The notes below the pieces were generated by a model. The model ran no database searches, was not told the DNA's origin, and worked only from the letters and a program-made list of their open reading frames with translations. A stretch of DNA of 64,000 bases. Origin: Bacteroidia bacterium. GTDB taxonomy: Bacteria > Bacteroidota > Ignavibacteria > SZUA-365. The DNA lies in assembly GCA_027493955.1 (NCBI GenBank), contig JAOSJT010000001.1:3769131-3833130 (forward strand), read 5' to 3'. This document shows positions 1-64,000 of this stretch, one piece after another. Made by a program: the position numbers and the translations under genes. How positions within the stretch are numbered: the first letter of the stretch is position 1; each line of letters starts with the position of its first letter.

Positions 1-1465
1 GCACCGCTCGACCTCCCACACCGAATATTCCGAAATCCTGCTGCAATCGGCTCCCGCTTCCCTGTACGCGCATGTCGCCCCATTGCAGAGACTGTACCAT
101 ATCGTCGCGAGCGCCGCGATACTCAGCGCCGTACACTACCGTTTCGAAATCCGCATCGTTGTACACGGCGCTGATACGCCTGCCCCCTCCGAGGTCGAGT
201 CGCGCTTTCAGATCATTGCGATAGAAAAACTTGCCGCTTTCGTAATCCCTCTGACCCAGGGGATCACGAGAGAGCCATGAACTGCGACTGCCGCTGAGAT
301 CCAGACGGACACCCTCTCCGAAGTCGATATAGCTACCCTTTCCGGGATCGAGTGAAAAAGCGGCCGTACCTCCTTCGTCGTCCCCATGCAGGGGAAGCTC
401 GTACCATCTGTCCTCATACTCCAGAAAATAGACCAGCGACGTTTCGGTAAATGTCGCGACACCGATGTCGAGAGGGAACAGAACACGGACATCGATATCC
501 GGCATGCCCCCTGCCGAGGTATAGTAGGTCCAAGTACCGCTGCCGCGATCAAAACGCGACAGACCGCTTGCGGTGCTGAACCAGAGTTTGCTCCCATCCG
601 CGGTGAGCGCCACGGCCTTGAGTTCCTTGTCGGGTAGTTGCGACAATTCTGGGAAGGCCCGCAATCCGTCCGTGGAGGGATCGTACAAGAAGAGATCTCC
701 GGAGGTCAGCAACCAGAAAGCGCTTCCCTGAATGATGATTTCTCTGACGTCTCCGCCTCCGAAGGTGTGGAGGGCATAGGGAGAAAACACCCGCGCGATC
801 ATGTCAAAACGCAGGAGATCCGTGTCGCGCAGCAACCACAACTGTCCTCCCGCAATAAAGGCATCGTGAATGCGACTCTCGCCCGGAGGTAGAAAGTGTC
901 GCCAACGTTCATAACGCGGATCGTACTCACTGATTCCCGTATCGGTGGCGAGGTACACACGGTCTTCATTCAGGGTGATGGCATGCACAATGCTGCCCGC
1001 AAGCGCTTTCTCCGCGCCTATCGTCTGCCATTCTTCGATCAGCCTGTCGTAGCGCGCTGCGCCATGTTGTCCTCCAGCCCAGACATAATCCGTCTCGAAG
1101 ACGACGGCTCTCGTCGCACCGATGTTCAGTCCACGACCGCTGTCGTAGTGCAGCATGGTGTTGCTCCGCTGATCAAAGGCGGTGAGTCCGGCGCTTTGAC
1201 CAACCCACAGCACGTCGCCGGAGAGATCGAGCGAAGTGATGCGTGAGGACAAGAGCCCGTTTTGTCTGCCGTATGCGGACCACACGTTATCTTCGCTACG
1301 ATAGCGATGTAATCCGTTGGGCGTTCCGATCCACACCGAACCGCTGGTTGAGAGCAGAGACCAGGAGCGGTCGGGATACTGCACCCTGACCTGTGCCGGC
1401 GCATCACATACGGCAAAGGACAGACAGATGAGGAACGCGGCAATACAGCTGCGCGGTATACTCAA
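1..1465 (-). CDS. Secreted beta-propeller protein, 3' end outside window
   Basis: An open frame runs from a TTG start at 1465 to the left edge without a stop, so the C-terminus is missing. Residues 1-28 form a signal peptide with hydrophobic core AAFLICLSFAV and a cut near DAPAQ. The next 300 or so residues repeat short propeller motifs such as VWIGTPNGLHRY, LWVGQSAGLTAFD and LWFSTASGLSRFD, the pattern of two-component-regulator (reg_prop) propellers. The last visible part (YNDADFETVVYGAEYRG, QSLQWGDMRVQ, FGIFGVGG) no longer looks like propeller and resembles the beginning of an outer-membrane barrel; that is inference. The start lies 5 nt after the stop of the DUF362 gene, so it is probably the last gene of that operon. 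The TTG start is chosen because no ATG precedes the signal peptide. No kinase domain is visible. Confidence 0.7.
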   Translation of the reverse strand, partial: MSIPRSCIAAFLICLSFAVCDAPAQVRVQYPDRSWSLLSTSGSVWIGTPNGLHRYRSEDNVWSAYGRQNGLLSSRITSLDLSGDVLWVGQSAGLTAFDQRSNTMLHYDSGRGLNIGATRAVVFETDYVWAGGQHGAARYDRLIEEWQTIGAEKALAGSIVHAITLNEDRVYLATDTGISEYDPRYERWRHFLPPGESRIHDAFIAGGQLWLLRDTDLLRFDMIARVFSPYALHTFGGGDVREIIIQGSAFWLLTSGDLFLYDPSTDGLRAFPELSQLPDKELKAVALTADGSKLWFSTASGLSRFDRGSGTWTYYTSAGGMPDIDVRVLFPLDIGVATFTETSLVYFLEYEDRWYELPLHGDDEGGTAAFSLDPGKGSYIDFGEGVRLDLSGSRSSWLSRDPLGQRDYESGKFFYRNDLKARLDLGGGRRISAVYNDADFETVVYGAEYRGARDDMVQSLQWGDMRVQGSGSRLQQDFGIFGVGGRAV

Positions 1466-1470
1466 ACGAT

Positions 1471-2412
1471 TTACCCAAGCGAGGTTCGTACGATTTGTTC
1501 CATCGGCACCTGCAGAGTGCCCACACCACGTTCGGCGGCGAGTGCGATATGCCGCACATCGGCCGGGGTTAGCGTGCGGCCATTCCATTGAGTCAGTCCA
1601 AGGGTTGCGGCATCAACAGCCACAGGGTCGCTGCCGGCGAGTATGGTATTGAGCGTTTTCACAGTTCCGGGGCCTTGCGGACCGTTATCCAGCATGCAGT
1701 GTACGGCATCCATAATGGTCAGCTGCGGTCGGATGACGCCGGCGAGGTCGGCGACGGCGCTGCTGAGATTGTAGTCGCCGTGAAATACGCGGCGGTCATG
1801 AATCAGGCCCATCAGATTCTTCATACCGAAACTCACCGTAGTACCACCGTGTGCTTTCGCTGTTGGCAAATTGATGAGCACGTCAGCCTTGCGCGCGAGC
1901 TTTGCGACGGCGACTTCCTTGAACTCGATGGCTTTCGGTGTCGGTACGGATTCGAATTGCTGTTCCTCGCCAAGTTCGACAAAGGTCAGCTCGGGCATGG
2001 AGGCTGCCAGCGCGGTCATACCGCTGCGCTCAAGGCAGGCGGCAGCGCGTCGCATGGGGAAATCGACGGCGACGACACGTTTCGCCCCGGCTTCTACACA
2101 CAGACGCACGACCTCTCGGATGACATCGGGGTGCGTTGTACTTCCCCACTCGGGAGGATTGGCAAAGGACATGTTGGGTTTGAGCAAGACCACATCACCG
2201 TGTTTGACGAAGTGCCCCATCCCTCCGAGCGCGTTCACCGCTGCTCGCACCGTCAACGCGATATCCGGGCCGTCTACGATCGAGAGTGTTGCCGTTCCTT
2301 CTGCCTCGCTTCCTCCCCGCGCGATAAGTGCCGGCACACGATGCAGCGGGAGCAGGCCCAACGCAGCTGCGCCGAGCATGCCCGAACGAAGAAAACTTCT
2401 GCGCTTCATCAT
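1471..2412 (-). CDS. DUF362 family protein with Tat signal peptide
   Basis: The protein has 313 aa. It opens with a twin-arginine signal (KRRSFLRS followed by GMLGAAALGLLPL), so it should be exported folded by the Tat pathway. The rest is a DUF362 domain: LLKPNMSFANPP, a THPDVIREVV segment, INLPTAKAHG and a C-terminal DPVAVDAATLGL. DUF362 proteins have no settled biochemical function; Tat export suggests cofactor binding before export, although no ferredoxin cysteines are present. The start ATG overlaps the TGA of the upstream lipoprotein gene as ATGA, which suggests translational coupling. A second DUF362 protein lies two genes upstream, so two paralogues share one operon. The family assignment is firm and the role is unknown. 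Confidence 0.85.
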   Translation of the reverse strand: MMKRRSFLRSGMLGAAALGLLPLHRVPALIARGGSEAEGTATLSIVDGPDIALTVRAAVNALGGMGHFVKHGDVVLLKPNMSFANPPEWGSTTHPDVIREVVRLCVEAGAKRVVAVDFPMRRAAACLERSGMTALAASMPELTFVELGEEQQFESVPTPKAIEFKEVAVAKLARKADVLINLPTAKAHGGTTVSFGMKNLMGLIHDRRVFHGDYNLSSAVADLAGVIRPQLTIMDAVHCMLDNGPQGPGTVKTLNTILAGSDPVAVDAATLGLTQWNGRTLTPADVRHIALAAERGVGTLQVPMEQIVRTSLG

Positions 2413-2978
2413 CGGATTTTTCCCGCGACGTTGTTGGCGAACACCTCCAGCACATCCTGCCCTTTGTCCTCGCTACTCATGATGCTGATCAGGATATAAT
2501 AGCGGGCCTTCGTGAATTTCATCGTCCAGGAAAACACGTCCTTGCGTATCTGTGCCTTCGCGGATGGCGGATTGGCGGGGGCGAGCGCATTCGCGAACAC
2601 GTTGTTCGGATCGTCGAACACATGTGCCGCGTTCTCCTCGCTGCCCTGATCGTAGATCTGAATTTCGCAGGTCACACCGGATTGCGTGTTTACCGTACCG
2701 GAATACGCCTGCATTCCTGCTTCCACGAAGCCTTGGTTCGTGTAGATTTCCGAACCGCCGTTGATCTGATCCTGCAATTCGGAGGCACTGGTCGCTTTCC
2801 ACTGGCCATCGCCGCCGCCGATTTTCGTCCAACCGCTGATTTCGTTTTCCCGCGGCATCATGTCGGCAAGAGTGATGACGGTGTTGTTTGTGCCCGAATC
2901 ACTCTTATCACAGGCGGAAAGCTGAAACAGCAGCGCCAGGGCCAAAAGCGCCATTACTGGAGCAAGTTTTTTTGCCAT
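2409..2978 (-). CDS. DUF6599-like lipoprotein
   Basis: The protein has 189 aa from the ATG at 2978; an ATG at 2999 is also in frame, but AGGAA sits at the right distance from 2978. A type II signal peptide ends in the lipobox LSAC, so it should be a lipoprotein. The mature part has the features I associate with DUF6599: MPRENEISGW, an INGGSEIYTNQGF segment, and a region where a charged YDQGSEENAAHVF motif follows a beta strand. These proteins are thought to sit at the cell surface or periplasm; no enzymatic role is known. It lies between two DUF362 genes, so the three may work together. The 3' end overlaps the next gene by ATGA. The family assignment is from motif memory only. Confidence 0.7.
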   Translation of the reverse strand: MAKKLAPVMALLALALLFQLSACDKSDSGTNNTVITLADMMPRENEISGWTKIGGGDGQWKATSASELQDQINGGSEIYTNQGFVEAGMQAYSGTVNTQSGVTCEIQIYDQGSEENAAHVFDDPNNVFANALAPANPPSAKAQIRKDVFSWTMKFTKARYYILISIMSSEDKGQDVLEVFANNVAGKIR

Positions 2979-3031
2979 AAGAACAGTTCCTATTTCCAAT
3001 GGTACGATGCGAAAAATACTGGTGTCTGACG

Positions 3032-4630
3032 CTACTTTACACGAAGCAGTTGAATTTCCCTGCTCGATCCTTCGGCCATTGCGCGCGCGACATAGGTGCC
3101 GGCGGGGAGATCAGCCGCGTGAAAGGTCAGATAATGCATACCAGCGGGCATGGTTTCGCAGACCAGAGTTGCGACACGCTCGCCAGTGATACCGAAAACA
3201 TCCAATTGCACATGCGCCTCGCGTGGGAGAAAAAGCGGAAGATCCGTGTCGTGGACGAAGGGATTCGGGTAGTTCTGCTCCAGATTCCACGAGGCCTCGT
3301 TGAGTTGCAGTGCGACCTCTACAGTCGGAGAATATTCCATCGCTCCGTCAGTATCAACCTGACGCAAGCGGTAAAACAACGTGCGATGGTCGCGCAAGAG
3401 CTGGGAATTCTCGTCGGCAAAGCGATAATCGCGGCGCTGTGTTGTCGTCCCCGCGCCGCGGACATACCCGATTTCTGTCCAACCAGACAGTCCGTTCGCG
3501 CTTCGCTCGATCCCGAAGCCGGCGTTGTTCGTCTCGCTTTCCGTGGTCCAGCGCAGTTCGACCACGCCGCCGCGGAGATCCGCGGTAAACGCGGCGAGGC
3601 GCACGGGCAGTGCAATATTGATTACCGTCATCTGAGCCGGGTCCGCCACACCCAGACTGTATGGCGAAGCGGCCGCCTGATCGATGTATGTAGCGTTCTT
3701 GGCCCCGAGGCCGTTGGTGGTACGGAGGTTGTTGATCATGATGCGGCCCTGCGCATCGATGGCCACGGGATCCTGCGACAGCAGAATTTTATTCGGTGTG
3801 GCTTGCGGATTACCGCCTGGTCCGCCATTGTACACCGCATACAACGCATCGAGGATAACCAGTTTTTGCTTCGCGCGCATCACGCTGCTGGCCATGATAT
3901 CAAGCACCGCATTCTTGTTGCAATGGATACCCAGGGATCCGCCGGGATTGACGGTTCCCATGTGGTTCTTGAAGGCGAGTGTGAGATTGAGCGATGAGCT
4001 GCAACTGTGGTCCTTGAGCACCGGCATGTTGATGAGATAATCCGCGTTGTGCAGACTGGCGCTGTACGGACGGTCCTTGCCGTCACAATGAATGGTATAG
4101 CCGAGGTTCGGAAAACTGGCATCGTACACGAGGTTGACATTGTGTCCGAAGTACCCCGTCGTGTAGCCGACACTGGAGAAACTATGTCGTTCATACACGG
4201 TGATATTTGCCGCGGGGAAGCCACCGAGCATTTGGCGCAGACGGTTGATGACGGCCTTTGTAAGCTCCTTGCGTGTGGGGACAACGCTGTTCAGAAAGTT
4301 CGGCTTGAGCGCAACGCGCGAATTCACCGTGAGACCCGGAAAAAACGACGCCAGTGCTGCCGCAGGCGAGGTATAGATGCCCGCGAGTTGCATGATGCCC
4401 TGATCGAACATGCCCTGCACGACCTGCTCGTCGACGCTGTTGAAACCCAGAACCGCCCCCGGATGATGGACGATGGCGATGCGTCCGGGGTTGGGATAGG
4501 CATAGGTTTGAGGGAGACCGCCGGCCGGCTCGCCGGTGTTTCCGTGAAGCGATCCCGGTAGCAGAGAGGCCCCTGCCAGAAGAGAGCCGGCCTTCAGAAA
4601 GTCTCGACGGGAGCGATGGTCTTGGGGCAT
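3032..4630 (-). CDS. DUF362 protein with Tat signal and T9SS sorting domain
   Basis: The protein has 532 aa. Residues 1-35 hold a perfect Tat motif (SRRDFLK, then AGSLLAGASLLPG). Residues 50-335 are a DUF362 domain (VALKPNFLNSVVPTRKEL, LINMPVLKDHS, FKNHMGTVNPGG, DPVAIDAQGRI). Residues 345-445 form a fibronectin-like strand region (DLRGGVVELRWTTESETNNAGFGIERS), common before T9SS tails. The end is a type A sorting domain with NYPNPF and LPAGTYVARA. A Tat leader together with a T9SS tail implies folding and cofactor loading in the cytoplasm, Tat export, then passage across the outer membrane. It is the first gene of the operon that continues to the left edge. A CGGAG ribosome site precedes the ATG. 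Confidence 0.85.
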   Translation of the reverse strand: MPQDHRSRRDFLKAGSLLAGASLLPGSLHGNTGEPAGGLPQTYAYPNPGRIAIVHHPGAVLGFNSVDEQVVQGMFDQGIMQLAGIYTSPAAALASFFPGLTVNSRVALKPNFLNSVVPTRKELTKAVINRLRQMLGGFPAANITVYERHSFSSVGYTTGYFGHNVNLVYDASFPNLGYTIHCDGKDRPYSASLHNADYLINMPVLKDHSCSSSLNLTLAFKNHMGTVNPGGSLGIHCNKNAVLDIMASSVMRAKQKLVILDALYAVYNGGPGGNPQATPNKILLSQDPVAIDAQGRIMINNLRTTNGLGAKNATYIDQAAASPYSLGVADPAQMTVINIALPVRLAAFTADLRGGVVELRWTTESETNNAGFGIERSANGLSGWTEIGYVRGAGTTTQRRDYRFADENSQLLRDHRTLFYRLRQVDTDGAMEYSPTVEVALQLNEASWNLEQNYPNPFVHDTDLPLFLPREAHVQLDVFGITGERVATLVCETMPAGMHYLTFHAADLPAGTYVARAMAEGSSREIQLLRVK

Positions 4631-5450
4631 TCGAACTCCGGAGCGAAGTGGAGAAATCGGATAAACGGAATCTAATATTCGGGAGTTTCAGATACAAACA
4701 CATACAGAATGGAGCAAGCGGATTCAGTATGAAGCGGGTTCGCATATCAAAGGATCTGTTCTCCCACAGACGTGTCCAGTGTCCTGTCGATAGCTACCAC
4801 GGGAGCATGCGCCGATCAACAGCCGGGTATTGTCACTGAAAATCCAGGGCACACATGGAATCCCACAGTCTTGACAACCGGAGTGTGCGTCTTAGAGTAT
4901 GTTTACCCGGTTTCGGCGGTCATGGCTCATCGTGCGAAACAGCGCTCGGTACTATCGGCCCTTGGAATTCGTCCGGCGGAGAGGATGACCGCTTTCAGGG
5001 ACCGAAGTCTCCCAACACGGGATGTGTACTCGGATGGATAAGCGGGAATTACGGCGACTCACCCTGTTGAGTCTCGAGGATATACGAGGGAATCGCAACG
5101 AATGTAGTTTGGTACATGACTGCGGAATTGCACGTAGTGCTACCACTTCGATAGTTTATTGAGAAATTCGTTGCGATGCTTCCTCGTCCGATTGCAGAAA
5201 ACATCTTCCTGTCCTCAATATCTCCCGGCAAGAGAGTTTGGTCTGCCCCGTCCTTTTACCGTCTCTCTTCAACGCAGCGCTGAGTGACTTCGAGTGCGGG
5301 CTCCGAATCGCATTGCGTATCACATTTGATGGGACTCAGGTCGGCAGCGAGAGAGAAGTGGATTTCACTCCGCTCGTCCCGTGGGTGCGCACGGGTAGTC
5401 TGGAAAGAATCACCATCACGTTCGAATCAATGATACCTGGACCGATTCTG
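4631..5450. other. 820-bp intergenic region without a supported gene
   Basis: This stretch lies upstream of the DUF362 operon and downstream of the gene at 5451-6983. Only short frames with weak coding character are present. It must hold the promoter of the DUF362 operon, but I cannot place it with confidence. No strong hairpin, repeat or RNA gene was seen. Confidence 0.4.
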
Positions 5451-6983
5451 CTATCGGCTCAGTATTTCGTAACGCTCCAGTTTATACACATCCCGATCTC
5501 GATACACGTGGTAAAAGGAACTGTCGTCATGCTCCACAAAATAGCCGGCTTCACACGAGATTTTGTTCAGGTAGCGCATGTCTTCCGCTGCATAGAGTTC
5601 AAGAAAATAGTTGTCATGCAGATGATCGGCGGTAGCGCTCAGCAGATAGTTATCGCCAACGGTAAACAGCGCTCGGGTCGTCACAAGAGGCGCATAATTC
5701 TTTGCGCGAACATACGGTTTCGTGTAAGCGCTACGCAATTCAAGCCCGAAGCGGAACGATTCATCATGCTGGCGCCGGAATAGCGTGTCATGCTTGGCGA
5801 ATCGATCACCGGATCGCTCATCAATCAGCCACATCGACAAGGATTGCGTGGATATCGATCTGGCAGGTGTTTCGGCGGTGTAGCCGCGAAGGAGGTTCAC
5901 ACCGAGACCCAGACGCTCGTACACACTATCTATTCTTGCGCTGCTCCGCTCCACCCCGGTTCCCAGATCATATGTTGTAGCCGTGCAGATTCTGTCGTAC
6001 GCTGTATCTGGAATCGTCCAGTTATGATACACGATGGTCAGAACAGAATCCCGCACGTACGATTCCCGGGCACTGTAGTTGTGCAGGAGTTGCTCGAGGG
6101 ATGAGTCTTTTATCATGCGAATCCTGTTATCTTGCCGGGGTTGCCACAGCAGTGCAATTTCTCGAGTTGATTTGCGGAGTCGATTTTCCTGCTTGTTTAA
6201 TTTCGAGAAGACCATGGCTGCGAGCACAAAAATATTCTCCTCGTCAAGAAATTCGACTGTCCGAATGCAGGGCAACTCGTTTTCCTCCAGATACAGTGTT
6301 TCATGTTCCCTGAGCTGTGTCTCGAACACACTGTCGGCGATGGTCAGGCTGTGGACCACTCTTCCATTCTGAATATCATACAGACAGAGGTAGGGTTGGT
6401 TCTGGTCACCTATCGCAATCATGCCCCTCGTGGTGCTGCTGCTCACGGTCGGGGTATATATCTTCTTCGCTGATTCATCGAGCAGCACCGGCGTGGTTAT
6501 GGATGATCGTGCAATCCTTGGGCCACCCGCCAAACGGTCCATTGCCGGCAAGGCCAGCTCAAGCTCTTCCTCAACAATCAGAGAGCCTGTTTCGATGATA
6601 CCTTTATTTGCGATGATCCAGGTATTTGTCACCTCCCGCAATGTTTTGCTGTCCACGCGATATTTTTCCACATAGACCTGCTCTTCGAGATACGCCTGAC
6701 ATGCTTTCGCGATCGTTGTATCCGCAAGTCGGTTGACCAGGAACACGGAGAAGATTCTCGTGCTCCCGTAACCTTCCGCAATTCTGCTCATGAGCTCTGA
6801 GGCGCGATATTCGCATTTCTTGCACGAGGCCTTGTCCACAATGAAATACACACAGACCTCATCCGTGCATAATCCGTCATATCCCAATGTTTTTGTCAGG
6901 AAAATCTCCGCCGCTCTTTCCTGCGAATGTGCCGCGGTGAACAACTGAATTAGCATGAATACTGTCGTGAGAGAAAGTCGCAT
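5451..6983 (-). CDS. Secreted protein with thioredoxin-like N-terminus and propeller-like body
   Basis: The protein has 510 aa and starts at the ATG at 6983 (the codon before it is TTG), with AGGTG upstream. Residues 1-21 are a signal peptide ending HSQ. Residues 30-130 contain CVYFIVDKASCKKCEYRASE, a CxxC in a thioredoxin-like setting, followed by VEKYRVDSKTLREVTNTWII, which resembles the strand before the cis-Pro loop. The remainder alternates short strands (MIAIGDQNQPYLCLYDIQNG, YLLSATADHLHDNYFLELY) in the manner of the 6-bladed propeller proteins of Bacteroidota. I infer a periplasmic or surface protein and cannot name a substrate. The broken small gene upstream fits the pairing of such propeller proteins with small NVEALA-type secreted peptides, but only loosely. 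Confidence 0.7.
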   Translation of the reverse strand: MRLSLTTVFMLIQLFTAAHSQERAAEIFLTKTLGYDGLCTDEVCVYFIVDKASCKKCEYRASELMSRIAEGYGSTRIFSVFLVNRLADTTIAKACQAYLEEQVYVEKYRVDSKTLREVTNTWIIANKGIIETGSLIVEEELELALPAMDRLAGGPRIARSSITTPVLLDESAKKIYTPTVSSSTTRGMIAIGDQNQPYLCLYDIQNGRVVHSLTIADSVFETQLREHETLYLEENELPCIRTVEFLDEENIFVLAAMVFSKLNKQENRLRKSTREIALLWQPRQDNRIRMIKDSSLEQLLHNYSARESYVRDSVLTIVYHNWTIPDTAYDRICTATTYDLGTGVERSSARIDSVYERLGLGVNLLRGYTAETPARSISTQSLSMWLIDERSGDRFAKHDTLFRRQHDESFRFGLELRSAYTKPYVRAKNYAPLVTTRALFTVGDNYLLSATADHLHDNYFLELYAAEDMRYLNKISCEAGYFVEHDDSSFYHVYRDRDVYKLERYEILSR

Positions 6984-7298
6984 CAAAGCACCTGAGGGGA
7001 GGTGATACTAATATACTGTCAGGGACCTGGAAGGAATCCCGCCGAAATCTCGGGAGGTTTTTCATTTTTCCGAGAATGCTCGCTCTGACAGGCAGCCACA
7101 TGATACGATGCGGGGCATAAAAAAAACTGAAGGATGCACCCCTCTTTTTCATTGTCCGCGCAATCGTATCATACACCGTATCCCGTCTCAATGTGTCAAT
7201 CCTACGGCTCACTTCAAAGGGAATCGATCACCCCATTCAGATTATTTCCATACCCGGAATGATACATACACGGGAACGAATAGGAGACGAATTCCTGT

Positions 7299-7718
7299 TT
7301 AATTTCCGCCTGAAGGATATTCGAACGTATGAAGTTCAAATCCCGTGCCCGTGACGGGGTCTATTCCTTGTTCGTCCAATGTCGTACCCTGCGGAATGAT
7401 GATGGGAATAGCCTCACCGCAAGGATCCAGCACCATGTTTACGCTTCCGTCCGGATTCGGCACTGCTTCGTAGCAAATGCTGTTAGGATTTTCGTCGCAG
7501 CGAACGGAAAAACCCTTTGATCCATTATCGATCAAGAACCTATAGACACCATCCCGGGTCTGTATCGGTGCACCCATTTCCAATGAGGTGCCGAATTACT
7601 GGGTTCCTGTGTGCGTGTACGACGCCAGAGTCTCACTCGTACAGAGGCAAACGATATCCATGACAGCGATCAGGAAGAATCCTGGAGTTTTCATCTCGCT
7701 TAATCGGTTGCTGGACAT
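7299..7718 (-). pseudogene. Small secreted protein gene interrupted by one in-frame TAA
   Basis: Two short frames on the minus strand lie in the same reading frame, separated only by a TAA at 7598-7596. The upstream part (start ATG 7718 or 7694) encodes a signal-peptide-like MKTPGFFLIAVMDIVCLC followed by SETLASYTHTGTQ. The downstream part, 94 codons from 7583, is protein-like, with two possible disulfide cysteines (FSVRCDENPNSICYE) and Pro/Gly-rich strands, and lacks its own signal peptide. The simplest reading is one secreted protein of about 135-140 aa carrying a nonsense mutation or a sequencing error. The segment before the cut loosely resembles the NVEALA signature of small Bacteroidota peptides found beside propeller proteins. 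The downstream half could instead be translated alone from the TTG at 7583 or the ATG at 7577. Confidence 0.4.
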
Positions 7719-8244
7719 GTTGTTTTGATGAGATCCGCAGGCCTGCGAGAATCTAACATCAATATTTGTACCAGAAATTTCTGCTGAGGACTCATGCATT
7801 CAACAGGGGGGGGTAACTCATTATTTATCAATCAGTTACGGTGATTTACAGAGGCAGCACTCAATTGCGAACTGCTGGTGTCGAACGTGAATGATCAGCA
7901 TGGGCCGTGTCAAATAATCACCACATCGCCAAGAAAGTGATTAAAGGACACGCCGTGCACAGCAATATTTCCAACAAATACCCTGGCTTTGTGCTTCATT
8001 ACATATTGCATGCAGGTACCATCATCGAACCTGTATTTGGAGGAATCTTTGATTTTGTACCTGCACAGCGGTTGCCGTGATGACGATCATTGAGTGCCTC
8101 GTGTTTGAAGAATCCCTGCCGATCAGCAACAGGCGTGATGGATCATTGGGCAACCCTGAAGGTTTTCGGCATCGCCGATAAAACTGGGAATACCGGTGTG
8201 CATTTGCTATACTTCGTCCGATGCTTCATCGAGACGGATTTTCC
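7719..8244. other. Intergenic region between divergent genes
   Basis: About 525 bp lie between the small minus-strand gene and the plus-strand yjbQ-like gene. The region is more AT-rich than its flanks and has an eight-G run near 7806. No convincing gene, RNA or repeat was seen. Promoters for both sides are expected here. Confidence 0.35.
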
Positions 8245-8667
8245 ATGGATCAGTATATCATCACGCTCGCTGCCCGAAACAGGGGTTTTCACCTCGTGAC
8301 CGAGGAATTACTTTCTCAACTTCCCGTGTTGAGCGAGTATACCGTGGGACTGGCCCATTTTCATATCCTTCACACCTCCGCGTCATTGTCGGTAAATGAA
8401 AATGCAGACCCCACGGTCCGTTCTGATATGGAGCGCTGGTATAGCACCGCCGTGCCGGACGGAGCGACAGATTTCAGACACAGGCTGGAAGGTGATGACG
8501 ACATGCCCGCGCATATCAAGGCATCGCTCATCGGCAGTAGCCTTCTGCTGCCAGTACGTGCGGGCCGCCTGTTGCTGGGTACCTGGCAGGGCATCTATCT
8601 TGGTGAGCACAGGAATGCCGGTGGTCCCCGCCGCGTTGCGGTGACGCTCACGGGCGACAAGAGGTGA
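8245..8667 (+). CDS. YjbQ/UPF0047 family protein
   Basis: The protein has 140 aa from the ATG at 8245 (an upstream ATG at 8221 would add eight residues outside the family). It is a complete UPF0047/YjbQ domain with the signature HTSASLSVNENADPTVRSDM, a central GDDDMPAHIKASLIGSS and the closing GTWQGIYLGEHR. Members have been reported to have weak thiamine-phosphate-synthase-like activity, and the histidines of HTSAS and DMPAHIK line the conserved site; the physiological role is unclear. It is a cytoplasmic single-domain protein of normal length and is followed by a separate nitrilase gene 208 bp downstream. Confidence 0.9.
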   Translation: MDQYIITLAARNRGFHLVTEELLSQLPVLSEYTVGLAHFHILHTSASLSVNENADPTVRSDMERWYSTAVPDGATDFRHRLEGDDDMPAHIKASLIGSSLLLPVRAGRLLLGTWQGIYLGEHRNAGGPRRVAVTLTGDKR

Positions 8668-8875
8668 CGCGTCTCAGTTAGCGGAATACGCACCGACGAG
8701 TGCCTTTTCCTACATTTCATGCGGTGCTGTCAGCCGCGCGCGCAATGCGGACACCGCACGATTTTCTGATATCGCACCGCCGCCGCAATTCCATTCCGCA
8801 GTGCTCGATGATGACAGAGCGCCGCCGGGAGCGGCAACTACCCACCACAGCAGCATTCAGCACCGGAGAACCCGT

Positions 8876-9655
8876 ATGCGCCTTATTCTTACCCAACCCC
8901 AACTGAAGGCTTTCGATAATGCGTTCAATCGTGATGCTGTGTATCGTGCGCTCGATGAAGCGCATGACGGTTTTATGAAGGATGACATTATCCTCCTTCC
9001 TGAGCATATCTTCTTCACCAATGACGCCGAAGAGTACTTGCACGAGATTCGAAACATCGCCGCGCAGACCGGCAGCACGGTAGTCGGTGGATCATTTCAC
9101 GAAATCAATGACTCCTTTCGCCGCAACACAGGTGCCGTGATCGCGGCGGATGGCAGCATCCTGTGCAATTACGATAAACTTCGTCCGTATGCGGACGAGC
9201 GAAACCGTGTCGAGCCAGGAGAGCGCCTCGGACAGTGCGTCATTGGCGGAAGACGCGTGCTTGTGCTTATCTGCGCGGATTTCTGGTTCAGCGATCTGTA
9301 CGGGAAGGTGAAGGAACTACCGGAATTGGTCCTTGTGCCGGCACTGTCGATTACGCGTAAACCATCACCCGACTATTCCCGGGAGATGTGGCGGCACCTG
9401 GCTGTGAGCCGCGCATACGAGTTCGGCGTGTATGTCGGTATCAGCGACTGGGGTGAGGATTCGCTGCTGCCTGTGCATCGCTGCAGCGGCGTGGGTGGCT
9501 TCGCGAATGCGGCGTCAGATGATGTACAAGCGTTTTTTACTGCCGTCGGACAAGACCGCCTGCAAGCAATCACCCTCGATTTCGATCAACTGGATGCATT
9601 CCGCAGCGACCGCGAAGCCCGGGGATTTTTCCGGAAAGGCAATTCAGGGCAGTAG
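8876..9655 (+). CDS. Carbon-nitrogen hydrolase (nitrilase superfamily)
   Basis: The protein has 259 aa from the ATG at 8876, which has GGAGA eight bases upstream; the longer frame from 8801 is not needed. The Glu-Lys-Cys triad of the superfamily is visible: Glu in ILLPEHIFF (near residue 43), Lys in NYDKLRPY (near 101) and the nucleophile Cys in VLICADFWFSD (near 138). Such enzymes hydrolyse amide or nitrile C-N bonds; the substrate cannot be read from sequence. There is no signal peptide, so it is cytoplasmic. Its last 12 bases overlap the end of the convergent gene on the other strand. Confidence 0.88.
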   Translation: MRLILTQPQLKAFDNAFNRDAVYRALDEAHDGFMKDDIILLPEHIFFTNDAEEYLHEIRNIAAQTGSTVVGGSFHEINDSFRRNTGAVIAADGSILCNYDKLRPYADERNRVEPGERLGQCVIGGRRVLVLICADFWFSDLYGKVKELPELVLVPALSITRKPSPDYSREMWRHLAVSRAYEFGVYVGISDWGEDSLLPVHRCSGVGGFANAASDDVQAFFTAVGQDRLQAITLDFDQLDAFRSDREARGFFRKGNSGQ

Positions 9656-12346
9656 CAGTAGAGGACGGGCATGACGATGCAGAAGTCCTCCACGCCGATA
9701 TTCAGCGATGATGGTATAGACTCCAGCCGGGAGACCAGTCCAACGGAGAGGCAGTGTAACTGCGTAACGGGATTCCCCATTCCCGGGCATTTCACCCGCG
9801 TCCCTGTGCAAGACAAGTACTTCTCGACCTAGCAGGTCTACAGCACGAAGTGTAATCTCACCCTGCGGGACAGAAGGCAAACGGAGCAACACATGCACGT
9901 CCTGCCCTGTGGTGGCCGGATTGGGATACAAGGAAGCAAACGCGAAGTCGTTCGGCATCTCGAAACCGGGCACGGACAATGGCACGGCGGGACCGTACAC
10001 ACGCAGAATGTCGGGCGAGCTTGGCGCATCGGATGTTATGATGACGTCCGCACGCTTTGCGCCTGCGCTTTGGGGATGAAAACGCAAAGTAAACGGCAGT
10101 GCGCCGCCGCCGGGAACGTACAGAGGCAACTGCGCCTGAAGGGAGAAATCATCGGGATTCTCTCCGCTCAGCCGTATATCGTACACTTCGAGTTCCACCC
10201 CTGTTGTGTTACGGATCTGTATTACCGCTTCGCGTGATTTCGTTGCTTCCGTCGTATCGAAATACTGTGTGATCGGATGCGTCAACAGCACGGGTGTAGC
10301 AGCAATCCCGGAAATGCGGACATTGCGCGGCAGCGTATCGGCATTGTGGTAGATCTTCAGCGTCGTTTCTTTCGGTCCGGCGGAATCCGGAGAGAAACGC
10401 AGTCGGAGCGATGCCGTGCCGTTCTCGGGCACTGCGATAGGGTAGGGAGGATTGGCGCCGAGGGAGAATAAAAGGCTGTCTCGTCCGCTGAACTCGAGAC
10501 GATGGATGTACAGTGTGCCCGAACCTTTGTTCGTGAGGAAGTCTTTCAGTTCCTCCTCGCGTGATTTACCAGGTTTTGTCACCGTCATCTGATACACCGA
10601 GGGTGTTTCTAATGTCGGATTCGTTCCATAGCCGATCAGCGGGATGATCGCGGGATCCTCCGGAGCGTTGCTGCTGATGCGCAGCTCGGATATTCTGCGG
10701 CCGACACCGCCGGGTTTGAACGATACGACAAGCTGCACGGATGAGTCCGGAGGCAGGGTGTACGGTAGCGGTATGGTCGGTAACCAGACGAAATCCGCGG
10801 GGTGGGTGGTCGCGGGATCGCTTGCCCTGCGTACGTTGGTGATAACAAGAGGGAGTGCACCATTGTTGCGCAACGTTATTGTATCGTATTCAATCATCCC
10901 CGTTTTGAACATCGCGAAGTTCACGGAGTCGGGACGGTGAAGATTCGGGGCCCATGCGACGCGCTGCGCGTAAATGTCCGCCTGGCCGTCCAGGATCCTT
11001 CCGTCATACCACACGATGATGGCGGTGCCTAGTGTCGATGCGACTATCTGTGGCGTGAGCTGGTTATTATCGTGTCTGTGAAGCAGAACGCCGGAGTGCG
11101 TGTTCCACTCGTTGTAATTGGTCGTCCCCTGAGCCGAGACGCGGTTCATGTACAGATCGTAGTCGAAGGTATTCCGCTTGTCCTGCCACACGACGAGACC
11201 ACCACCGTATCCGTCGTTGATCATCTGCGGACGTTCCTGAGTGCCGGCGGCGTCACAGACGGCGTTGCCGAAATCCCCGATGATGCTGCCGTCGACATTG
11301 ATGCGGCGCATGTAGATATCTCCGTCGGCATTGGATTTCCGGAAATCCGCCCACACGGCCAGCGATCCGCCCTTTCCGTCATCGGAAAGGGCCATGCCAC
11401 TTTGCGTCTGCTCCGACTGTGCTACCTGATAATCTTCCAGATAGGTCTTGTTTCCATCCTCATCAAAAATCTGAAGATACAAGGCAGAAGTGCTCAATCC
11501 GAGCCGGAAGTCCTGCCAGAAAACGACGACGCGATCGTTACCGAATTGACCCACCTTGGGTGCTATCTGCCTGTTTGGTTCTGTACACACCGGTAAATCT
11601 GCGGTCCATCGTAGCGTTCCATCGGCGCCGACGTGTTGCATGTAGATATCGTCTTCGTTGCGCCTGTCCATCCACGCGATGTATGCGCCGCCATGACGGT
11701 TCGAGGCGAGCTGCGGATACGATTGGTCTCCCGCAGCTGTGGAAATCACCACTCCATTTTGTTGCCAGAGAAAGTTCCCCGAAGCGCCAACACGTTGCGC
11801 ATAAATATCCAGATCCTGTCCGCGTTTGTCGTGCCAGGCGATAATGATTCCGCCTTCGCCGTCGGCAGTCATCTCGACCCATTGCTGATTCCCGGGTGCG
11901 TTGCAGACGCGAAGCGGTCCACCGCTCCATAAAGCCGCACCGTTGGCTCCGATGCGCTGGGCGTAGACATCACTGTTTCCGGCGGCGTCATTCCACCACG
12001 CCAGAAACGCTCCACCGGACCCGTCGGGCAAAAGACCGGCGAGCCGTTGGCCGGCGGCAGGCGGGCTGATTACCACGCCGTCAGGATTCCATGGAAGAGA
12101 GCCGTTCGGGAGAATTTTTGCTGCGTATATCGCGGCCTGAGATCCCTGTCGCAAATCCTCCCAAGCGATAATCGCGCCTCCCTGGCCATCAGTGCCGATC
12201 CGAGGTGCACGTTGCCATCCTTCGGCCGTGCATACGGGAACGCCAGTGGAATCCCACAGTAGCGTTTGTGAATACGATGCCGCGGTGCATGCGAGCCACA
12301 GCCCCGCGAGCAGAAAATGTTTCGCAGAAAGGGAGGTTTGTGTCAT
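9644..12346 (-). CDS. Large T9SS surface protein with propeller-like repeats and choice-of-anchor domains
   Basis: The protein has 900 aa from the ATG at 12346, directly before a signal peptide (AKHFLLAGLWLACTAASYSQ); the frame extends further upstream without protein character. Residues 30-460 repeat a unit of about 50 residues of the type GGAIIAWEDLRQGSQAAIYA, GGIIIAWHDKRGQDLDIYAQ and GGAYIAWMDRRNEDDIYMQ, at least eight copies, probably a propeller. Residues 480-800 hold three immunoglobulin-like choice-of-anchor D modules (each with SxxPDSxGxK-like strands and a DF or F motif). The C-terminus (SLYPNPATTG, then LPAGVYTIIAEY) is a T9SS type A sorting domain, so it should be exported and anchored on the surface. 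No catalytic motif is apparent. Confidence 0.85.
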   Translation of the reverse strand: MTQTSLSAKHFLLAGLWLACTAASYSQTLLWDSTGVPVCTAEGWQRAPRIGTDGQGGAIIAWEDLRQGSQAAIYAAKILPNGSLPWNPDGVVISPPAAGQRLAGLLPDGSGGAFLAWWNDAAGNSDVYAQRIGANGAALWSGGPLRVCNAPGNQQWVEMTADGEGGIIIAWHDKRGQDLDIYAQRVGASGNFLWQQNGVVISTAAGDQSYPQLASNRHGGAYIAWMDRRNEDDIYMQHVGADGTLRWTADLPVCTEPNRQIAPKVGQFGNDRVVVFWQDFRLGLSTSALYLQIFDEDGNKTYLEDYQVAQSEQTQSGMALSDDGKGGSLAVWADFRKSNADGDIYMRRINVDGSIIGDFGNAVCDAAGTQERPQMINDGYGGGLVVWQDKRNTFDYDLYMNRVSAQGTTNYNEWNTHSGVLLHRHDNNQLTPQIVASTLGTAIIVWYDGRILDGQADIYAQRVAWAPNLHRPDSVNFAMFKTGMIEYDTITLRNNGALPLVITNVRRASDPATTHPADFVWLPTIPLPYTLPPDSSVQLVVSFKPGGVGRRISELRISSNAPEDPAIIPLIGYGTNPTLETPSVYQMTVTKPGKSREEELKDFLTNKGSGTLYIHRLEFSGRDSLLFSLGANPPYPIAVPENGTASLRLRFSPDSAGPKETTLKIYHNADTLPRNVRISGIAATPVLLTHPITQYFDTTEATKSREAVIQIRNTTGVELEVYDIRLSGENPDDFSLQAQLPLYVPGGGALPFTLRFHPQSAGAKRADVIITSDAPSSPDILRVYGPAVPLSVPGFEMPNDFAFASLYPNPATTGQDVHVLLRLPSVPQGEITLRAVDLLGREVLVLHRDAGEMPGNGESRYAVTLPLRWTGLPAGVYTIIAEYRRGGLLHRHARPLLLLP

Positions 12347-12806
12347 GGTACACCAGAAACGATGCCAAAAGGAAGGTATCGGATTTTGTGCGGAGAAGCA
12401 AGTATGGCGTACAAAACATACGAACACAAGACGTCCGACCGCGCACCGAAGCGAGCTATAGACATCCCATTTGCTCTCGTGGCCGAAGCGCGATACGTCA
12501 TCGCAACGCGGGGGGAACGTGAGCGATATGCATCGGAGCGCCATGATGCATAAACGAAGATGCGGGTCCGAGCTGCGCGGAGCGGAGAGGGAAATTGACA
12601 TCACTAGGGAGGAAGGCAACCAGCGCTATCAGGATCCGTGATACTCCAGCGGTTTCGGAAAGAATGGTATTCGTACAAATGCGGCAAAAAAGCAGCGGGC
12701 GCAACAAAAAACTGAAAATCCCGGTCAGAGGAGGGGAACCGGGATTTTCAGCGTAGTGAAAGTTGAGCTGACAAGACTGTTTGAGGGGTGCCGTTACTGA
12801 GCCTGT
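12347..12806. other. Intergenic region with one terminator
   Basis: About 460 bp lie upstream of the large T9SS gene. It holds a strong hairpin at 12712-12751, listed separately, and otherwise only short frames without coding character. The promoter for the gene starting at 12346 should lie between the hairpin and the start, but I cannot point to clear boxes. Confidence 0.4.
12712..12751 (-). terminator. Rho-independent terminator, 14-bp perfect stem
   Basis: CTGAAAATCCCGGT at 12712-12725 pairs perfectly with ACCGGGATTTTCAG at 12738-12751 around a 12-base loop. Read on the minus strand, the stem is followed by a T-rich tract (TTTTTTG). It should end transcription coming from the small gene at 12807-13004 and the T9SS gene upstream of it. 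Confidence 0.75.
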
Positions 12807-13004
12807 TCACAGGAAGGTATTGAGTCTATCCATCATTAAGGAGGAAGGTGTCTTGCCATCTCTGACTTCCAGAATAATAAACACCTCACCCATACAAAAA
12901 GTTACCAAGTCATGTCCGAATTTCGGGGCAGTAATTTGTCCATGCATCATTTTATCCCCATACCAGTAGGTCCAATACTCTATACTGAACCGATGCAAAT
13001 TCAC
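12807..13004 (-). CDS. Small protein of unknown function
   Basis: The frame of 65 codons starts at GTG 13004, with an in-frame TAG four codons upstream. The product is aromatic and mixed in composition (FSIEYWTYWYGDKMMHGQ, then VTFCMGEVFIILEVRDG), which looks protein-like, but no family is recognised. Codon choice is more AT-rich at third positions than in neighbouring genes, which could mean recent acquisition or that it is not coding. A good terminator 56 bp downstream supports a transcribed unit, but that terminator could serve the larger gene upstream. Confidence 0.3.
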   Translation of the reverse strand: MNLHRFSIEYWTYWYGDKMMHGQITAPKFGHDLVTFCMGEVFIILEVRDGKTPSSLMMDRLNTFL

Positions 13005-13206
13005 AGACGGCTACGCGAAGCGGTGTGACAAGATGATGGAGATTGTGCTACTTCCTGCATGGGATTACGCGGAACCCGTGCTCATCGTCGAAAAGGATCG
13101 GATCGCATAGGGTCGTGCACGTTGTGCAAAACACCAGGAGCATGAGCTGTCGGCATCTACGTTCCGCCGGCTCTTACGGGAACAGGCAAATGGTCTGCGA
13201 CGAGAG

Positions 13207-15768
13207 TCAACGGAGCAACAACATCGAACGCGTTTGCACAGTCGATGCCGCGCGTAGCCGGTAGAAATACGTCCCGCTTGGGAGATGGGAAGCATCAACG
13301 CGGACGGACCAGCTGCCCGCTTCGTACCTGGCGCTTCCCAGATCCATCAACTGACGTCCATGCGTGTCATACAGCGTCAGTTCCACTTCGGTCGCAACAG
13401 GGAGTTCGAAGCGGATGGTGGTTGAAGGATTAAATGGGTTCGGATAATTCTGATACAGGAATACCCGATCAGGCAGTGGGAACGAATGCCGCTCTGCGGA
13501 TAGAGTCTGATCGCATTTGACTGTTACCGTATCGTGGCTGACAATCAGACCGTTACTCACCGTATTCCAGACTACCTCGAAATCCGCGTTTGCTGTCGCG
13601 TCGTTGTCGTAGCACACCACAAAGCCTTGCAGCCGCTGACCAGGAGAAATTTCGCTCGACGTACTCCTCCAGGTAACCTTTCTGTCGTTCGAAACAGGTG
13701 TCCAAAGATCCGGGGATCGTATGGTGCTCGCGTAGAGCGTGACATCGTCTGTAATAACTTCTGCCGTGAACGAAGTCAGCGGACTCCTCGGCAAATGCTG
13801 ATTATCCACCAGAAATTCAAAACAGCACGGACTGGTGGTGTCTGTGCGTATGTCGACGCGGTCCGGTGCTACCGGTTGAATGGCGCAAAACGCGCTGAGA
13901 GTATCGCAGCACAATGTGCGGTCGTCAAGCAGTGTGCACCAATCCATCGCGATGCGCGTGGAAATTGCGGATGGGACGAGAGAGAGAACAAATCCTTCTG
14001 CTTTCTCACCGGTAAGGATAGTGCCGTTTACTTTGCGAAAAAGCACTGTGGCATCCGTCAGACTTTCCATGTCCCAACCTTGGGGTGCCGAAGCGTCGAT
14101 CAGCACCGTGGCTGGATCGCGGAGAGAGATTCGTATCCCGTCGAAATCCGACTCCGGGACGTGGAGATTCGCCACGTCGATCCGATACGTGCAATACTCA
14201 CCGGATGGTGCTATAGCGAGAGAATCACACCTAGGTTGAATTTGCTCGCAGGTAACCGCATTGAACTCGCAGCATTCGTCATTGCCGTCGAGAGAAGTGC
14301 ACCATTGGTACAATACTTGATTTCCGAAGCTGCCGGGCTGGAGAGAGAGCAAAAACCCGCTCTGTTTACCGGAAGGAGCGATCATTCCTGTTGTATCTCG
14401 GAAAGTGATCTCGGTCGGGCTCTGAAGTTCGATGTTCCAACCGGAAGGAGCAGTCGCATCCAGCATGACGGCACCCGGCGTTTCCAGTTTGAGCCGGAAG
14501 GTGTTCACATTCGATGCGGGTTGATGCTTGTTGACAAAACCGAAATCGTACACGCACCCGCCCCTGGTTCTGACGGCAAATACCGAATCACAAGTGGATG
14601 GGGGAGGAGGATCGCATTGCAATTGCGCCGTGTCGCAACATACTGTCTGATTCTGAAGCATGGAGCACAGAGAGAGCCGTACCAAGCCGGTTGACGATGG
14701 ATTGAAGCGCAAGAGGAAACCGATGGCGGAATCGTTGGGTGCCACGACGCCGGTATTTTTCTTGAAGGTGACTGTACCCGCTGTCTGCGACAGGATGTTC
14801 CAACCCACAGTGGGACTAGCCATTTGAATGCTGGCGCCCGGCGTCAACACGGTTACGCGCACCGCATCGAGATTGGATTGCGGACGGTGGGTATTGAAAA
14901 CGGAAAGCGTCAGAGCGCAATTGCTGCCCTGGCGAACAGAGAAGCTGTCGCACCGTGATGCCACCTTGGGGGTGCAGGCGAACATGACAATGTCTTCGGT
15001 GAGCTTCCCACCATTCAGGGCGGTGGTGTAGCGCATTGCAATGCTCCCAGTGGTACCGCCCGGTGGCCGTATGAAAACCCGAAATCCGCCCAACTGTCCT
15101 CCACTGGCCACTGGTATATCATCCGACTGGAATTCCAGTGTTGTCGGATCCGTAATGCCACCGCCCCAAGGCCCCGAAGGAGTACCGACAAAGGTCGCTC
15201 CCGGCGTCAGCAGTGTGAGTTGCAGGCCGTTCAATGGTCCGGGAGGTTCATGCCTGTTGCGTATCGTCAATTCGAAAGCGCAGGACTCATCCGGCTGATT
15301 CGGTGTCGTTATACCGACGACCAGCAGACTGTCGATGTCCGGGGGTCTGCCTGTACAAATAATGTCCAGCGTATCTTTGGTCTTGACCGTATTGGCATAC
15401 GCAGTCGTCCACTCAACGCGGAAAGCACCATTTGATCCCTGTGGTAAATCGATACACATGATGAATCCGTCAGCTGCTTCGCCGGGAGGGAGCTGGACGC
15501 CGCTCTCTCCGAAGATGAGGAGTGTGTCGCTTTCGATCGCAGGCCAGGGTCCGGGCGCTCCGGGTTGAAAACGGACACCCGGAGTAATGATGCGCAGCGC
15601 GAGTTGATCGAGCATGGATTGGGGTGTGTGTCTGTTCTCAAGACGAAGCTCGTAGCAACACGATGTTGGGTCCGGTTGCGTAACGATAAGCACATCCGGT
15701 CTGTTCTGTGCATGGCTGTGGACAGCACCGAAGGTGAAGAACAGAACGAGTGGGAGCAGCTTTCTCAT
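13207..15768 (-). CDS. T9SS surface protein with six cysteine-flanked tandem domains
   Basis: The protein has 853 aa. Residues 1-20 are a signal peptide (LLPLVLFFTFGAVHSHAQ). Then follow six diverged copies of a domain of about 115-120 residues, each opening with a Cys and N-x-H-x-P motif (ENRHTPQS, RNRHEPPG, FNTHRPQS, VNKHQPAS, ANLHVPES, DNQHLPRS), passing through a GW-containing middle, a GF turn (DGFIMC, GGFRVF, GFLLRF, GFLLSL, EGFVLS, QGFVVC) and closing with a Cys. The tail (YLYQNYPNPFNPSTTIRF-like and LPSGTYFYRLRA) is a classic T9SS type A domain. The repeated unit has no name I recognise; immunoglobulin-like folding is likely. No enzymatic motif is seen. A structural or adhesive role is an inference. 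Confidence 0.85.
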   Translation of the reverse strand: MRKLLPLVLFFTFGAVHSHAQNRPDVLIVTQPDPTSCCYELRLENRHTPQSMLDQLALRIITPGVRFQPGAPGPWPAIESDTLLIFGESGVQLPPGEAADGFIMCIDLPQGSNGAFRVEWTTAYANTVKTKDTLDIICTGRPPDIDSLLVVGITTPNQPDESCAFELTIRNRHEPPGPLNGLQLTLLTPGATFVGTPSGPWGGGITDPTTLEFQSDDIPVASGGQLGGFRVFIRPPGGTTGSIAMRYTTALNGGKLTEDIVMFACTPKVASRCDSFSVRQGSNCALTLSVFNTHRPQSNLDAVRVTVLTPGASIQMASPTVGWNILSQTAGTVTFKKNTGVVAPNDSAIGFLLRFNPSSTGLVRLSLCSMLQNQTVCCDTAQLQCDPPPPSTCDSVFAVRTRGGCVYDFGFVNKHQPASNVNTFRLKLETPGAVMLDATAPSGWNIELQSPTEITFRDTTGMIAPSGKQSGFLLSLQPGSFGNQVLYQWCTSLDGNDECCEFNAVTCEQIQPRCDSLAIAPSGEYCTYRIDVANLHVPESDFDGIRISLRDPATVLIDASAPQGWDMESLTDATVLFRKVNGTILTGEKAEGFVLSLVPSAISTRIAMDWCTLLDDRTLCCDTLSAFCAIQPVAPDRVDIRTDTTSPCCFEFLVDNQHLPRSPLTSFTAEVITDDVTLYASTIRSPDLWTPVSNDRKVTWRSTSSEISPGQRLQGFVVCYDNDATANADFEVVWNTVSNGLIVSHDTVTVKCDQTLSAERHSFPLPDRVFLYQNYPNPFNPSTTIRFELPVATEVELTLYDTHGRQLMDLGSARYEAGSWSVRVDASHLPSGTYFYRLRAASTVQTRSMLLLR

Positions 15769-16115
15769 GGCGATACCCGATGCTGGGATGAATGGCGCGT
15801 TCCGTGCACTGACAGGCGACGGGAATAAAAGCTAGTAAATTCAGACGGGAGTATCAATCATGAAACACTGTGCGAATTCATCTTCAAGCAAGATGCTCGC
15901 GATTCCCCCCGATTCGTGGTGCAAGGCTTCAAATTCAGGATTGAAGTACGGAGCTGTAAGGATGACTTCGATCCTCTCGCGGTGAGGTGGTGCCTGCGAT
16001 CAGGCCGGAAGGAGAAATGGTCGCCGTGCGGTCAGGGACGCAATTGCGCCTTGCATTGGGTTCCCCATGCTCTGTACCTTTGTTTGCTGTGCATAAAACA
16101 ACGGAACATCACCGA
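15769..16115. other. Divergent promoter region
   Basis: This 347-bp region separates the minus-strand repeat protein gene from the plus-strand PorE-like gene and must carry both promoters. A plausible Bacteroidota-type promoter for the plus-strand gene is listed separately at 16051-16082. I see no gene or RNA. Confidence 0.4.
16051..16082 (+). promoter_or_regulatory. Possible Bacteroidota-type promoter of the PorE-like gene
   Basis: TTG at 16051-16053 and TACCTTTG at 16075-16082 match the -33 TTG and -7 TAnnTTTG boxes used by the primary sigma factor of Bacteroidota, with 21 bases between. The predicted leader before the ATG at 16116 would be about 30 bases. The match is by eye and could be chance. 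Confidence 0.4.
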
Positions 16116-18428
16116 ATGAAACGCTATCTTCGACGCTTCGGCGCCTCGCTGCTTCTCGCTTCCGCCTTGCTCCTGACCTCCTGCTCTCTTTCGAGCGACC
16201 TGACAAAAATGGAGGACAAGGATGATTACGTCGCGTACATAAAAAAATGGGCACCATCGGAGGACGCGTTTCTGGCGGTACAACGTCTGGCGAAACCCGC
16301 ACTCGACGCTCAGGATTGGGAGGCCGCCATTGCCGTCTTCGAACAATACCGCAGCGCCTTTCCTCTTATGGCTGGCCGCTTCGATAAAATCATTTCCTTG
16401 CTTCGGGAGCCATCCTACAATGTCGAATTACGCAACCTGCGTGGGCTCAATACGGAATGGAATGAGATCAAACCCTCCGTCACGGTGGATGGTTCGCGCT
16501 TGTACTTCGCCAGCGACCGAGAAGGTGGATTCGGGAATCTGGACATATACGTGTCGGATTTCGAAAACGACGAGTGGTCGGAACCGGTCAATATCGGTGA
16601 GCGCATCAACACGAAGGAACACGAAACGATCAATGGTATTTCCTTTGACGGAACGAAAATCCTCGTGTACGGTGGTTTCGCCGGTCATCTAGGAAATGGC
16701 GACAATTATTATTTCGAAAAAACTGCCCGCGGCTGGTCCAACATCATCCATTTCCCTCCTCTTGTCAACAGCAAATTCTATGACTCCGATGCGTTCATGA
16801 CTGCGGATGGCTTTGCGGTTCTGTTCACATCGGATCGCGAGGGCGTAACGGGCGACCGCGTCCCAAAGAATACACCCTTTCACGGCGGACTCAACGGTAA
16901 CACCGACATTTTCGTATCGGTGCGGCGCGGTACATACTGGCAGCCACCCATCAATCTCGGACCGGCAATAAACACCCCGTATGCGGAGCGCTCCGCCTTC
17001 CTGCATCCTGACGGAAAAACGCTCTATTTTTCCTCGGACGGCCATCCCGGTCTTGGAAAGCTCGATGTGTTTAAATCCATCCGACTACGCGAAGATTCCT
17101 GGACAGAATGGAGTATACCCGTCAATCTCGGAAAGGATGTGAACACTTCCGAAGATGACTGGGGATACAAAATTACTCCCGATGGCAGGTATGCGTTTTA
17201 TGCCGCATCCAATCGTCCCGGGAGTGCTGGTCAGAACGATCTGTACATGATCACTCTGCCGCGTGCAGCGCGTCCGGAAAGTCCTGTCGCCACGCTTTCC
17301 GGTAATATCCTTGACGACAATGGCAATCCCATCGGTGCCGACATCATGGTGCAGAGGTTGTCGGACGGCAAGGTGGTCGGTACCGGACAGAGCGACCCGG
17401 AAACGGGACGCTTCATGCTTTCGGTTCCCGAAGGAGACAATATCGCCCTTTTCGTTGAAAAAGAGGGCTATTATCCGGATGCGAAGAACCTTGATTTGAG
17501 TAAAGGAAGCCTTGCCGAAGCCGGTGATCGCAACGGCGACGGTCGTAACGGCGACGGTCAGAATGGTGATGGTCGGAATGGTGATGGTCGTAACGGCGAC
17601 GGTCAGAATGGTGATGGCCGGAACGGCGACGGCCGGAATGGTGATGGTCGGAACGGCGACGGCCGGAATGGCGATGGTCGGAATGGCGATGGCCGTAACG
17701 GCGACGGTCAGAATGGAGATGGCCGGAACGGCGACGGTCGGAATGGCGATGGCCGTAACGGCGACGGTCAGAATGGAGATGGCCGGAATGGCGATGGTCG
17801 TAACGGCGACGGTCAGAATGGCGATGGCCGTAACGGCGACGGTCAGAATGGAGATGGTCGGAATGGAGATGGCCGGAATGGCGACGGTCGTAACGGCGAC
17901 GGTCAGAATGGTGATGGTCGGAATGGCGATGGTCGGAATGGTGATGGCCGGAATGGCGATGGCCGGAATGGCGATGGCCGTAACCGAGACGGCCGAGACG
18001 GCAGCGGGCGCAGTTTTTCGTTCAATTTCGACCTGAAGTCCGTCGAGAGCATGAGGAGCAAACGTGACAAATGGGGTGATTTGCTGGCTCAAGGACTGAA
18101 CAACATTTTCTTCGATTTCAACAAATGGGATCTCAGACCAGAATCCTATTTTGAGATAGATCGGCTGCTACGTTTCCTTGAGCTCCACCCTGATCTGCGC
18201 ATCGTCATAGCAGCACATACCGACGACATTGGGACGGAGGATTACAACTTCGATTTGTCCAATAAACGCGCCCGCTCGGTGATGGACTATCTCATTCGCA
18301 AGAACATTGACAGGAGTCGATTGGAATTCCTCGGCTATGGCGAGTCGAGACCAGCCGTCCCGAATGATTCCGAGGAAAACAGGGCGAAGAATCGCCGGGT
18401 TGAATTTCGTCTGGCTGAAACCGACTAA
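16116..18428 (+). CDS. PorE-like OmpA lipoprotein with NGDG pentapeptide repeats
   Basis: The protein has 770 aa from the ATG at 16116, chosen because a type II signal peptide with lipobox LLTSC follows. Order of parts: a short TPR-like helical region (residues 45-95, ALDAQDWEAAIAVFEQY); a PD40-type propeller (about 105-385, repeats such as SRLYFASDREGGFGNLDIYV and KTLYFSSDGHPGLGKLDVF); a carboxypeptidase-regulatory-like fold (about 388-455, TLSGNILDDNGNPI); a low-complexity (R/Q)NGDG repeat (472-621); and an OmpA C-terminal peptidoglycan-binding domain (about 655-768, IFFDFNKWDLRPES, HTDDIGTEDYNFDLSNKRA). This TPR-propeller-CRD-OmpA order is that of PorE, an essential T9SS component that anchors the machine to peptidoglycan. 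The repeat sits exactly between the CRD and the anchor, where PorE has only a linker. It could be a paralogue rather than PorE itself. Confidence 0.85.
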   Translation: MKRYLRRFGASLLLASALLLTSCSLSSDLTKMEDKDDYVAYIKKWAPSEDAFLAVQRLAKPALDAQDWEAAIAVFEQYRSAFPLMAGRFDKIISLLREPSYNVELRNLRGLNTEWNEIKPSVTVDGSRLYFASDREGGFGNLDIYVSDFENDEWSEPVNIGERINTKEHETINGISFDGTKILVYGGFAGHLGNGDNYYFEKTARGWSNIIHFPPLVNSKFYDSDAFMTADGFAVLFTSDREGVTGDRVPKNTPFHGGLNGNTDIFVSVRRGTYWQPPINLGPAINTPYAERSAFLHPDGKTLYFSSDGHPGLGKLDVFKSIRLREDSWTEWSIPVNLGKDVNTSEDDWGYKITPDGRYAFYAASNRPGSAGQNDLYMITLPRAARPESPVATLSGNILDDNGNPIGADIMVQRLSDGKVVGTGQSDPETGRFMLSVPEGDNIALFVEKEGYYPDAKNLDLSKGSLAEAGDRNGDGRNGDGQNGDGRNGDGRNGDGQNGDGRNGDGRNGDGRNGDGRNGDGRNGDGRNGDGQNGDGRNGDGRNGDGRNGDGQNGDGRNGDGRNGDGQNGDGRNGDGQNGDGRNGDGRNGDGRNGDGQNGDGRNGDGRNGDGRNGDGRNGDGRNRDGRDGSGRSFSFNFDLKSVESMRSKRDKWGDLLAQGLNNIFFDFNKWDLRPESYFEIDRLLRFLELHPDLRIVIAAHTDDIGTEDYNFDLSNKRARSVMDYLIRKNIDRSRLEFLGYGESRPAVPNDSEENRAKNRRVEFRLAETD
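17529..17978 (+). repeat. 15-bp tandem repeat, 30 units, encoding (R/Q)NGDG
   Basis: Thirty consecutive 15-bp units encode R-N-G-D-G (22 times) or Q-N-G-D-G (8 times); two degenerate units (RNRDG, RDGSG) follow. Synonymous changes (cggaat/cgtaac, ggtgat/ggcgac) are scattered in blocks, showing repeat expansion by slippage or unequal exchange followed by drift. Because the unit length is a multiple of three, other frames are also open across it, which creates false ORFs on both strands. Confidence 0.95.
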
Positions 18429-18492
18429 TCCTGTCAAAACGGCACACGCGCAACCGGTGTCGTACAAACTGCTCTGAGAATCATGACAGCAA

Positions 18493-18525
18493 CGGGCGCG
18501 GTGAATTCCGCGCCCGCCGTTTTTT
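18493..18525 (+). terminator. Rho-independent terminator after the PorE-like gene
   Basis: CGGGCGCGG at 18493-18501 pairs with CCGCGCCCG at 18508-18516 around TGAATT, and six T residues follow shortly after (18520-18525). It lies 65 bp after the plus-strand stop, between convergent transcription units. Confidence 0.85.
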
Positions 18526-18553
18526 CCTTCCTGTGGCCAGCACACAAACCGCT

Positions 18554-20023
18554 TCACATTCTCAGGTCTTCGATCACACATTTTGCAGCATGTTTGCCGG
18601 ATAAAAGCACCAACGGCACTCCGCCACCTGGATGAGCGGCACCCCCGCAGAGATACAGACCTCGTGGCTGGCGTACTCTGTTACCTGGACGCAGAAAAGC
18701 GGCATTTCTGGAATTGGAGGAGATTCCGTAAATGCTACCGCGAAAGGCGCTGTATTTTGTCTCGAGATCGGCCGGTGTGATGATGTGCTCGACCATAATG
18801 CGATCACGTATTTCAACACCGCTTGCAGTAAGCTGCCGTAGAACTGATTCGCGGATCCGATCAATGTCCGGCACAGCATTTCGCTCGGTCAATGCCGGCA
18901 TATTGATGAGTACGAACCAGTTCTCTTGACCAGGCGGTGCGTGGTCCGGATCGGCTTTCGATGTTATCGAAACGTACACGGTGGGATCACTGGGAACCCG
19001 GCATTCGTCAAAAATCTGACGGAACTCTTTACGATAATTGCCGGAGAAAAAAATGTTGTGATGGGCGAGTTGTGCATGCGTAGTATCGACGCCCCAGAGA
19101 AAAACGAAACCGCTGCATGAGGGCTCGAAGGTACGTTTGCGTGACCATAGGGTCGAAGCTTCCAGCAAATGTGTCAGGGTGTAGACTGCATCAGCGTTGC
19201 TGACTATCCTCGAAAAAGGAAGGTCCTCACCGTGGATACGTAAGCCCCGGACCCGCTGACCGTCGTGCAATATCTGTTGCACATCCGATTCGTAATGGAG
19301 CGTCACTCCCATGTCCTGTGCCAGACGGGCAAGAGAGGTGACCAGCGCGTGCATTCCTCCGCGGACGTAGTATCCACCCAATCGGTACTCGACATGCGGA
19401 ATGATGTTGAGAGTTGCCGGAGCTTTGAATGGATCGGAGCCATTGTATGTGGCATAGCGATCGAATATCTGTACAAGACGGTGATCTTCGAAAAATGAAG
19501 ACACGGCATTGTGCACACTGCGAAAGGCATCGATACGCGGAAGTTGCAGTAAGGTCAGCAAATTCCGGGTATGGAGAAGGTTCTTTAGGTCATCGAGCCG
19601 GTTGAACAGAAATAGATCGCTCGTCAGACGGTAGATTCGTTCACTGTAATCCAGGAAACGCCGAACCGCCACTTCTTCCCCGGGGGCCAGGTTGCGTACT
19701 TCTTCGAGTAAGCGCATCTCATCAGACCACGCGTCGAATCGTGTACCATCATCAAAAAAATAGCGGCATATCGGATCGACGGGTTCGAATAGGACGTCGC
19801 GTTTTCGTCCAGCCGACGTGTAGAGATCATCCACCACGAAGGGCATGGTCAGAAGTGACGGACCGGTATCAAAACGAAAGCCTCCGGTGCGGACTTCAGC
19901 CGCTTTCCCTCCGGGAGCGGAATGTCGTTCATACAGATGCACCTCGACTCCGGCAACCGCCAGCTCGATAGCGGCGGCGAGACCTCCGAAACCAGCCCCG
20001 ATTACGGCTACCTTCTGCGCCAT
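18554..20023 (-). CDS. crtD: CrtD-type carotenoid 3,4-desaturase (CrtI family)
   Basis: The protein has 489 aa. The N-terminal dinucleotide-binding motif is VAVIGAGFGGLAAAIELA, followed by YERHSAPGGKAAE; the C-terminal FAD motif is GLYLCGGAAHPGGGVPLVLLSG, as in the bacterial phytoene desaturase family. The middle motif RYATYNGSDPFKAPATLNI is closer to 1-hydroxycarotenoid 3,4-desaturases (CrtD) of Bacteroidota than to phytoene desaturases. CrtD would introduce the 3',4' double bond after CruF hydration, and cruF lies 13 bp upstream. It is the last gene of the carotenoid operon. It probably acts at the inner membrane. A phytoene desaturase (CrtI) role remains possible, since the only other CrtI-family gene here is CrtISO-like. 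Confidence 0.8.
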   Translation of the reverse strand: MAQKVAVIGAGFGGLAAAIELAVAGVEVHLYERHSAPGGKAAEVRTGGFRFDTGPSLLTMPFVVDDLYTSAGRKRDVLFEPVDPICRYFFDDGTRFDAWSDEMRLLEEVRNLAPGEEVAVRRFLDYSERIYRLTSDLFLFNRLDDLKNLLHTRNLLTLLQLPRIDAFRSVHNAVSSFFEDHRLVQIFDRYATYNGSDPFKAPATLNIIPHVEYRLGGYYVRGGMHALVTSLARLAQDMGVTLHYESDVQQILHDGQRVRGLRIHGEDLPFSRIVSNADAVYTLTHLLEASTLWSRKRTFEPSCSGFVFLWGVDTTHAQLAHHNIFFSGNYRKEFRQIFDECRVPSDPTVYVSITSKADPDHAPPGQENWFVLINMPALTERNAVPDIDRIRESVLRQLTASGVEIRDRIMVEHIITPADLETKYSAFRGSIYGISSNSRNAAFLRPGNRVRQPRGLYLCGGAAHPGGGVPLVLLSGKHAAKCVIEDLRM

Positions 20024-20036
20024 TGTGCCTCTCGTG

Positions 20037-20687
20037 TCAGGGTAAAAAGATACGCGATTTCAGACCGACCACTGTAAGGGCGAAATACCAGAGCTGTGCC
20101 ATATACAGATGCGCGGGTAGACGGAGATGCGACCTCCGCTTTGTCGTATCGCGCAAGAGCGCCGCCGCTGCCACGCTGATGACGAACCAGCTCATGTAAT
20201 TGCTTGTCGGAGGAAAGCCACCTTCCCAATGCCAGTAATCGAGCGCATCAGCTGCGAACTCCAGAAAGAAGTCAAATATCGTTGCAAAGAGGCCAACCAA
20301 AAGGACGCTGACACGTGAGAAGAAATGTCCGGTCACAGCGTCGCTGCCGGAAATGACCGCGATCCAGGCGAAGGGGATGACCAGCGATACGCCAAGAACC
20401 TGTAGACCCAGTGTATCGGTATAGACATATTCACCGAACGGAAATCCCGTCGCCACGCCCAGAGCTTCCACGCCCCATGTCACCACGAATATGGCCAACG
20501 CGGCAAGACCGCTCTTCCAGCTTATGCGGTATGTCAACGAATAGGAGACTATTGCGGTAATCACCAGCACTGCCGGTGTAGTGTATGTCATGAAGTTCTG
20601 GAAGTATCCGAGGCTGTTCCAGATGCCACCGGCAATGAAAAAAACATACACGCCAACGATTGTCCAGGAGTTATGTCGCAGGTTCAT
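20037..20687 (-). CDS. cruF: CruF-type carotenoid 1',2'-hydratase
   Basis: The protein has 216 aa with six to seven predicted membrane helices and belongs to the carotenoid biosynthesis family that includes CruF (Caroten_synth). Visible signatures are GVEALGVATGFPFGEYVYTD, LGVSLVIPFAWI and FPPTSNYMSWF. CruF adds water across the 1',2' bond of the acyclic end of gamma-carotene to give the 1'-hydroxyl. It starts inside the stop of the upstream oxidoreductase gene (ATGA overlap), so the two are translationally coupled, and it is followed by the CrtD-type desaturase that would use its product. Confidence 0.85.
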   Translation of the reverse strand: MNLRHNSWTIVGVYVFFIAGGIWNSLGYFQNFMTYTTPAVLVITAIVSYSLTYRISWKSGLAALAIFVVTWGVEALGVATGFPFGEYVYTDTLGLQVLGVSLVIPFAWIAVISGSDAVTGHFFSRVSVLLVGLFATIFDFFLEFAADALDYWHWEGGFPPTSNYMSWFVISVAAAALLRDTTKRRSHLRLPAHLYMAQLWYFALTVVGLKSRIFLP

Positions 20688-22219
20688 TCGTCCATCATCC
20701 GAAATCGGTTATACAATGCCAGAGCACCGAGTGTGACACCCGGCAGTCCCTGACCAGGAAATATCGTGTCTCCACACAAATATACACCCTCGAAAGGAGT
20801 TTTCGGACTCGGGAATCGGAAGGGAAACAGCCGTCTGTCGAGTGGCAATCCGCCCACCAGCCCATCCAGCCTTCCGGTGTATTTTTCGAACGTTGTTGGG
20901 GTCCCGCACTGTATTCGTGAAAAGCGGAATTCCCGCAACTCCGGCACATGTGAGCGCAGCGCAACTTCGACTTCGGCAGCGGCATACGCTTTCCATGCTT
21001 TTCTTTGCTCACCTCTTTGCAGAAGCGCGGGATGATCCCGTCGGATATGGGTGCTGATAGTAAGCGCCCTGTATCCGTCTGGCGCTCTTCTCGCATCGGC
21101 AGGATGGGAAAAGGAACAAAACAATGTGCTGCTGCCGCAATATTCCAATGCATGCGGGAGGATCACCTGCAAATTTATCGGCACCTCCTTCACCAGTTCA
21201 CTCTCCACGAGTGCATACACCGTGAATGCACCCCAGAGTGTCACCCCGGACGACTCGATGCGTCTTACTATGCGTCGGAAGTAGTTGGCAGCCTCGCCGT
21301 CGAATATGGCAGGAAGGTTGAATATCGGTACACTGCTCACGACGACAGGTGACGTATATACGGTGCCTCGCGCGGTCCGGACAGACCACCCTCCACTCTC
21401 GCGGGTCACTGCAACGACACGTTGCAGATACTCGACGTAGCCACCAGCACTGTGCAGACGCTCCTCAAGAAACCGTGCATAGGCGATCATACCTCCTGCC
21501 ACAGAGAAGACGGGATAATCAGGATAGGTAAGCCCCAGTGCACCCGCCAGAAAGGGGATATGGGAGGACGATGCCTGACTGGTGATGAGCAACTGGGCAT
21601 CGATGAAACGACGGAATTCCGGGTCGGAGAGCCCGTGTCGTTGTATTCGAGACGCTATGGGCGATAGCACATGGGGAAGATGCCGTAACACAGCAGGCTG
21701 CAGACTACGCAGATCTGCCAGTGCTTCCAGCGGAGTCAAAGGAGGGAGATGGCGCACCGCGGTAAGCATACCGTATGCTGCATCACTGAAATGCCGTAGT
21801 TCATCCCAAAATGCTCTCTGATCCTGTCCGAAGTGATCCCGCACCTGTTCGTACCAGCTGAAGCGATCCGGACTCCGGTGCAGCGTGCGTGCGTTCATGG
21901 ACACTCCCATAGGAGGATCGGCTGGAAGCAATGCGTCGAATTCTCCAATAATGTCGAAGAGCGCGCGTAACGGTTGACCCGGCGCGATCCCGCTAAACGT
22001 CGTTGCTCCGACATCGAACACTGCTCCATCCTTTTCATAGGATGACGCGCAGCCACCGGGGTAATGAATGCCCTCCAGAACCAGCACCTTTCGACCCGTC
22101 GTGGCCAACAAAGCCGCAGAGGTCAAACCCGCAATCCCGGCACCTATGACGATCACGTCCGGATCACCAATGGTCTCAACCACCGGTAACCCGGATAGCG
22201 CACGTGGAGAACTGTTCAT
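20684..22219 (-). CDS. CrtI/CrtISO-like carotenoid oxidoreductase
   Basis: The protein has 511 aa from the ATG at 22219, which overlaps the previous stop as ATGA. The N-terminal motif VIVIGAGIAGLTSAALLATTG is followed by LEGIHYPGGCASSYEKDG, with a C-terminal FAD motif VYLCGDTIFPGQGLPGVTLG. The central QLLITSQASSSHIPFLAGAL is of the kind found in carotenoid isomerases (CrtISO/CrtH) and cyanobacterial C-3',4' desaturases rather than CrtI. Possible roles are phytoene or zeta-carotene desaturation, cis-trans isomerisation or a late desaturation. As no third CrtI-family gene is present here, this one or the crtD-like gene may have to supply lycopene, unless crtI lies elsewhere. It is a flavoprotein at the membrane surface. 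Confidence 0.7.
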   Translation of the reverse strand: MNSSPRALSGLPVVETIGDPDVIVIGAGIAGLTSAALLATTGRKVLVLEGIHYPGGCASSYEKDGAVFDVGATTFSGIAPGQPLRALFDIIGEFDALLPADPPMGVSMNARTLHRSPDRFSWYEQVRDHFGQDQRAFWDELRHFSDAAYGMLTAVRHLPPLTPLEALADLRSLQPAVLRHLPHVLSPIASRIQRHGLSDPEFRRFIDAQLLITSQASSSHIPFLAGALGLTYPDYPVFSVAGGMIAYARFLEERLHSAGGYVEYLQRVVAVTRESGGWSVRTARGTVYTSPVVVSSVPIFNLPAIFDGEAANYFRRIVRRIESSGVTLWGAFTVYALVESELVKEVPINLQVILPHALEYCGSSTLFCSFSHPADARRAPDGYRALTISTHIRRDHPALLQRGEQRKAWKAYAAAEVEVALRSHVPELREFRFSRIQCGTPTTFEKYTGRLDGLVGGLPLDRRLFPFRFPSPKTPFEGVYLCGDTIFPGQGLPGVTLGALALYNRFRMMDE

Positions 22220-23340
22220 GTGTCCGACCCACGTACCGGAATGGTCCGTCCCTTCCACCGCACTGCGCCTCGGGCATAACGTTGCCAGACTGCATGAATA
22301 CCGATACCTACCGCGGCCAAAATGCCAAACGGGTGAAGAAGCACTGTCACCATTCCGTGTCGCAATCGCAGAGCAAGGAATGAGCGCAGCAGCAGATTCA
22401 GGAGAACAAGCACCGAAGCCAATACGGACGGCTTCACCGCGAGTGCAACGTACGGTGCGACGAACAGAAGCAGTAACAACACATGCGCAGCGCCGAAGGC
22501 AACGACATTAAAATTGAACGCCGCGAAAAAATTCTTTGAAAAGCCCTCCAGCACTTCGCGACCGCTGTTGTACATTCGGCAATTCACAGCCCCGACTCCC
22601 GACATGAGAAGCATGCGCAGCCCCAACTGTTTGCTCCGCTGCGCCAGACGTATGTCTTCCACAATTTCCGAACGGACCGCTGCATGACCTCCCACACGCA
22701 CGTAGGACTTTCGCGTGAAGGCTATCCATTGACCGTTCGCAGCCGAGAGCGATGAAAATCGTGTGCGATGCACCAATTGCATTGGAAGGAAGGCGTAGAG
22801 CAACACATCCATCACCGGGACGATCAGGCGTGAAGCAATGCCGCGCAGGAGCTGTCGCGGAAATGCGGAGAGTACATCAGCGCGATAGGCGTGCATTGCC
22901 CCGACCGTCCCGGACAGTGCTGAGATCTCCGGTCGTACATCCGCATCCATGAACAGAAGCACATCACCTCGCGCCTGCTCTGAAAGTTGATGACAGGCCC
23001 AGTTCTTTCCCGTCCAACCTGGCGGCAGCGAATTTCCCTTTATGAGCGAAACAGCGCTCCATCGTGAGCTCGCAGCTTCTACCAGAGCAGCGGTGTTATC
23101 GGTCGATTCGTCGTCGAGTACCAACACATCAAAGTTTTCCCAATCCTGCGCTTCAAGTGCGTCCAGAAGACCCTGGATGTTCGTGCCTTCATTGCGAGCA
23201 GGAATGCAAACGGTAATCCAGGGAGATGCTCCGCGGGATGCGCGTCTCTTCGCAAGAAACGGGCCAAACACCATGTTCACACCCGCAACTACAACTAGAG
23301 CGGAGAGTACAACCCCGATCCCTATCAGGAACACGTCCAT
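22216..23340 (-). CDS. Family 2 glycosyltransferase, CruG-like
   Basis: The protein has 374 aa with one N-terminal membrane helix, a GT2 catalytic domain (ITVCIPARNEGTNIQGLL, VLDDESTDNTAALVE, the DxD motif in LLFMDADVRPE, and a QxxRW-like EIVEDIRLAQRSKQLGL) and three to four C-terminal membrane helices. This layout is that of CruG, which glycosylates hydroxylated carotenoids in cyanobacteria, and of HpnB-like transferases. With CruF in the same operon, a carotenoid glycoside is the likely product; the sugar and the hydroxyl used cannot be read. It follows crtB after 8 bp and overlaps the next gene by 4 bp. Confidence 0.75.
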   Translation of the reverse strand: MDVFLIGIGVVLSALVVVAGVNMVFGPFLAKRRASRGASPWITVCIPARNEGTNIQGLLDALEAQDWENFDVLVLDDESTDNTAALVEAASSRWSAVSLIKGNSLPPGWTGKNWACHQLSEQARGDVLLFMDADVRPEISALSGTVGAMHAYRADVLSAFPRQLLRGIASRLIVPVMDVLLYAFLPMQLVHRTRFSSLSAANGQWIAFTRKSYVRVGGHAAVRSEIVEDIRLAQRSKQLGLRMLLMSGVGAVNCRMYNSGREVLEGFSKNFFAAFNFNVVAFGAAHVLLLLLFVAPYVALAVKPSVLASVLVLLNLLLRSFLALRLRHGMVTVLLHPFGILAAVGIGIHAVWQRYARGAVRWKGRTIPVRGSDT

Positions 23341-23348
23341 AATACCGA

Positions 23349-24332
23349 CTAATCAACCGACGTCATTTGCGGCAGCGTTGCTTTGTTGACTTCGGCAACG
23401 TGTTGTTGCAGTTCGGGGCTCTTATGGGTATTTCGGGCAAAATTCCCAAAAGGAAAAAGCATGAAACCCAGTGTGGTGAATTTGCGAAGCGTGGAAACGA
23501 CGGGCCGTCTGGTAAAAATATCGTAGTCATTTCTCTCAATCTCAAAGAGAATCCCGCGGTAGAGTCGCGATGCCGCACGGACAGCACCGCGCCCGCTTCG
23601 ATGCAACAGGGGTATACCGTGTTCGGCGCGGTCGAAATAGGTATGCGCGCGATCCACCTCGAAACGGAGGAATGACTTCATCGTGCTATCCAGGCGCTGT
23701 GCGGCTATATCCGCTTCGCTCAGACCGTACGAAGCGAGTTCGTCCATCGGCAGGTACACCTTACCGCGCAGCCGCCAGTCCTCGTCAACGTCACGAAGAA
23801 TATTGGTAAGTTGCATGCCAATACCGAGATCTTCCGCATAGGGAAAAGCTGCGCGATCATGATAGCCGAACACATGCGTCATCATCAGCCCGACCACGGA
23901 AGCGACATGATAACAGAATTTACGCAGCTCGGTAAATGAATAATAGCGGTCAAACTGCAGATCCATCGCTACTCCATCGATCAGCGCGTGCGCAAGCTGC
24001 ACTGGGATGCCGCGATGATGTACCGTACGGATGAAGGTCGCCATGACCGGATGCTGAGATTCTCCCGAAATGTACGCCTGCGTAAGTTCCTCGCGCCAGG
24101 CGTCGAGTTCCTGCTTCACGATTGTCTGAGGCCTGCTTCTCGGAGCGTCGACAATGTTGTCCGTATGTCTGCAAAATCCATACACGGCGTACACATCATC
24201 GCGACGCGACAACGGCATGAGCTGCGTAGCCAAATAAAAACTCTTCGAATAGGTGCGGGTGAGAAGCCGGACATACTGACGTGCCGGAAGCAGGTCCAGA
24301 TTCGCGTCAGCGTTGGGCGACGTCAAGGTCAT
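23349..24332 (-). CDS. crtB: Phytoene synthase
   Basis: The protein has 327 aa of the squalene/phytoene synthase family. It condenses two geranylgeranyl diphosphates to phytoene. The two aspartate-rich, Mg-diphosphate binding motifs are present: RHTDNIVD near residue 55 and DLGIGMQLTNILRDVDED near residue 170, with the flap region ending RGKVYLPMDEL that is typical of CrtB. A strong AGGAGAG precedes the ATG. It lies 15 bp after crtYd and 8 bp before the glycosyltransferase in the same operon. No geranylgeranyl diphosphate synthase (crtE) is in the window. Confidence 0.93.
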   Translation of the reverse strand: MTLTSPNADANLDLLPARQYVRLLTRTYSKSFYLATQLMPLSRRDDVYAVYGFCRHTDNIVDAPRSRPQTIVKQELDAWREELTQAYISGESQHPVMATFIRTVHHRGIPVQLAHALIDGVAMDLQFDRYYSFTELRKFCYHVASVVGLMMTHVFGYHDRAAFPYAEDLGIGMQLTNILRDVDEDWRLRGKVYLPMDELASYGLSEADIAAQRLDSTMKSFLRFEVDRAHTYFDRAEHGIPLLHRSGRGAVRAASRLYRGILFEIERNDYDIFTRRPVVSTLRKFTTLGFMLFPFGNFARNTHKSPELQQHVAEVNKATLPQMTSVD

Positions 24333-24347
24333 GGGAAACTCTCCTGA

Positions 24348-24674
24348 TCAATGGGCGTGGTCATGCGATTCTGACGCGCGGTTCGGGCTGCGCGATAGCT
24401 TTTCATAGATCGAAATTGTGGAGGTGACGAGGGAAAACAGATACCCAGTATCTTCGATCGGAATCGTCACCAGTCTCAATCCGGTGATTGCATGCGATGC
24501 ATATATAACAACAGGAAGTGCCGTGAGAATTCCATTGATCACAAAAAAAAGTACTGACATGATCGCCATGAACAGCCAGTAGCGTCTTGTGAGCAGTAGC
24601 CGGGTCCGTAACAGAAGCAGATCCAGCAGAACGGTGATGATCACCGCAGCAATGACAAGTGTGGTGTACGTCAT
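24348..24674 (-). CDS. crtYd: Lycopene cyclase subunit, CrtYd type
   Basis: The protein has 108 aa from the ATG at 24674, which overlaps the crtYc stop as ATGA. It has three membrane helices (LVIAAVIITVLLDLLLL, LFMAIMSVLFFVINGI and the last before the tail) and the conserved TIPIEDTGYLFSLVTSTISI, the PIED motif of the CrtYcd/CarR cyclase family. The second half of this family is normally either fused (CrtYcd) or separate. A His/Asp tail (ESHDHAH) ends the protein. It cyclises the ends of lycopene together with CrtYc in the inner membrane. Confidence 0.85.
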   Translation of the reverse strand: MTYTTLVIAAVIITVLLDLLLLRTRLLLTRRYWLFMAIMSVLFFVINGILTALPVVIYASHAITGLRLVTIPIEDTGYLFSLVTSTISIYEKLSRSPNRASESHDHAH

Positions 24675-24979
24675 TTTTTCACCAGCCAGCCGACGGTCTC
24701 CCACACAAGAATCGATGCAAGTGGGACCACAACGAAAAAGAGCACCTCCTCGATCGGAAGGTTGATTATTGTGAGCCCCAAGGTGTAACGGGGTGAGAAG
24801 CTCCAATGACCGGCGGCGGTGACGAGTACGTCCCAAATCAGAAAGGGAAGCGCGACGAGTGCCATGGCGGCCAGCGCCCTGCCCTTACGTTTGTGTAACG
24901 GCAGAGCCGGATCGTTCATTTTCCAGAGAAAGGGAACGCCCGTGAAGACGATGAGTCCGAGGTAGACGAAGTGTTCCAA
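24671..24979 (-). CDS. crtYc: Lycopene cyclase subunit, CrtYc type
   Basis: The protein has 102 aa if translation begins at TTG 24979 (LEHFVYLGLIVFTG); the frame is open further upstream, but that part is not membrane-like. It has three membrane helices and the family motif INLPIEEVLFFVVVPLAS, the PxEE signature of CrtYc. With CrtYd it forms the two-subunit beta-cyclase known from actinobacteria and some Bacteroidota. It is the first gene of the carotenoid operon and starts about 130 bp after the ferredoxin terminator, so it should have its own promoter there. Confidence 0.82.
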   Translation of the reverse strand: MEHFVYLGLIVFTGVPFLWKMNDPALPLHKRKGRALAAMALVALPFLIWDVLVTAAGHWSFSPRYTLGLTIINLPIEEVLFFVVVPLASILVWETVGWLVKK

Positions 24980-25110
24980 ATGAGTTCGGGGCTTGTGTCG
25001 GGGCAATGCAAAATAGCAGAACCATGCCGAACGGCAAAAGATTCCGTCCGGCACCCTTCAACCGTTCTGTCACGAGCCGCGTTACTCCCTGTCGCCTGAT
25101 GTCGGATGGA

Positions 25111-25140
25111 TAAAAAAACCGGAGGCGGGATGCCTCCGGT
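25111..25140 (-). terminator. Terminator between ferredoxin and carotenoid operon
   Basis: Read on the minus strand, ACCGGAGGC, a five-base loop and GCCTCCGGT form a perfect 9-bp stem (25118-25140) followed by seven T residues. It separates the ferredoxin gene from crtYc, so they are distinct units. Confidence 0.85.
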
Positions 25141-25180
25141 CGATCGCCGACAGATAACCGGCGTGTCACAAGTGCGGGTG

Positions 25181-25411
25181 TTATTGATTGATGATTGCGT
25201 CAGACGGACAGACGTCAATACAGCTGGGAGAATCGGAGTAGCCCTCGCACATGGTACAAAGTTCGGGAACGCTGAACGTGATGTCCTCGGACATCGGGGG
25301 TTTGGTCTCTCCATTCACTTCATACGATTCGCCGGCGCCGTAAATGGCGTTGCTGGGGCATTCGTCAATGCAGGCGTTGCAATTAATGCAATCATCCGTG
25401 ATAACGATCAT
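25181..25411 (-). CDS. 2[4Fe-4S] ferredoxin, Chlorobium type
   Basis: The protein has 76 aa. The first cluster ligands are C-x2-C-x2-C-x3-CP in CINCNACIDECP; the second site is C-x2-C-x8-C-x3-CP in CTMCEGYSDSPSCIDVCP. The eight-residue insertion between the second and third cysteine of the second cluster is the mark of the Chlorobium/Allochromatium ferredoxin group, which works at very low potential. It is a soluble cytoplasmic electron carrier. An AAAGGT ribosome site precedes the ATG, and a terminator lies 41 bp after the stop. Confidence 0.93.
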   Translation of the reverse strand: MIVITDDCINCNACIDECPSNAIYGAGESYEVNGETKPPMSEDITFSVPELCTMCEGYSDSPSCIDVCPSDAIINQ

Positions 25412-25412
25412 G

Positions 25413-25610
25413 TCAGGTACCTTTCTGAAAAGTGATGTGTTTCACATTCGCACGGTGCACGTCGTGCTCTATAAAAATAGGACACGTCGGATTGATTTGC
25501 AACGTGCTACGGTCGTCCCATGTCGCACACTGTCCCGCGTCGCAGAGCGACCCGGCAAAATACCGCTCCCGTGTCGCTTCCCCATCGGTCCGGATGATCA
25601 GAAATGCCAC
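25413..25610 (-). CDS. Possible small protein upstream of ferredoxin
   Basis: A 65-codon frame ends 1 bp before the ferredoxin start and overlaps the end of the barrel gene by 13 bp. It has mixed composition (GEATRERYFAGSLCDAGQC, then CPIFIEHDVHRANVKHITF) and GC-rich third positions like its neighbours. No family is recognised, and a clear ribosome site is lacking. It may be a real cysteine-containing small protein or a chance frame. Confidence 0.3.
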   Translation of the reverse strand: MAFLIIRTDGEATRERYFAGSLCDAGQCATWDDRSTLQINPTCPIFIEHDVHRANVKHITFQKGT

Positions 25611-26737
25611 TGTCCCCGGAGGTACAGCGAAGTCGGATAGTACCAGTATTCATCGAACGTTTCCCCGAGCGGAAGGAACAGCCCACCGATCAAGGAGGAG
25701 TTCTCCGTCCAGGCGTACGTCGCGTTCAGGAGAAGAAATCCGCTCCCGTCGTTCGTGTTGATGGAACAACCCGCGTTTCCTATCACCAGGGGGTGCAGTT
25801 GATACACAGCGCCCAGGTAGAGATACTTTCGATTGAGTTGTAAAATCTCTCCCTGATAGAGGCGGAGGAGCTCATAGTGCCCGGGATTGTTCACACCCTC
25901 TCCGTTGAACAGATACTCGAACAGGAGATACAACTCCGGCGTGAGTTGATAGTCGGCACCGAAAATGTACCGGAGGTATTCGTCATAGCCTTTCTCCGAA
26001 GCACCGACCCAAACGAGCTCCGCCCGTACTCCGGCATCCAGAAGATTCCCCGCCACATCTCCGCCCAGAACGACGCGCCTGTCAAAGTATCCGCCCATGA
26101 CGGAGAAGTCATACTCCGCATAATTCGTTCTGAAACGTGCTCCGTAATTACTGCTGTCGAGCGTGGGCCGAATATTGTAGACCAGCTGTGCGTCGGTGAA
26201 CTGGCCGAAATGCAATTTCAGCGAGACTGCATCAGCGCCATCCTTCTCGATTTTGTCATAACTTGCCGGATTGATGGGATTGAACAGATCCGTCGGATTC
26301 CAGACACGGCCGGTGCCCCACTGAATACGCTGACGCCCCGCCACGATGGAACCCCATGAGAGATTCTGCCTGAAATACAAGCGGTCCACGTAATGCTCCA
26401 AGCCCACATTTCCGTCGTCAATGATCTGCCATCGAAGATCCACCGCCTGCCGGTTCCCAATGTGCGGCGGCGAGATGGGGATGCGCCGATCTCTGCTGCT
26501 CAGCAGAAGGTCTGCCTCATGCTCGAGAACAATGCCCGCGTTTTCCCACAGTTCATAGCTGGGTCGCAATCGCAGGCGGGTGAGATTGACAAAAGCATCG
26601 TCCACACCTTCCACGGATGAATGCTGGTACGCCGCAATGTCAGCAGCATACCCGCTGAAGCGTAATTCCCATTGTGCCTGTGTGCTGGTCACCATTGTCA
26701 CAAGCAGAAGAACGACGAAGATTCCTTTTACGTCCAT
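25598..26737 (-). CDS. Outer-membrane porin-like beta-barrel protein
   Basis: The protein has 379 aa with a signal peptide (GIFVVLLLVTMVTSTQAQ) and a C-terminal phenylalanine, as outer-membrane proteins have. The body alternates amphipathic strands and contains GRQRIQWGTGRVWNPTDLFN, a motif seen in DUF1302 and related alginate-export-like porins. It probably forms a 16- to 18-strand barrel for a small polar solute; the substrate is unknown. GGAGGGATT precedes the ATG, a strong ribosome site. Its position beside the ferredoxin does not indicate a shared role. Confidence 0.8.
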   Translation of the reverse strand: MDVKGIFVVLLLVTMVTSTQAQWELRFSGYAADIAAYQHSSVEGVDDAFVNLTRLRLRPSYELWENAGIVLEHEADLLLSSRDRRIPISPPHIGNRQAVDLRWQIIDDGNVGLEHYVDRLYFRQNLSWGSIVAGRQRIQWGTGRVWNPTDLFNPINPASYDKIEKDGADAVSLKLHFGQFTDAQLVYNIRPTLDSSNYGARFRTNYAEYDFSVMGGYFDRRVVLGGDVAGNLLDAGVRAELVWVGASEKGYDEYLRYIFGADYQLTPELYLLFEYLFNGEGVNNPGHYELLRLYQGEILQLNRKYLYLGAVYQLHPLVIGNAGCSINTNDGSGFLLLNATYAWTENSSLIGGLFLPLGETFDEYWYYPTSLYLRGQWHF

Positions 26738-27067
26738 AATCCCTCCGACCGGCGGAATGCTGCCACCCGCCGCATTTCATAATTGCTGTTCGACACGTGC
26801 GGACAACTTACGAATATTTGGCATCGATGCAAATGACGATTCGTCGTCACAGCGTTCGGGGTGTTGGCAGAACGGGAGCTTCAGCAGTGCTCATGCTCGA
26901 TTGAGGAAGCGTCTAACGCGGTGAATGGCCGAAGAATTACCTGATATGCCGAACAGATGCGAGGAAATGACTGCGGCCATCGGATCCGACGCTGATATGC
27001 GATTGAAGTTCTATGCTGTACGGAAGTACTTCGCAGCGGCCAGGCAGTAAATCGTTGCCGCCACTCC
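26738..27067. other. Intergenic region, no gene seen
   Basis: About 330 bp lie between two minus-strand genes. It should hold the promoter of the porin-like gene and the 3' end of the aminotransferase transcript. I see no strong hairpin, repeat or coding frame. Confidence 0.35.
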
Positions 27068-28237
27068 TCACTCCCCGACTTCCACCGCTATCCTCTTCAC
27101 TCCTTCCGCGAACATCGCTGGAGGTGTGAGCAGACTGACTACCGCATGCACTCCGCGCGGGAAGTCGAAGAAATACCCGGGATGCACGTAGACGCTCTGC
27201 TTGCGCAGGAGGTTCATGGCAAAGTGCTCCTCGTCCGTATCCTTCGGAAGGTTGATCACCGCGGTCCAGCCCCCCTGCACTTCGGGTACATGCAGCGAGG
27301 AGAAGCAGGAAAGTAACTCCTTGAGAACGGCGTAATTTGTGATGCAGCGGGTGCGAATTTCCTCCTGTACGCTGACCCGCGATGTGAGCAAAGTGTCGGC
27401 GGCGAGCATCACAGGCGTGCCAACGCTGAGAAACGCGTCGGCGATCAGGTCAAGACGCGAGCGTGCCTGCGCAACAAGGCGCTCCGGGCCGCTGCTTACG
27501 ATCCAGCCGAGCTTGAGCTGCGGCAGTCCGGCGAGCTTGGATAGTCCATTCAGCGTGAAAGTGAGAATGGAATTCTCCTCCACCGTACGCGAACGAAGTA
27601 CATTGCGCGCGAGCGGGAAATCCCAGAATACTTCATCCACGATCAACGCGATGTTTCTTCGTTCGCAGAACACCCGGAGATGCGCAAGATCGTCCGGATC
27701 GAGATAGGCGCCCACGGGATTGGAAGGATTGACGACAACCACGGCACGGGGACGGTCGGAGCACGCATCGTCCAGCGACCCGAAGTCGATGCGCCAGAGT
27801 CCCTGAGCGGAACGGCGCAGTTTGTACGGGCGTAACCGGACACTGTCCAATGCGGCGAGATACTCGAAGAGGGGATAGGCCGGGTGTGGAATAAGAACGG
27901 AATTTTCCGGATCGCAGAGAAGCTTGAACAGGAAACTGTAGGCCTCGCTTGTTCCGGCTGTACAGTGAATGGCATCCGCGGATACGGTGCAGCCTGCGTC
28001 TGCGTAATAGCGTGAAATGGCTTCGCGCGCCGCAGCGAGTCCCTTGGGATGCGGCGAATAGCGCAACACCTCGGGCCGCGCGAATGCTTCCGGTAAATGT
28101 GGATCGAAAGTGAAGCCGGCCTCCGTCGGATTAGCGAGCGTGAGGTCCAGTATTTCTCCACCCTCGCTGCGTTTGCGTGCCAGCTCGGCTGTAAGCGGAT
28201 TTTCGGTTAGGGACCAGGGAATGCGGCCTGAAAACAT
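27068..28237 (-). CDS. Pyridoxal-phosphate aminotransferase, class I/II
   Basis: The protein has 389 aa of aminotransferase fold type I, aspartate-aminotransferase group. Visible elements: LANPTEAGF near the N-terminus, the phosphate loop TAGTSEAYSF, VVVNPSNPVGAYL, the DEVFWDF aspartate that binds the ring nitrogen, and the Schiff-base lysine in LNGLSKLAGLPQLKLGW. The closing domain has an SVYVHPGYFFDF segment that places the substrate carboxylate. The amino acid substrate is not determined by sequence; alanine, aspartate or aromatic substrates are possible. AGGAGGG precedes the ATG. It is divergent from the bacterioferritin-like gene. Confidence 0.88.
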   Translation of the reverse strand: MFSGRIPWSLTENPLTAELARKRSEGGEILDLTLANPTEAGFTFDPHLPEAFARPEVLRYSPHPKGLAAAREAISRYYADAGCTVSADAIHCTAGTSEAYSFLFKLLCDPENSVLIPHPAYPLFEYLAALDSVRLRPYKLRRSAQGLWRIDFGSLDDACSDRPRAVVVVNPSNPVGAYLDPDDLAHLRVFCERRNIALIVDEVFWDFPLARNVLRSRTVEENSILTFTLNGLSKLAGLPQLKLGWIVSSGPERLVAQARSRLDLIADAFLSVGTPVMLAADTLLTSRVSVQEEIRTRCITNYAVLKELLSCFSSLHVPEVQGGWTAVINLPKDTDEEHFAMNLLRKQSVYVHPGYFFDFPRGVHAVVSLLTPPAMFAEGVKRIAVEVGE

Positions 28238-28387
28238 GTATCCCTCCTGAGCGCATTGGATTGAGGGGGATGACAGGCGTTGCGCCTGAACTGCGAATTC
28301 GGGAAATTACAAACTTTCTGATCCTCTTGCACGATTTTCGTAGAGCGGAAGATCAGATATTTTCCAAAAAGTATTGGAGTATGCGTC

Positions 28388-28885
28388 ATGCACGAACAGA
28401 GCATCGAACTTCTCAACAAGGCGGTAGCCGATGAATTGCACGCCGTCCATCAGTACATGTATTTTCACTTTCATTGCGACGACCAGGGTTTCGAGCTGCT
28501 TTCAGCGCTATTCCGCCGTACCGCCATCGAAGAAATGATGCATGTGGAAAAACTCGCTGAGCGTATCCTCTTTCTCAAGGGTGAAGTACACATGGTCCTT
28601 GCCGAGAATGTCGAAGCACTCCACGACGTTCAGGCGATGTTGGAGAAAGCGTCGGCCATGGAAGCAGCCAGCGCCCGACAGTACAACCTCTGGGCGAACG
28701 AGAGCGCCGCGAATGCCGATTCCGTCACGAAGCAGTTGTTCGAATCGCTGGTCGTGGACGAGGAACGACATTACGATAACTACGATACGGAAATGGACAA
28801 TCTCAAAAATTTCGGTCCCCAGTATCTGGCACTACAGTCCATCGAACGCAGCAAGCTGCGTGGAGTCGCCGGAGGAACCGCATAG
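28388..28885 (+). CDS. Bacterioferritin-like ferritin-fold protein
   Basis: The protein has 165 aa and is all helical. The diiron ligands are in place for the Bfr/Dps-like group: Glu in ADELHAVHQY (near residue 16), EEMMHVE (Glu and His near 50-54) and the C-terminal DEERHYD (near 125-130). The Met before the His in the second helix is where bacterioferritins bind haem. It should store or oxidise iron in the cytoplasm. GGAG precedes the ATG by 10 bases. A hairpin terminator follows 56 bp after the stop. Confidence 0.88.
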   Translation: MHEQSIELLNKAVADELHAVHQYMYFHFHCDDQGFELLSALFRRTAIEEMMHVEKLAERILFLKGEVHMVLAENVEALHDVQAMLEKASAMEAASARQYNLWANESAANADSVTKQLFESLVVDEERHYDNYDTEMDNLKNFGPQYLALQSIERSKLRGVAGGTA

Positions 28886-28941
28886 GGCTTTCCGCCTTCG
28901 TACCTTCTCATTGAGATGGCTGCACATATACTCAAAAATGG

Positions 28942-28971
28942 AACGCCCGTCGTACGTCACTGCGACGGGCG
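28942..28971 (+). terminator. Terminator between convergent genes
   Basis: CGCCCGTCG pairs with CGACGGGCG around a 10-base loop, followed by a T-rich stretch (TTCTTCTCGTTTTT). It lies between the bacterioferritin-like gene and the minus-strand lipoprotein gene and may serve both. Confidence 0.7.
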
Positions 28972-28997
28972 CGTTCTTCTCGTTTTTCTTTGTCCTG

Positions 28998-30377
28998 CTA
29001 CGGAATGCCGATGGTAATCGTGTAGCCGGCTGACTGCACGCCCGATTGTTGCTTCAGATACACCACGATATGATAATCCGCATGACGCGGGAGCGTTCCG
29101 GTCCAACTGCGGCGCTCCCCGCTGATATCACTGTTGTCCAGGAAAACGCGAAAGGCCGCATCTGGCTGCTCGGCGTCGAGGGTCACCTGCATGGTCTGTC
29201 CCCGGCGGGCACGCAACACATATTCGTTGTGTCTGCCTTTCTCCAACGAAGCGCTGAGCGTGATACCCGTGCTACCCTTTTGGAAACGGACGCGGCTGGA
29301 ATTGAGCGGCCCCGGGATCATGCGGTGGGTATGTGCCGGAATGACAGCCTCCGCGTTCTCATCGGGTAGCGGTGGAACGGCTTTACGGACCAGGCCCGAT
29401 TTCTGCGGCGTGTGGTCCACCGGCGCACCGTTCTTGGGGGCTGCGGTGTTCTGCTTCGACGAGAGGGACTTCGGCGGGAGTGGATTGGATGGTGCCGTCT
29501 TATCAGCGACCGAGGGAGGTGACTTTCTCACGGTTGAGGATGCTCCAGGTGTCCGGGCGGTTTGTTCCGCTGTTCCTGATTGCTTCTCCTTCAAAGTCGT
29601 TTTGTTGGTTTGTGACGGGGTGGTTTTCTTCGCCGTGGGAGTTCCTTGCGTGGGCTGTACGGCCTGATCACTCACGTCCGACGAAACTGTGTGTGATGAT
29701 GCGGGAGCCTGGACGGAGGGCGGTGCGTCATCAGACTGCGATATTGCAGGTTCCTGTCGTGCGCTTTCACCGCTGTACAAGATGGCAATGACGGCGCTGG
29801 TGTCGAACCGTCCGGCGCTGTCCGGTGGCCCAAGCTGACGCAGGGCTTCAGCACGACGCATGAAAGCGGGCATTTCCTCCTCTTCCAGGTCGATACGGGA
29901 TTCCCCCATGAGTTTTTCGTAGTGGAACATGTTGCCGTTGGCATTGAAGTACAACCGGTACAAGGTTTCAGCCCTGTCGGCAGCATCGCCCATCGGATCG
30001 AGCTGTATACTGGAGCGCGCATAGAGGTGGAAAAGATTTCCGTTGTCAAAGTAGAATCTGTTCCTTCCTGAATTGCCATTACGATCAGCCCATCGTTCAT
30101 CAACCTGGGCAGGATTGCCCGCTTCTCCGTACAATGTAGCGGTGATCATGGTATCCCCGACGGTAAAGCTGAAGTCCTGCCGTGGCATTCGATCCAACTC
30201 CGTTTGTATCGTGGCGGCGCGCTTCCTGATATCCAACAATTGCGCGGCATTGAAGGGATCTTTTCTCGCTGGAGGCGCAGTCTCACTCTCCCAGAATCTC
30301 ATGTCCTTGCAGGATGTAAGCAGCGATACGGCGATGACGAACGGTAAAAACAGGAACGTGGCGTGTCGAAGACGCAT
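28998..30377 (-). CDS. Lipoprotein with long Pro/Thr/Ser/Lys linker and C-terminal beta domain
   Basis: The protein has 459 aa with a type II signal peptide and lipobox LLTSC (residues 18-23). Residues 40-200 form a folded domain with alternating strands (YRLYFNANGNMFHYEKL). Residues 205-335 are low-complexity, rich in Pro, Thr, Ser and Lys, and probably disordered. Residues 345-459 are a strand-rich domain (RGQTMQVTLDAEQPDAAF, SWTGTLPRHADYHIVVYL) resembling peptidase-C-terminal or inhibitor-like modules. It may be anchored in one membrane and reach across the periplasm. No catalytic motif is recognised. GGAGG precedes the ATG. Confidence 0.7.
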   Translation of the reverse strand: MRLRHATFLFLPFVIAVSLLTSCKDMRFWESETAPPARKDPFNAAQLLDIRKRAATIQTELDRMPRQDFSFTVGDTMITATLYGEAGNPAQVDERWADRNGNSGRNRFYFDNGNLFHLYARSSIQLDPMGDAADRAETLYRLYFNANGNMFHYEKLMGESRIDLEEEEMPAFMRRAEALRQLGPPDSAGRFDTSAVIAILYSGESARQEPAISQSDDAPPSVQAPASSHTVSSDVSDQAVQPTQGTPTAKKTTPSQTNKTTLKEKQSGTAEQTARTPGASSTVRKSPPSVADKTAPSNPLPPKSLSSKQNTAAPKNGAPVDHTPQKSGLVRKAVPPLPDENAEAVIPAHTHRMIPGPLNSSRVRFQKGSTGITLSASLEKGRHNEYVLRARRGQTMQVTLDAEQPDAAFRVFLDNSDISGERRSWTGTLPRHADYHIVVYLKQQSGVQSAGYTITIGIP

Positions 30378-30416
30378 GCCTGGCCTCCGGATTGATGATT
30401 CTCTTACGCAATGTAC

Positions 30417-30448
30417 AAAAAAAAGCGGCGGTCATAGAAATGGCCGCC
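30417..30448 (-). terminator. Terminator after nrdJ
   Basis: On the minus strand GGCGGCCAT, a TTCT loop and ATGACCGCC form a 9-bp stem with one mismatch (30427-30448), followed by eight T residues (30417-30424). It lies about 30 bp after the nrdJ stop. Confidence 0.8.
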
Positions 30449-30478
30449 ACTTTGAGGGAGAGAGAGTAGAGTCGTAGA

Positions 30479-33400
30479 TCAGGAACAACCGCTCGTGGTC
30501 CCGCAGTCCTCGCACACCGTGCAGGTGCCGTTGCGTTTCACGCGGGAGGAACCGCAGGAACCGCACATCTCGCCGGTGTAGCCCTTGGCACGCGCCATCA
30601 TGACGGTTTCACTGCGTGCTGTCCGTTTTTCGTTGAGCACCGATTCCGTCTGGAGTTTAGGAGCACTCTCGCCATTTTCGCGCTTCCGGGTCAGCGTTGG
30701 AGGCGAATTGAAACTGGCGAGTGGCTGTTCGGGTGTTTCGTCCACGGATTTGACGTGGATAAAATCCGTACGGCCGAGATACTCATACCCGAGCACACGG
30801 AATACATAATCCAAAATGGATGTCGAATTGCGGATGGCTTCGTGCCCGATGACGACACCGGCAGGCTCGAAACGCGTGAAGGTGAAAGTGTCCACCAGTT
30901 CTTCCAGCGGTACGCCATATTGTAACGCTTTGGAGGTAAGCACGGCAAAGCAGTTCAACAAACCTTTGAAGGAGGCGCCTTCCTTGTACATGTCGATAAA
31001 GATTTCGCCGAGACTGCCGTCGTCGTATTCACCCGTGCGGAGAAACACCTTGTGACCACCAACTACCGCTTCGCGTACGAAGCCATGGCGTTTCGCCGGA
31101 AGCTTTTTCCGCTCGACACGTGTAACGATTTTCTCCTGCACTTCGCGCGGCCCGATCTGTTCGTTGAAATCATCTTCGGTACCCATCTCAGCCAGCGCCG
31201 CGGCTTCGGGATCACTGACGGTACTGAGCGGCTGTGAGAGTTTGCTACCGTCGCGATAGATCGCATTGGCCTTGAGCATGAGCTTCCACGAAGTCATATA
31301 GGCGCTCTTGACGTCGGCGATGGTTGCATCAGCAGGCATGTTGATAGTTTTGGAGATGGCGCCGGAGATAAACGGTTGTACGGCGGCCATCATATGGATA
31401 TGCCCGTCCACGCTGATAAATCGCTGTCCGTGCTTCCCGCATTTGTTCGCGGTGTCGAACACCGGGAGATCAGATTTTTTGACATGCGGAGCACCCTCTA
31501 TCATCATGGTACCGCAGACAAATTCATTGGCGCGTTCGATTTGCTCGGCACTGAAACCGAGCGCTTTGAGCATGTCGAATGACGGATCTGTGAGTTGTTC
31601 GTCCGAGAAGCCCAGCCGTTTGCAAAGCTGTTCGCCAAGTACCCATTTGTTGAATGCCATACGGATCTCGAACACGGTGTCGAGATGCTTCTCGATTTCC
31701 TCGACGCCATCGGATGTGAAACCCTTGGCCATAAGGCTTTCGCGGTTGATTTCGGGACAACCCGCAAGGGTTCCGTGTCCCTTGATGTATTTCTCGATTT
31801 CTTCGATCTGCTGGGGCGAATAGTGGAGCAACTCCAGAGCCTTGGGAACGGACTGGTTGACGATTTTGAAATAGCCGCCACCGGCGAGTTTTTTGTATTT
31901 CACAATGGCGAAATCGGGTTCCACTCCGGTCGTATCACAGTCCATGACCAAACCGATGGTGCCGGTGGGTGCCAACACCGTTACCTGTGCATTTCGGTAT
32001 CCGTACATTTCGCCAAGTTCGAGAGCGCGGTCCCAGCTTTCTCGGGCGGCATGCAGCAGCGTCGTCGGACAGAGGTCATGTAAACCGACAGGTGGCACAC
32101 TCAACCCTTCATATTCGTTCGGATTCGCATTCCACGCAGCTCTGCGGTGGTTGCGTATGACGCGCAGCATGTGATTTCTGTTGGCGTCGAATCGCGGAAA
32201 AGGAGTGATGTCGCGCGCCATCTCAGCGGAGGCGGAGTACGATTCAGCGGTCATGAGCGCGGTGATGCCGGCAGCGAGTGCGCGGCCCTGATCGCTGTCA
32301 TACGGAACGCCCGATACCATCAGGAGCGAACCGAGATTGGCATAACCGAGACCCAGCGTCCGGAACTGATAGCTCTTGAGCGCGACAGCGCGACTGGGAA
32401 ATTGCGCCATGAGAACGGAAATCTCGAGGGTGATCGTCCATAAGCGGACAGCATGGCGGAAATCCTCGACCTGGAACTCATGTTGCGCGTCATTCCAGAA
32501 ATATTTCAGGTTGAAGGAAGCCAGATTGCACGCGGTGTCGTCCAGAAACATGTATTCCGAACACGGATTGCTGGCGTTTATCCGTCCGTCCACCGGGCAG
32601 GTATGCCACTCGTTGATAGTTGTATCGAACTGAATGCCGGGATCAGCCGATCCCCAGGCGGCATAACCGATGCGGTCCCATAATTCGGCCGCTTTCAGCG
32701 TCTTCGCCACTCCGCCGGTGGTGCGATTTATCAGATTCCAGTTGCCATCGTTCTCCACCGCTTCGAGGAAGTTGTTGGTGACTCGAACGGAATTGTTGGA
32801 ATTCTGCCCGCTGACGGTCAGGTACGCTTCGCTTTCGTAGTCCGTACCGAACTCGTCCAGATCGATATGGTCTTGCCCCTGCTCGGCGAGTTGCAAGGCG
32901 CGATAAATATAGTTTTCCGGCACCGCCGCCTTGCGCGCTTGCAGAATCGCCAAGGCCAGCTCGCGATTTTTTTGATAGTCAGCGTTCCCGCCCTTGTGTA
33001 CCGCCTGAATGATGCGGTTGAGGTGCAGGTTATTGATACGACTCCCGGTCACCAGTGCGGCGACTTTTTCCTCTTCGTTGACCTTCCAGTCAATAAACTC
33101 CTCGATATCCGGATGGTCAATGTTTACAACCACCATTTTTGCAGCTCGACGCGTGGTCCCACCACTTTTTATCGCTCCCGCTGCGCGGTCGTTGATTTTC
33201 AGGAAAGACATTAAACCCGAGGACACACCACCGCCCGAGAGGCGTTCCCGGCGTCCTCGAAGATTGCTGAAGTTGCTTCCCGTACCTGATCCATACTTGA
33301 AAATGCGGGCCTCGCGCGTAACGAGGTCGAAAATGCCGCCTTCGTTGACGAGGTCGTCTTCCACGGACTGAATGAAGCATGCGTGAGGTTGAGGACGACT

Positions 33401-33925
33401 GTATGCGTCCTCCGATGCCAGTATCTCCCCGGTCTGCGGATCGGCATAGAAATGACCTTGAGAGTTCCCTGTAATCCCGTAAGCGAAGTGCAGGCCGGTA
33501 TTGAACCACTGCGGAGAATTCGGAGCGGCCATCTGACGGAGCAGCGTATAGGCGGTTTCGTCGTAATAGTTCTGGGCGTCTTCCGCGGTATCGAAGTAGC
33601 CGTGACGCTCACCCCAGTCTTTCCAGCAACCGACCATACGATGAACTACTTCACGGATGCTTTTCTCGCTGCCGAGCACGGGTTGTCCCCGTTCATCGAG
33701 CATGGGAGAACCGTCCTCGTTTTTTTGAGGGACACCAGCCTTCCTGAAGTATTTTTGTGCGAGAATGTCCGTCGCCATCTGCGACCAGTGTGCGGGAACT
33801 TCGATGTCGTGCAGTTCAAAGACGAGCTTGCCGTCGGGATTGCGCAGAACAGAGGAGCGACGGGTGTACTCGAAACAATCGTACGCGTTCTGTCCGGGCC
33901 GTGTGAACCTGCGGGTAATCTTCAT
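30479..33925 (-). CDS. nrdJ: Adenosylcobalamin-dependent ribonucleotide reductase (class II)
   Basis: The protein has 1148 aa, the long NrdJ form. It reduces ribonucleotides to deoxyribonucleotides using adenosylcobalamin to start the radical, so it needs no oxygen and no small subunit. Landmarks: the N-terminal [13 protein letters not shown], the active-site [19 protein letters not shown], the loop [20 protein letters not shown] and the Cys-rich tail [20 protein letters not shown], which re-reduces the active site. No nrdA/nrdB is in the window. It has its own leader and promoter (33926-34175) and a terminator, so it is a single-gene unit. The organism must make or import B12. Confidence 0.95.
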
Positions 33926-34140
33926 GTCGTGTGGCCTGTGCTATTCGTTCGGTTCAGTGTGTAAAAAAAGAGAATGCGGCTCCGCGGTGTGAGGTTGGCC
34001 AGTCAGTCTAAAGTGTTTATTTACAACGAGTTATTTCACTGTGGAGGCGAAAAAGCCCCCGTTCCCTGTTCTAGCGGACACAGGGAAATCAACCTGGTAC
34101 CTTCTGCATGTATGTAGCGGAAAGGCGGTGCCAATTCGTG
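33926..34140 (-). promoter_or_regulatory. Structured 5' leader of nrdJ
   Basis: From the predicted start near 34140 the leader is about 215 bases. Two adjacent hairpins stand out: TTCCCTGT at 34080-34087 with ACAGGGAA at 34062-34069, and GGGGGC at 34055-34060 with GCCTCC at 34043-34048. No B12-box or other cobalamin-riboswitch element is recognisable. The leader may regulate nrdJ by another means, or may encode a 44-aa frame beginning MFRGIVYIQTHEL that overlaps the promoter. The role is unproven. Confidence 0.4.
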
Positions 34141-34146
34141 GGTTTG

Positions 34147-34175
34147 AATATACACGATGCCCCGAAACATGTCAA
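34147..34175 (-). promoter_or_regulatory. Sigma70-type promoter of nrdJ
   Basis: On the minus strand TTGACA (34175-34170) and TATATT (34152-34147) are separated by exactly 17 bases, a near-perfect sigma70 promoter. It lies about 220 bp upstream of nrdJ, just downstream of the anmK terminator. A group with TTG/TAnnTTTG promoters would not require it, so its presence is notable. Confidence 0.7.
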
Positions 34176-34216
34176 GCAGATTCCTTTCTAGGGTTTCATG
34201 TTTTAATTTAACAAAA

Positions 34217-34251
34217 CACCGCAACGCATTGCAAGTAAATGTGTTGCGGTG
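34217..34251 (-). terminator. Terminator after anmK
   Basis: On the minus strand CACCGCAAC and GTTGCGGTG form a perfect 9-bp stem around a 17-base loop, followed by TTTTGTTAAATT. It closes the anmK unit before the nrdJ promoter. Confidence 0.75.
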
Positions 34252-34343
34252 GGAAAAAATTTAATGTAGCACTTTAAGTAGAGAGCTGACTTACGGGGGT
34301 GTTGACCCCGCATGCGACACCGAAAAGAAAGAATATCTGAACA

Positions 34344-35549
34344 TCATGCCGGAAAGGTGATCGAGCCGAGAAGTGCCTCCCGGGATGCACCCGTAACAGA
34401 AGGGAGATTTCCTGGATTTCCTGTGATGAATTCGTTGGCGAGCACCGCGAAACTCACCGCCTCGCGTGCCTCCGGAGGAATCCCCAGAGCCGAAGTAGTG
34501 TCGATTCGCGCAGAAGGGAAGTTCATTTTGATGCCATCCATGAAAAAGCGATTCCGGGCTCCACCACCGGCAGCGAACAAGTGAAACGGGGTAGTGGGAG
34601 GAACCACCGCGTGCAACTGCCCGCAGATACTGCGTACGGTGCATTCCGACGCTGTGGCGACGATATCTTCCGGCCGCGTAATGTCAAGATCCCGCGCGAG
34701 CTGTACGAAGGTATCAAGATAGCTTTCTCCGAATAACTCGCGCCCGGTGGATTTCGGATACGACCGGCTGAAATATTCGTTGCGCATCATATACCCGATA
34801 AGATCATTGTGAACGGTCCCGGATCGCGCGATGGCGCCGTCTTCATCGAATTCCTTTCCGTAGTACCGACGCATCAGCGAGTCCACCATCATGTTTCCGG
34901 GACCCGTGTCGAAGGCGATTACCTCATGCGACGCGCAACGCTGCGGCAGAACGGTGAGGTTCGCAATACCGCCAATATTGAGCAACACCCGATGCTCTTC
35001 TTCGGAGCGAAACAGCAGCCAGTCCACACGCGGTACCAGTGGCGCACCCTGGCCACCCAACACCATGTCACCCGCGCGGAAGTCCGATACCACAGGTACA
35101 CCAAGCAGGGTTGCCAATATCGGCGCACTGCCGAGTTGCAACGTCGAGCGGAGCGGAACACCGGCGAGATCCATCGGCTCGGGCAGATGGCGCATGGTCT
35201 GTCCGTGCATGCCCACCAGCTGTACCTCGGACACATCGATGTCGGCAGCGGAGCACGCCTCCCGCACAGCATCGGCGAAGGCGTAGCCAAGGGCAGCATG
35301 CAGGAGACAAAGATCGTTGACGTTGCTGGAAGATACCTCCATGTTCGCGAATAAACGCTGCTGAAGCTCTTCGGCGAACAGCGTCTCGCTGTAATGAAGC
35401 AGGTCTATACGGAGTCGCTCATCGCTGCCATAGATGCGCACAAGTGCGACATCCACGGCGTCGACGGAGGTTCCGGTCATGATGCCGGCGACGATGCGCT
35501 CAGGCGCGGTGACCAATCGCGTGAACAGTTCGAGCGGAGTTCCCTTCAT
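34344..35549 (-). CDS. anmK: Anhydro-N-acetylmuramic acid kinase
   Basis: The protein has 401 aa from the ATG at 35549; a longer frame starts at 35702, but its first 51 residues are outside the family. AnmK phosphorylates 1,6-anhydro-N-acetylmuramic acid recovered from peptidoglycan turnover and hydrolyses the anhydro ring, giving MurNAc-6-phosphate. Visible motifs: RIVAGIMTGTSVDAVDVALV (nucleotide site), VGMHGQTMRH, NIGGIANLTVLPQ and FDTGPGNMMVDSLM. It is cytoplasmic and of normal length. Its terminator and a separate nrdJ promoter follow, so it is not linked to nrdJ. Confidence 0.93.
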   Translation of the reverse strand: MKGTPLELFTRLVTAPERIVAGIMTGTSVDAVDVALVRIYGSDERLRIDLLHYSETLFAEELQQRLFANMEVSSSNVNDLCLLHAALGYAFADAVREACSAADIDVSEVQLVGMHGQTMRHLPEPMDLAGVPLRSTLQLGSAPILATLLGVPVVSDFRAGDMVLGGQGAPLVPRVDWLLFRSEEEHRVLLNIGGIANLTVLPQRCASHEVIAFDTGPGNMMVDSLMRRYYGKEFDEDGAIARSGTVHNDLIGYMMRNEYFSRSYPKSTGRELFGESYLDTFVQLARDLDITRPEDIVATASECTVRSICGQLHAVVPPTTPFHLFAAGGGARNRFFMDGIKMNFPSARIDTTSALGIPPEAREAVSFAVLANEFITGNPGNLPSVTGASREALLGSITFPA

Positions 35550-35665
35550 GATTCGCACCAGGAATGCTGTGAGTGTTGCTGCGTACGCTGTCAATGATGC
35601 GAAATATACTACAAAACGCATCCATAATGGAACATTCCATCTCTCGAAATTTCCGCTGTTCGGTC

Positions 35666-36361
35666 TTACAGCGCGATGTACAAGGCCGCGCGAAGGCGCC
35701 ATACAGAAAGGGATTGCACCCCAAGGCGCTGGGAGGCGACGAGGTCCTCTGTGCCCGCCTGGTATCGTGCCGCCAAGAGGAGGGAGAGCGATGCGCCGAG
35801 ATCCACATCCACACCCGCTTCGGCTATCGGATGCAAGGACGATGTGTGCGTGTCAAAACGGAATTCATAGCTGGTCCAAGCCTCGCGCTCACTGAATCCC
35901 TTGTAGGAGAGCGTAACTCGCTCGCTGCTGTTGCCGGGGATCGTGAATACCGCTCCCAAAGCAATGTAGAACGGCATCGAGAGTGTTGCGGATTTGTAGC
36001 GAAACAACACGGGGATATGGACACTTCCGCGTTCCGCCATCTCCAGCGTGATCAGCGGGTCATCGCCCCGCTTGACAGACCAGCCAAAGGAATGCCATTC
36101 TACTTCAAGCATGAGAGACCAATGCGTCGTGACGTCGTACGTGGCGGAAAGGCCATGGACGCTTCCCTCGTCAACAGTGGACTGGAATGTTCCGGAAAAT
36201 GGCATGACGGAATATCGGAGGATACTGCTTTGCATGCCGGTCTGCATGCCCAATCGAAGCCGGGTATCCTGCGCCTGCATAGACTCCGCACAGAGCATGG
36301 GCAGTAAAGCGATCAGCGCGATTACTGCAGCTCGGCCAAGGTATTCAGAGCGGTAATTCAT
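35666..36361 (-). CDS. Small outer-membrane beta-barrel protein
   Basis: The protein has 231 aa from the ATG at 36361, 17 bp before the stop of the upstream gene. It has a signal peptide (AAVIALIALLPMLCAESMQAQ) and short amphipathic strands, with features of a small OMP_b-brl barrel of the PorT type (WSLMLEVEWHSFGW, LHPIAEAGVDVDLGASLSLLLAARY). The start of the longer frame (36520) gives no signal peptide. It is co-transcribed with the gene at 36345-37028, which has the same layout. The function is unknown. Confidence 0.72.
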   Translation of the reverse strand: MNYRSEYLGRAAVIALIALLPMLCAESMQAQDTRLRLGMQTGMQSSILRYSVMPFSGTFQSTVDEGSVHGLSATYDVTTHWSLMLEVEWHSFGWSVKRGDDPLITLEMAERGSVHIPVLFRYKSATLSMPFYIALGAVFTIPGNSSERVTLSYKGFSEREAWTSYEFRFDTHTSSLHPIAEAGVDVDLGASLSLLLAARYQAGTEDLVASQRLGVQSLSVWRLRAALYIAL

Positions 36362-37028
36362 AGAGCAGGCCAAGACGAATGTTCCAGTTGTTCGGCTTTC
36401 CGTGTGTGTATAACGGATCCTCCAGCAATGGGCCGAACTCCTGCGTGTATCGCAATGCGAGGAGGACCGATAAAGGCGAAAGCGTCTGAATGTCCAAACC
36501 CGCCTCGAGCAGAGCGGCACCGAAGAGCTGCGTTAGCGCGAGCTGATGCTCCCGAATCGATTCCGTTCCGGGATCCATTCTGTACTGAACATCGGTGATA
36601 TTGATACGGAGCCCGGAAAGATTCATCCCGAACTCGATGCCCGCACCCAGGTAGGGACGAATGAGGTGATGCCGGAGTGGTGAGCATGAAATCATCACCG
36701 GAACGCCAAGCCGGTCTGTCTGCCCTGTGGCATACACATAGGTGGATGCTCCTGCCTTTCCGGTCTTCAAGGAAGCGTAATTCCGTTGGGAGTATTGCGG
36801 GGCAATGATCAGCGACCAGTTTTCGTCCACAGGAAAAAGAAGCTGTATGCCTGCCATGCCGGTGGTAATGGACTCCTCCGTCGAACCGCTGATCAGTGTT
36901 CGATGCTCATGCGTTTCAATGACCGCACCGGCATGTAGCCCCGCGCGTATCCTTTCCTGTGCGCATGCCGTGTCCGGCAAGAAGCGGACGAGCAGCAGAG
37001 CGAAGGCAAGAAAGGTGAATCGGAGCAT
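36345..37028 (-). CDS. Small outer-membrane beta-barrel protein
   Basis: The protein has 227 aa with a signal peptide ending TACAQ. It has a barrel-type strand pattern with PYLGAGIEFGMNLSGLRI and a final LLYELPL. It resembles the neighbouring gene downstream in size and layout, so the pair may be an old duplication; sequence identity was not computed. The 3' end overlaps the next start. Barrels of this size often serve as envelope structural proteins or anchors for other proteins. Confidence 0.72.
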   Translation of the reverse strand: MLRFTFLAFALLLVRFLPDTACAQERIRAGLHAGAVIETHEHRTLISGSTEESITTGMAGIQLLFPVDENWSLIIAPQYSQRNYASLKTGKAGASTYVYATGQTDRLGVPVMISCSPLRHHLIRPYLGAGIEFGMNLSGLRINITDVQYRMDPGTESIREHQLALTQLFGAALLEAGLDIQTLSPLSVLLALRYTQEFGPLLEDPLYTHGKPNNWNIRLGLLYELPL

Positions 37029-37207
37029 GATGCGATCTCAAACGCAAATACGGATTTGTTTCGGCCGGCAGTGGATTGCCGATCGAGCAATGCGGTGCAA
37101 ACGATAAAATAGGGAAGGATATTGTGGGCAACAATGTCCAAATCCATGACCTGTGCACGGTCTTACTTTTTGATATGGCGGCGGTGTATTGTTCGTGTGT
37201 TGCGGTC

Positions 37208-38026
37208 TCAGGCGGACTCATCGTCGAAGCCAGGACGCACAAAAAGGCGGGCTGTCGGGAAGCTGCGCTCCGTCACGGTGCGAAGCTTACTGAGCATGAG
37301 TAACGCCCGCACCGCTGCGGTCTCCTGTTCAGGAACGAGGCGTTGCAACGTCATCCATGCCGCGCTGGAGCGATCAATGCCCATAAGAGCGACCTTTGCG
37401 GATCCATCGGCGTCGGAAGGATATTCGTCGTCAATCATTTCATCCAATTCTTTTCCATGTACCGCCCGCCGTAACTTTGCGAACACCGAAAGGTGATAGT
37501 AGGAGATGACCTCAACCATGTCACGAATCACGGTGGCCGATGGGGCGCTGCCGGCGGATTGTGTGCCGAATTCCGTGCGTCGCATGAATTGATCGTCGGT
37601 CATTGCTGCAAGATGGTGCGCATTCTGCAACCAGGCGTGTACGAGTTCGAAGTACAAGCTGCCACCGATGATGCATGGATGTTTCTCAATCTGCTGTTTC
37701 TCCATTTCCTCGATGAAATCAGGTCCTCCGAACACCCCCCCCATGCTGTCATCATCCTCGTCGTCAATGTCGAAGTCGAATCCGATGTTGAAGTCTTCAG
37801 TACTCTGATTCAGTTGCGTGCTTTCGGTACACCGTCCGAGCTCGTTCCAGAACAACTCGTTCATCACTTCATCGATTTCCTCCCCGTCGCGGTGGCGTCG
37901 CTCCACCGCGAAGGTCATGCAACGCGATGTCAACGTGCAGCGTTCGCACCACCGATCACAATAATTGAAAATTCCCGTGATGAAATTTTCGTTTCCTAAT
38001 CCGGATTGAAGTCCCTTTGACTCCAT
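37208..38026 (-). CDS. Protein with N-terminal four-cysteine motif, unknown function
   Basis: The protein has 272 aa from the ATG at 38026, preceded by AAGGGAG; an upstream in-frame start at 38248 has no ribosome site. Near the N-terminus is C-x3-C-x2-C-x5-C in CDRWCERCTLTSRC, which could bind a metal or an Fe-S cluster. The middle is very acidic (FDFDIDDEDDDSMGGVFGG), and the C-terminal half is helical (VISYYHLSVFAKLRRAV, WMTLQRLVPEQETAAVRALL). I do not recognise a family. It lies beside another gene with a zinc-binding-type N-terminus; the shared strand is no proof of a joint role. Confidence 0.7.
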   Translation of the reverse strand: MESKGLQSGLGNENFITGIFNYCDRWCERCTLTSRCMTFAVERRHRDGEEIDEVMNELFWNELGRCTESTQLNQSTEDFNIGFDFDIDDEDDDSMGGVFGGPDFIEEMEKQQIEKHPCIIGGSLYFELVHAWLQNAHHLAAMTDDQFMRRTEFGTQSAGSAPSATVIRDMVEVISYYHLSVFAKLRRAVHGKELDEMIDDEYPSDADGSAKVALMGIDRSSAAWMTLQRLVPEQETAAVRALLMLSKLRTVTERSFPTARLFVRPGFDDESA

Positions 38027-38268
38027 GTGCACTCCCTTGTACGTAGTAGACGAACGGTGTTCAAATCGAAATGTAGCACAAATCCCGTCCCTCATCCATA
38101 CCGAAATTGATGACCTTTCCTTCGTTGACGAGCCGGGACACGCCAGAAAACCGTGCTGAAGATCAGTTCGTAGATTCTGGAACATTCGGTTCGCGAAATC
38201 ACCGAAATGCTGCCCACACGGCAACTCGCCGGCGCAGGAATTGATCACCCATGATCATTGAGGATGGT

Positions 38269-38838
38269 TCAAAAGGGAAGCTCGTCGTCGTCACGCTGTC
38301 TGCGAATCGGATGCAGCGGGTTGGCCTGATACGTGGCCGGGCAAAGGCCGTAGGGAAAGTCATCGCCGCGCAGGGATGGCCCCAGTTCGTAGACGAGATC
38401 GTAGTCGTTCGCGAACGGTTCGTGCATCATTGATTCATATTCGAAAAGATCGTCGAGAGGAAAGAGATACTCAAGCTTGTTCATCGACAAGAGCAAGTCC
38501 CGCGAGTGCAAATTCTCCAGGAGATGCCCCGCGTTGCATCGCAGATTTCTGATCCGGTGTTTTTTCCGGGGAGCAATGAGTGCGATGTCACGGACAATCG
38601 CGGCGAACTCAGCTGTTTCGGGATGCCCGGTTTTCATGACTGCTTCCAGGCGGGCGATGTTTTTTGCTGAGATATTTCTCTGTGCGAGAAATGCCGTGAT
38701 CTCCTCGTGTTGTAGAGCTCTCTCGCGCTCTTCTGTCGGATTCCTCCTACAGGCTTTGCACAGTCCTCTTTTGCTCCTCTTCCCGCCGAAGTGCTCGTTG
38801 GGTCGTTCCCGACCGCAGAGAGGGCAGTATCTGGCCAT
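38269..38838 (-). CDS. Small protein with N-terminal zinc-ribbon motif, unknown function
   Basis: The protein has 189 aa. The start reads MARYCPLCGRERPNEHF and then GLCKACRRN, two CxxC pairs that probably bind zinc. The rest is charged and helical, with the segments AEFAAIVRDIALIAPRKKHRI and FPLDDLFEYESMM. No catalytic or DNA-binding domain is recognised beyond the ribbon. The C-terminus is very basic and acidic (RRQRDDDELPF). It lies just upstream of the Cys-motif gene at 37208-38026. Confidence 0.65.
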   Translation of the reverse strand: MARYCPLCGRERPNEHFGGKRSKRGLCKACRRNPTEERERALQHEEITAFLAQRNISAKNIARLEAVMKTGHPETAEFAAIVRDIALIAPRKKHRIRNLRCNAGHLLENLHSRDLLLSMNKLEYLFPLDDLFEYESMMHEPFANDYDLVYELGPSLRGDDFPYGLCPATYQANPLHPIRRQRDDDELPF

Positions 38839-38885
38839 GGATCAGTACTTGTCGAGGGATTCGATAGGCGTGGAATCGTTCGCGT

Positions 38886-39719
38886 TCACCGCTCCGCTCC
38901 CACACGAAAACCCAACGCTGCATCGTAGATATCGTCCGCCATGACCCCAGTGCATTTTGCCGTGGCGCGAACAAAGCCGATATAGCGCCCTGCGTCGCGC
39001 TCCAACGTTTCTGCATCGGAGGGAAAAAAGCTGCGCCCTGAGAGTTCCAGCGCCTGTTCGAAGTCGCGCCAGTGCTGCCAGCCGTCGGGGAGGATGTCCG
39101 TGCATATCTCCGTTACTGCGCAACTGTGTTGCCAATGCCTCTGCCACCACGCGGCGGTTTTGAAAGAGCGGCATTCTGCTTCCCAAAATACTTTGCCGTT
39201 GGACTGTGGGTGGGTCAGGTGTTCGGGCACATCGTCGAAATCCTGCATCAGCGCGGGAACGACCACCCCGATGTAACCTCCCTCACGCAACAGGCGGGTC
39301 AGTTGCGCGAGATACAGTACGTCGGTGCCGAAATATTGGTATGCGTCTATGGAAATGATGGCATCGAAGAAACGCGATGGAAAGGGAAGGGCGTGGGCTT
39401 CGAGTTTCATCGGATACACGAGATCGCTCAGACCGGCCTCTTGTACTCGTTGCCAGTTGTTGTCCTGCGACATCCAGAGATCCACTGCCCAGACATGCAC
39501 CCCGAATTCCCGCGCGAGAAAAATGCTGGTCATAGCGCGGCCGCAGCCAAGATCAAGCACACGCATCCCGGGCTGGAGCTTCATTGCCTGCGTGAGCCAC
39601 TCGACAAGCCACACGGCGTTTGGTCCCATCTGATTCCCCAACATCCATTCGGCATCATACGAGGCCGAGCGCGGGAATTCTGATTTTTTCAGCAAAGAGA
39701 TACACTTACGGTTCAGCAT
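38886..39719 (-). CDS. Class I SAM-dependent methyltransferase
   Basis: The protein has 277 aa. The SAM-binding motif I is VLDLGCGRAMTSIFLA (near residue 54), followed by the acidic motif II in VWAVDLWM and motif IV in FDAIISIDAYQYFG. The family is UbiE/cyclopropane-synthase-like. A His/Trp-rich segment (WWQRHWQHSCAVTE) follows the core. The substrate is not evident; a small molecule is likely. It has its own unit between the zinc-ribbon gene and the flavoprotein gene. Confidence 0.82.
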   Translation of the reverse strand: MLNRKCISLLKKSEFPRSASYDAEWMLGNQMGPNAVWLVEWLTQAMKLQPGMRVLDLGCGRAMTSIFLAREFGVHVWAVDLWMSQDNNWQRVQEAGLSDLVYPMKLEAHALPFPSRFFDAIISIDAYQYFGTDVLYLAQLTRLLREGGYIGVVVPALMQDFDDVPEHLTHPQSNGKVFWEAECRSFKTAAWWQRHWQHSCAVTEICTDILPDGWQHWRDFEQALELSGRSFFPSDAETLERDAGRYIGFVRATAKCTGVMADDIYDAALGFRVGAER

Positions 39720-39916
39720 AGATGCCTCGATGTCTCTGCGAGTGTAATGGTACGGAGCTGCGGGTGTATGCGCAAATGGAGCATATCGGTCAGGGAGTGC
39801 GGTGTGGCATCAGATCGGTGACTGCGCAGGTTGAAAAAAATCGTACCTGGACGAAACAGGGATATTCTGTTTGTTCGCTTTGGATTGAGGCGGCGCGACG
39901 CAATTCCAACTCATCG

Positions 39917-41170
39917 TTACTCCTTCGTCGCGGCCGAAATTCCAGCAGCTCTGCCTGTAGCCCAGGCCCAGAAAAAATTGTAGCCGCCGATGGGTCCGAA
40001 GACGTCGAGCGTCTCACCGCAGAAATACAAGCCCGGATGGGCTTTGCACTCCATGCTGCCATGCTGTATTTCAGAGAGCAGAACTCCGCCTCCTGTGACT
40101 TCGGCCTTACGGTATCCTTCGTCACCGGTCCAGGGGAGCGCACATCGAAGGAGGACGTCAAGAAGGCGGCGTTTTTCTTCGCGCCGTAGTTGTGCCAACG
40201 TTCGGGATGCATCCACGTTTGCAACATCCATCAAGGTAGACACGAGACGTTCGGGGAGTTCTCTTCGCAGAGCACCGGCAGCAGTTCCCCTGCTGTCGTG
40301 CCACAAAGTATCCATCCAGAATAACTCATCGTGCGATAACCATGAGACCCGAAGACGGGCGTTGGCATCACCTTCCGTTGTTGCGCGTGCCAGAACATGG
40401 GACACATCCAACACCGCGGGACCACTGTACCCGCGGTGCGTAAACAGCAGGGCTCCTCTGGCCTCGGCGGAATGTCGCGTGCTGCTGGCTGAAATGCGTA
40501 CATCAATGCTGATGCCGGCGAGCGAGGTGAAGCGTGTGTCCGAACTGGTGACCGGTACCAAGGCGGGATAGCGTGGAGCGGTCGCTATGCCAAAGGACTC
40601 CGCGAAGCGAAAGCCAAACCCGTCACTGCCCGTTGTCGGAATGGAGAGTCCTCCGGTAGCGATGATAACAGCATCCGCGTGTATCGCGGGCGCATCCCGT
40701 ATTTCGATGCGCCATGCATCATTGACACTCCGTATTTCGGTGACGAGGCAATCGGTACACAGCCGCACTCCTCCTCTCTCCGCGTGCTGCAGCAGTGCGT
40801 CGCGGACATCACGCGCACGTTGTGACGCCGGAAACAATTTTCCCGTACCGGCTTCCTCAACCAGTCGCACCCCCAGTTCATGCTCGAAGTAGCGTATCTG
40901 TTCGGTCAATGGCCAGGAGCGAAGAATTCGATTGAGAGTGTTACGTGATGAATCTGTCACGAAGCGGGATTCATCGAGCTCAGCCGGCAGAATATTACAG
41001 CGTCCCCCTCCACTGATGAGGATTTTTTTTCCAACATGCTTCGTGCCTTCGAGCAATAGTACTTCCGCACCGTATCGCGCCGAGAAATCCGCGGCAACGA
41101 GGCCGGCCGCTCCAGCGCCGATGACGACTACCTTGCGCGGCGATGAGGTTTGCGATAGCCTTGGGTCCAT
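39917..41170 (-). CDS. FAD-dependent oxidoreductase, HI0933/YhiN (BaiN-like) family
   Basis: The protein has 417 aa. The N-terminal FAD motif is VVVIGAGAAGLVAADFSARYG, followed by the family signature KKILISGGGRCNI and the C-terminal FCGETLDVFGPIGGYNF. This is the HI0933/YhiN group, which includes a reported bile-acid reductase (BaiN); most members have no assigned substrate. It is a cytoplasmic flavoprotein of normal length. It is divergent from the small-protein/RRM gene pair to the right. Confidence 0.88.
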   Translation of the reverse strand: MDPRLSQTSSPRKVVVIGAGAAGLVAADFSARYGAEVLLLEGTKHVGKKILISGGGRCNILPAELDESRFVTDSSRNTLNRILRSWPLTEQIRYFEHELGVRLVEEAGTGKLFPASQRARDVRDALLQHAERGGVRLCTDCLVTEIRSVNDAWRIEIRDAPAIHADAVIIATGGLSIPTTGSDGFGFRFAESFGIATAPRYPALVPVTSSDTRFTSLAGISIDVRISASSTRHSAEARGALLFTHRGYSGPAVLDVSHVLARATTEGDANARLRVSWLSHDELFWMDTLWHDSRGTAAGALRRELPERLVSTLMDVANVDASRTLAQLRREEKRRLLDVLLRCALPWTGDEGYRKAEVTGGGVLLSEIQHGSMECKAHPGLYFCGETLDVFGPIGGYNFFWAWATGRAAGISAATKE

Positions 41171-41494
41171 GGTGTTCTGCTGTCTCGGATACTCGATGTT
41201 TCTGCATGTAACTTACCATCTTCTCCGCTTTCGGTAAATTCTGGGTACAGAACACACCTGTACCATGTCGCCACAGATCCGGTCGCTGGTTGTGCTGAGA
41301 AAAAAGAAAAAAATCTTACCCAAAAAGTTGCTTTTCTGCTACAGAGAGTGCTATCTTACTCTTCTAGAATCAGGTCGAATATGGTAGCCGCGGAAGACGA
41401 GGCGTTCAGTTCGATACCACGCCGGGTCATCCGCTATTGTTTTTGACCAAACTCGACAGGATTCTGAAGATACTCATTAAAGAAGGTCCGGACA
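41171..41494. other. Divergent promoter region of flavoprotein and small-protein genes
   Basis: The 324 bp hold no gene. A weak promoter-like pair for the plus strand is TTGCTT near 41330 and TATCTT 18 bases later. No hairpin or repeat of note was seen. Confidence 0.35.
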
Positions 41495-41647
41495 TTGGCC
41501 AAGCCCAATTACCAGTTTGAGAAGCGGCAGCGCGACCTTGCGAAAAAGAAAAAGCAGGAAGAAAAACGACAGCGACGACTGAACAAGTCACAATCAGAGT
41601 CGAAAGACGAGCCCGAAACCGAAGCGGGCGAGTCCTCCCAGGAATAA
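41495..41647 (+). CDS. Small highly charged protein, 50 aa
   Basis: The frame starts at TTG 41495, with GAAGGT eight bases upstream. The product is MAKPNYQFEKRQRDLAKKKK followed by a Lys/Arg/Glu stretch and an acidic Ser-rich tail. The start MAKPNYQFEKRQR is one I recognise from many small conserved bacterial hypothetical proteins. It is probably a nucleic-acid-associated or disordered protein. It lies about 100 bp upstream of the RRM gene and could be co-transcribed with it. Confidence 0.75.
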   Translation: MAKPNYQFEKRQRDLAKKKKQEEKRQRRLNKSQSESKDEPETEAGESSQE

Positions 41648-41749
41648 GTATTCAATGAGCCGGTAAACGGCTTCGCTGTCGGATTCGGTGCGTGTAAGAT
41701 TCTTCGATAGCGTCATTTTATAGAACACGCGAGCAAAGGAAAATTTGCA

Positions 41750-42022
41750 ATGAAGATGTATGTCGGAAACCTCGCGTACAGTGTCACGGACGCTATGTTG
41801 CGGGAATCGTTCTCTCAGTACGGTGAAGTTTCGCAGGTCACTGTGATCAGCGATAAGTTCACGGGTCAATCCAAGGGCTTCGGCTTTGTCGAAATGCCCG
41901 ACGCAGGCGAGGCCAACAACGCCATGAACGCTCTCAATGAGACCGATTTCATGGGTCGCAAAATCAAAGTCAACGAAGCGCGTCCGCAGACCGAGCGTCC
42001 GCAGCGTAACTCCCGCTGGTAA
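41750..42022 (+). CDS. RNA-binding protein with one RRM domain
   Basis: The protein has 90 aa made of one RNA recognition motif. RNP2 is MYVGNLAYSV at the N-terminus, and RNP1 is KGFGFVEMPD near residue 44; both hold the aromatic residues that stack on RNA bases. A short Arg-rich tail (RPQTERPQRNSRW) follows. Single-RRM proteins of this kind are common in cyanobacteria and Bacteroidota and often respond to cold. AAGGAAAA precedes the ATG, and a strong terminator lies 20 bp after the stop, so it ends its transcription unit. Confidence 0.93.
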   Translation: MKMYVGNLAYSVTDAMLRESFSQYGEVSQVTVISDKFTGQSKGFGFVEMPDAGEANNAMNALNETDFMGRKIKVNEARPQTERPQRNSRW

Positions 42023-42041
42023 TCCCGGCGATTCGTATACG

Positions 42042-42071
42042 AAAATCGCGGCTTTGGCCGCGATTTTTTTT
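42042..42071 (+). terminator. Terminator after RRM gene
   Basis: AAAATCGCGGC and GCCGCGATTTT form a perfect 11-bp stem (42042-42067) with a TTTG loop, and the T-run continues to 42071. This is one of the clearest rho-independent terminators in the window. Confidence 0.9.
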
Positions 42072-42152
42072 GTTCCCGGAACGACCTCCAGGCGACACCA
42101 CGGAAATCGTGCGCCGACAACAGGATATGTACATTACAACGGCAAGCAGAAA

Positions 42153-43994
42153 ATGAAATCGTCCATTCGAAACAACGCCATACGCAATATTGCCATTATC
42201 GCACATGTCGATCACGGGAAGACGACATTGGTGGATCACATGTTCAGACAGAGCGGTGTGTTCCGCGAAAATCAGGACGTCGCCGATCGCGTGATGGACA
42301 GCATGGATCTCGAGCGTGAACGCGGTATTACTATCGCGGCGAAAAATTGCTCCGTGGGGTGGAGCGGAACCAAAATCAATATTCTCGATACACCCGGGCA
42401 CGCCGACTTTGGCGGCGAGGTAGAACGCGCCCTGGTCATGGTGGACGGCGCCATCCTGCTTGTTGACTCATCCGAGGGCCCCCTTCCTCAAACCCGTTTC
42501 GTTCTGAAGAAGGCTCTCGAATCCCGAAAGCGCATCATCGTCGTCGTCAATAAAATCGATCGCAAGGACGCTCGCCCGGAGGAGGTGCTTCAGCATATCT
42601 ACGACCTTTTCATCGAGCTGGATGCCAATGATGAACAAATAGACTTTCCCGTCCTCTATGCTGTTGGGAAGGAAGGGCGCGCCATGCGATCCCTCGGCGA
42701 AGAAGGCGCGGACCTCACCCCATTGTTCGAGACGATTATCGAAGAAATTCCCGGACCATCGTACGATCCGGCCGAGCCGTTCCAATTGCTCGTGTCCGAT
42801 CTGGATTACTCGGAGTATCTGGGCCGTCTCGCGATCGGGCGCGTGTTTCATGGTTCCGTGCATCAGAACGACAGTATGGTCTGCATCGGAGAAGAAGGTA
42901 CGGTGAAGCAATTGCGCGTCTCGCGCGTGCAGGTGTATGATGGCATTGGGCTCAAAGACAGTGACAGTGTTCAACCCGGAGACATCGCCATTCTCGCAGG
43001 GATTGAGGATGTACATATCGGCGACACCATCTGCACTGCGACACAGCCGAAAGCGTTGCCTCGTATCGCCGTTGACGAGCCGACGATCGCAATGTCGTTT
43101 TCCATCAATACCTCGCCGTTCGCGGGCAGAGAAGGGAAGTACGTACAATCCGCAAAATTGCGTGAGCGCTTGTACAGGGAGACGCTGAGTAATGTTGCGC
43201 TGCTTGTCGAGGATGGCGCAACGCCCGATACTTTCATCGTTAAGGGTCGTGGGGAGTTTCAGATGGCGATTCTCATCGAAACGCTCCGTCGCGAGGGTTA
43301 TGAATTGAGCGTCGGCCGTCCCAGGGTCATTTATAAGGATAAGGGTGGCAAGCTGCTCGAACCCATCGAACACCTCTTCATCAATTGCGAAGAAGCGTTT
43401 ACCGGGATCGTCACCGAAAAACTCTCCCAGCGAAAGGGACGCATGACGAATCTGGTCAATCACGGAACAGGACGCGTGCGTCTCGAGTTCTCCATCCCTT
43501 CGCGCGGCTTGATCGGCTACCGCAGCGAGTTTCTCACGGATACCAGGGGCACCGGTATCATGAATTCCTACCTCCAGGGGTATGAAGAATATCGTGGGGA
43601 TTTTCCCACACGTCTTACCGGATCGCTCGTGTCGGATAGGCCGGGTGATGCAACGAGCTATGCTCTGTTTAATCTCGAACCACGCGGTATCATCTTCATC
43701 GAACCGGGTACTCCCGTGTACGAGGGGATGGTGGTCGGGGAGCACAACCGTGACAACGATCTCGATGTCAATCCCACCAAACCCAAAAAACTGACGAACA
43801 TGCGTGCCTCAAGCAAGGATGAAACGGTGGTACTCACTCCGGTCATTCCGATGACGCTCGAACGCGCCATCGAATTCATTCGAGACGATGAACTTGTGGA
43901 AGTGACGCCCAAATCAATCCGTATCCGGAAAATAATGCTCTCGGCTCTGGATCGACACCGCGCTCGTGGTGCCGCGATTGAGCGGTCCGCATAA
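42153..43994 (+). CDS. typA: Ribosome-associated GTPase TypA/BipA
   Basis: The protein has 613 aa from the ATG at 42153, where the family begins; an open frame extends 72 codons upstream but runs through the terminator. GTPase motifs are G1 AHVDHGKTT, G2/switch I RGITI, G3 DTPGHADFGGEVER and G4 NKIDRKDA. The C-terminal half has the elongation-factor G-like domain and BipA-specific RGLIGYRSEFLTDTRGTG. TypA binds the ribosome and aids assembly or stress adaptation. It is of normal length and is cytoplasmic. It is a single-gene unit between the RRM gene and the convergent VWA gene. Confidence 0.95.
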   Translation: MKSSIRNNAIRNIAIIAHVDHGKTTLVDHMFRQSGVFRENQDVADRVMDSMDLERERGITIAAKNCSVGWSGTKINILDTPGHADFGGEVERALVMVDGAILLVDSSEGPLPQTRFVLKKALESRKRIIVVVNKIDRKDARPEEVLQHIYDLFIELDANDEQIDFPVLYAVGKEGRAMRSLGEEGADLTPLFETIIEEIPGPSYDPAEPFQLLVSDLDYSEYLGRLAIGRVFHGSVHQNDSMVCIGEEGTVKQLRVSRVQVYDGIGLKDSDSVQPGDIAILAGIEDVHIGDTICTATQPKALPRIAVDEPTIAMSFSINTSPFAGREGKYVQSAKLRERLYRETLSNVALLVEDGATPDTFIVKGRGEFQMAILIETLRREGYELSVGRPRVIYKDKGGKLLEPIEHLFINCEEAFTGIVTEKLSQRKGRMTNLVNHGTGRVRLEFSIPSRGLIGYRSEFLTDTRGTGIMNSYLQGYEEYRGDFPTRLTGSLVSDRPGDATSYALFNLEPRGIIFIEPGTPVYEGMVVGEHNRDNDLDVNPTKPKKLTNMRASSKDETVVLTPVIPMTLERAIEFIRDDELVEVTPKSIRIRKIMLSALDRHRARGAAIERSA

Positions 43995-44173
43995 TCCTGC
44001 CAAAGGCAAAGGTCTGCAATACCCCGTCGGGAAGGTTTTTCGCACCCGTGGTTGAGCGTTCGCCACGTGTTGTGCCTGTCGGAAGTGCAACAATTTCCTG
44101 GGTGAAAGGTCCGCTTGGAGGAAGACATAAAACCTCCCGGCCGATTCACCGCCGTACTCTGGACTGTCTGCTC

Positions 44174-45382
44174 TTATGGACGGATCACGAACATCGCGTG
44201 GCGCACTTCGGCTCCGCGATGGAATTGTATGATGTAGGCACCCGGACGCAGTCCTGTCGTTGTGACGTCGAGAGTCTGCTTTTCACTGGTCCGCACGACG
44301 TCGGTAATCGATGTCACCGGTCTGCCGAGCACGTCGTACACGCGCACTGTCACAATTTCCCCGACTCCGCCGGAACGCACGGTGATGGGAATATGCAGCG
44401 TCTGGCCTGTGCCGACAGGATTGGGGTAGCAGGCATCCAGCCCTATCTCGACAGGTACAGGATTGACGCTCGTGGCGCTGCCGTCGAAAAGGAAGTGTCG
44501 CTCGACCCAGACACTGTCATCACAGGCTTCGAGACGCAGACGGATGAGCATGTCGCGCATGTCGGGATTTCTGGTACGCCGCACCAGGCGATACTCGTCG
44601 TATTCCCTTTGAATAAAACCTTCAAAATCTGTGAACGCTACCGTCAAATCTTCCGCAACGGGAATGCTGAAGTAGAGTCCCCCGCTTTCTCGGCAGAGCG
44701 ACATGAGGTCGGGGGGAGGAGAAGACATCCCCAGCCCGAACACAAACACTCTGAAACGATTATTTCGTGCGGTCTTCAACAATTGTTCGGTACTGGTACT
44801 GCTGCCGTTGTCGGGTCCGGTCGTGACGGCAAAGATCAGCTCCTGACCTTGCCTTCCGTTGGTAATCATCTCCACCATCCCCGCATACATCGCATCATAC
44901 AACACCCGCTTTCCGCCGGGTTTCATCTCTTCGAAGGCAATCTTGCTGGCCTCACGATCATTCCCGAGAAAGGAATGCAAAATCGGTCGGTCGGCGAAGG
45001 AAATGATGCTGGCGTTCTGGCATTCAAGCTGCATGCTGTCAATGAAACTTCTTCCTGCCACTACGATACGGTTCAGGACCTCCACGGAGATCGTGGAAGA
45101 ATTATCGACGAGCATTGCTATGTCGTAGCAGGAATTTCGCTCCGGTGACGCGTAACGGTCAATTTCAAAATCGTTGGAATCTACCGTTCCGTGGGGTTCC
45201 TCGAGAATGAGTTGGCGTTCTGTCAGACCATAAAGTACCGAATCTCCGCAGTAGGGTGTAAAGTACAGCTGGTAATAGTAATAATCCGGCGTGTTGGGAC
45301 GCAGGAGGCGTAAATCCAACCTTGGCTGGGACGCAGCCGAAAAGGTCATCATTACCGTGAGTATGAAGAAAAATGGCCTCAT
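44174..45382 (-). CDS. VWA domain protein with T9SS sorting domain, degenerate MIDAS
   Basis: The protein has 402 aa with a signal peptide (FFFILTVMMTFSAASQ). Residues 85-270 are a von Willebrand A fold: DIAMLVDNSSTIS in the place of the MIDAS DxSxS, KRVLYDAMYAGMVEM where T-xx-D is usual, and FAVTTGPDNGS where a DG is usual. The metal site is therefore largely lost. Residues 315-402 are a T9SS type A sorting domain (DACYPNPVGTGQTLHI, LRPGAYIIQFHRG). It is the last gene of the sigma factor operon, so its export is likely part of the regulated response. GGAGG precedes the ATG. It probably acts as a surface ligand-binding or adhesive protein. Confidence 0.8.
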   Translation of the reverse strand: MRPFFFILTVMMTFSAASQPRLDLRLLRPNTPDYYYYQLYFTPYCGDSVLYGLTERQLILEEPHGTVDSNDFEIDRYASPERNSCYDIAMLVDNSSTISVEVLNRIVVAGRSFIDSMQLECQNASIISFADRPILHSFLGNDREASKIAFEEMKPGGKRVLYDAMYAGMVEMITNGRQGQELIFAVTTGPDNGSSTSTEQLLKTARNNRFRVFVFGLGMSSPPPDLMSLCRESGGLYFSIPVAEDLTVAFTDFEGFIQREYDEYRLVRRTRNPDMRDMLIRLRLEACDDSVWVERHFLFDGSATSVNPVPVEIGLDACYPNPVGTGQTLHIPITVRSGGVGEIVTVRVYDVLGRPVTSITDVVRTSEKQTLDVTTTGLRPGAYIIQFHRGAEVRHAMFVIRP

Positions 45383-45406
45383 GTCAGAATGCCTCCTTCC
45401 CGGTTT

Positions 45407-46078
45407 TCATGGTAAAGCGGGACCGGGCCAGGGTTGTGGAATATTGTAGCGATGTGCTTCACCGCGCACGGATAGAATGAAAATGGTTGCATGGTAATCG
45501 GGTGAAGAGCGGAATGCGGGCAAGATATTCCCATCATTCCGTATCAGTATGTTGTTGCCCTCGAATATCGTTTCAAACGGAGGTTTGGGGACTGTACGCA
45601 TATCGCCCTGCGTAAACGCATACAGGCTTTGTTCGCATGCACCCAGAATCTCTTCACCGGGCGTGTAGTGCTCGTCGCCATCGTCATCGCGATGTAGAAG
45701 GACGGTCGCGACAGCCATCCGTGCGCAGTTGTGTTGACGGAAATACCTCGGAGGAATTTCCCCTCTCAAGGGGAGACTGACAGCGGGAATATCGAGATAA
45801 TTCGCCGAGTAGGAAACCATACTGCGGAATGACAGCGTGTCCGTCGTCGCTGTCGGTGGCGGAAAGAGCACAAGCGAAATCCGTAGCCCGCTCCCTGCGA
45901 ATTGCTGTATGGGAAATGCCATGGTGTCCACAAGTGCCTCGAAACGTATGGTCGTTCGTATGAACGCGGTATCGCCGCGCCACGGATCCACGCAGGGATC
46001 GGTTCCGATAATATTACTCGGATCTTTGTCGTCCGGAGGTGCGCAGCTGTTCAGGCCGGAGTACAGCACTACCACCAT
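45407..46078 (-). CDS. Lipoprotein of unknown function in the sigma factor operon
   Basis: The protein has 223 aa from the ATG at 46078. The lipobox LNSC lies at residues 9-12, which leaves a very short n-region without positive charge. The frame continues upstream with LWRIARQCFAAAMVVVLY, a much better signal peptide, so the real start may be a CTG near 46114 or another non-ATG codon. The mature part has one strand-rich domain with FRSMVSYSANYLDI, RRD-like charged turns (HRDDDGDEHYTPGEE) and a final DYHATIFILSVRG. No family is recognised. It lies between the anti-sigma gene and the VWA/T9SS gene, so it may be an outer-membrane partner of one of them. Confidence 0.7.
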   Translation of the reverse strand: MVVVLYSGLNSCAPPDDKDPSNIIGTDPCVDPWRGDTAFIRTTIRFEALVDTMAFPIQQFAGSGLRISLVLFPPPTATTDTLSFRSMVSYSANYLDIPAVSLPLRGEIPPRYFRQHNCARMAVATVLLHRDDDGDEHYTPGEEILGACEQSLYAFTQGDMRTVPKPPFETIFEGNNILIRNDGNILPAFRSSPDYHATIFILSVRGEAHRYNIPQPWPGPALP

Positions 46079-46157
46079 CGCGGCTGCGAAGCACTGTCTT
46101 GCAATCCGCCACAGCGATACTCGCGCGGCGTCGACAGAAGGTCCTATGCTGCGGCTG

Positions 46158-47438
46158 TCAGAACTGATAGCGTATGCCGTATGTCAATCCGAGACTGTGA
46201 CTGGTAAACAATCTGTCTTTGTATCTGTATGCAAGTACGGCGCCGTCAGCGCCGAGCAAGATGCTCAGGTTACGGAGGGGAGAAAAACGCAACGCAAGGC
46301 GTGCCCCGATGACAGGGCCGAGATCCGTACCTCCGAGCTGAAACATCGCTTCAGGGGCGATATTTCCGGAGAGCGGCAGCGAAAAACGGTAGAAACCACC
46401 TCCGTACAGCAGAGCTGGTTGCCTCTGATAAATATACAGCGAGTCGTTCTCGATGCGATAATACTCCATAGCGAAAGACTTCTCTCCGACCATCAATCCG
46501 GCTGCATGCATCTGATCAAGGGCGTATGCCGCGAAAATGGAAAAATGCTGCTGCTCACGCTCCACGCCCGCCCGGTGATAATCGATGTATGGCCATGTGC
46601 TGAGATGTTCTCGCTGTACCTCGACGTCAATGCGGCCGGAGCTCGCAAACTGCGGCGGGGTCACAGGTGCTTCCTGTATCATTACTGCGCGCTTGTCAAT
46701 GGGGAGCTGAGCGAGGGCGACGTACTGCGTATCGATACGGTACAGAAGAACCGTGTCCACTTTCGCCAGCGGAGGCGGGAGGAATACTGTATCCACACGC
46801 GTGAGAATGATGGTGCGGTATTCCGGAGCGGGTGGTGTTGCTTGTCCCGCGCGAGGATCGCCTGGCTGCGGAGACGTTTGCGAGCCGGATCGGGAAGTGG
46901 TTTGCACAAGATCATGTTGCCCGGTGGATGATGTCGCGGGTGCACCGTTCACCGCCGGATCCGAGTGGTGCTTCATGGTGTCGTTGAGCAGAAACCCCCC
47001 GGTAAAGAGTGCGCAACCGAGAAGTACCGTACCCAGGATGCGCGGCAACGTCCACCAGGGTACAGCTGCTCCAAGCCCCGATGTGTGACCGACTGCAGCT
47101 GCTGTCGTGCCTGCGGAACTGGTCCCCGCTGCGGAGATAGCCTTGCCCGAAGCGTCCACACCCAGGACGGAAGCCGCCCCCGCTCCTCCGACTGCTCCGC
47201 CTGCGGCTGCGAGTCCCGCTGCGGTACCCACACCGGCAGCGCCAAGCACCGCGGCGTCCAGTGATGGTGGAACAGTGATGGCGCGTGCATCGGCAGCGAG
47301 CATGGATTTCAAGGAAAGGTATTCATGAAGCAGTGCGCGCTTTTCAGGTGAGACGGAGAGGATATGGAGAAACTCCGTTTCCTCAGCAGCGTCAAGGGCA
47401 CCGTCGATGAATGCCGATATGTGTTCTTCGAATTGCAT
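46158..47438 (-). CDS. Dual-membrane-spanning anti-sigma factor (Dma-like)
   Basis: The protein has 426 aa. Residues 1-60 (MQFEEHISAFIDGALDAAEE then FLHILSVSPEKRALLHEYLS) form a zinc-finger-less anti-sigma-type helical domain. Residues 62-125 are Ala/Gly-rich. One inner-membrane helix lies near 133-153 (ILGTVLLGCALFTGGFLL). Residues 155-230 are a Pro/Ser/Thr-rich linker. Residues 235-426 have barrel-type strands (FSIFAAYALDQMHAAGLMVG, GGFYRFSLPLSGNIAPEAMF, SLGLTYGIRYQF) and a terminal Phe, as outer-membrane barrels have. This order is that of the dual membrane-spanning anti-sigma factors described in Bacteroides thetaiotaomicron. It starts 8 bp after the sigma factor stop, as its expected partner. 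Barrel insertion is inference. Confidence 0.72.
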   Translation of the reverse strand: MQFEEHISAFIDGALDAAEETEFLHILSVSPEKRALLHEYLSLKSMLAADARAITVPPSLDAAVLGAAGVGTAAGLAAAGGAVGGAGAASVLGVDASGKAISAAGTSSAGTTAAAVGHTSGLGAAVPWWTLPRILGTVLLGCALFTGGFLLNDTMKHHSDPAVNGAPATSSTGQHDLVQTTSRSGSQTSPQPGDPRAGQATPPAPEYRTIILTRVDTVFLPPPLAKVDTVLLYRIDTQYVALAQLPIDKRAVMIQEAPVTPPQFASSGRIDVEVQREHLSTWPYIDYHRAGVEREQQHFSIFAAYALDQMHAAGLMVGEKSFAMEYYRIENDSLYIYQRQPALLYGGGFYRFSLPLSGNIAPEAMFQLGGTDLGPVIGARLALRFSPLRNLSILLGADGAVLAYRYKDRLFTSHSLGLTYGIRYQF

Positions 47439-47446
47439 GGCTCTGT

Positions 47447-47995
47447 CTATTTTTTGGGTCCCGGATTCAACATCTCGCGGAGGTGCGTCCTCGCGCGGAA
47501 CAATCTCTTTCGTACGGTGCTGATCGGAAGCTCCGTCAGAGCGGCTATCTCGTCATATGTGTATCCATGGTAATCATGGAGTATGACGACTTCGCGTTGA
47601 TCGTCCGGGAGGGTTTGTACCGCACCGCGAAGCTGTACTTTTCTGTCCTCGTCCTCAATGCCCGGTTCGACAAGCGTCTCTACCGCGCTGTTGATATCTA
47701 TGGTGAACTTCGCGTCGCGAAGAATATTGAGACAGCGGTTGCGCGAGCTGCGCATGAGATAGGCACCAAGGCAATCAATCTCCTGACCGTCGCGGATTCG
47801 CTCCAGCATCGCGATGAACACATCCTGGAATACATCCTCCACACCACCGCGGTGACCCAGAAACAGCGAGCAATACGAGTATACCTTGTGTTTGTGCTCC
47901 GCGTACAACTCTGCGAAGGCGCCGTTGTCGCCCGCACGGATGCGCTGTTGCAGCTGGAAATCCTGCGAAACCGTTTGACTCACTTCTTCGTGCAC
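47447..47995 (-). CDS. ECF RNA polymerase sigma factor
   Basis: The protein has 182 aa from GTG 47995, which has AGGA five bases upstream; an upstream GTG at 48022 lies only some 10 bases from the predicted transcription start and is less likely. Region 2 is QQRIRAGDNGAFAELYAEH, with YSYCSLFLGHRGGVEDVFQD and FIAMLERI. Region 4 is LPDDQREVVILHDYHGYTYD followed by EIAALTELPISTVRKRLFRA, the helix-turn-helix that reads the -35 box. There is no C-terminal extension. It heads the operon sigma / anti-sigma / lipoprotein / VWA-T9SS, and its own upstream DNA carries an ECF-type promoter shared with the gene at 56258-58354, so it probably controls its own expression. Confidence 0.93.
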   Translation of the reverse strand: MHEEVSQTVSQDFQLQQRIRAGDNGAFAELYAEHKHKVYSYCSLFLGHRGGVEDVFQDVFIAMLERIRDGQEIDCLGAYLMRSSRNRCLNILRDAKFTIDINSAVETLVEPGIEDEDRKVQLRGAVQTLPDDQREVVILHDYHGYTYDEIAALTELPISTVRKRLFRARTHLREMLNPGPKK

Positions 47996-48041
47996 GTGAT
48001 TCCTGCAATACTTGTCAGACACGTTACTGCCGTGTCATAGG

Positions 48042-48069
48042 GATGACACATGAAACGCTGAAAAATTCC
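48042..48069 (-). promoter_or_regulatory. Candidate autoregulated ECF promoter of the sigma operon
   Basis: On the minus strand GGAATT (48069-48064) and GTCATC (48047-48042) are 16 bases apart, the -35/-10 form used by many ECF sigma factors. The surrounding 33 bases match 30 of 33 with the DNA in front of the VIT/VWA gene (58384-58416). GTGTCAT and ATGACAC around CCCT also form a perfect 7-bp palindrome at the -10, absent in the second copy. The start point should be near 48032. Confidence 0.7.
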
Positions 48070-48256
48070 TCTGAAAGGGATAATCCGAAAAATTTTTTTT
48101 GCCAAAGTGCCGGAAAGCACCTTTGACATACGTCAGCCCGATCTGGATTCGGATTTGTCGCAGTATTGTTATCCGGATGTCTGTCTTTTCACCTGTCGCC
48201 TTGAGAAAGTCCGTAGATGAATGAAGAGTGGTACTCGTGCCACGGCAAGTCCTGAA

Positions 48257-51034
48257 TCATCGGATGATACAGTGCACGGCGGCACGTCCGCCGGCGGCAT
48301 GGAGTTCCAAAATGTAGAATCCCGGCGACAGCGTGGGTATGCCGATAGTTGTGGTCATGAGTCTTCCGGTGGATCGCTCCGGTGCATGGCTGAGGCACTT
48401 GCGCCCGAGAGCATCTCGCAGGATCACTTTTGGTGCGCTTCCGGCGGGGGCAGCCCAGTGCACGGAAAGCCGGGATCCACCCCGTACAGGATTCGGAGAA
48501 ATGGAGATATGCAGAGAATGCGGTGCTACGTCAACATGCCTGAGTCCCGTTGCAATGTCGCCAAGCTCAAAGTACATCGTATCCCCAAGAGGGATGCGTG
48601 TCATCGAGCCGCGATTGTCCACCGCCGTGATATACCATTGTAACCAGCGTGCATCGGCGGGAACAGAGACGGCAATCATTTCATCCACACCGGGTGTGAG
48701 GGTCGCTTCATGCGCTGTAAAACGATGATTAGGTTGTGTTCGATGGTTGATGAAGACGTGTTCGAGCTTCCACTCCGTATCCCTGGTGTCTCCTTCGATG
48801 CGCAGATGGAAGAAATTGTCCTCACCCGAGCGCAGCGAGTACGGTGGAAAATGGTAAACGTACGGCGCATGATTCCATGCGTATTCACCGAAGGCATCGA
48901 GATAATCGTAGTTGCGCGCCCAGGTGGTGTACATCATCCCGAGTACATTCGGAACGCCGCGCATCCACTCCTTCCAGGTGCGTATCTGCTTCGCGTCCCG
49001 GTCATAAAATGGTGCTGAAATCTGACGGAATCCGCGGTCGGCGAAAAAGGCGAGACTCTGACGGACAACATTTTCCCGTCCGTTCCAGTTGACAATCCCG
49101 ACATCGCTCGGGATCTGATCGGCGCTCCCGCGCAAATCACCGCGAACGAGGTAGTAAGGACCCTGCACGGCATTGTGAAATTCATCGAACATGTCGCTCC
49201 ACACCCAGATATCCGCGTCGGGAGCGTGCTTCTTAATGATGCTTGTACAACGCTGTACATTATCAGCCACTATTCCGGAAGGAATCAATCCGCGTGCGTC
49301 ATCCCCGGCGTCCCAGTTCATGACGCGGATTTCATCATGCTGCATGAAATACCTGCCGGCTTCGAGTACGCTGTCCAATTGCGCGAATTCGCGATCGAGA
49401 ATGTCGTATACCTCTGGATCGGACATCGTTGCGATAACCTGACTCTGATGGATCAGCACGGTGTGATAATACGAAACAAGCATCGTATCGCCGTTTCTGA
49501 TGATGCCGCCCGCTGTTGCTCGCAGCGTCGGAGGTGTATGCCAGCGGTCGTAATCACCCGGATAGCTGCGGTTACCCATGCGATGATCTCGCAGGGTATC
49601 GAAGTCCACTCCTTCCGTGAGCGTCGGTCCTTCGGTGGACCGACTGATGACCAGCGGGGCACCGTCGCGACGGATGAGGTTGACGAAAGCCGCTTCTTCG
49701 AGCAGAAGGTCATCCCACCAGATGCGTCCCGACCGTGCACCCCAGGTGCCCCAGTAAACACCGACGGTATCGGCCTCCAGGGAATTGAACGTAAAGTCAA
49801 CGGGAATCCAGTCTGTGGACGATGGAATGGAGAACTCGTTAAATGCGAGATTGTATCCCGCGTTGCTCAGCACCGCAATATTGATGGCAGATGCAGGCTC
49901 GAGCGCTTCTGTTCGTACCCATCCCCGCACGTGATACAGCGTAAACGGCTTGACGTTCGTCCAGTACGAAATGCGTCCGTGCCCATGTTGCGGCGAGTGC
50001 TGCGCGAAATTTTCAAGTCGGATGCTGGCCGCACCAGAGTGCTTCGTCTGTGTATCGACAAAACTGATCAAACCCGGCTGATCGATGAAGCGAAAACCGG
50101 GGAAGGTATTGTTACTGTACTGTTCGAAACCACCATTTGGCAGTGTCACGCGTACTGCTGGTAAGAGCCGGGCGGTATCGGCTTCGAAAACGAAGCGCTG
50201 TTCCCTCACCGGAAGACCGGAAGCGAGATTGGGATTGTGGAAGAGCAGATCATTGGAATATCCGAAGGGCATGACACCCGGAATTATGTCAAGTCCATGT
50301 GCTTCCGCGTAATCCCGCAACGAGGCGAGTGAATCTTGATAGCGGCGCGGGAGTGTCGTCGGTCGTTGGAACTTCGAGTCGTTTAAATGAATACCGTTGA
50401 TCCTGTGCTCAACAGCTCTGTCCCATAGCTGTTTCGCGGCCGTGACGTTTGCGCCGACAAGAATGTTCGTAGCCTGGTACATCCAGCGTATGGGGAATTC
50501 CGGGACGTCGATGATGCGACAGGCTTCAAGACCCCACCAACCGGCGTGAGGAAAAAGCATCTGCTTCAGCGTGTGTACGCCATAACGCAACCCCGCCTCA
50601 TCACTGCCGTTGACCACGATGCGCATGGGTAGAGCGTCGAGCACGTATCCTTCCGGCCCGGGATAGGTGGCAGTGACACGCACAAATTGATCCGGCAGTG
50701 CTGCCAGCATGCTGTTGATGAACTCGGCGCGCACACCAAGATAAATTCCGGTTTCCAGAGTATCTCCCGCTGTCCAGATCCGCACGAGCATGGTGTCCGA
50801 CATGTGCTGTCGAAGATGTGCGTTTATTCTCTCTGCTTGGTCGAACGCCGGATTCACCGGGTCCACGAATATCACCTGACCTGCGGAGGGATAGAATACC
50901 GCGCTGAAAAATCGCGAATACGCCTGCCGGGGCCGAGGATGGAGAGACTCAAGTCGCGTCTGGGCAGCGGCACTCGCTTGGAGAATCAGGACGAGGAACA
51001 CCGTAATCGCAAAACTGGAACAATGCTTTCGCAT
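48257..51034 (-). CDS. GH20-like surface glycoside hydrolase with T9SS tail
   Basis: The protein has 925 aa from the ATG at 51034, in front of the signal peptide (SSFAITVFLVLILQASAAAQ). Residues 25-165 are a GH20 N-terminal (20b) domain (YVLDALPMRIVVNGSDEAGL, RYGVHTLKQMLFPHAG). A TIM-barrel part begins with PIRWMYQATNILVGAN and includes YFMQHDEIRVMNWDAGDD, where the Asp-Glu pair of GH20 is expected. Between them lies an insertion (NGGFEQYSNNTFPGF to GRIWWDDLLLEEAAF) that looks like a CBM4/9-type carbohydrate-binding module. A T9SS type A domain ends the protein (SISPNPVRGGSRLSVHW, LSPGFYILELHAA). Cutting of N-acetylhexosamine-containing glycans is likely; the exact substrate is open. Confidence 0.78.
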   Translation of the reverse strand: MRKHCSSFAITVFLVLILQASAAAQTRLESLHPRPRQAYSRFFSAVFYPSAGQVIFVDPVNPAFDQAERINAHLRQHMSDTMLVRIWTAGDTLETGIYLGVRAEFINSMLAALPDQFVRVTATYPGPEGYVLDALPMRIVVNGSDEAGLRYGVHTLKQMLFPHAGWWGLEACRIIDVPEFPIRWMYQATNILVGANVTAAKQLWDRAVEHRINGIHLNDSKFQRPTTLPRRYQDSLASLRDYAEAHGLDIIPGVMPFGYSNDLLFHNPNLASGLPVREQRFVFEADTARLLPAVRVTLPNGGFEQYSNNTFPGFRFIDQPGLISFVDTQTKHSGAASIRLENFAQHSPQHGHGRISYWTNVKPFTLYHVRGWVRTEALEPASAINIAVLSNAGYNLAFNEFSIPSSTDWIPVDFTFNSLEADTVGVYWGTWGARSGRIWWDDLLLEEAAFVNLIRRDGAPLVISRSTEGPTLTEGVDFDTLRDHRMGNRSYPGDYDRWHTPPTLRATAGGIIRNGDTMLVSYYHTVLIHQSQVIATMSDPEVYDILDREFAQLDSVLEAGRYFMQHDEIRVMNWDAGDDARGLIPSGIVADNVQRCTSIIKKHAPDADIWVWSDMFDEFHNAVQGPYYLVRGDLRGSADQIPSDVGIVNWNGRENVVRQSLAFFADRGFRQISAPFYDRDAKQIRTWKEWMRGVPNVLGMMYTTWARNYDYLDAFGEYAWNHAPYVYHFPPYSLRSGEDNFFHLRIEGDTRDTEWKLEHVFINHRTQPNHRFTAHEATLTPGVDEMIAVSVPADARWLQWYITAVDNRGSMTRIPLGDTMYFELGDIATGLRHVDVAPHSLHISISPNPVRGGSRLSVHWAAPAGSAPKVILRDALGRKCLSHAPERSTGRLMTTTIGIPTLSPGFYILELHAAGGRAAVHCIIR

Positions 51035-51448
51035 GGTACGTCCGTGCTTATGGCTATTGTGCAACCTACAAAACGCTGCGGTCAGTGTAAATGGAAAAAT
51101 TTCGACGAAAGGAAATACAGACCGATAAGTGCGATGATGGGAAACAGTAAAACAGCACCTTAGCCATGGCTTGCAGACTTGTATGGTGAAACGCTCTGTC
51201 CTGAAACCGGACGGTATATCATCATTTCTCCGTTTTACCGCAACAAAATGCGCGGGAGGCCGTTTATTCATGTACCCCCTTCATCGTCGGAATAAGCGCA
51301 CAGCACAGAAATGACCGCAGTGCCGTTGGACGGGGAGATTGAGAGCATAGCCCCAGTGTCATTTTATTCTGACACTGGGGAAGGCCTGAACCTTGCGAAT
51401 ACGTTTTCGAAAAAAATTATACGACCATGAAACGAAAGGATGACAGCA
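51035..51448. other. Divergent promoter region with an 11-bp perfect dyad
   Basis: This 414-bp region separates the GH20-like gene (minus) from the flavin oxidase gene (plus). No gene is supported. The dyad at 51351-51380 is listed separately. Confidence 0.4.
51351..51380. promoter_or_regulatory. Perfect inverted repeat upstream of the flavin oxidase gene
   Basis: CCCCAGTGTCA (51351-51361) and TGACACTGGGG (51370-51380) form a perfect 11-bp dyad with an eight-base spacer, 69 bp upstream of the ATG. No T-run follows, so it is not a typical terminator on the plus strand. It could be an operator for a dimeric repressor of the oxidase/hydrolase pair, or an RNA hairpin. Confidence 0.45.
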
Positions 51449-52828
51449 ATGCCTGATGTAATACATTCCACTGCGGTAAACGAGCTTCGCCGCGGTTTTC
51501 ACGGGGAACTTATCATGCCGGATTCTCCCTCATTCGATGAGAACCGTACCGTTTTTAACGCGATGATTGACAGACGCCCTGCTCTGATCGCTCAATGTGT
51601 CAACGTCGAAGACGTCATCCGAGCCGTGAACTTCGGACGTGAACAGGGCATCGAGATCGCGGTACGAGGTGGTGGCCACAGCGTCGCTGGAAAATCCCTG
51701 AGCGAGGGAGGACTCGTCATCGATCTCCGGCGCATGAACAGCGTGTCCGTCGATCCTGATGTACGCACGGCGAAGGTTTCAGGGGGCGCCACCATGGGAC
51801 ATCTGGATCGCGCTACCGCCGCCTACGGACTCGCCACAACCGGCGGACGCGTATCTTCCACCGGTGTAGGGGGCTATACGCTCGGCGGTGGCGACGGCTG
51901 GCTGGCGAGATATCTGGGCCTCGCATGCGACAATCTCGTAGAAGTGGAGCTTGTGACTGCAGACGGAAGCCTCCTTCGGGTCTCGGAGAAGGAACATGGA
52001 GAGTTGTTCTGGGCCTTGCATGGAGGTGGAGGGAATTTCGGGATAGCTACATCCCTGACCTTCCGTTTGAAGGAATTGTCGCAGGTGCATGTCACGCTTC
52101 TGTTCTGGAAACCGGAGCGCGGTCCGGAGGTTATCCGTGCATATCGCGATTTTATGGAAGGCGCACCAGACGAATTCGGAGGTGGTTTGTTCTATCTCAC
52201 CGGCCCCGCCGAACCATTCGTCCCGGATGCATTGCATGGCCAGCTCGCCCTTGCTGTGCTTCTCGTCTATGCCGGACCTGCGGATACAGCCGGACAGCTT
52301 GCGGCACCCATGCTCGCGCTCGATCACGACGGCGCAATGATCACGGAAATGCCCTACGTGGATTTCCAATGCATGTTGGACGATCCTCCCGGATACCGCA
52401 ACTATTGGACAGCGGAGTATCTCTCCGCATTTCCCGACGCCGCCGTAAATAACTTCAGCAAGCGGGCGAGCGACATGATTGTTCCTTCTCCTTCTCAACA
52501 TGTGCTGATTCCGCAAGGCGGCGCGATAGACCGTGGGCCTTCCCACTACCCTCTGCCCTGGCGGTCGGCGCCCTGGTGTGTGCATCCGTTCGGATTATGG
52601 GAAAATCCTCTCGATGATGCACGCGGAAAGAAGTGGGCGCGGAGCATACGAGAAGAGATGAAGCCGTGGGCGCTCGATTCCGTGTACCTGAATTTCATAG
52701 GCGAGGAGGGTGAAGAGCGCATCATTGCAAGCTTCGGCGAGGAGAATTACCGGCGTCTGGCCGGCGTGAAAGCCACATACGATCCGGAAAACCTTTTCCG
52801 ATTGAATCAGAACATCAAACCGAGGTGA
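51449..52828 (+). CDS. FAD-linked oxidase, berberine-bridge (BBE) type
   Basis: The protein has 459 aa from the ATG at 51449, which has AAAGGA eight bases upstream; the ATG at 51440 sits on that ribosome site. The FAD-binding PCMH fold holds the histidine that binds FAD covalently in AVRGGGHSVAGKS (near residue 72), then VSSTGVGGYTLGGGDGWLAR. The usual second Cys ligand of bicovalent BBE-like enzymes is Ser here, so the flavin is probably bound by His only. The C-terminal BBE motif is YFNFIGEEGEE-like with NYRRLAGVKATYDPENLFRLNQNI. These enzymes oxidise alcohols, sugars or alkaloid-like substrates; the substrate is unknown. An alpha/beta hydrolase gene follows after 124 bp. Confidence 0.87.
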   Translation: MPDVIHSTAVNELRRGFHGELIMPDSPSFDENRTVFNAMIDRRPALIAQCVNVEDVIRAVNFGREQGIEIAVRGGGHSVAGKSLSEGGLVIDLRRMNSVSVDPDVRTAKVSGGATMGHLDRATAAYGLATTGGRVSSTGVGGYTLGGGDGWLARYLGLACDNLVEVELVTADGSLLRVSEKEHGELFWALHGGGGNFGIATSLTFRLKELSQVHVTLLFWKPERGPEVIRAYRDFMEGAPDEFGGGLFYLTGPAEPFVPDALHGQLALAVLLVYAGPADTAGQLAAPMLALDHDGAMITEMPYVDFQCMLDDPPGYRNYWTAEYLSAFPDAAVNNFSKRASDMIVPSPSQHVLIPQGGAIDRGPSHYPLPWRSAPWCVHPFGLWENPLDDARGKKWARSIREEMKPWALDSVYLNFIGEEGEERIIASFGEENYRRLAGVKATYDPENLFRLNQNIKPR

Positions 52829-52952
52829 TCGGAAGCGCCTTTCCTGAGAATTGCACCGAATGATTCAATCCCGTAAGCTGCGCATGCGTTCAGGATCCAT
52901 TCGATATTTTCCGGTATCGCAAGAAACAGGTACTTCACACAGCTTCATCGTT

Positions 52953-53798
52953 ATGATCGTATCCCGTCAGATTGACGTTCCTGGTGCCAGACTGTATTCC
53001 GAAGCCATCGGCAGTGTCACAGATACCCCGGTGCTTCTTCTTATGGGCGCAATGGCATCGGGACTATGGTGGCCCGAACAATTCTGTCGCGTATTGGCGG
53101 CACGGGGCCGCTTCGTTCTTCGTTATGATCACCGTGACACAGGAGGGTCCACCAAGTACCCGCTCGGGGAACCAGGCTACACCGTGGAGGATATGGCGGA
53201 TGATGCCATTGCAGTACTCGGTGCGTTTGAGATCACCCGCGCACATCTCGTCGGTATGTCACTCGGGGGCTTTCTCGCACAGCTGATCGCACTAAAGCAT
53301 CCTGCGCATGTATCGTCGCTCACGCTCATCGCCAGCGAGCCACTTGGCCCCGGCGACCCGGACATCCCGGGCATAGACGAGCGTGTCCTGCAACATCATC
53401 TGCTCGGCGCGGAATTGGACTGGAGTGACCGCGCCGCTGTCGTGGATTTTTCTACCGAAGGTTGGCGACTTCTCAACGGAAGTGCGCACGCCTTCGATGA
53501 AGCCCACATACGCCATCTTGCGGAAGAAGAGTACGACCGGAGCGGAGGAAGCCGGAGTTTCATGAACCACGCATTCCTCAGTGGTGGAGAGCGATGGTTC
53601 GGCAGATTGAACGAAATCCGTGTTCCAACACTTATCATCCATGGTACCGATGATATCGTATTGCGTTATGAGAATGCGCATGCACTGCAACAGCAAATCC
53701 CTTCTTCGCGTTTGCTGACGCTCCAGGGAAGCGGACATGAACTCCATCCGGCCGACTGGGAAACCGTGGTATCCGCCATCGAAGCACATACGGTGTGA
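52953..53798 (+). CDS. Alpha/beta hydrolase
   Basis: The protein has 281 aa from the ATG at 52953; the longer frame from 52851 has no family match in its first 34 residues. The fold is alpha/beta hydrolase with catalytic Ser in the nucleophile elbow VGMSLGGFLAQL, Asp in IHGTDDIVLRYENA and His in GSGHELHPADW. The oxyanion hole strand is LLLMGAMASGLWWPE, similar to the haloperoxidase/ester hydrolase group. The substrate is unknown. It lies just downstream of the flavin oxidase on the same strand and probably shares its transcript, so the two may act in one small pathway. Confidence 0.88.
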   Translation: MIVSRQIDVPGARLYSEAIGSVTDTPVLLLMGAMASGLWWPEQFCRVLAARGRFVLRYDHRDTGGSTKYPLGEPGYTVEDMADDAIAVLGAFEITRAHLVGMSLGGFLAQLIALKHPAHVSSLTLIASEPLGPGDPDIPGIDERVLQHHLLGAELDWSDRAAVVDFSTEGWRLLNGSAHAFDEAHIRHLAEEEYDRSGGSRSFMNHAFLSGGERWFGRLNEIRVPTLIIHGTDDIVLRYENAHALQQQIPSSRLLTLQGSGHELHPADWETVVSAIEAHTV

Positions 53799-54023
53799 TT
53801 ACCGGAACCGGTCAACGCTGACAGCGGTGCGATTTTGAGCGCACGATCACTGCGAGACTGTCTTGTTACGTTGTTTTTCCAGGAATATAATCAGAGACCC
53901 TTTCCCGCCGACCTTTCGATGAAACGGATCGTGATTCCGTCGTAATCTCACCTCCGTCCTTCCTTGCCTGGTACGGATCGGCGATGATGAGGGGCCGACG
54001 GTTTTTCATCCGGACCAAACATC

Positions 54024-54046
54024 AACGGCGCCATTGCGGCGCCGTT
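54024..54046. terminator. Hairpin between convergent genes
   Basis: AACGGCGCC (54024-54032) and GGCGCCGTT (54038-54046) form a perfect 9-bp stem with a five-base loop, between the hydrolase gene (plus) and the dsrE-like gene (minus). T-tracts are weak on both sides, so termination efficiency is uncertain. Confidence 0.45.
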
Positions 54047-54083
54047 GTGTCAGAGTATGTTCATGTATGGATCCAGCGAGAAA

Positions 54084-54443
54084 TCAGAACGTCAGAACCT
54101 TGTCGCACTCCACCGTCCACTGCACAAACTCCTTCATATTGCTGAGTTTCACCCCCTCGATGAACGGAAGCGTCGCAATGCCGCGCGCTTCGGAGCAGCC
54201 GCCGCAGCTTTTCACTTCGCCTCCCTTCTGAATGACGGCTTGAAGCATGCGTTCGATGTTATAATAGCCATTGGGTGTGTTCTGTCCCGGAAGCCCGCAA
54301 AACACCGCGTCCGCCAGGAGAAAGATTCGGATTTCAACAGTATCGCCATGGTCCTTCTGTAGCGTCATAGCCATACGCAATGCGTTGTATGCCTTTTCCG
54401 TCCCGTAGGGCGCATCGTTTATGATGAAAAGTATTTTCTGCAT
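54084..54443 (-). CDS. DsrE/DsrF-like sulfur-relay family protein
   Basis: The protein has 119 aa from the ATG at 54443 (AGG upstream); a longer frame to 54539 overlaps the superoxide dismutase gene and is unlikely. It has the DsrE/F/YchN fold: KILFIINDAPYGTEKAYNALR at the start, FLLADAVFCGLPGQN in the middle and the conserved C-terminal cysteines in EVKSCGGCSEARGI, a usual site for persulfide carriage. Members either transfer sulfur or act in stress response. It is cytoplasmic. It follows the superoxide dismutase gene after 55 bp on the same strand. Confidence 0.85.
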   Translation of the reverse strand: MQKILFIINDAPYGTEKAYNALRMAMTLQKDHGDTVEIRIFLLADAVFCGLPGQNTPNGYYNIERMLQAVIQKGGEVKSCGGCSEARGIATLPFIEGVKLSNMKEFVQWTVECDKVLTF

Positions 54444-54498
54444 GATCGTGCCTGTTAGGATAAACGGTGGATCCATTATTCGAAATGTTGATGTGCGG

Positions 54499-55173
54499 TT
54501 AGCGGGTGATCGCTTTCTCGTAACGGGTGCTAACTGCATCCCAGTTGATCACGTTCCACAACGCCTGAAGATAATCACCTCGACGGTTTTGATACTTGAG
54601 GTAGTAGGCGTGCTCCCAAACATCGATGCCCAGAATCGGTGTACCCCTGACTTCCACGACATCCATCAGAGGATTATCCTGATTTGGGGTGGATGAAATG
54701 GCGAGCTTCTTGTCCGCAGTCACGAGCAGCCAGGCCCAGCCGGAACCGAAGCGCGTGGCTGCTGCTTTATTCAGCTGTTCCTTCATCTTGTCCATTCCAC
54801 CGAAGGCCTCCTCGATAGACTGCGCCAGGGATGCGGAAGGCCGGGTATTTCTTTTCGGGGTCAGAATCTCCCAGAACAGGGTGTGATTGTAGTGACCGCC
54901 ACCGTTGTTGCGAACAGCGGTGCTGAATTTGGAAATGTTCGCCATCATCGCTTCGAGATCGGTGATGGGTGACGGTGCTGATTCGGAAAGCGCCTTGTTG
55001 AGATTGGACACGTACGCCGCATGATGCTTGCTGTAATGAATCTCCATTGTTTGAGCGTCAACAAATGGCTCAAGCGCGTCGTAGGCATAGGGTAGGGGTT
55101 CCTGGGTGAACTGAGCGGTGGCGACGTTACTCAGAACGAGGGCCGCCGCGAATAGGAATACGAGAAATTTCAT
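54499..55173 (-). CDS. Superoxide dismutase (Fe/Mn), exported
   Basis: The protein has 224 aa. Residues 1-20 are a signal peptide ([18 protein letters not shown]), so the enzyme should act in the periplasm, which is less usual for this family. The metal ligands are visible: His in [11 protein letters not shown], His in [11 protein letters not shown], and Asp and His in [14 protein letters not shown]. Whether it uses Fe or Mn cannot be told. It converts superoxide to hydrogen peroxide and oxygen. GGAG precedes the ATG. The DsrE-family gene follows after 55 bp, so the two may share an oxidative-stress unit. Confidence 0.92.
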
Positions 55174-55651
55174 GATGCACTTTTCTCCGATAGTGACGAT
55201 GGATGCGTTCGGGGATGGTTGTTCTCAGAACATTGCTGAATGTATTGGATGCCTGAACTGCTGCAGGGATGCATGCGTGGCTTCACTCTGTGTACATACG
55301 AGATGTCACTTTGTGCGACAAATCGACAGCACATCGCAAGAAGAGACAACAATCCTGCGACATGATTCGTTCGCAAGCGCTTTATTCATGCATCGCGCGC
55401 ACCAAAGGATGTGCAGGATCTTCGCACGGTGAGAAACCGCGATATCTTCCACACAGATGTACCGTGACGTACAATGCTCCGAAGCGATGTGTTGGAAAAA
55501 TGGGGTGTTGTCGGGAGTTTCTGCGCTCCTGTCACTGATGTTCCGGGAGAGCGCAGGAATAGTCCGGCATGAACCACTGTATTATTGACTTTCATGGAAA
55601 GAAAAAAAACGATATTGTTGCATGTTGTCCACACGATGCTTGAGGTCCATC
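55174..55651. other. Divergent intergenic region
   Basis: About 478 bp lie between the superoxide dismutase gene and the plus-strand lipoprotein gene. It should carry both promoters. I see no gene, repeat or strong hairpin. Confidence 0.35.
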
Positions 55652-56158
55652 ATGTCTCGAATTATTACGCTCACCTGTACTCTGTTGATAGTGTTCGCAG
55701 GCTGCGGAACCGATGAAGACAACCCGACGCCGCAAGGTCCGAAAGCGACAGGTGCTCTTGTAAGTGTTGAGGGGTGCAAAAGCTTCATTCGTACTTCCGG
55801 CGATGAGAAGAACAAAAGCTGCCTGCATTGGAATTACTCGGCCGCATCGGGGACGCTCGATCTGAATCATGAAAATGCGGGTTTCAATTGCTGTCCCCAG
55901 GCTATCAACGCAAGTGTGGAAATCGAAGGTCAGATCATCACGGTTTATGAAAGCGAGGTCGGTCCGGACTGCCGCTGCAACTGTCTGTACGATTTGCACA
56001 TACGCATCGAAAATCTCGCGGAGGACAGCTATGTGATTCGCATGGTCGAACCCTATCGGCACAAGGATGACGATGAATTGCTTGTGCCTGTGGATTTGCG
56101 TAACGCACCGAGCGGATCACTCTGCGTTCCGCGTTTCAATTATCCCTCGGGGCAATAG
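55652..56158 (+). CDS. Cysteine-rich lipoprotein of unknown function
   Basis: The protein has 168 aa from the ATG at 55652, preceded by GAGGT; the frame opens 10 codons earlier. It has a type II signal peptide with lipobox FAGC. The mature part has about nine cysteines in pairs and singles (GCKSFIRTSG, SCLHWNY, FNCCPQAINASVEI, GPDCRCNCLYDLHI), likely in disulfides. I do not recognise a family, although the CCPQ/CRCNC pattern looks conserved rather than random. It is probably an outer-membrane or periplasmic lipoprotein. Confidence 0.75.
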   Translation: MSRIITLTCTLLIVFAGCGTDEDNPTPQGPKATGALVSVEGCKSFIRTSGDEKNKSCLHWNYSAASGTLDLNHENAGFNCCPQAINASVEIEGQIITVYESEVGPDCRCNCLYDLHIRIENLAEDSYVIRMVEPYRHKDDDELLVPVDLRNAPSGSLCVPRFNYPSGQ

Positions 56159-56194
56159 CTTCCGCGCTTCGGCGGGACAGCGCCAATCTTCAAA

Positions 56195-56228
56195 AACACG
56201 ACAGGCGGCCCGGGCCGCCTGTCGTGTT
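56195..56228. terminator. Bidirectional terminator with perfect 16-bp stem
   Basis: AACACGACAGGCGGCC (56195-56210) pairs perfectly with GGCCGCCTGTCGTGTT (56213-56228) across CG. The stem would need to open for a larger loop. A-rich DNA lies before it and T-rich after it, and it stands between convergent genes, so it can serve both. Confidence 0.8.
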
Positions 56229-56257
56229 CTGTGTCGCCATTCCTCCTCCTCCGGGAA

Positions 56258-58354
56258 TCAGGCAAGTACAAGGAGCTTGAGCATGCGCGTGCTGTTTCCT
56301 GTCTGGATACGAACGAAGTACACTCCAGGCTTGACGAGATTACCGTTGCTGCTCCGGCCATCCCAGGAAACGGTATGCATTCCGGGACGCAGGAAGGAGG
56401 TAGCGAGCACCGCGACTTCCCGACCCAGCAAATCTACAAGCACCACACGCACCGTCGCACCATCGCGTAGTTCCATCGGAATGGACAGGGACATTCCAGA
56501 TGAGACAGAGAACGGATGCGGATAGAGCGGACGAATCGTGACATCGCTCGGGACACTTGCCTGTAGCTGCTCGACCCCGGTGGGAGGATCTATGGTATTC
56601 GTTTCCAGCACCAAAAAGGCGGTATACGGGCTGAGCACCTGATGCTTGATGCTCAGGTTCACGACGCTTTCCACAAGCTCAGGTAATTCGCCCTGCACGC
56701 GAATCTGCTCAAGCAGCTCATCGATGCGCTTCGCAGCCCAGTATGCCGCCACTTGTTTCATGTCCGTAACCCACTCACTGAGATCCACATCACGGCTGAT
56801 GGAGATTTGCCGACCGTCAGATCCGAGATAGCGGAGTGTGGCCTTTTCCTTCAGTCCGCCGGTGATACGTCCCGTCGTAAGAAGGTTCTGCATGCCGACG
56901 ATGGCCGGGAAGACACGAGGATACACGAAATAGCTTCTGCCGAGCTCATACACCACCTCTGGTGCGCGAAGACCGGCGACATTGATATCCAGCATCACGC
57001 GTTCAATGACGGTCTGTAAACCGTCCCCGTTTTCGACGAGCGTTACCTTTCCGCCTCGTGCCGCCGCAAGGTCGTAGAGCAGATCTATTTTGGGACTGAA
57101 AACGATCACAGGATTCAGCGTCACTCCACTGGTGTCGTGCGTACGGATGACTTCCAGAAGTCCGTCGTAGGAGGTCTGTCCGGTGTTCGGGACTCCGTCG
57201 GTCAGGAACAGCATTCGGTGATCCGCATCCGGTCTGAATACTGCGGAGTAGCCGGAAATGAACGCCTGCTCATAGTTCGTGAGGCCACCCGTAAGGTACA
57301 TGCGAAGGATGTAGTCCACAGCCGCATCGATGTTTTCCGCCGTCGCGAAGGTCATTCCGTCCGGTGTGTTTGGCCATGCCAGAGCATTGCTGCTGAAGAT
57401 CACGATGCGGAAACGATCCTGTGGCGTCAGTTGCCGCAGAACGCCGATAACAGCATCCTGTACCATGACACGGCGATTTTCATCCATGCTGCCGGAAGCA
57501 TCAAGTATGAAAACGAGATCGCGAGGCAGTCCGCCTCCGCTTCCATTATCCACCGGATGCCAGCACATGAAATAGGGATCCCCCATGGTCACTTCAGGAT
57601 CATTCCAAAGCAAAGCAGGGAAGGTGGAGTAAATTCCACGAGGTTTGTAGCGCACCACGAAATCTTCTGTGTACATCTGCTGTTCCAGCCCGAAATCCGT
57701 TCGGAAACGATGTTCATCGAACTGCACAGTACGACACAACGTCGGTCGGTCATCAAAATTGCACGCAATCGCATCGATGGGGAGTTTCGATTCGACATCC
57801 ACCCGGAGGGAGGTTTGCTCGACGGGCACAGTCTGGTAACCCGACAGATTCAAGGGGTAACGGTAATGCACCCAGCCATCGGAGGTGAGAGGGAGAGGCA
57901 CGAAGTAGCGCATCTCCACGCGGCGTGAACTTCTGGGATTGATCGGAAACACTTTGAGTTGAAATCGGTTCTTCCCCAGTGATTCCAATATCGCCGGATC
58001 CCGCCTTTGACCAACGACAACACTGTCATACAAGCGCTGTGCCTCCTCCTTGGTCTTCACGATAAACGTTCGTCGCTGACCGTCCACCCAGAGCCATAAT
58101 CCATCAACTTTCGCCCCTTCCGGAAGCGAGAACGCATAAAAACCTTCGAGTGTAAGGTTGTTGTCGTTGAAAAACTCCTCGTCCACATGTGTCACGGCCA
58201 TCTGGCCGACAATACGCACCGTGGTGCGTATATGACTTATTCGCAGATTGTACACGGGAGCTTCAGTTCCAGCGCGGCGTGCATACAGCACCCCGGCCTG
58301 CACTTCCGACCCGAAAAGGGTAAGAAGGAGAATTCCAATCCATAACCGCATCAT
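56258..58354 (-). CDS. VIT and VWA domain surface protein with T9SS sorting domain
   Basis: The protein has 698 aa from the ATG at 58354 (a second ATG follows at 58351), with AGGAGG just upstream; the longer frame to 58468 crosses the promoter. A signal peptide (WIGILLLTLFGSEVQAG) is followed by a VIT domain (residues 25-155, FNDNNLTLEGFYAFSLPEGA, SRRVEMRYFVP), a VWA domain (290-450) with an intact MIDAS (LVFILDASGSMDE, TGGLTNYEQAF, FLTDGVPN), and a T9SS type A tail (LYPHPFSVSSGMSLSIPM, LVKPGVYFVRI). It is the inter-alpha-trypsin-inhibitor-like architecture. It carries the second copy of the ECF promoter and so is probably controlled by the sigma factor at 47447-47995. Confidence 0.85.
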   Translation of the reverse strand: MMRLWIGILLLTLFGSEVQAGVLYARRAGTEAPVYNLRISHIRTTVRIVGQMAVTHVDEEFFNDNNLTLEGFYAFSLPEGAKVDGLWLWVDGQRRTFIVKTKEEAQRLYDSVVVGQRRDPAILESLGKNRFQLKVFPINPRSSRRVEMRYFVPLPLTSDGWVHYRYPLNLSGYQTVPVEQTSLRVDVESKLPIDAIACNFDDRPTLCRTVQFDEHRFRTDFGLEQQMYTEDFVVRYKPRGIYSTFPALLWNDPEVTMGDPYFMCWHPVDNGSGGGLPRDLVFILDASGSMDENRRVMVQDAVIGVLRQLTPQDRFRIVIFSSNALAWPNTPDGMTFATAENIDAAVDYILRMYLTGGLTNYEQAFISGYSAVFRPDADHRMLFLTDGVPNTGQTSYDGLLEVIRTHDTSGVTLNPVIVFSPKIDLLYDLAAARGGKVTLVENGDGLQTVIERVMLDINVAGLRAPEVVYELGRSYFVYPRVFPAIVGMQNLLTTGRITGGLKEKATLRYLGSDGRQISISRDVDLSEWVTDMKQVAAYWAAKRIDELLEQIRVQGELPELVESVVNLSIKHQVLSPYTAFLVLETNTIDPPTGVEQLQASVPSDVTIRPLYPHPFSVSSGMSLSIPMELRDGATVRVVLVDLLGREVAVLATSFLRPGMHTVSWDGRSSNGNLVKPGVYFVRIQTGNSTRMLKLLVLA

Positions 58355-58388
58355 CTTTTCCTCCTGTTCAAGGTTATCTCGGTATAGG

Positions 58389-58416
58389 GATGACACATGA
58401 AACGGAAAAAAATTCC
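58389..58416 (-). promoter_or_regulatory. Candidate ECF promoter of the VIT/VWA gene
   Basis: On the minus strand GGAATT (58416-58411) and GTCATC (58394-58389) are again 16 bases apart. The 33-bp window 58384-58416 matches the sigma operon promoter in 30 of 33 positions. The start point should be near 58379, about 25 bases before the ATG. Confidence 0.7.
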
Positions 58417-58784
58417 CCTCTCCGGGAAGATTTTTTTTTTCGACGATAATCAGAAAATCCGGACGCATCCGTGAACCTGCCGTGCGCAGAACGCGGGACA
58501 GTCATGTTCACCGGGAGTAGTGCGCGGGAGCATCGCGAAGCATGAACATTTTTCGCTGTTGACCAGAGGTAAATGATGGATGCCAGGGCGTTCGCGTGCA
58601 AGACGATCAGGGACACGGTTGGAGGTCTCAATCTGTCTGTATGGTGCAACAAAGGATACAGCATGTCCGTAATAGCTGAACGCGACGCAATCCTTGACAT
58701 GTGGATATTTTCTTCCAAAAACTGGCCGCAAAACCAGGTCTTTGAATGGTCTTAAAAAAAAAAGACCGGAAAGCGAAAAAAAAC

Positions 58785-58813
58785 TTGACTTCCAGATCAA
58801 ACTTCCGTTTATT
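58785..58813 (+). promoter_or_regulatory. Possible sigma70-type promoter of the beta-helix gene
   Basis: TTGACT (58785-58790) and TTTATT (58808-58813) are 17 bases apart. It lies about 160 bp upstream of the ATG at 58976. The rest of the 621-bp divergent region (58355-58975) holds the ECF promoter of the minus-strand gene and no supported gene. Confidence 0.4.
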
Positions 58814-58975
58814 GCATTCGTCTCTCTCTTCAATCTTAATCGCCACATCCGAGCGACGAAAGGTCGTATTGTGATGTGTCTTTCTGTTGCCACTTGCACA
58901 AATGGTTTCACAACCGACCGCATGTCTGGTTACGTCAGGATAAAACGCGCGAAAATGCTATCAGGAGATATGAAC

Positions 58976-60841
58976 ATGTTGTCCCTTAACTATACCCACC
59001 GACTATTGATTTCAGCAGCTGTACCGTTGCTGATACTAACAATGATGACGCTCGCAGCGCCTGTACATGCGGGCACTTTCTCCGTCACCAGTACCGAAGA
59101 CGCCGGGACCCACACCCTGCGCTGGGCGATTAATCAGGCAAACGCCACGCCCGGACCGGATATTATTACGTTCAGAATACCGGGAGCAGGTCCACATACC
59201 ATTCAGCTACGCAGTGGGCTACCCGCTCTGACTGACGATGCCGGCCTCATTATAGATGGATTTTCCCAGGATGGAGCCGGAACAGGATCATTGCCGCCAT
59301 CCAGTCTGACCGTGAAGATCTGTCTGGACGGTTCTTTGGCAGGCGATGTTCCTGGTCTTGTCATCAAATCCTCGAACAATGTCATACAGGGCTTGTCCTT
59401 CACTCGCTTTGCCCTCGAAGGGCTCCGTATTCAGGCCACGCCGTTCGGAACGGATGATAATATGATTCGCTACTGCATTATTGGCAGCTCCGAGGGTCAA
59501 ATCCCGGCATCGAACGGGCTGCGCGCAAGCGACGTCCTTCCGGCGGGTATCAGTTTCTATTCCCCCGCAGAGCAGGGCGGTGACATTCGTGGGAACGCCA
59601 TCATTTCATGCATCATCAGCGGAAACACCGGAGATGGAGTGCTTTTCGTCGGCCTCGGCGGGTCCATCGCCAATAATCAGCTTCGCGGCAATTTCATCGG
59701 TGTGAGCAAATCCGGCGGCGCTGCCCTCGCGAATACCGGCAATGGTGTCGCGTTTCTTGGAAACTGCGTCTCGAACGAAATCAGTGGCAACGTGATCAGC
59801 GGAAATCAATTGAATGGAGTGCGTATCGCAGGTACTGCAGAGAGCAATTTCTATGGGCAGAAGAATGTTATCACTCAGAACCGCATCGGTGTGGGTATGG
59901 AATTGAACCCTGTCGGGAACGGACGTGATGGCATCAATTTGGGCAGCGACGTGAAAACCGGATTTGCGGGTTTCACCAGGAACAACAGCATCACCGGTAA
60001 CACCATTTCCGGAAATCACCGGAACGGCATCAGCGTGTGGGAACACCCATCCACTGAAGAAAATGCCGATGGAAACCGCATCAGCAATAATTCCATTTAC
60101 GCGAACCGGAATATCGCTATCGATCTGGGCGATGACGGTCTTTCGCCGAGTGATCCCGACCATTCTCTTGCCGGAGCGAATCAATCGTTGAGCACTCCCG
60201 TCGTCACCAGTGCCGAGTTCACTGGTGGAGTCGCCATCGTGAAAGGCAGTGTCGCGAAGAAAGCCGGAACCCACAAGCTCTGCCTGGAAATGTACCGGTT
60301 CCGCAGCAACGATTCGCGACAGGTCGAGGGTTCAATGTTTCTTGGTTCAATACCTGTAAACAGCGACGGAAATTGGGTGTTCTCCACATCCGGAGTCGTT
60401 GCTGAAGGTGACAGCATTTTTGCGACGTTGATTGATGGCGAAGGCAACACTTCGGAATTCTCATCGCCTCAAATGCTGAGTGCCTCCCGATTCGCCGAGG
60501 CGTCCTTTACCACTTCGCGACCGGTATCCGACAGAGCGGCAGTCGTTGCGATTCAGAGCATCGAACCGAATCCGGTTATGGAATTCACGGAAGTCAATCT
60601 TATTGCAGAGCACAACACCTGGGCCGTTGTCCAGGTGTATACACCGCAGGGTGAACTTGTCGAGACCGTTTACGACAGATGGCTCACGAAGGGTGAGCAC
60701 AAAATCCGGTGGAATGCGAAGAACTGGAAAGGCGTTCGTGTGAACCCGGGCTGGTATGTCTGTGTCGTCGATGCGGATGCAAGCAGAAGTGAACGCAGAT
60801 TCGAAGTGGGCGACGTCAGTCTCGGTGCCATTGGCCGCTGA
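58976..60841 (+). CDS. Right-handed beta-helix surface protein
   Basis: The protein has 621 aa from the ATG at 58976, eight bases after AGGAG; ATGs at 58970 and 58955 are also in frame. It has a signal peptide (LLISAAVPLLILTMMTLAAP) and then TFSVTSTEDAGTHTLRWAIN, the start common to secreted beta-helix (CSLREA-type) proteins. Residues 70-440 hold regular coils with NNSITGNTISGNHRNGIS and NRISNNSIYANRNIAIDL, typical of a parallel beta-helix. The C-terminus (IEPNPVMEFTEVNLIAEH, VRVNPGWYVCVVDADA) is a T9SS-type sorting domain of diverged form. The likely role is surface binding or polysaccharide interaction; no catalytic residues were placed. Confidence 0.8.
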   Translation: MLSLNYTHRLLISAAVPLLILTMMTLAAPVHAGTFSVTSTEDAGTHTLRWAINQANATPGPDIITFRIPGAGPHTIQLRSGLPALTDDAGLIIDGFSQDGAGTGSLPPSSLTVKICLDGSLAGDVPGLVIKSSNNVIQGLSFTRFALEGLRIQATPFGTDDNMIRYCIIGSSEGQIPASNGLRASDVLPAGISFYSPAEQGGDIRGNAIISCIISGNTGDGVLFVGLGGSIANNQLRGNFIGVSKSGGAALANTGNGVAFLGNCVSNEISGNVISGNQLNGVRIAGTAESNFYGQKNVITQNRIGVGMELNPVGNGRDGINLGSDVKTGFAGFTRNNSITGNTISGNHRNGISVWEHPSTEENADGNRISNNSIYANRNIAIDLGDDGLSPSDPDHSLAGANQSLSTPVVTSAEFTGGVAIVKGSVAKKAGTHKLCLEMYRFRSNDSRQVEGSMFLGSIPVNSDGNWVFSTSGVVAEGDSIFATLIDGEGNTSEFSSPQMLSASRFAEASFTTSRPVSDRAAVVAIQSIEPNPVMEFTEVNLIAEHNTWAVVQVYTPQGELVETVYDRWLTKGEHKIRWNAKNWKGVRVNPGWYVCVVDADASRSERRFEVGDVSLGAIGR

Positions 60842-60901
60842 TTTCGGCTAACCGCCATCGTCCGCTTCGACGTTTCGACCTCCGGATAGCCTTTTACGCA
60901 A

Positions 60902-60939
60902 CAACAACGCATGTCCTCCGGACATGCGTTGTTGTTTTT
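60902..60939 (+). terminator. Terminator after the beta-helix gene
   Basis: CAACAACGCATGTCC (60902-60916) pairs perfectly with GGACATGCGTTGTTG (60920-60934) around a three-base loop, followed by TTTTTC. The rest of the 317-bp gap to 61159 shows nothing else. Confidence 0.88.
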
Positions 60940-61158
60940 CATGGTGGAATGACAGTCGAATTCTCGGAGTTTTCAATGTTTAGTGTATCCGGATATCACG
61001 ATTGGGCGGTGCTCCGTATTTCCAGTCCTGCCATTTTGGAGGAACTTTCGTCCGGTTCACGGCGCGTACCCGAAAATCAGCGCAACAGTATGAAGAACCC
61101 GCCGATCAAATGGCTGTCAGTCCATTTCTTGATACGAGTCCTCAACGAAGAGGACAGA

Positions 61159-61641
61159 TCAATAGATTTCGATTTCCCACTGCAAAACCTTATACGCCAA
61201 TGCGATATCGAGCAACGCAAACACGACTCCGATGGCTGCCGATACAAGGCCGAACATAAAAATCCAGACGGCTGCTGCCGCTGCATGGAGTCCGAGGAAA
61301 ATACCGGCTCCCAGGGAGAGAGAGGACAGCACGTAGGAAACGACTCCGATCCAGAGCAGAATTAACGCCCGACGAAGATAATTGGCCCGGGTAAGCAGTG
61401 ATGGAATTTGCCGCATAACGCTTTCAAAGCGCAGCGCATCAACATACTCGCGGTCTATGCCATCCGGATCGGCGAGGCGCCGGCGCTTCTCATCGTTAAG
61501 CAGACGGATGCGGCTCACGACGGTCGCATAGCGATTGTTGAGGCCGAGTAGAAGCAGACCACAGGCGGAAATCATCAATGCGGGTGTGAGTATGGCCTGG
61601 ATTGCCTGCTGGGCTGAAGGATTGGAGATTTCGGTGTACAT
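61159..61641 (-). CDS. DUF2721 membrane protein
   Basis: The protein has 160 aa of the DUF2721 family with three predicted membrane helices: QAILTPALMISACGLLLLGL, ALILLWIGVVSYVLSSLSL and the last long helix through AVWIFMFGLVSAAIGVVF. The family motif LGLNNRYATVVSRIRLLNDE follows the first helix. The function is unknown. It starts 3 bp after the priA stop on the same strand, so it is probably translated from the same transcript, though a direct link to replication restart is not established. Confidence 0.85.
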   Translation of the reverse strand: MYTEISNPSAQQAIQAILTPALMISACGLLLLGLNNRYATVVSRIRLLNDEKRRRLADPDGIDREYVDALRFESVMRQIPSLLTRANYLRRALILLWIGVVSYVLSSLSLGAGIFLGLHAAAAAVWIFMFGLVSAAIGVVFALLDIALAYKVLQWEIEIY

Positions 61642-61644
61642 GAT

Positions 61645-64000
61645 TCAGAGGAGGTTTTGTGGATCGATGTCTATTGTGATGATCACATTGCGTGAGGAAG
61701 CGCCGCGGAGGTATTCTTCTGCAGCGGTACGTAGAGCGTTACGTAACCGGGATCCATCCGGATCGGCGGATTTTTCGACACGGAGAAGAAGCTGAAACCG
61801 GTAGCGTTTGTTGATTTTGCTCAGCAGAGCTGCCTGGGGAGGATGCATGATGAAAAACGCAGCCATGGTTTTCAATGCGCGAAAATAGCGCTCGGACGCC
61901 TCCCGGGCGGCATCCTCCTTCTCCGATGTGAAGAGCAGCGCAACCAGACGGGTAAACGGAGGATACGAAAGCGAACGACGGCTCTGAATCTCGTTTTCGA
62001 GAAAACCTTCGTAATCATGTCTGAACACATAGGAAAAAATCGGGTGTTCCGGCTGTGCGGCTTGAATGATGACGGTACCAGGTATGGTCCCGCGCCCGGC
62101 CCGCCCTGCCACCTGCAGGAGCATTTGTACCGTGCGCTCCGAGGAGCGAAAATCGGGAAACAGCAGGGATTGTTCGGCAGAAACGATGCCTACCAGCGTC
62201 ACTCTCCCGAAGTCTAATCCCTTTGTGACCATTTGTGTACCGAGCAGGATGTCGTACTCCCCCTCACTGAACGCAGTCAGCATCAGATCGTGCGTTCCCT
62301 TTCGCCTGGTGGTATCCGAATCCATACGCAAAATTCGCGCCTCAGGTAATGCTTGACGCAGTTCATCCTCGATTCTCTGCGTCCCGCTGCCCACGCGGTC
62401 CAGGTCCGTTCCACCGCAGAGAGGACAAATGACAGGCGCTTTTTTCACGAAACCACAGTAGTGGCATCGCAGCGCATCTCCCTCGCGGTGGAATGTGAGA
62501 CTGATGCTGCAGTTCTCACACTCTTCCACGTGTCCACAGTCGGAACATTCCACATGAGGTGAAAAACCGCGGCGGTTCTGGAACACAATCGAGGCCTCTC
62601 CTTTCTCCATCCCGGCGCGCAGCGCCTCGATCAACTGCCGCGAAAGCGAACCGTTGACGAGCCGCATTCTCCGTGCTTCAGACATATCCACCGCAATCAT
62701 CTCCGGCATGCGTGCGTTGTCAACGCGATGGGCGAGACGAAGGAGACGATATTTGCCTCTGGTCGCATTGTACCAACTTTCGACGGAGGGCGTCGCAGAT
62801 CCGAGTAGTACGGGGATTTCACCGAAGCGCGCCCGCATCACCGCAGCGTCTCGACCATTGTAGCGCGGATCGACATCGGATTGCTTGAAGCTCTGATCCT
62901 GCTCCTCATCTACGATAATGATGCCGATATCGCGTAGCGGGGCAAACACCGCTGATCGAACACCAACGACGACACGATATTCTCCGCGGAGTGTCAGCCG
63001 CCAGGCGTCATAACGCTCTCCGACCGACATTCTGCTGTGCATTACGGTGGCCTTGGCACCGAAGGCCTCGCGGAATCGTGCAGCCAGCTGTGGGGTGAGG
63101 GCAATCTCGGGGAGGAGTACCAATCCGCTTTTACCACGTTCGAGAGCATGCCGTACCGCTTCAATGTACACCTGCGTTTTTCCACTGGAGGTCACGCCGT
63201 ACAGCAGTAACGGACGGAAAGCCCCTTCATCGATGGCGGTCAGGATAATCTCAAGTGCGGCACGCTGTTCTTCCGTAAGCGTAATGGCTTTGGGACGTTC
63301 TTCGAATCCGGAGGTGTATGTGCGTATGAGTTCCTCTTCGAAAATCTCCACGATTTCCTTTTCCTCCAACGCTCGGACCTGCGCGCTCGATGCGTGAGAA
63401 CGCTTGATCAGGTCCGCCATCATGATGCTGCGTTCCCCAGATTTCCACCCTAGCCATAAAATGCCAAGGATGTTCACCTGCTTCGGTGCACGCGACTCCA
63501 TGATGCTCATGAGCTCGGCGATGCGGTTCTCGTTGGTCCACTCGGGTAATAACCGTACATGTAACACGGTGCGCGCACGCGCCTTGGGGTGATCCAGTAC
63601 GGTATCGATGGAGACAATTCCTTCGATGAACAATTCCCTCAGCTGTGCGCCGAGATTCTTGACCCCAACGGAGGCACAAAGCGCACTTTCGGACAAGACT
63701 TCTCCGGTACCCAACGCACGGAGTATATCTCGTTTGATGCGCGATTTCCCCACGGCGCGGGTAAGTATGATATCGTCGTTGGTTCTTAGTGAGATATGCC
63801 TTTCACTGTCAACATCCATCCCCTGTGGCAGAGCGGCTTTCAGCGCATCCCCCAGACTGCAGCAATAATATCCGCTGATCCAGGTACACAGATCCAGCAC
63901 GTCCGGTGTGATGACTGGCTCGGTATCCAATACCTGCTGTACGGCCCTGATCGCGAAGTCCGGTGGGCTCTCATGAACCCGGATCACGAAACCCATCAGC
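61645..64000 (-). CDS. priA: Primosomal protein N' (replication restart helicase), 5' part outside window
   Basis: The visible fragment covers about 785 codons; the true start lies beyond the right edge. PriA binds stalled forks and loads the replicative helicase. Visible helicase motifs: Walker A YGVTSSGKTQVYIEA, the DEEQ box VDEEQDQSFKQSD, GSATPSVESWYN and the later QVAGRAGRG. Eight zinc-binding cysteines lie in VECSDCGHVEECENC, then RCHYCGFVKKAPVICPLCGG. The C-terminal domain ends in the usual strands. The architecture is intact in the visible part. A DUF2721 gene follows immediately downstream. Confidence 0.95.
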   Translation of the reverse strand, partial: LMGFVIRVHESPPDFAIRAVQQVLDTEPVITPDVLDLCTWISGYYCCSLGDALKAALPQGMDVDSERHISLRTNDDIILTRAVGKSRIKRDILRALGTGEVLSESALCASVGVKNLGAQLRELFIEGIVSIDTVLDHPKARARTVLHVRLLPEWTNENRIAELMSIMESRAPKQVNILGILWLGWKSGERSIMMADLIKRSHASSAQVRALEEKEIVEIFEEELIRTYTSGFEERPKAITLTEEQRAALEIILTAIDEGAFRPLLLYGVTSSGKTQVYIEAVRHALERGKSGLVLLPEIALTPQLAARFREAFGAKATVMHSRMSVGERYDAWRLTLRGEYRVVVGVRSAVFAPLRDIGIIIVDEEQDQSFKQSDVDPRYNGRDAAVMRARFGEIPVLLGSATPSVESWYNATRGKYRLLRLAHRVDNARMPEMIAVDMSEARRMRLVNGSLSRQLIEALRAGMEKGEASIVFQNRRGFSPHVECSDCGHVEECENCSISLTFHREGDALRCHYCGFVKKAPVICPLCGGTDLDRVGSGTQRIEDELRQALPEARILRMDSDTTRRKGTHDLMLTAFSEGEYDILLGTQMVTKGLDFGRVTLVGIVSAEQSLLFPDFRSSERTVQMLLQVAGRAGRGTIPGTVIIQAAQPEHPIFSYVFRHDYEGFLENEIQSRRSLSYPPFTRLVALLFTSEKEDAAREASERYFRALKTMAAFFIMHPPQAALLSKINKRYRFQLLLRVEKSADPDGSRLRNALRTAAEEYLRGASSRNVIITIDIDPQNLL

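Follow-up and report, generated by a model that had tools for sequence, protein, structure and literature searches.

A predicted disordered tandem-repeat array, rewritten between related species, inside the CRD of a PorE/CHU_0125-like lipoprotein

A 770-residue lipoprotein-type protein encoded in the window (the whole 64-kb stretch of DNA that was analysed, within which all nucleotide positions below are numbered) carries an array of 30 (R/Q)NGDG units, and we see a slightly better than even chance that this array is a disordered loop or tether of evolvable length within an anchor between the outer membrane and peptidoglycan. Envelope lipoproteins commonly contain disordered linkers, of which selection may see the length, the charge or the sequence. 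Here the same loop has been rewritten with unrelated units and lengths, providing a natural series that could separate these three properties. The branch of the PorE/CHU_0125 group concerned is lipid-anchored and has a feature that its class-level relatives do not share. The open reading frame starts at the ATG at 16116 and ends at 18428; its features and its divergent neighbor are as follows.

13207 to 15768, minus strand: divergent neighbor, an 853-residue repeat protein with a T9SS type A sorting domain (TIGR04183; synteny)
16116 to 18428, plus strand: gene for the 770-residue lipoprotein-type protein of PorE/CHU_0125-like architecture (ORF and translation; Pfam)
16116 to 16184, plus strand: signal peptide with the lipobox LTSC at its end, Cys23 being followed by Ser (lipobox scan)
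16218 to 16406, plus strand: TPR-like helical N-terminal part, four helices, residues 35-97 (AlphaFold2 secondary structure)
16428 to 17255, plus strand: beta-propeller (PD40/WD40-like) of TolB-like fold (Pfam PD40; Foldseek matches to TolB)
17286 to 17495, plus strand: first six strands of the CRD, residues 391-460 (weak PF13620 match; six strands in the model)
17529 to 17978, plus strand: array of 30 x 15 bp, (R/Q)NGDG, predicted to be disordered (sequence; model pLDDT)
17979 to 18011, plus strand: degenerate 3' end of the array, RNRDGRDGSGR (translation)
18012 to 18041, plus strand: last CRD strand, SFSFNFDLKS region, separated by the array from the other CRD strands (alignment; model)
18108 to 18395, plus strand: OmpA-like peptidoglycan-binding domain (PF00691, 9e-23)

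The preliminary description had read the domain order as TPR, propeller, CRD and OmpA, and this order was borne out by Pfam together with the AlphaFold2 model. Three PD40 matches and the OmpA domain scored over the Pfam cut-off, the four N-terminal helices were modeled at a pLDDT of about 85-96 with no Pfam match to TPR, and the CarboxypepD_reg match that marks the CRD (PF13620, residues 393-465, profile positions 1-73 of 82) was weak and fell below the cut-off. Foldseek matched the fold of the propeller to TolB and that of the OmpA domain to Pal, OprF and PorE; the best solved relative of the latter domain in the PDB is the PorE domain 6TOP. Further, D703, N711 and R718 of the OmpA domain correspond, with identical spacing, to the peptidoglycan-contact residues D576, N584 and R591 of PorE (PMC7192894). 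No OmpA domain in the genome reached the Pal cut-off, and the domain of the array protein ranked second among them. A lipobox scan found the motif in all 12 order-level orthologs and in none of the 14 class-level orthologs whose N terminus is present. The array protein is thus probably a lipoprotein anchor that links the outer membrane with the wall, in agreement with the lipobox, the peptidoglycan-contact residues and the TolB and Pal/PorE fold matches.

The array had been placed between the CRD and the OmpA domain, which is wrong by one beta strand, because three comparisons locate it within the last CRD hairpin, before the final strand. First, the CRD profile runs unbroken over residues 416-493 (profile positions 1-79 of 82) of an insert-free ortholog (L029), and this span maps to residues 393 and 634 of the array protein, which flank the array. 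Second, the CRD construct of Porphyromonas gingivalis ends in YVDFFLAS (translated from its reverse primer; PMC7192894), which by eye corresponds to the SFNFDLKS that follows the array. Third, the AlphaFold2 model recovers a pLDDT of 84-91 after the array and predicts a strand at residues 633-635 (pLDDT 84 in its block). Between this strand and the OmpA domain (18042-18107), the array clade has about six extra residues (the KRDKWGDLL region) that neither the insert-free ortholog L022 nor the class orthologs possess.

The array itself consists, as originally counted, of exactly 30.0 tandem copies (residues 472-621), of which 23 begin with R and 7 with Q, giving a composition of 60 G, 30 N, 30 D, 23 R and 7 Q. 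Tandem Repeats Finder scored it at 488-515, with periods of 30, 45 or 75 bp that are multiples of the 15-bp unit, and reported no second tandem array in the window. A back-translated two-unit pattern matched the 5.24-Mb genome 29 times, every time within the array gene, and the reversed control pattern gave 0 matches in the same genome. The 30 units are spelled in 15 ways as DNA and in only 2 as peptide: relative to the unit consensus, codon positions 1, 2 and 3 differ 0, 7 and 53 times, and connecting the units by a minimum spanning tree takes 14 changes, 2 of them nonsynonymous (both R/Q), where 24.5% of the possible point changes in the units would be synonymous. In one ortholog (G061) serine is spelled by both TCN and AGY codons, and codon-pair differences within its array comprise 89 synonymous versus 22 nonsynonymous. 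Because changes between units are nearly all synonymous, selection acts on the array peptide and not on the DNA, and a DNA-level role of the repeat was rejected on the same ground. Two long overlapping reading frames (17512-18036, plus strand, and 17085-18092, minus strand) were dismissed as shadows of the stop-free repeat, which leaves several frames open. An assembly artefact is unlikely given the 15 distinct units, the one-contig genome and the arrays of relatives at the same place.

The array is predicted to be an intrinsically disordered tandem-repeat region, judging from its hydrophilic, low-complexity composition and from a pLDDT of 30-37 across most of residues 465-629 in the full AlphaFold2 model; modeled alone, it acquired no structure (pLDDT about 38-40). 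Asn-Gly and Asp-Gly pairs, of which the array has 30 each, tend to undergo deamidation or isomerization; some orthologs are without Asn-Gly, so these pairs are not conserved. Our literature search found no papers on NGDG repeats. A Planctomycetota metagenome contig (L051:4672-4905) contains a 78-residue reading frame that ends in seven QNGDG repeats and is without an OmpA domain; it may have arisen independently or be a contaminant.

A comparison of the repeat in related genomes, as the preliminary description had suggested, revealed that both the unit and its number differ between species. The ortholog search covered 16 genomes of the order, and a G/N/D/S/R-rich segment was found at the same place in each of the 11 orthologs of the array clade in which this region could be read, ten from the same family (the source protein included) and one from another family (G108). 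Complete segments run from 29 to 190 residues: 166 in the source protein (RNGDG), and 136 (NGGNRNGNGDG), 190 (SGNGDG), 88 (SGNDG), 53 (NGRNGNDP) and 29 (GGS-type) in others, and SGSGDG is a further unit. Two sister pairs are 82.9% and 87.8% identical outside the array, yet their units differ; the remainder of the protein is about 69-88% identical between related species. Five of the 11 array orthologs stop inside the array at contig ends, as is usual for repeats, and because each broken half retains its expected neighbor (the T9SS cargo gene on one side, the carotenoid desaturase gene on the other), the halves were counted as one gene. The nearest complete insert-free ortholog belongs to the sister family f2 (L022); in the same family, the L021 piece shows no insert before its contig end and the partial G075 piece has no room left for one. 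L022 and the other class orthologs have 0-2 residues at the array site. A clear ortholog was not found in G042 and G068, two genomes from the source protein's own family; this counts against the role proposed below, since the gene may be one that cells can do without, although it may also have fallen into assembly gaps. In a quick tree with SH-aLRT support, built without bootstrap, the 12 order-level orthologs group together (99%), and the 11 array bearers group inside them (99%); a root outside the group would place lipidation before the array. In the class family f15 (L023-L028, L030), two array-free paralogs adjoin each other.

Evolution thus seems to keep the disordered character of the segment while its sequence and length are rewritten. 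A precedent for disordered regions built from repeats is found in the aaTRs of Borg elements (PMC9879509): like the present array, they are fast-evolving in-frame repeats, and their homologues keep similar amino acids. Unlike the Borg repeats, which are nearly perfect in DNA, the present array combines many DNA spellings with a uniform protein sequence, and it sits in a bacterial envelope anchor.

We propose that the TolB-like propeller of the outer-membrane lipoprotein probably binds a partner, that the OmpA domain would bind peptidoglycan, and that the array would form a hydrophilic disordered loop in the last CRD beta-hairpin, just before the peptidoglycan-binding domain. In vivo, such a loop could give slack and steric room where the outer-membrane-bound and wall-bound parts meet. 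If the last CRD strand is docked, the array would project as a side bristle; if the strand is pulled out, it would become a tether that extends the contour length by as much as about 60 nm (an estimate from about 165 residues at 0.36 nm). The term tether depends on release of the strand, because a docked last strand leaves the CRD-to-OmpA distance unchanged. What is selected would be disorder and G/N/D/S/R composition, with no precise sequence, length or ion site, and tandem duplication of whole codons would allow turnover of unit and length without frameshifts. A more specific version, which we regard as a long shot, is that the array supplies slack in a docked hairpin until tension frees the last strand, yielding a roughly 60-nm, force-limited safety line whose reach evolves by lineage through repeat turnover. 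Escherichia coli Pal provides a precedent for linker length mattering, as a shorter disordered linker there leads to a graded impairment of function (PMC12826056). The Pal linker, too, is a disordered stretch from a lipid-anchored end to an OmpA-type peptidoglycan domain; it differs in being N-terminal (residues 25-68) and much shorter, whereas the present array lies inside a beta-sandwich domain.

A serious, if unlikely, alternative is that the array arose by neutral slippage and is tolerated in a surface loop with no function of its own. Unit turnover between sister species is fast, the loop position accepts insertions, the units are whole codons, and selection against harmful residues alone would yield the same pattern. 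Against this, synonymous changes strongly exceed nonsynonymous ones, the serine codon families are mixed in G061, all readable clade members share the composition, and the motif occurs nowhere else in the genome.

It is quite improbable, in our assessment, that the protein is this organism's PorE and that the array fixes the spacing between the T9SS machine and the wall, a distance-setting role that had been suggested. The protein resembles PorE (PG1058) of the P. gingivalis T9SS in domain order, lipoprotein character, peptidoglycan-contact residues and the 6TOP match; curated PorE membership is not supported. The protein scored 191.7 bits with the NCBIfam PorE model (NF052230) against a cut-off of 600, and a paralogue in the genome fits this model better. 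The cut-off is narrow, as 148 genomes drawn from across the phylum all fall short of it. Its best-scoring family is the CHU_0125 OmpA-like family (NF053607), at 253.6 bits against a cut-off of 620. A phylum sequence that passes this second cut-off, with 809 bits, is one of those best matching the PorE model, and the orthologous group branches apart from the latter sequences. The array protein is a member of the broader PorE/CHU_0125 group, whose proteins combine a TolB propeller with a Pal domain and occur in bacteria that have a T9SS. Like the array protein, the CHU_0125 family outer-membrane integrity protein of Cytophaga hutchinsonii has TPR, PD40 and OmpA_C-like domains, and when it is deleted the outer membrane becomes weaker and vesicle release rises about six-fold (PMC5891637). 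Further, the CRD (441-527) and OmpA (534-668) domains of PorE abut, with no array between them (PMC7192894), whereas the present array lies inside the CRD, and its displacement by one beta strand weakens the simple distance-setting idea; a spread of 29-190 residues among related genera is also odd for fixing one distance.

Consistent with a link to secretion, the genome likely encodes a T9SS, as judged from profile matches: SprA (SprA/Sov) scored over its cut-off and 150 places scored as sorting-domain matches (a first look gave 347 candidates, of which 150 were scored). GldK matches fell below their cut-off, and the GldM model found no match in the genome, being equally silent in every control genome. 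The divergent neighbor matches TIGR04183 at 34.3 bits against a cut-off of 23, and this T9SS cargo gene is kept beside the array gene in array-bearing relatives. Any part of the array protein in this likely secretion system is putative.

The least probable reading, to which we give very little credence, is that the array is a calcium-binding module whose Asp/Asn loops fold or stiffen with calcium. Each pentamer does contain one Asp and one Asn, several relatives have acidic Gly/Asn-rich repeats, and TSP3-type calcium repeats are known ahead of other OmpA domains. The likeness to a repeated DxNxDG loop that had been put forward was nevertheless not borne out by the array, in which the DxNxDG, DxDxDGxxDxxD and GGxGxD patterns (EF-hand-like, TSP3-like and RTX-like) each have 0 matches; DxNxDG is absent because the spacing is D-G-R-N-G-D-G, and the sole match resembling D.[DN].DG falls within the degenerate 3' edge. 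In most units of the array R offsets D, ortholog arrays of GGS, NGRNGNDP or SGSGDG are without a calcium-loop pattern, and the net charge of the readable ortholog pieces, the small G081 insert left out, ranges from -1 to -33, so that a conserved ion site is unlikely.

Downstream of the array gene, on the minus strand (18554-24332), lie the carotenoid genes for a crtI-type desaturase, a CrtD-like protein and a phytoene-synthase-like protein, and a carotenoid desaturase gene adjoins the array gene in several relatives.
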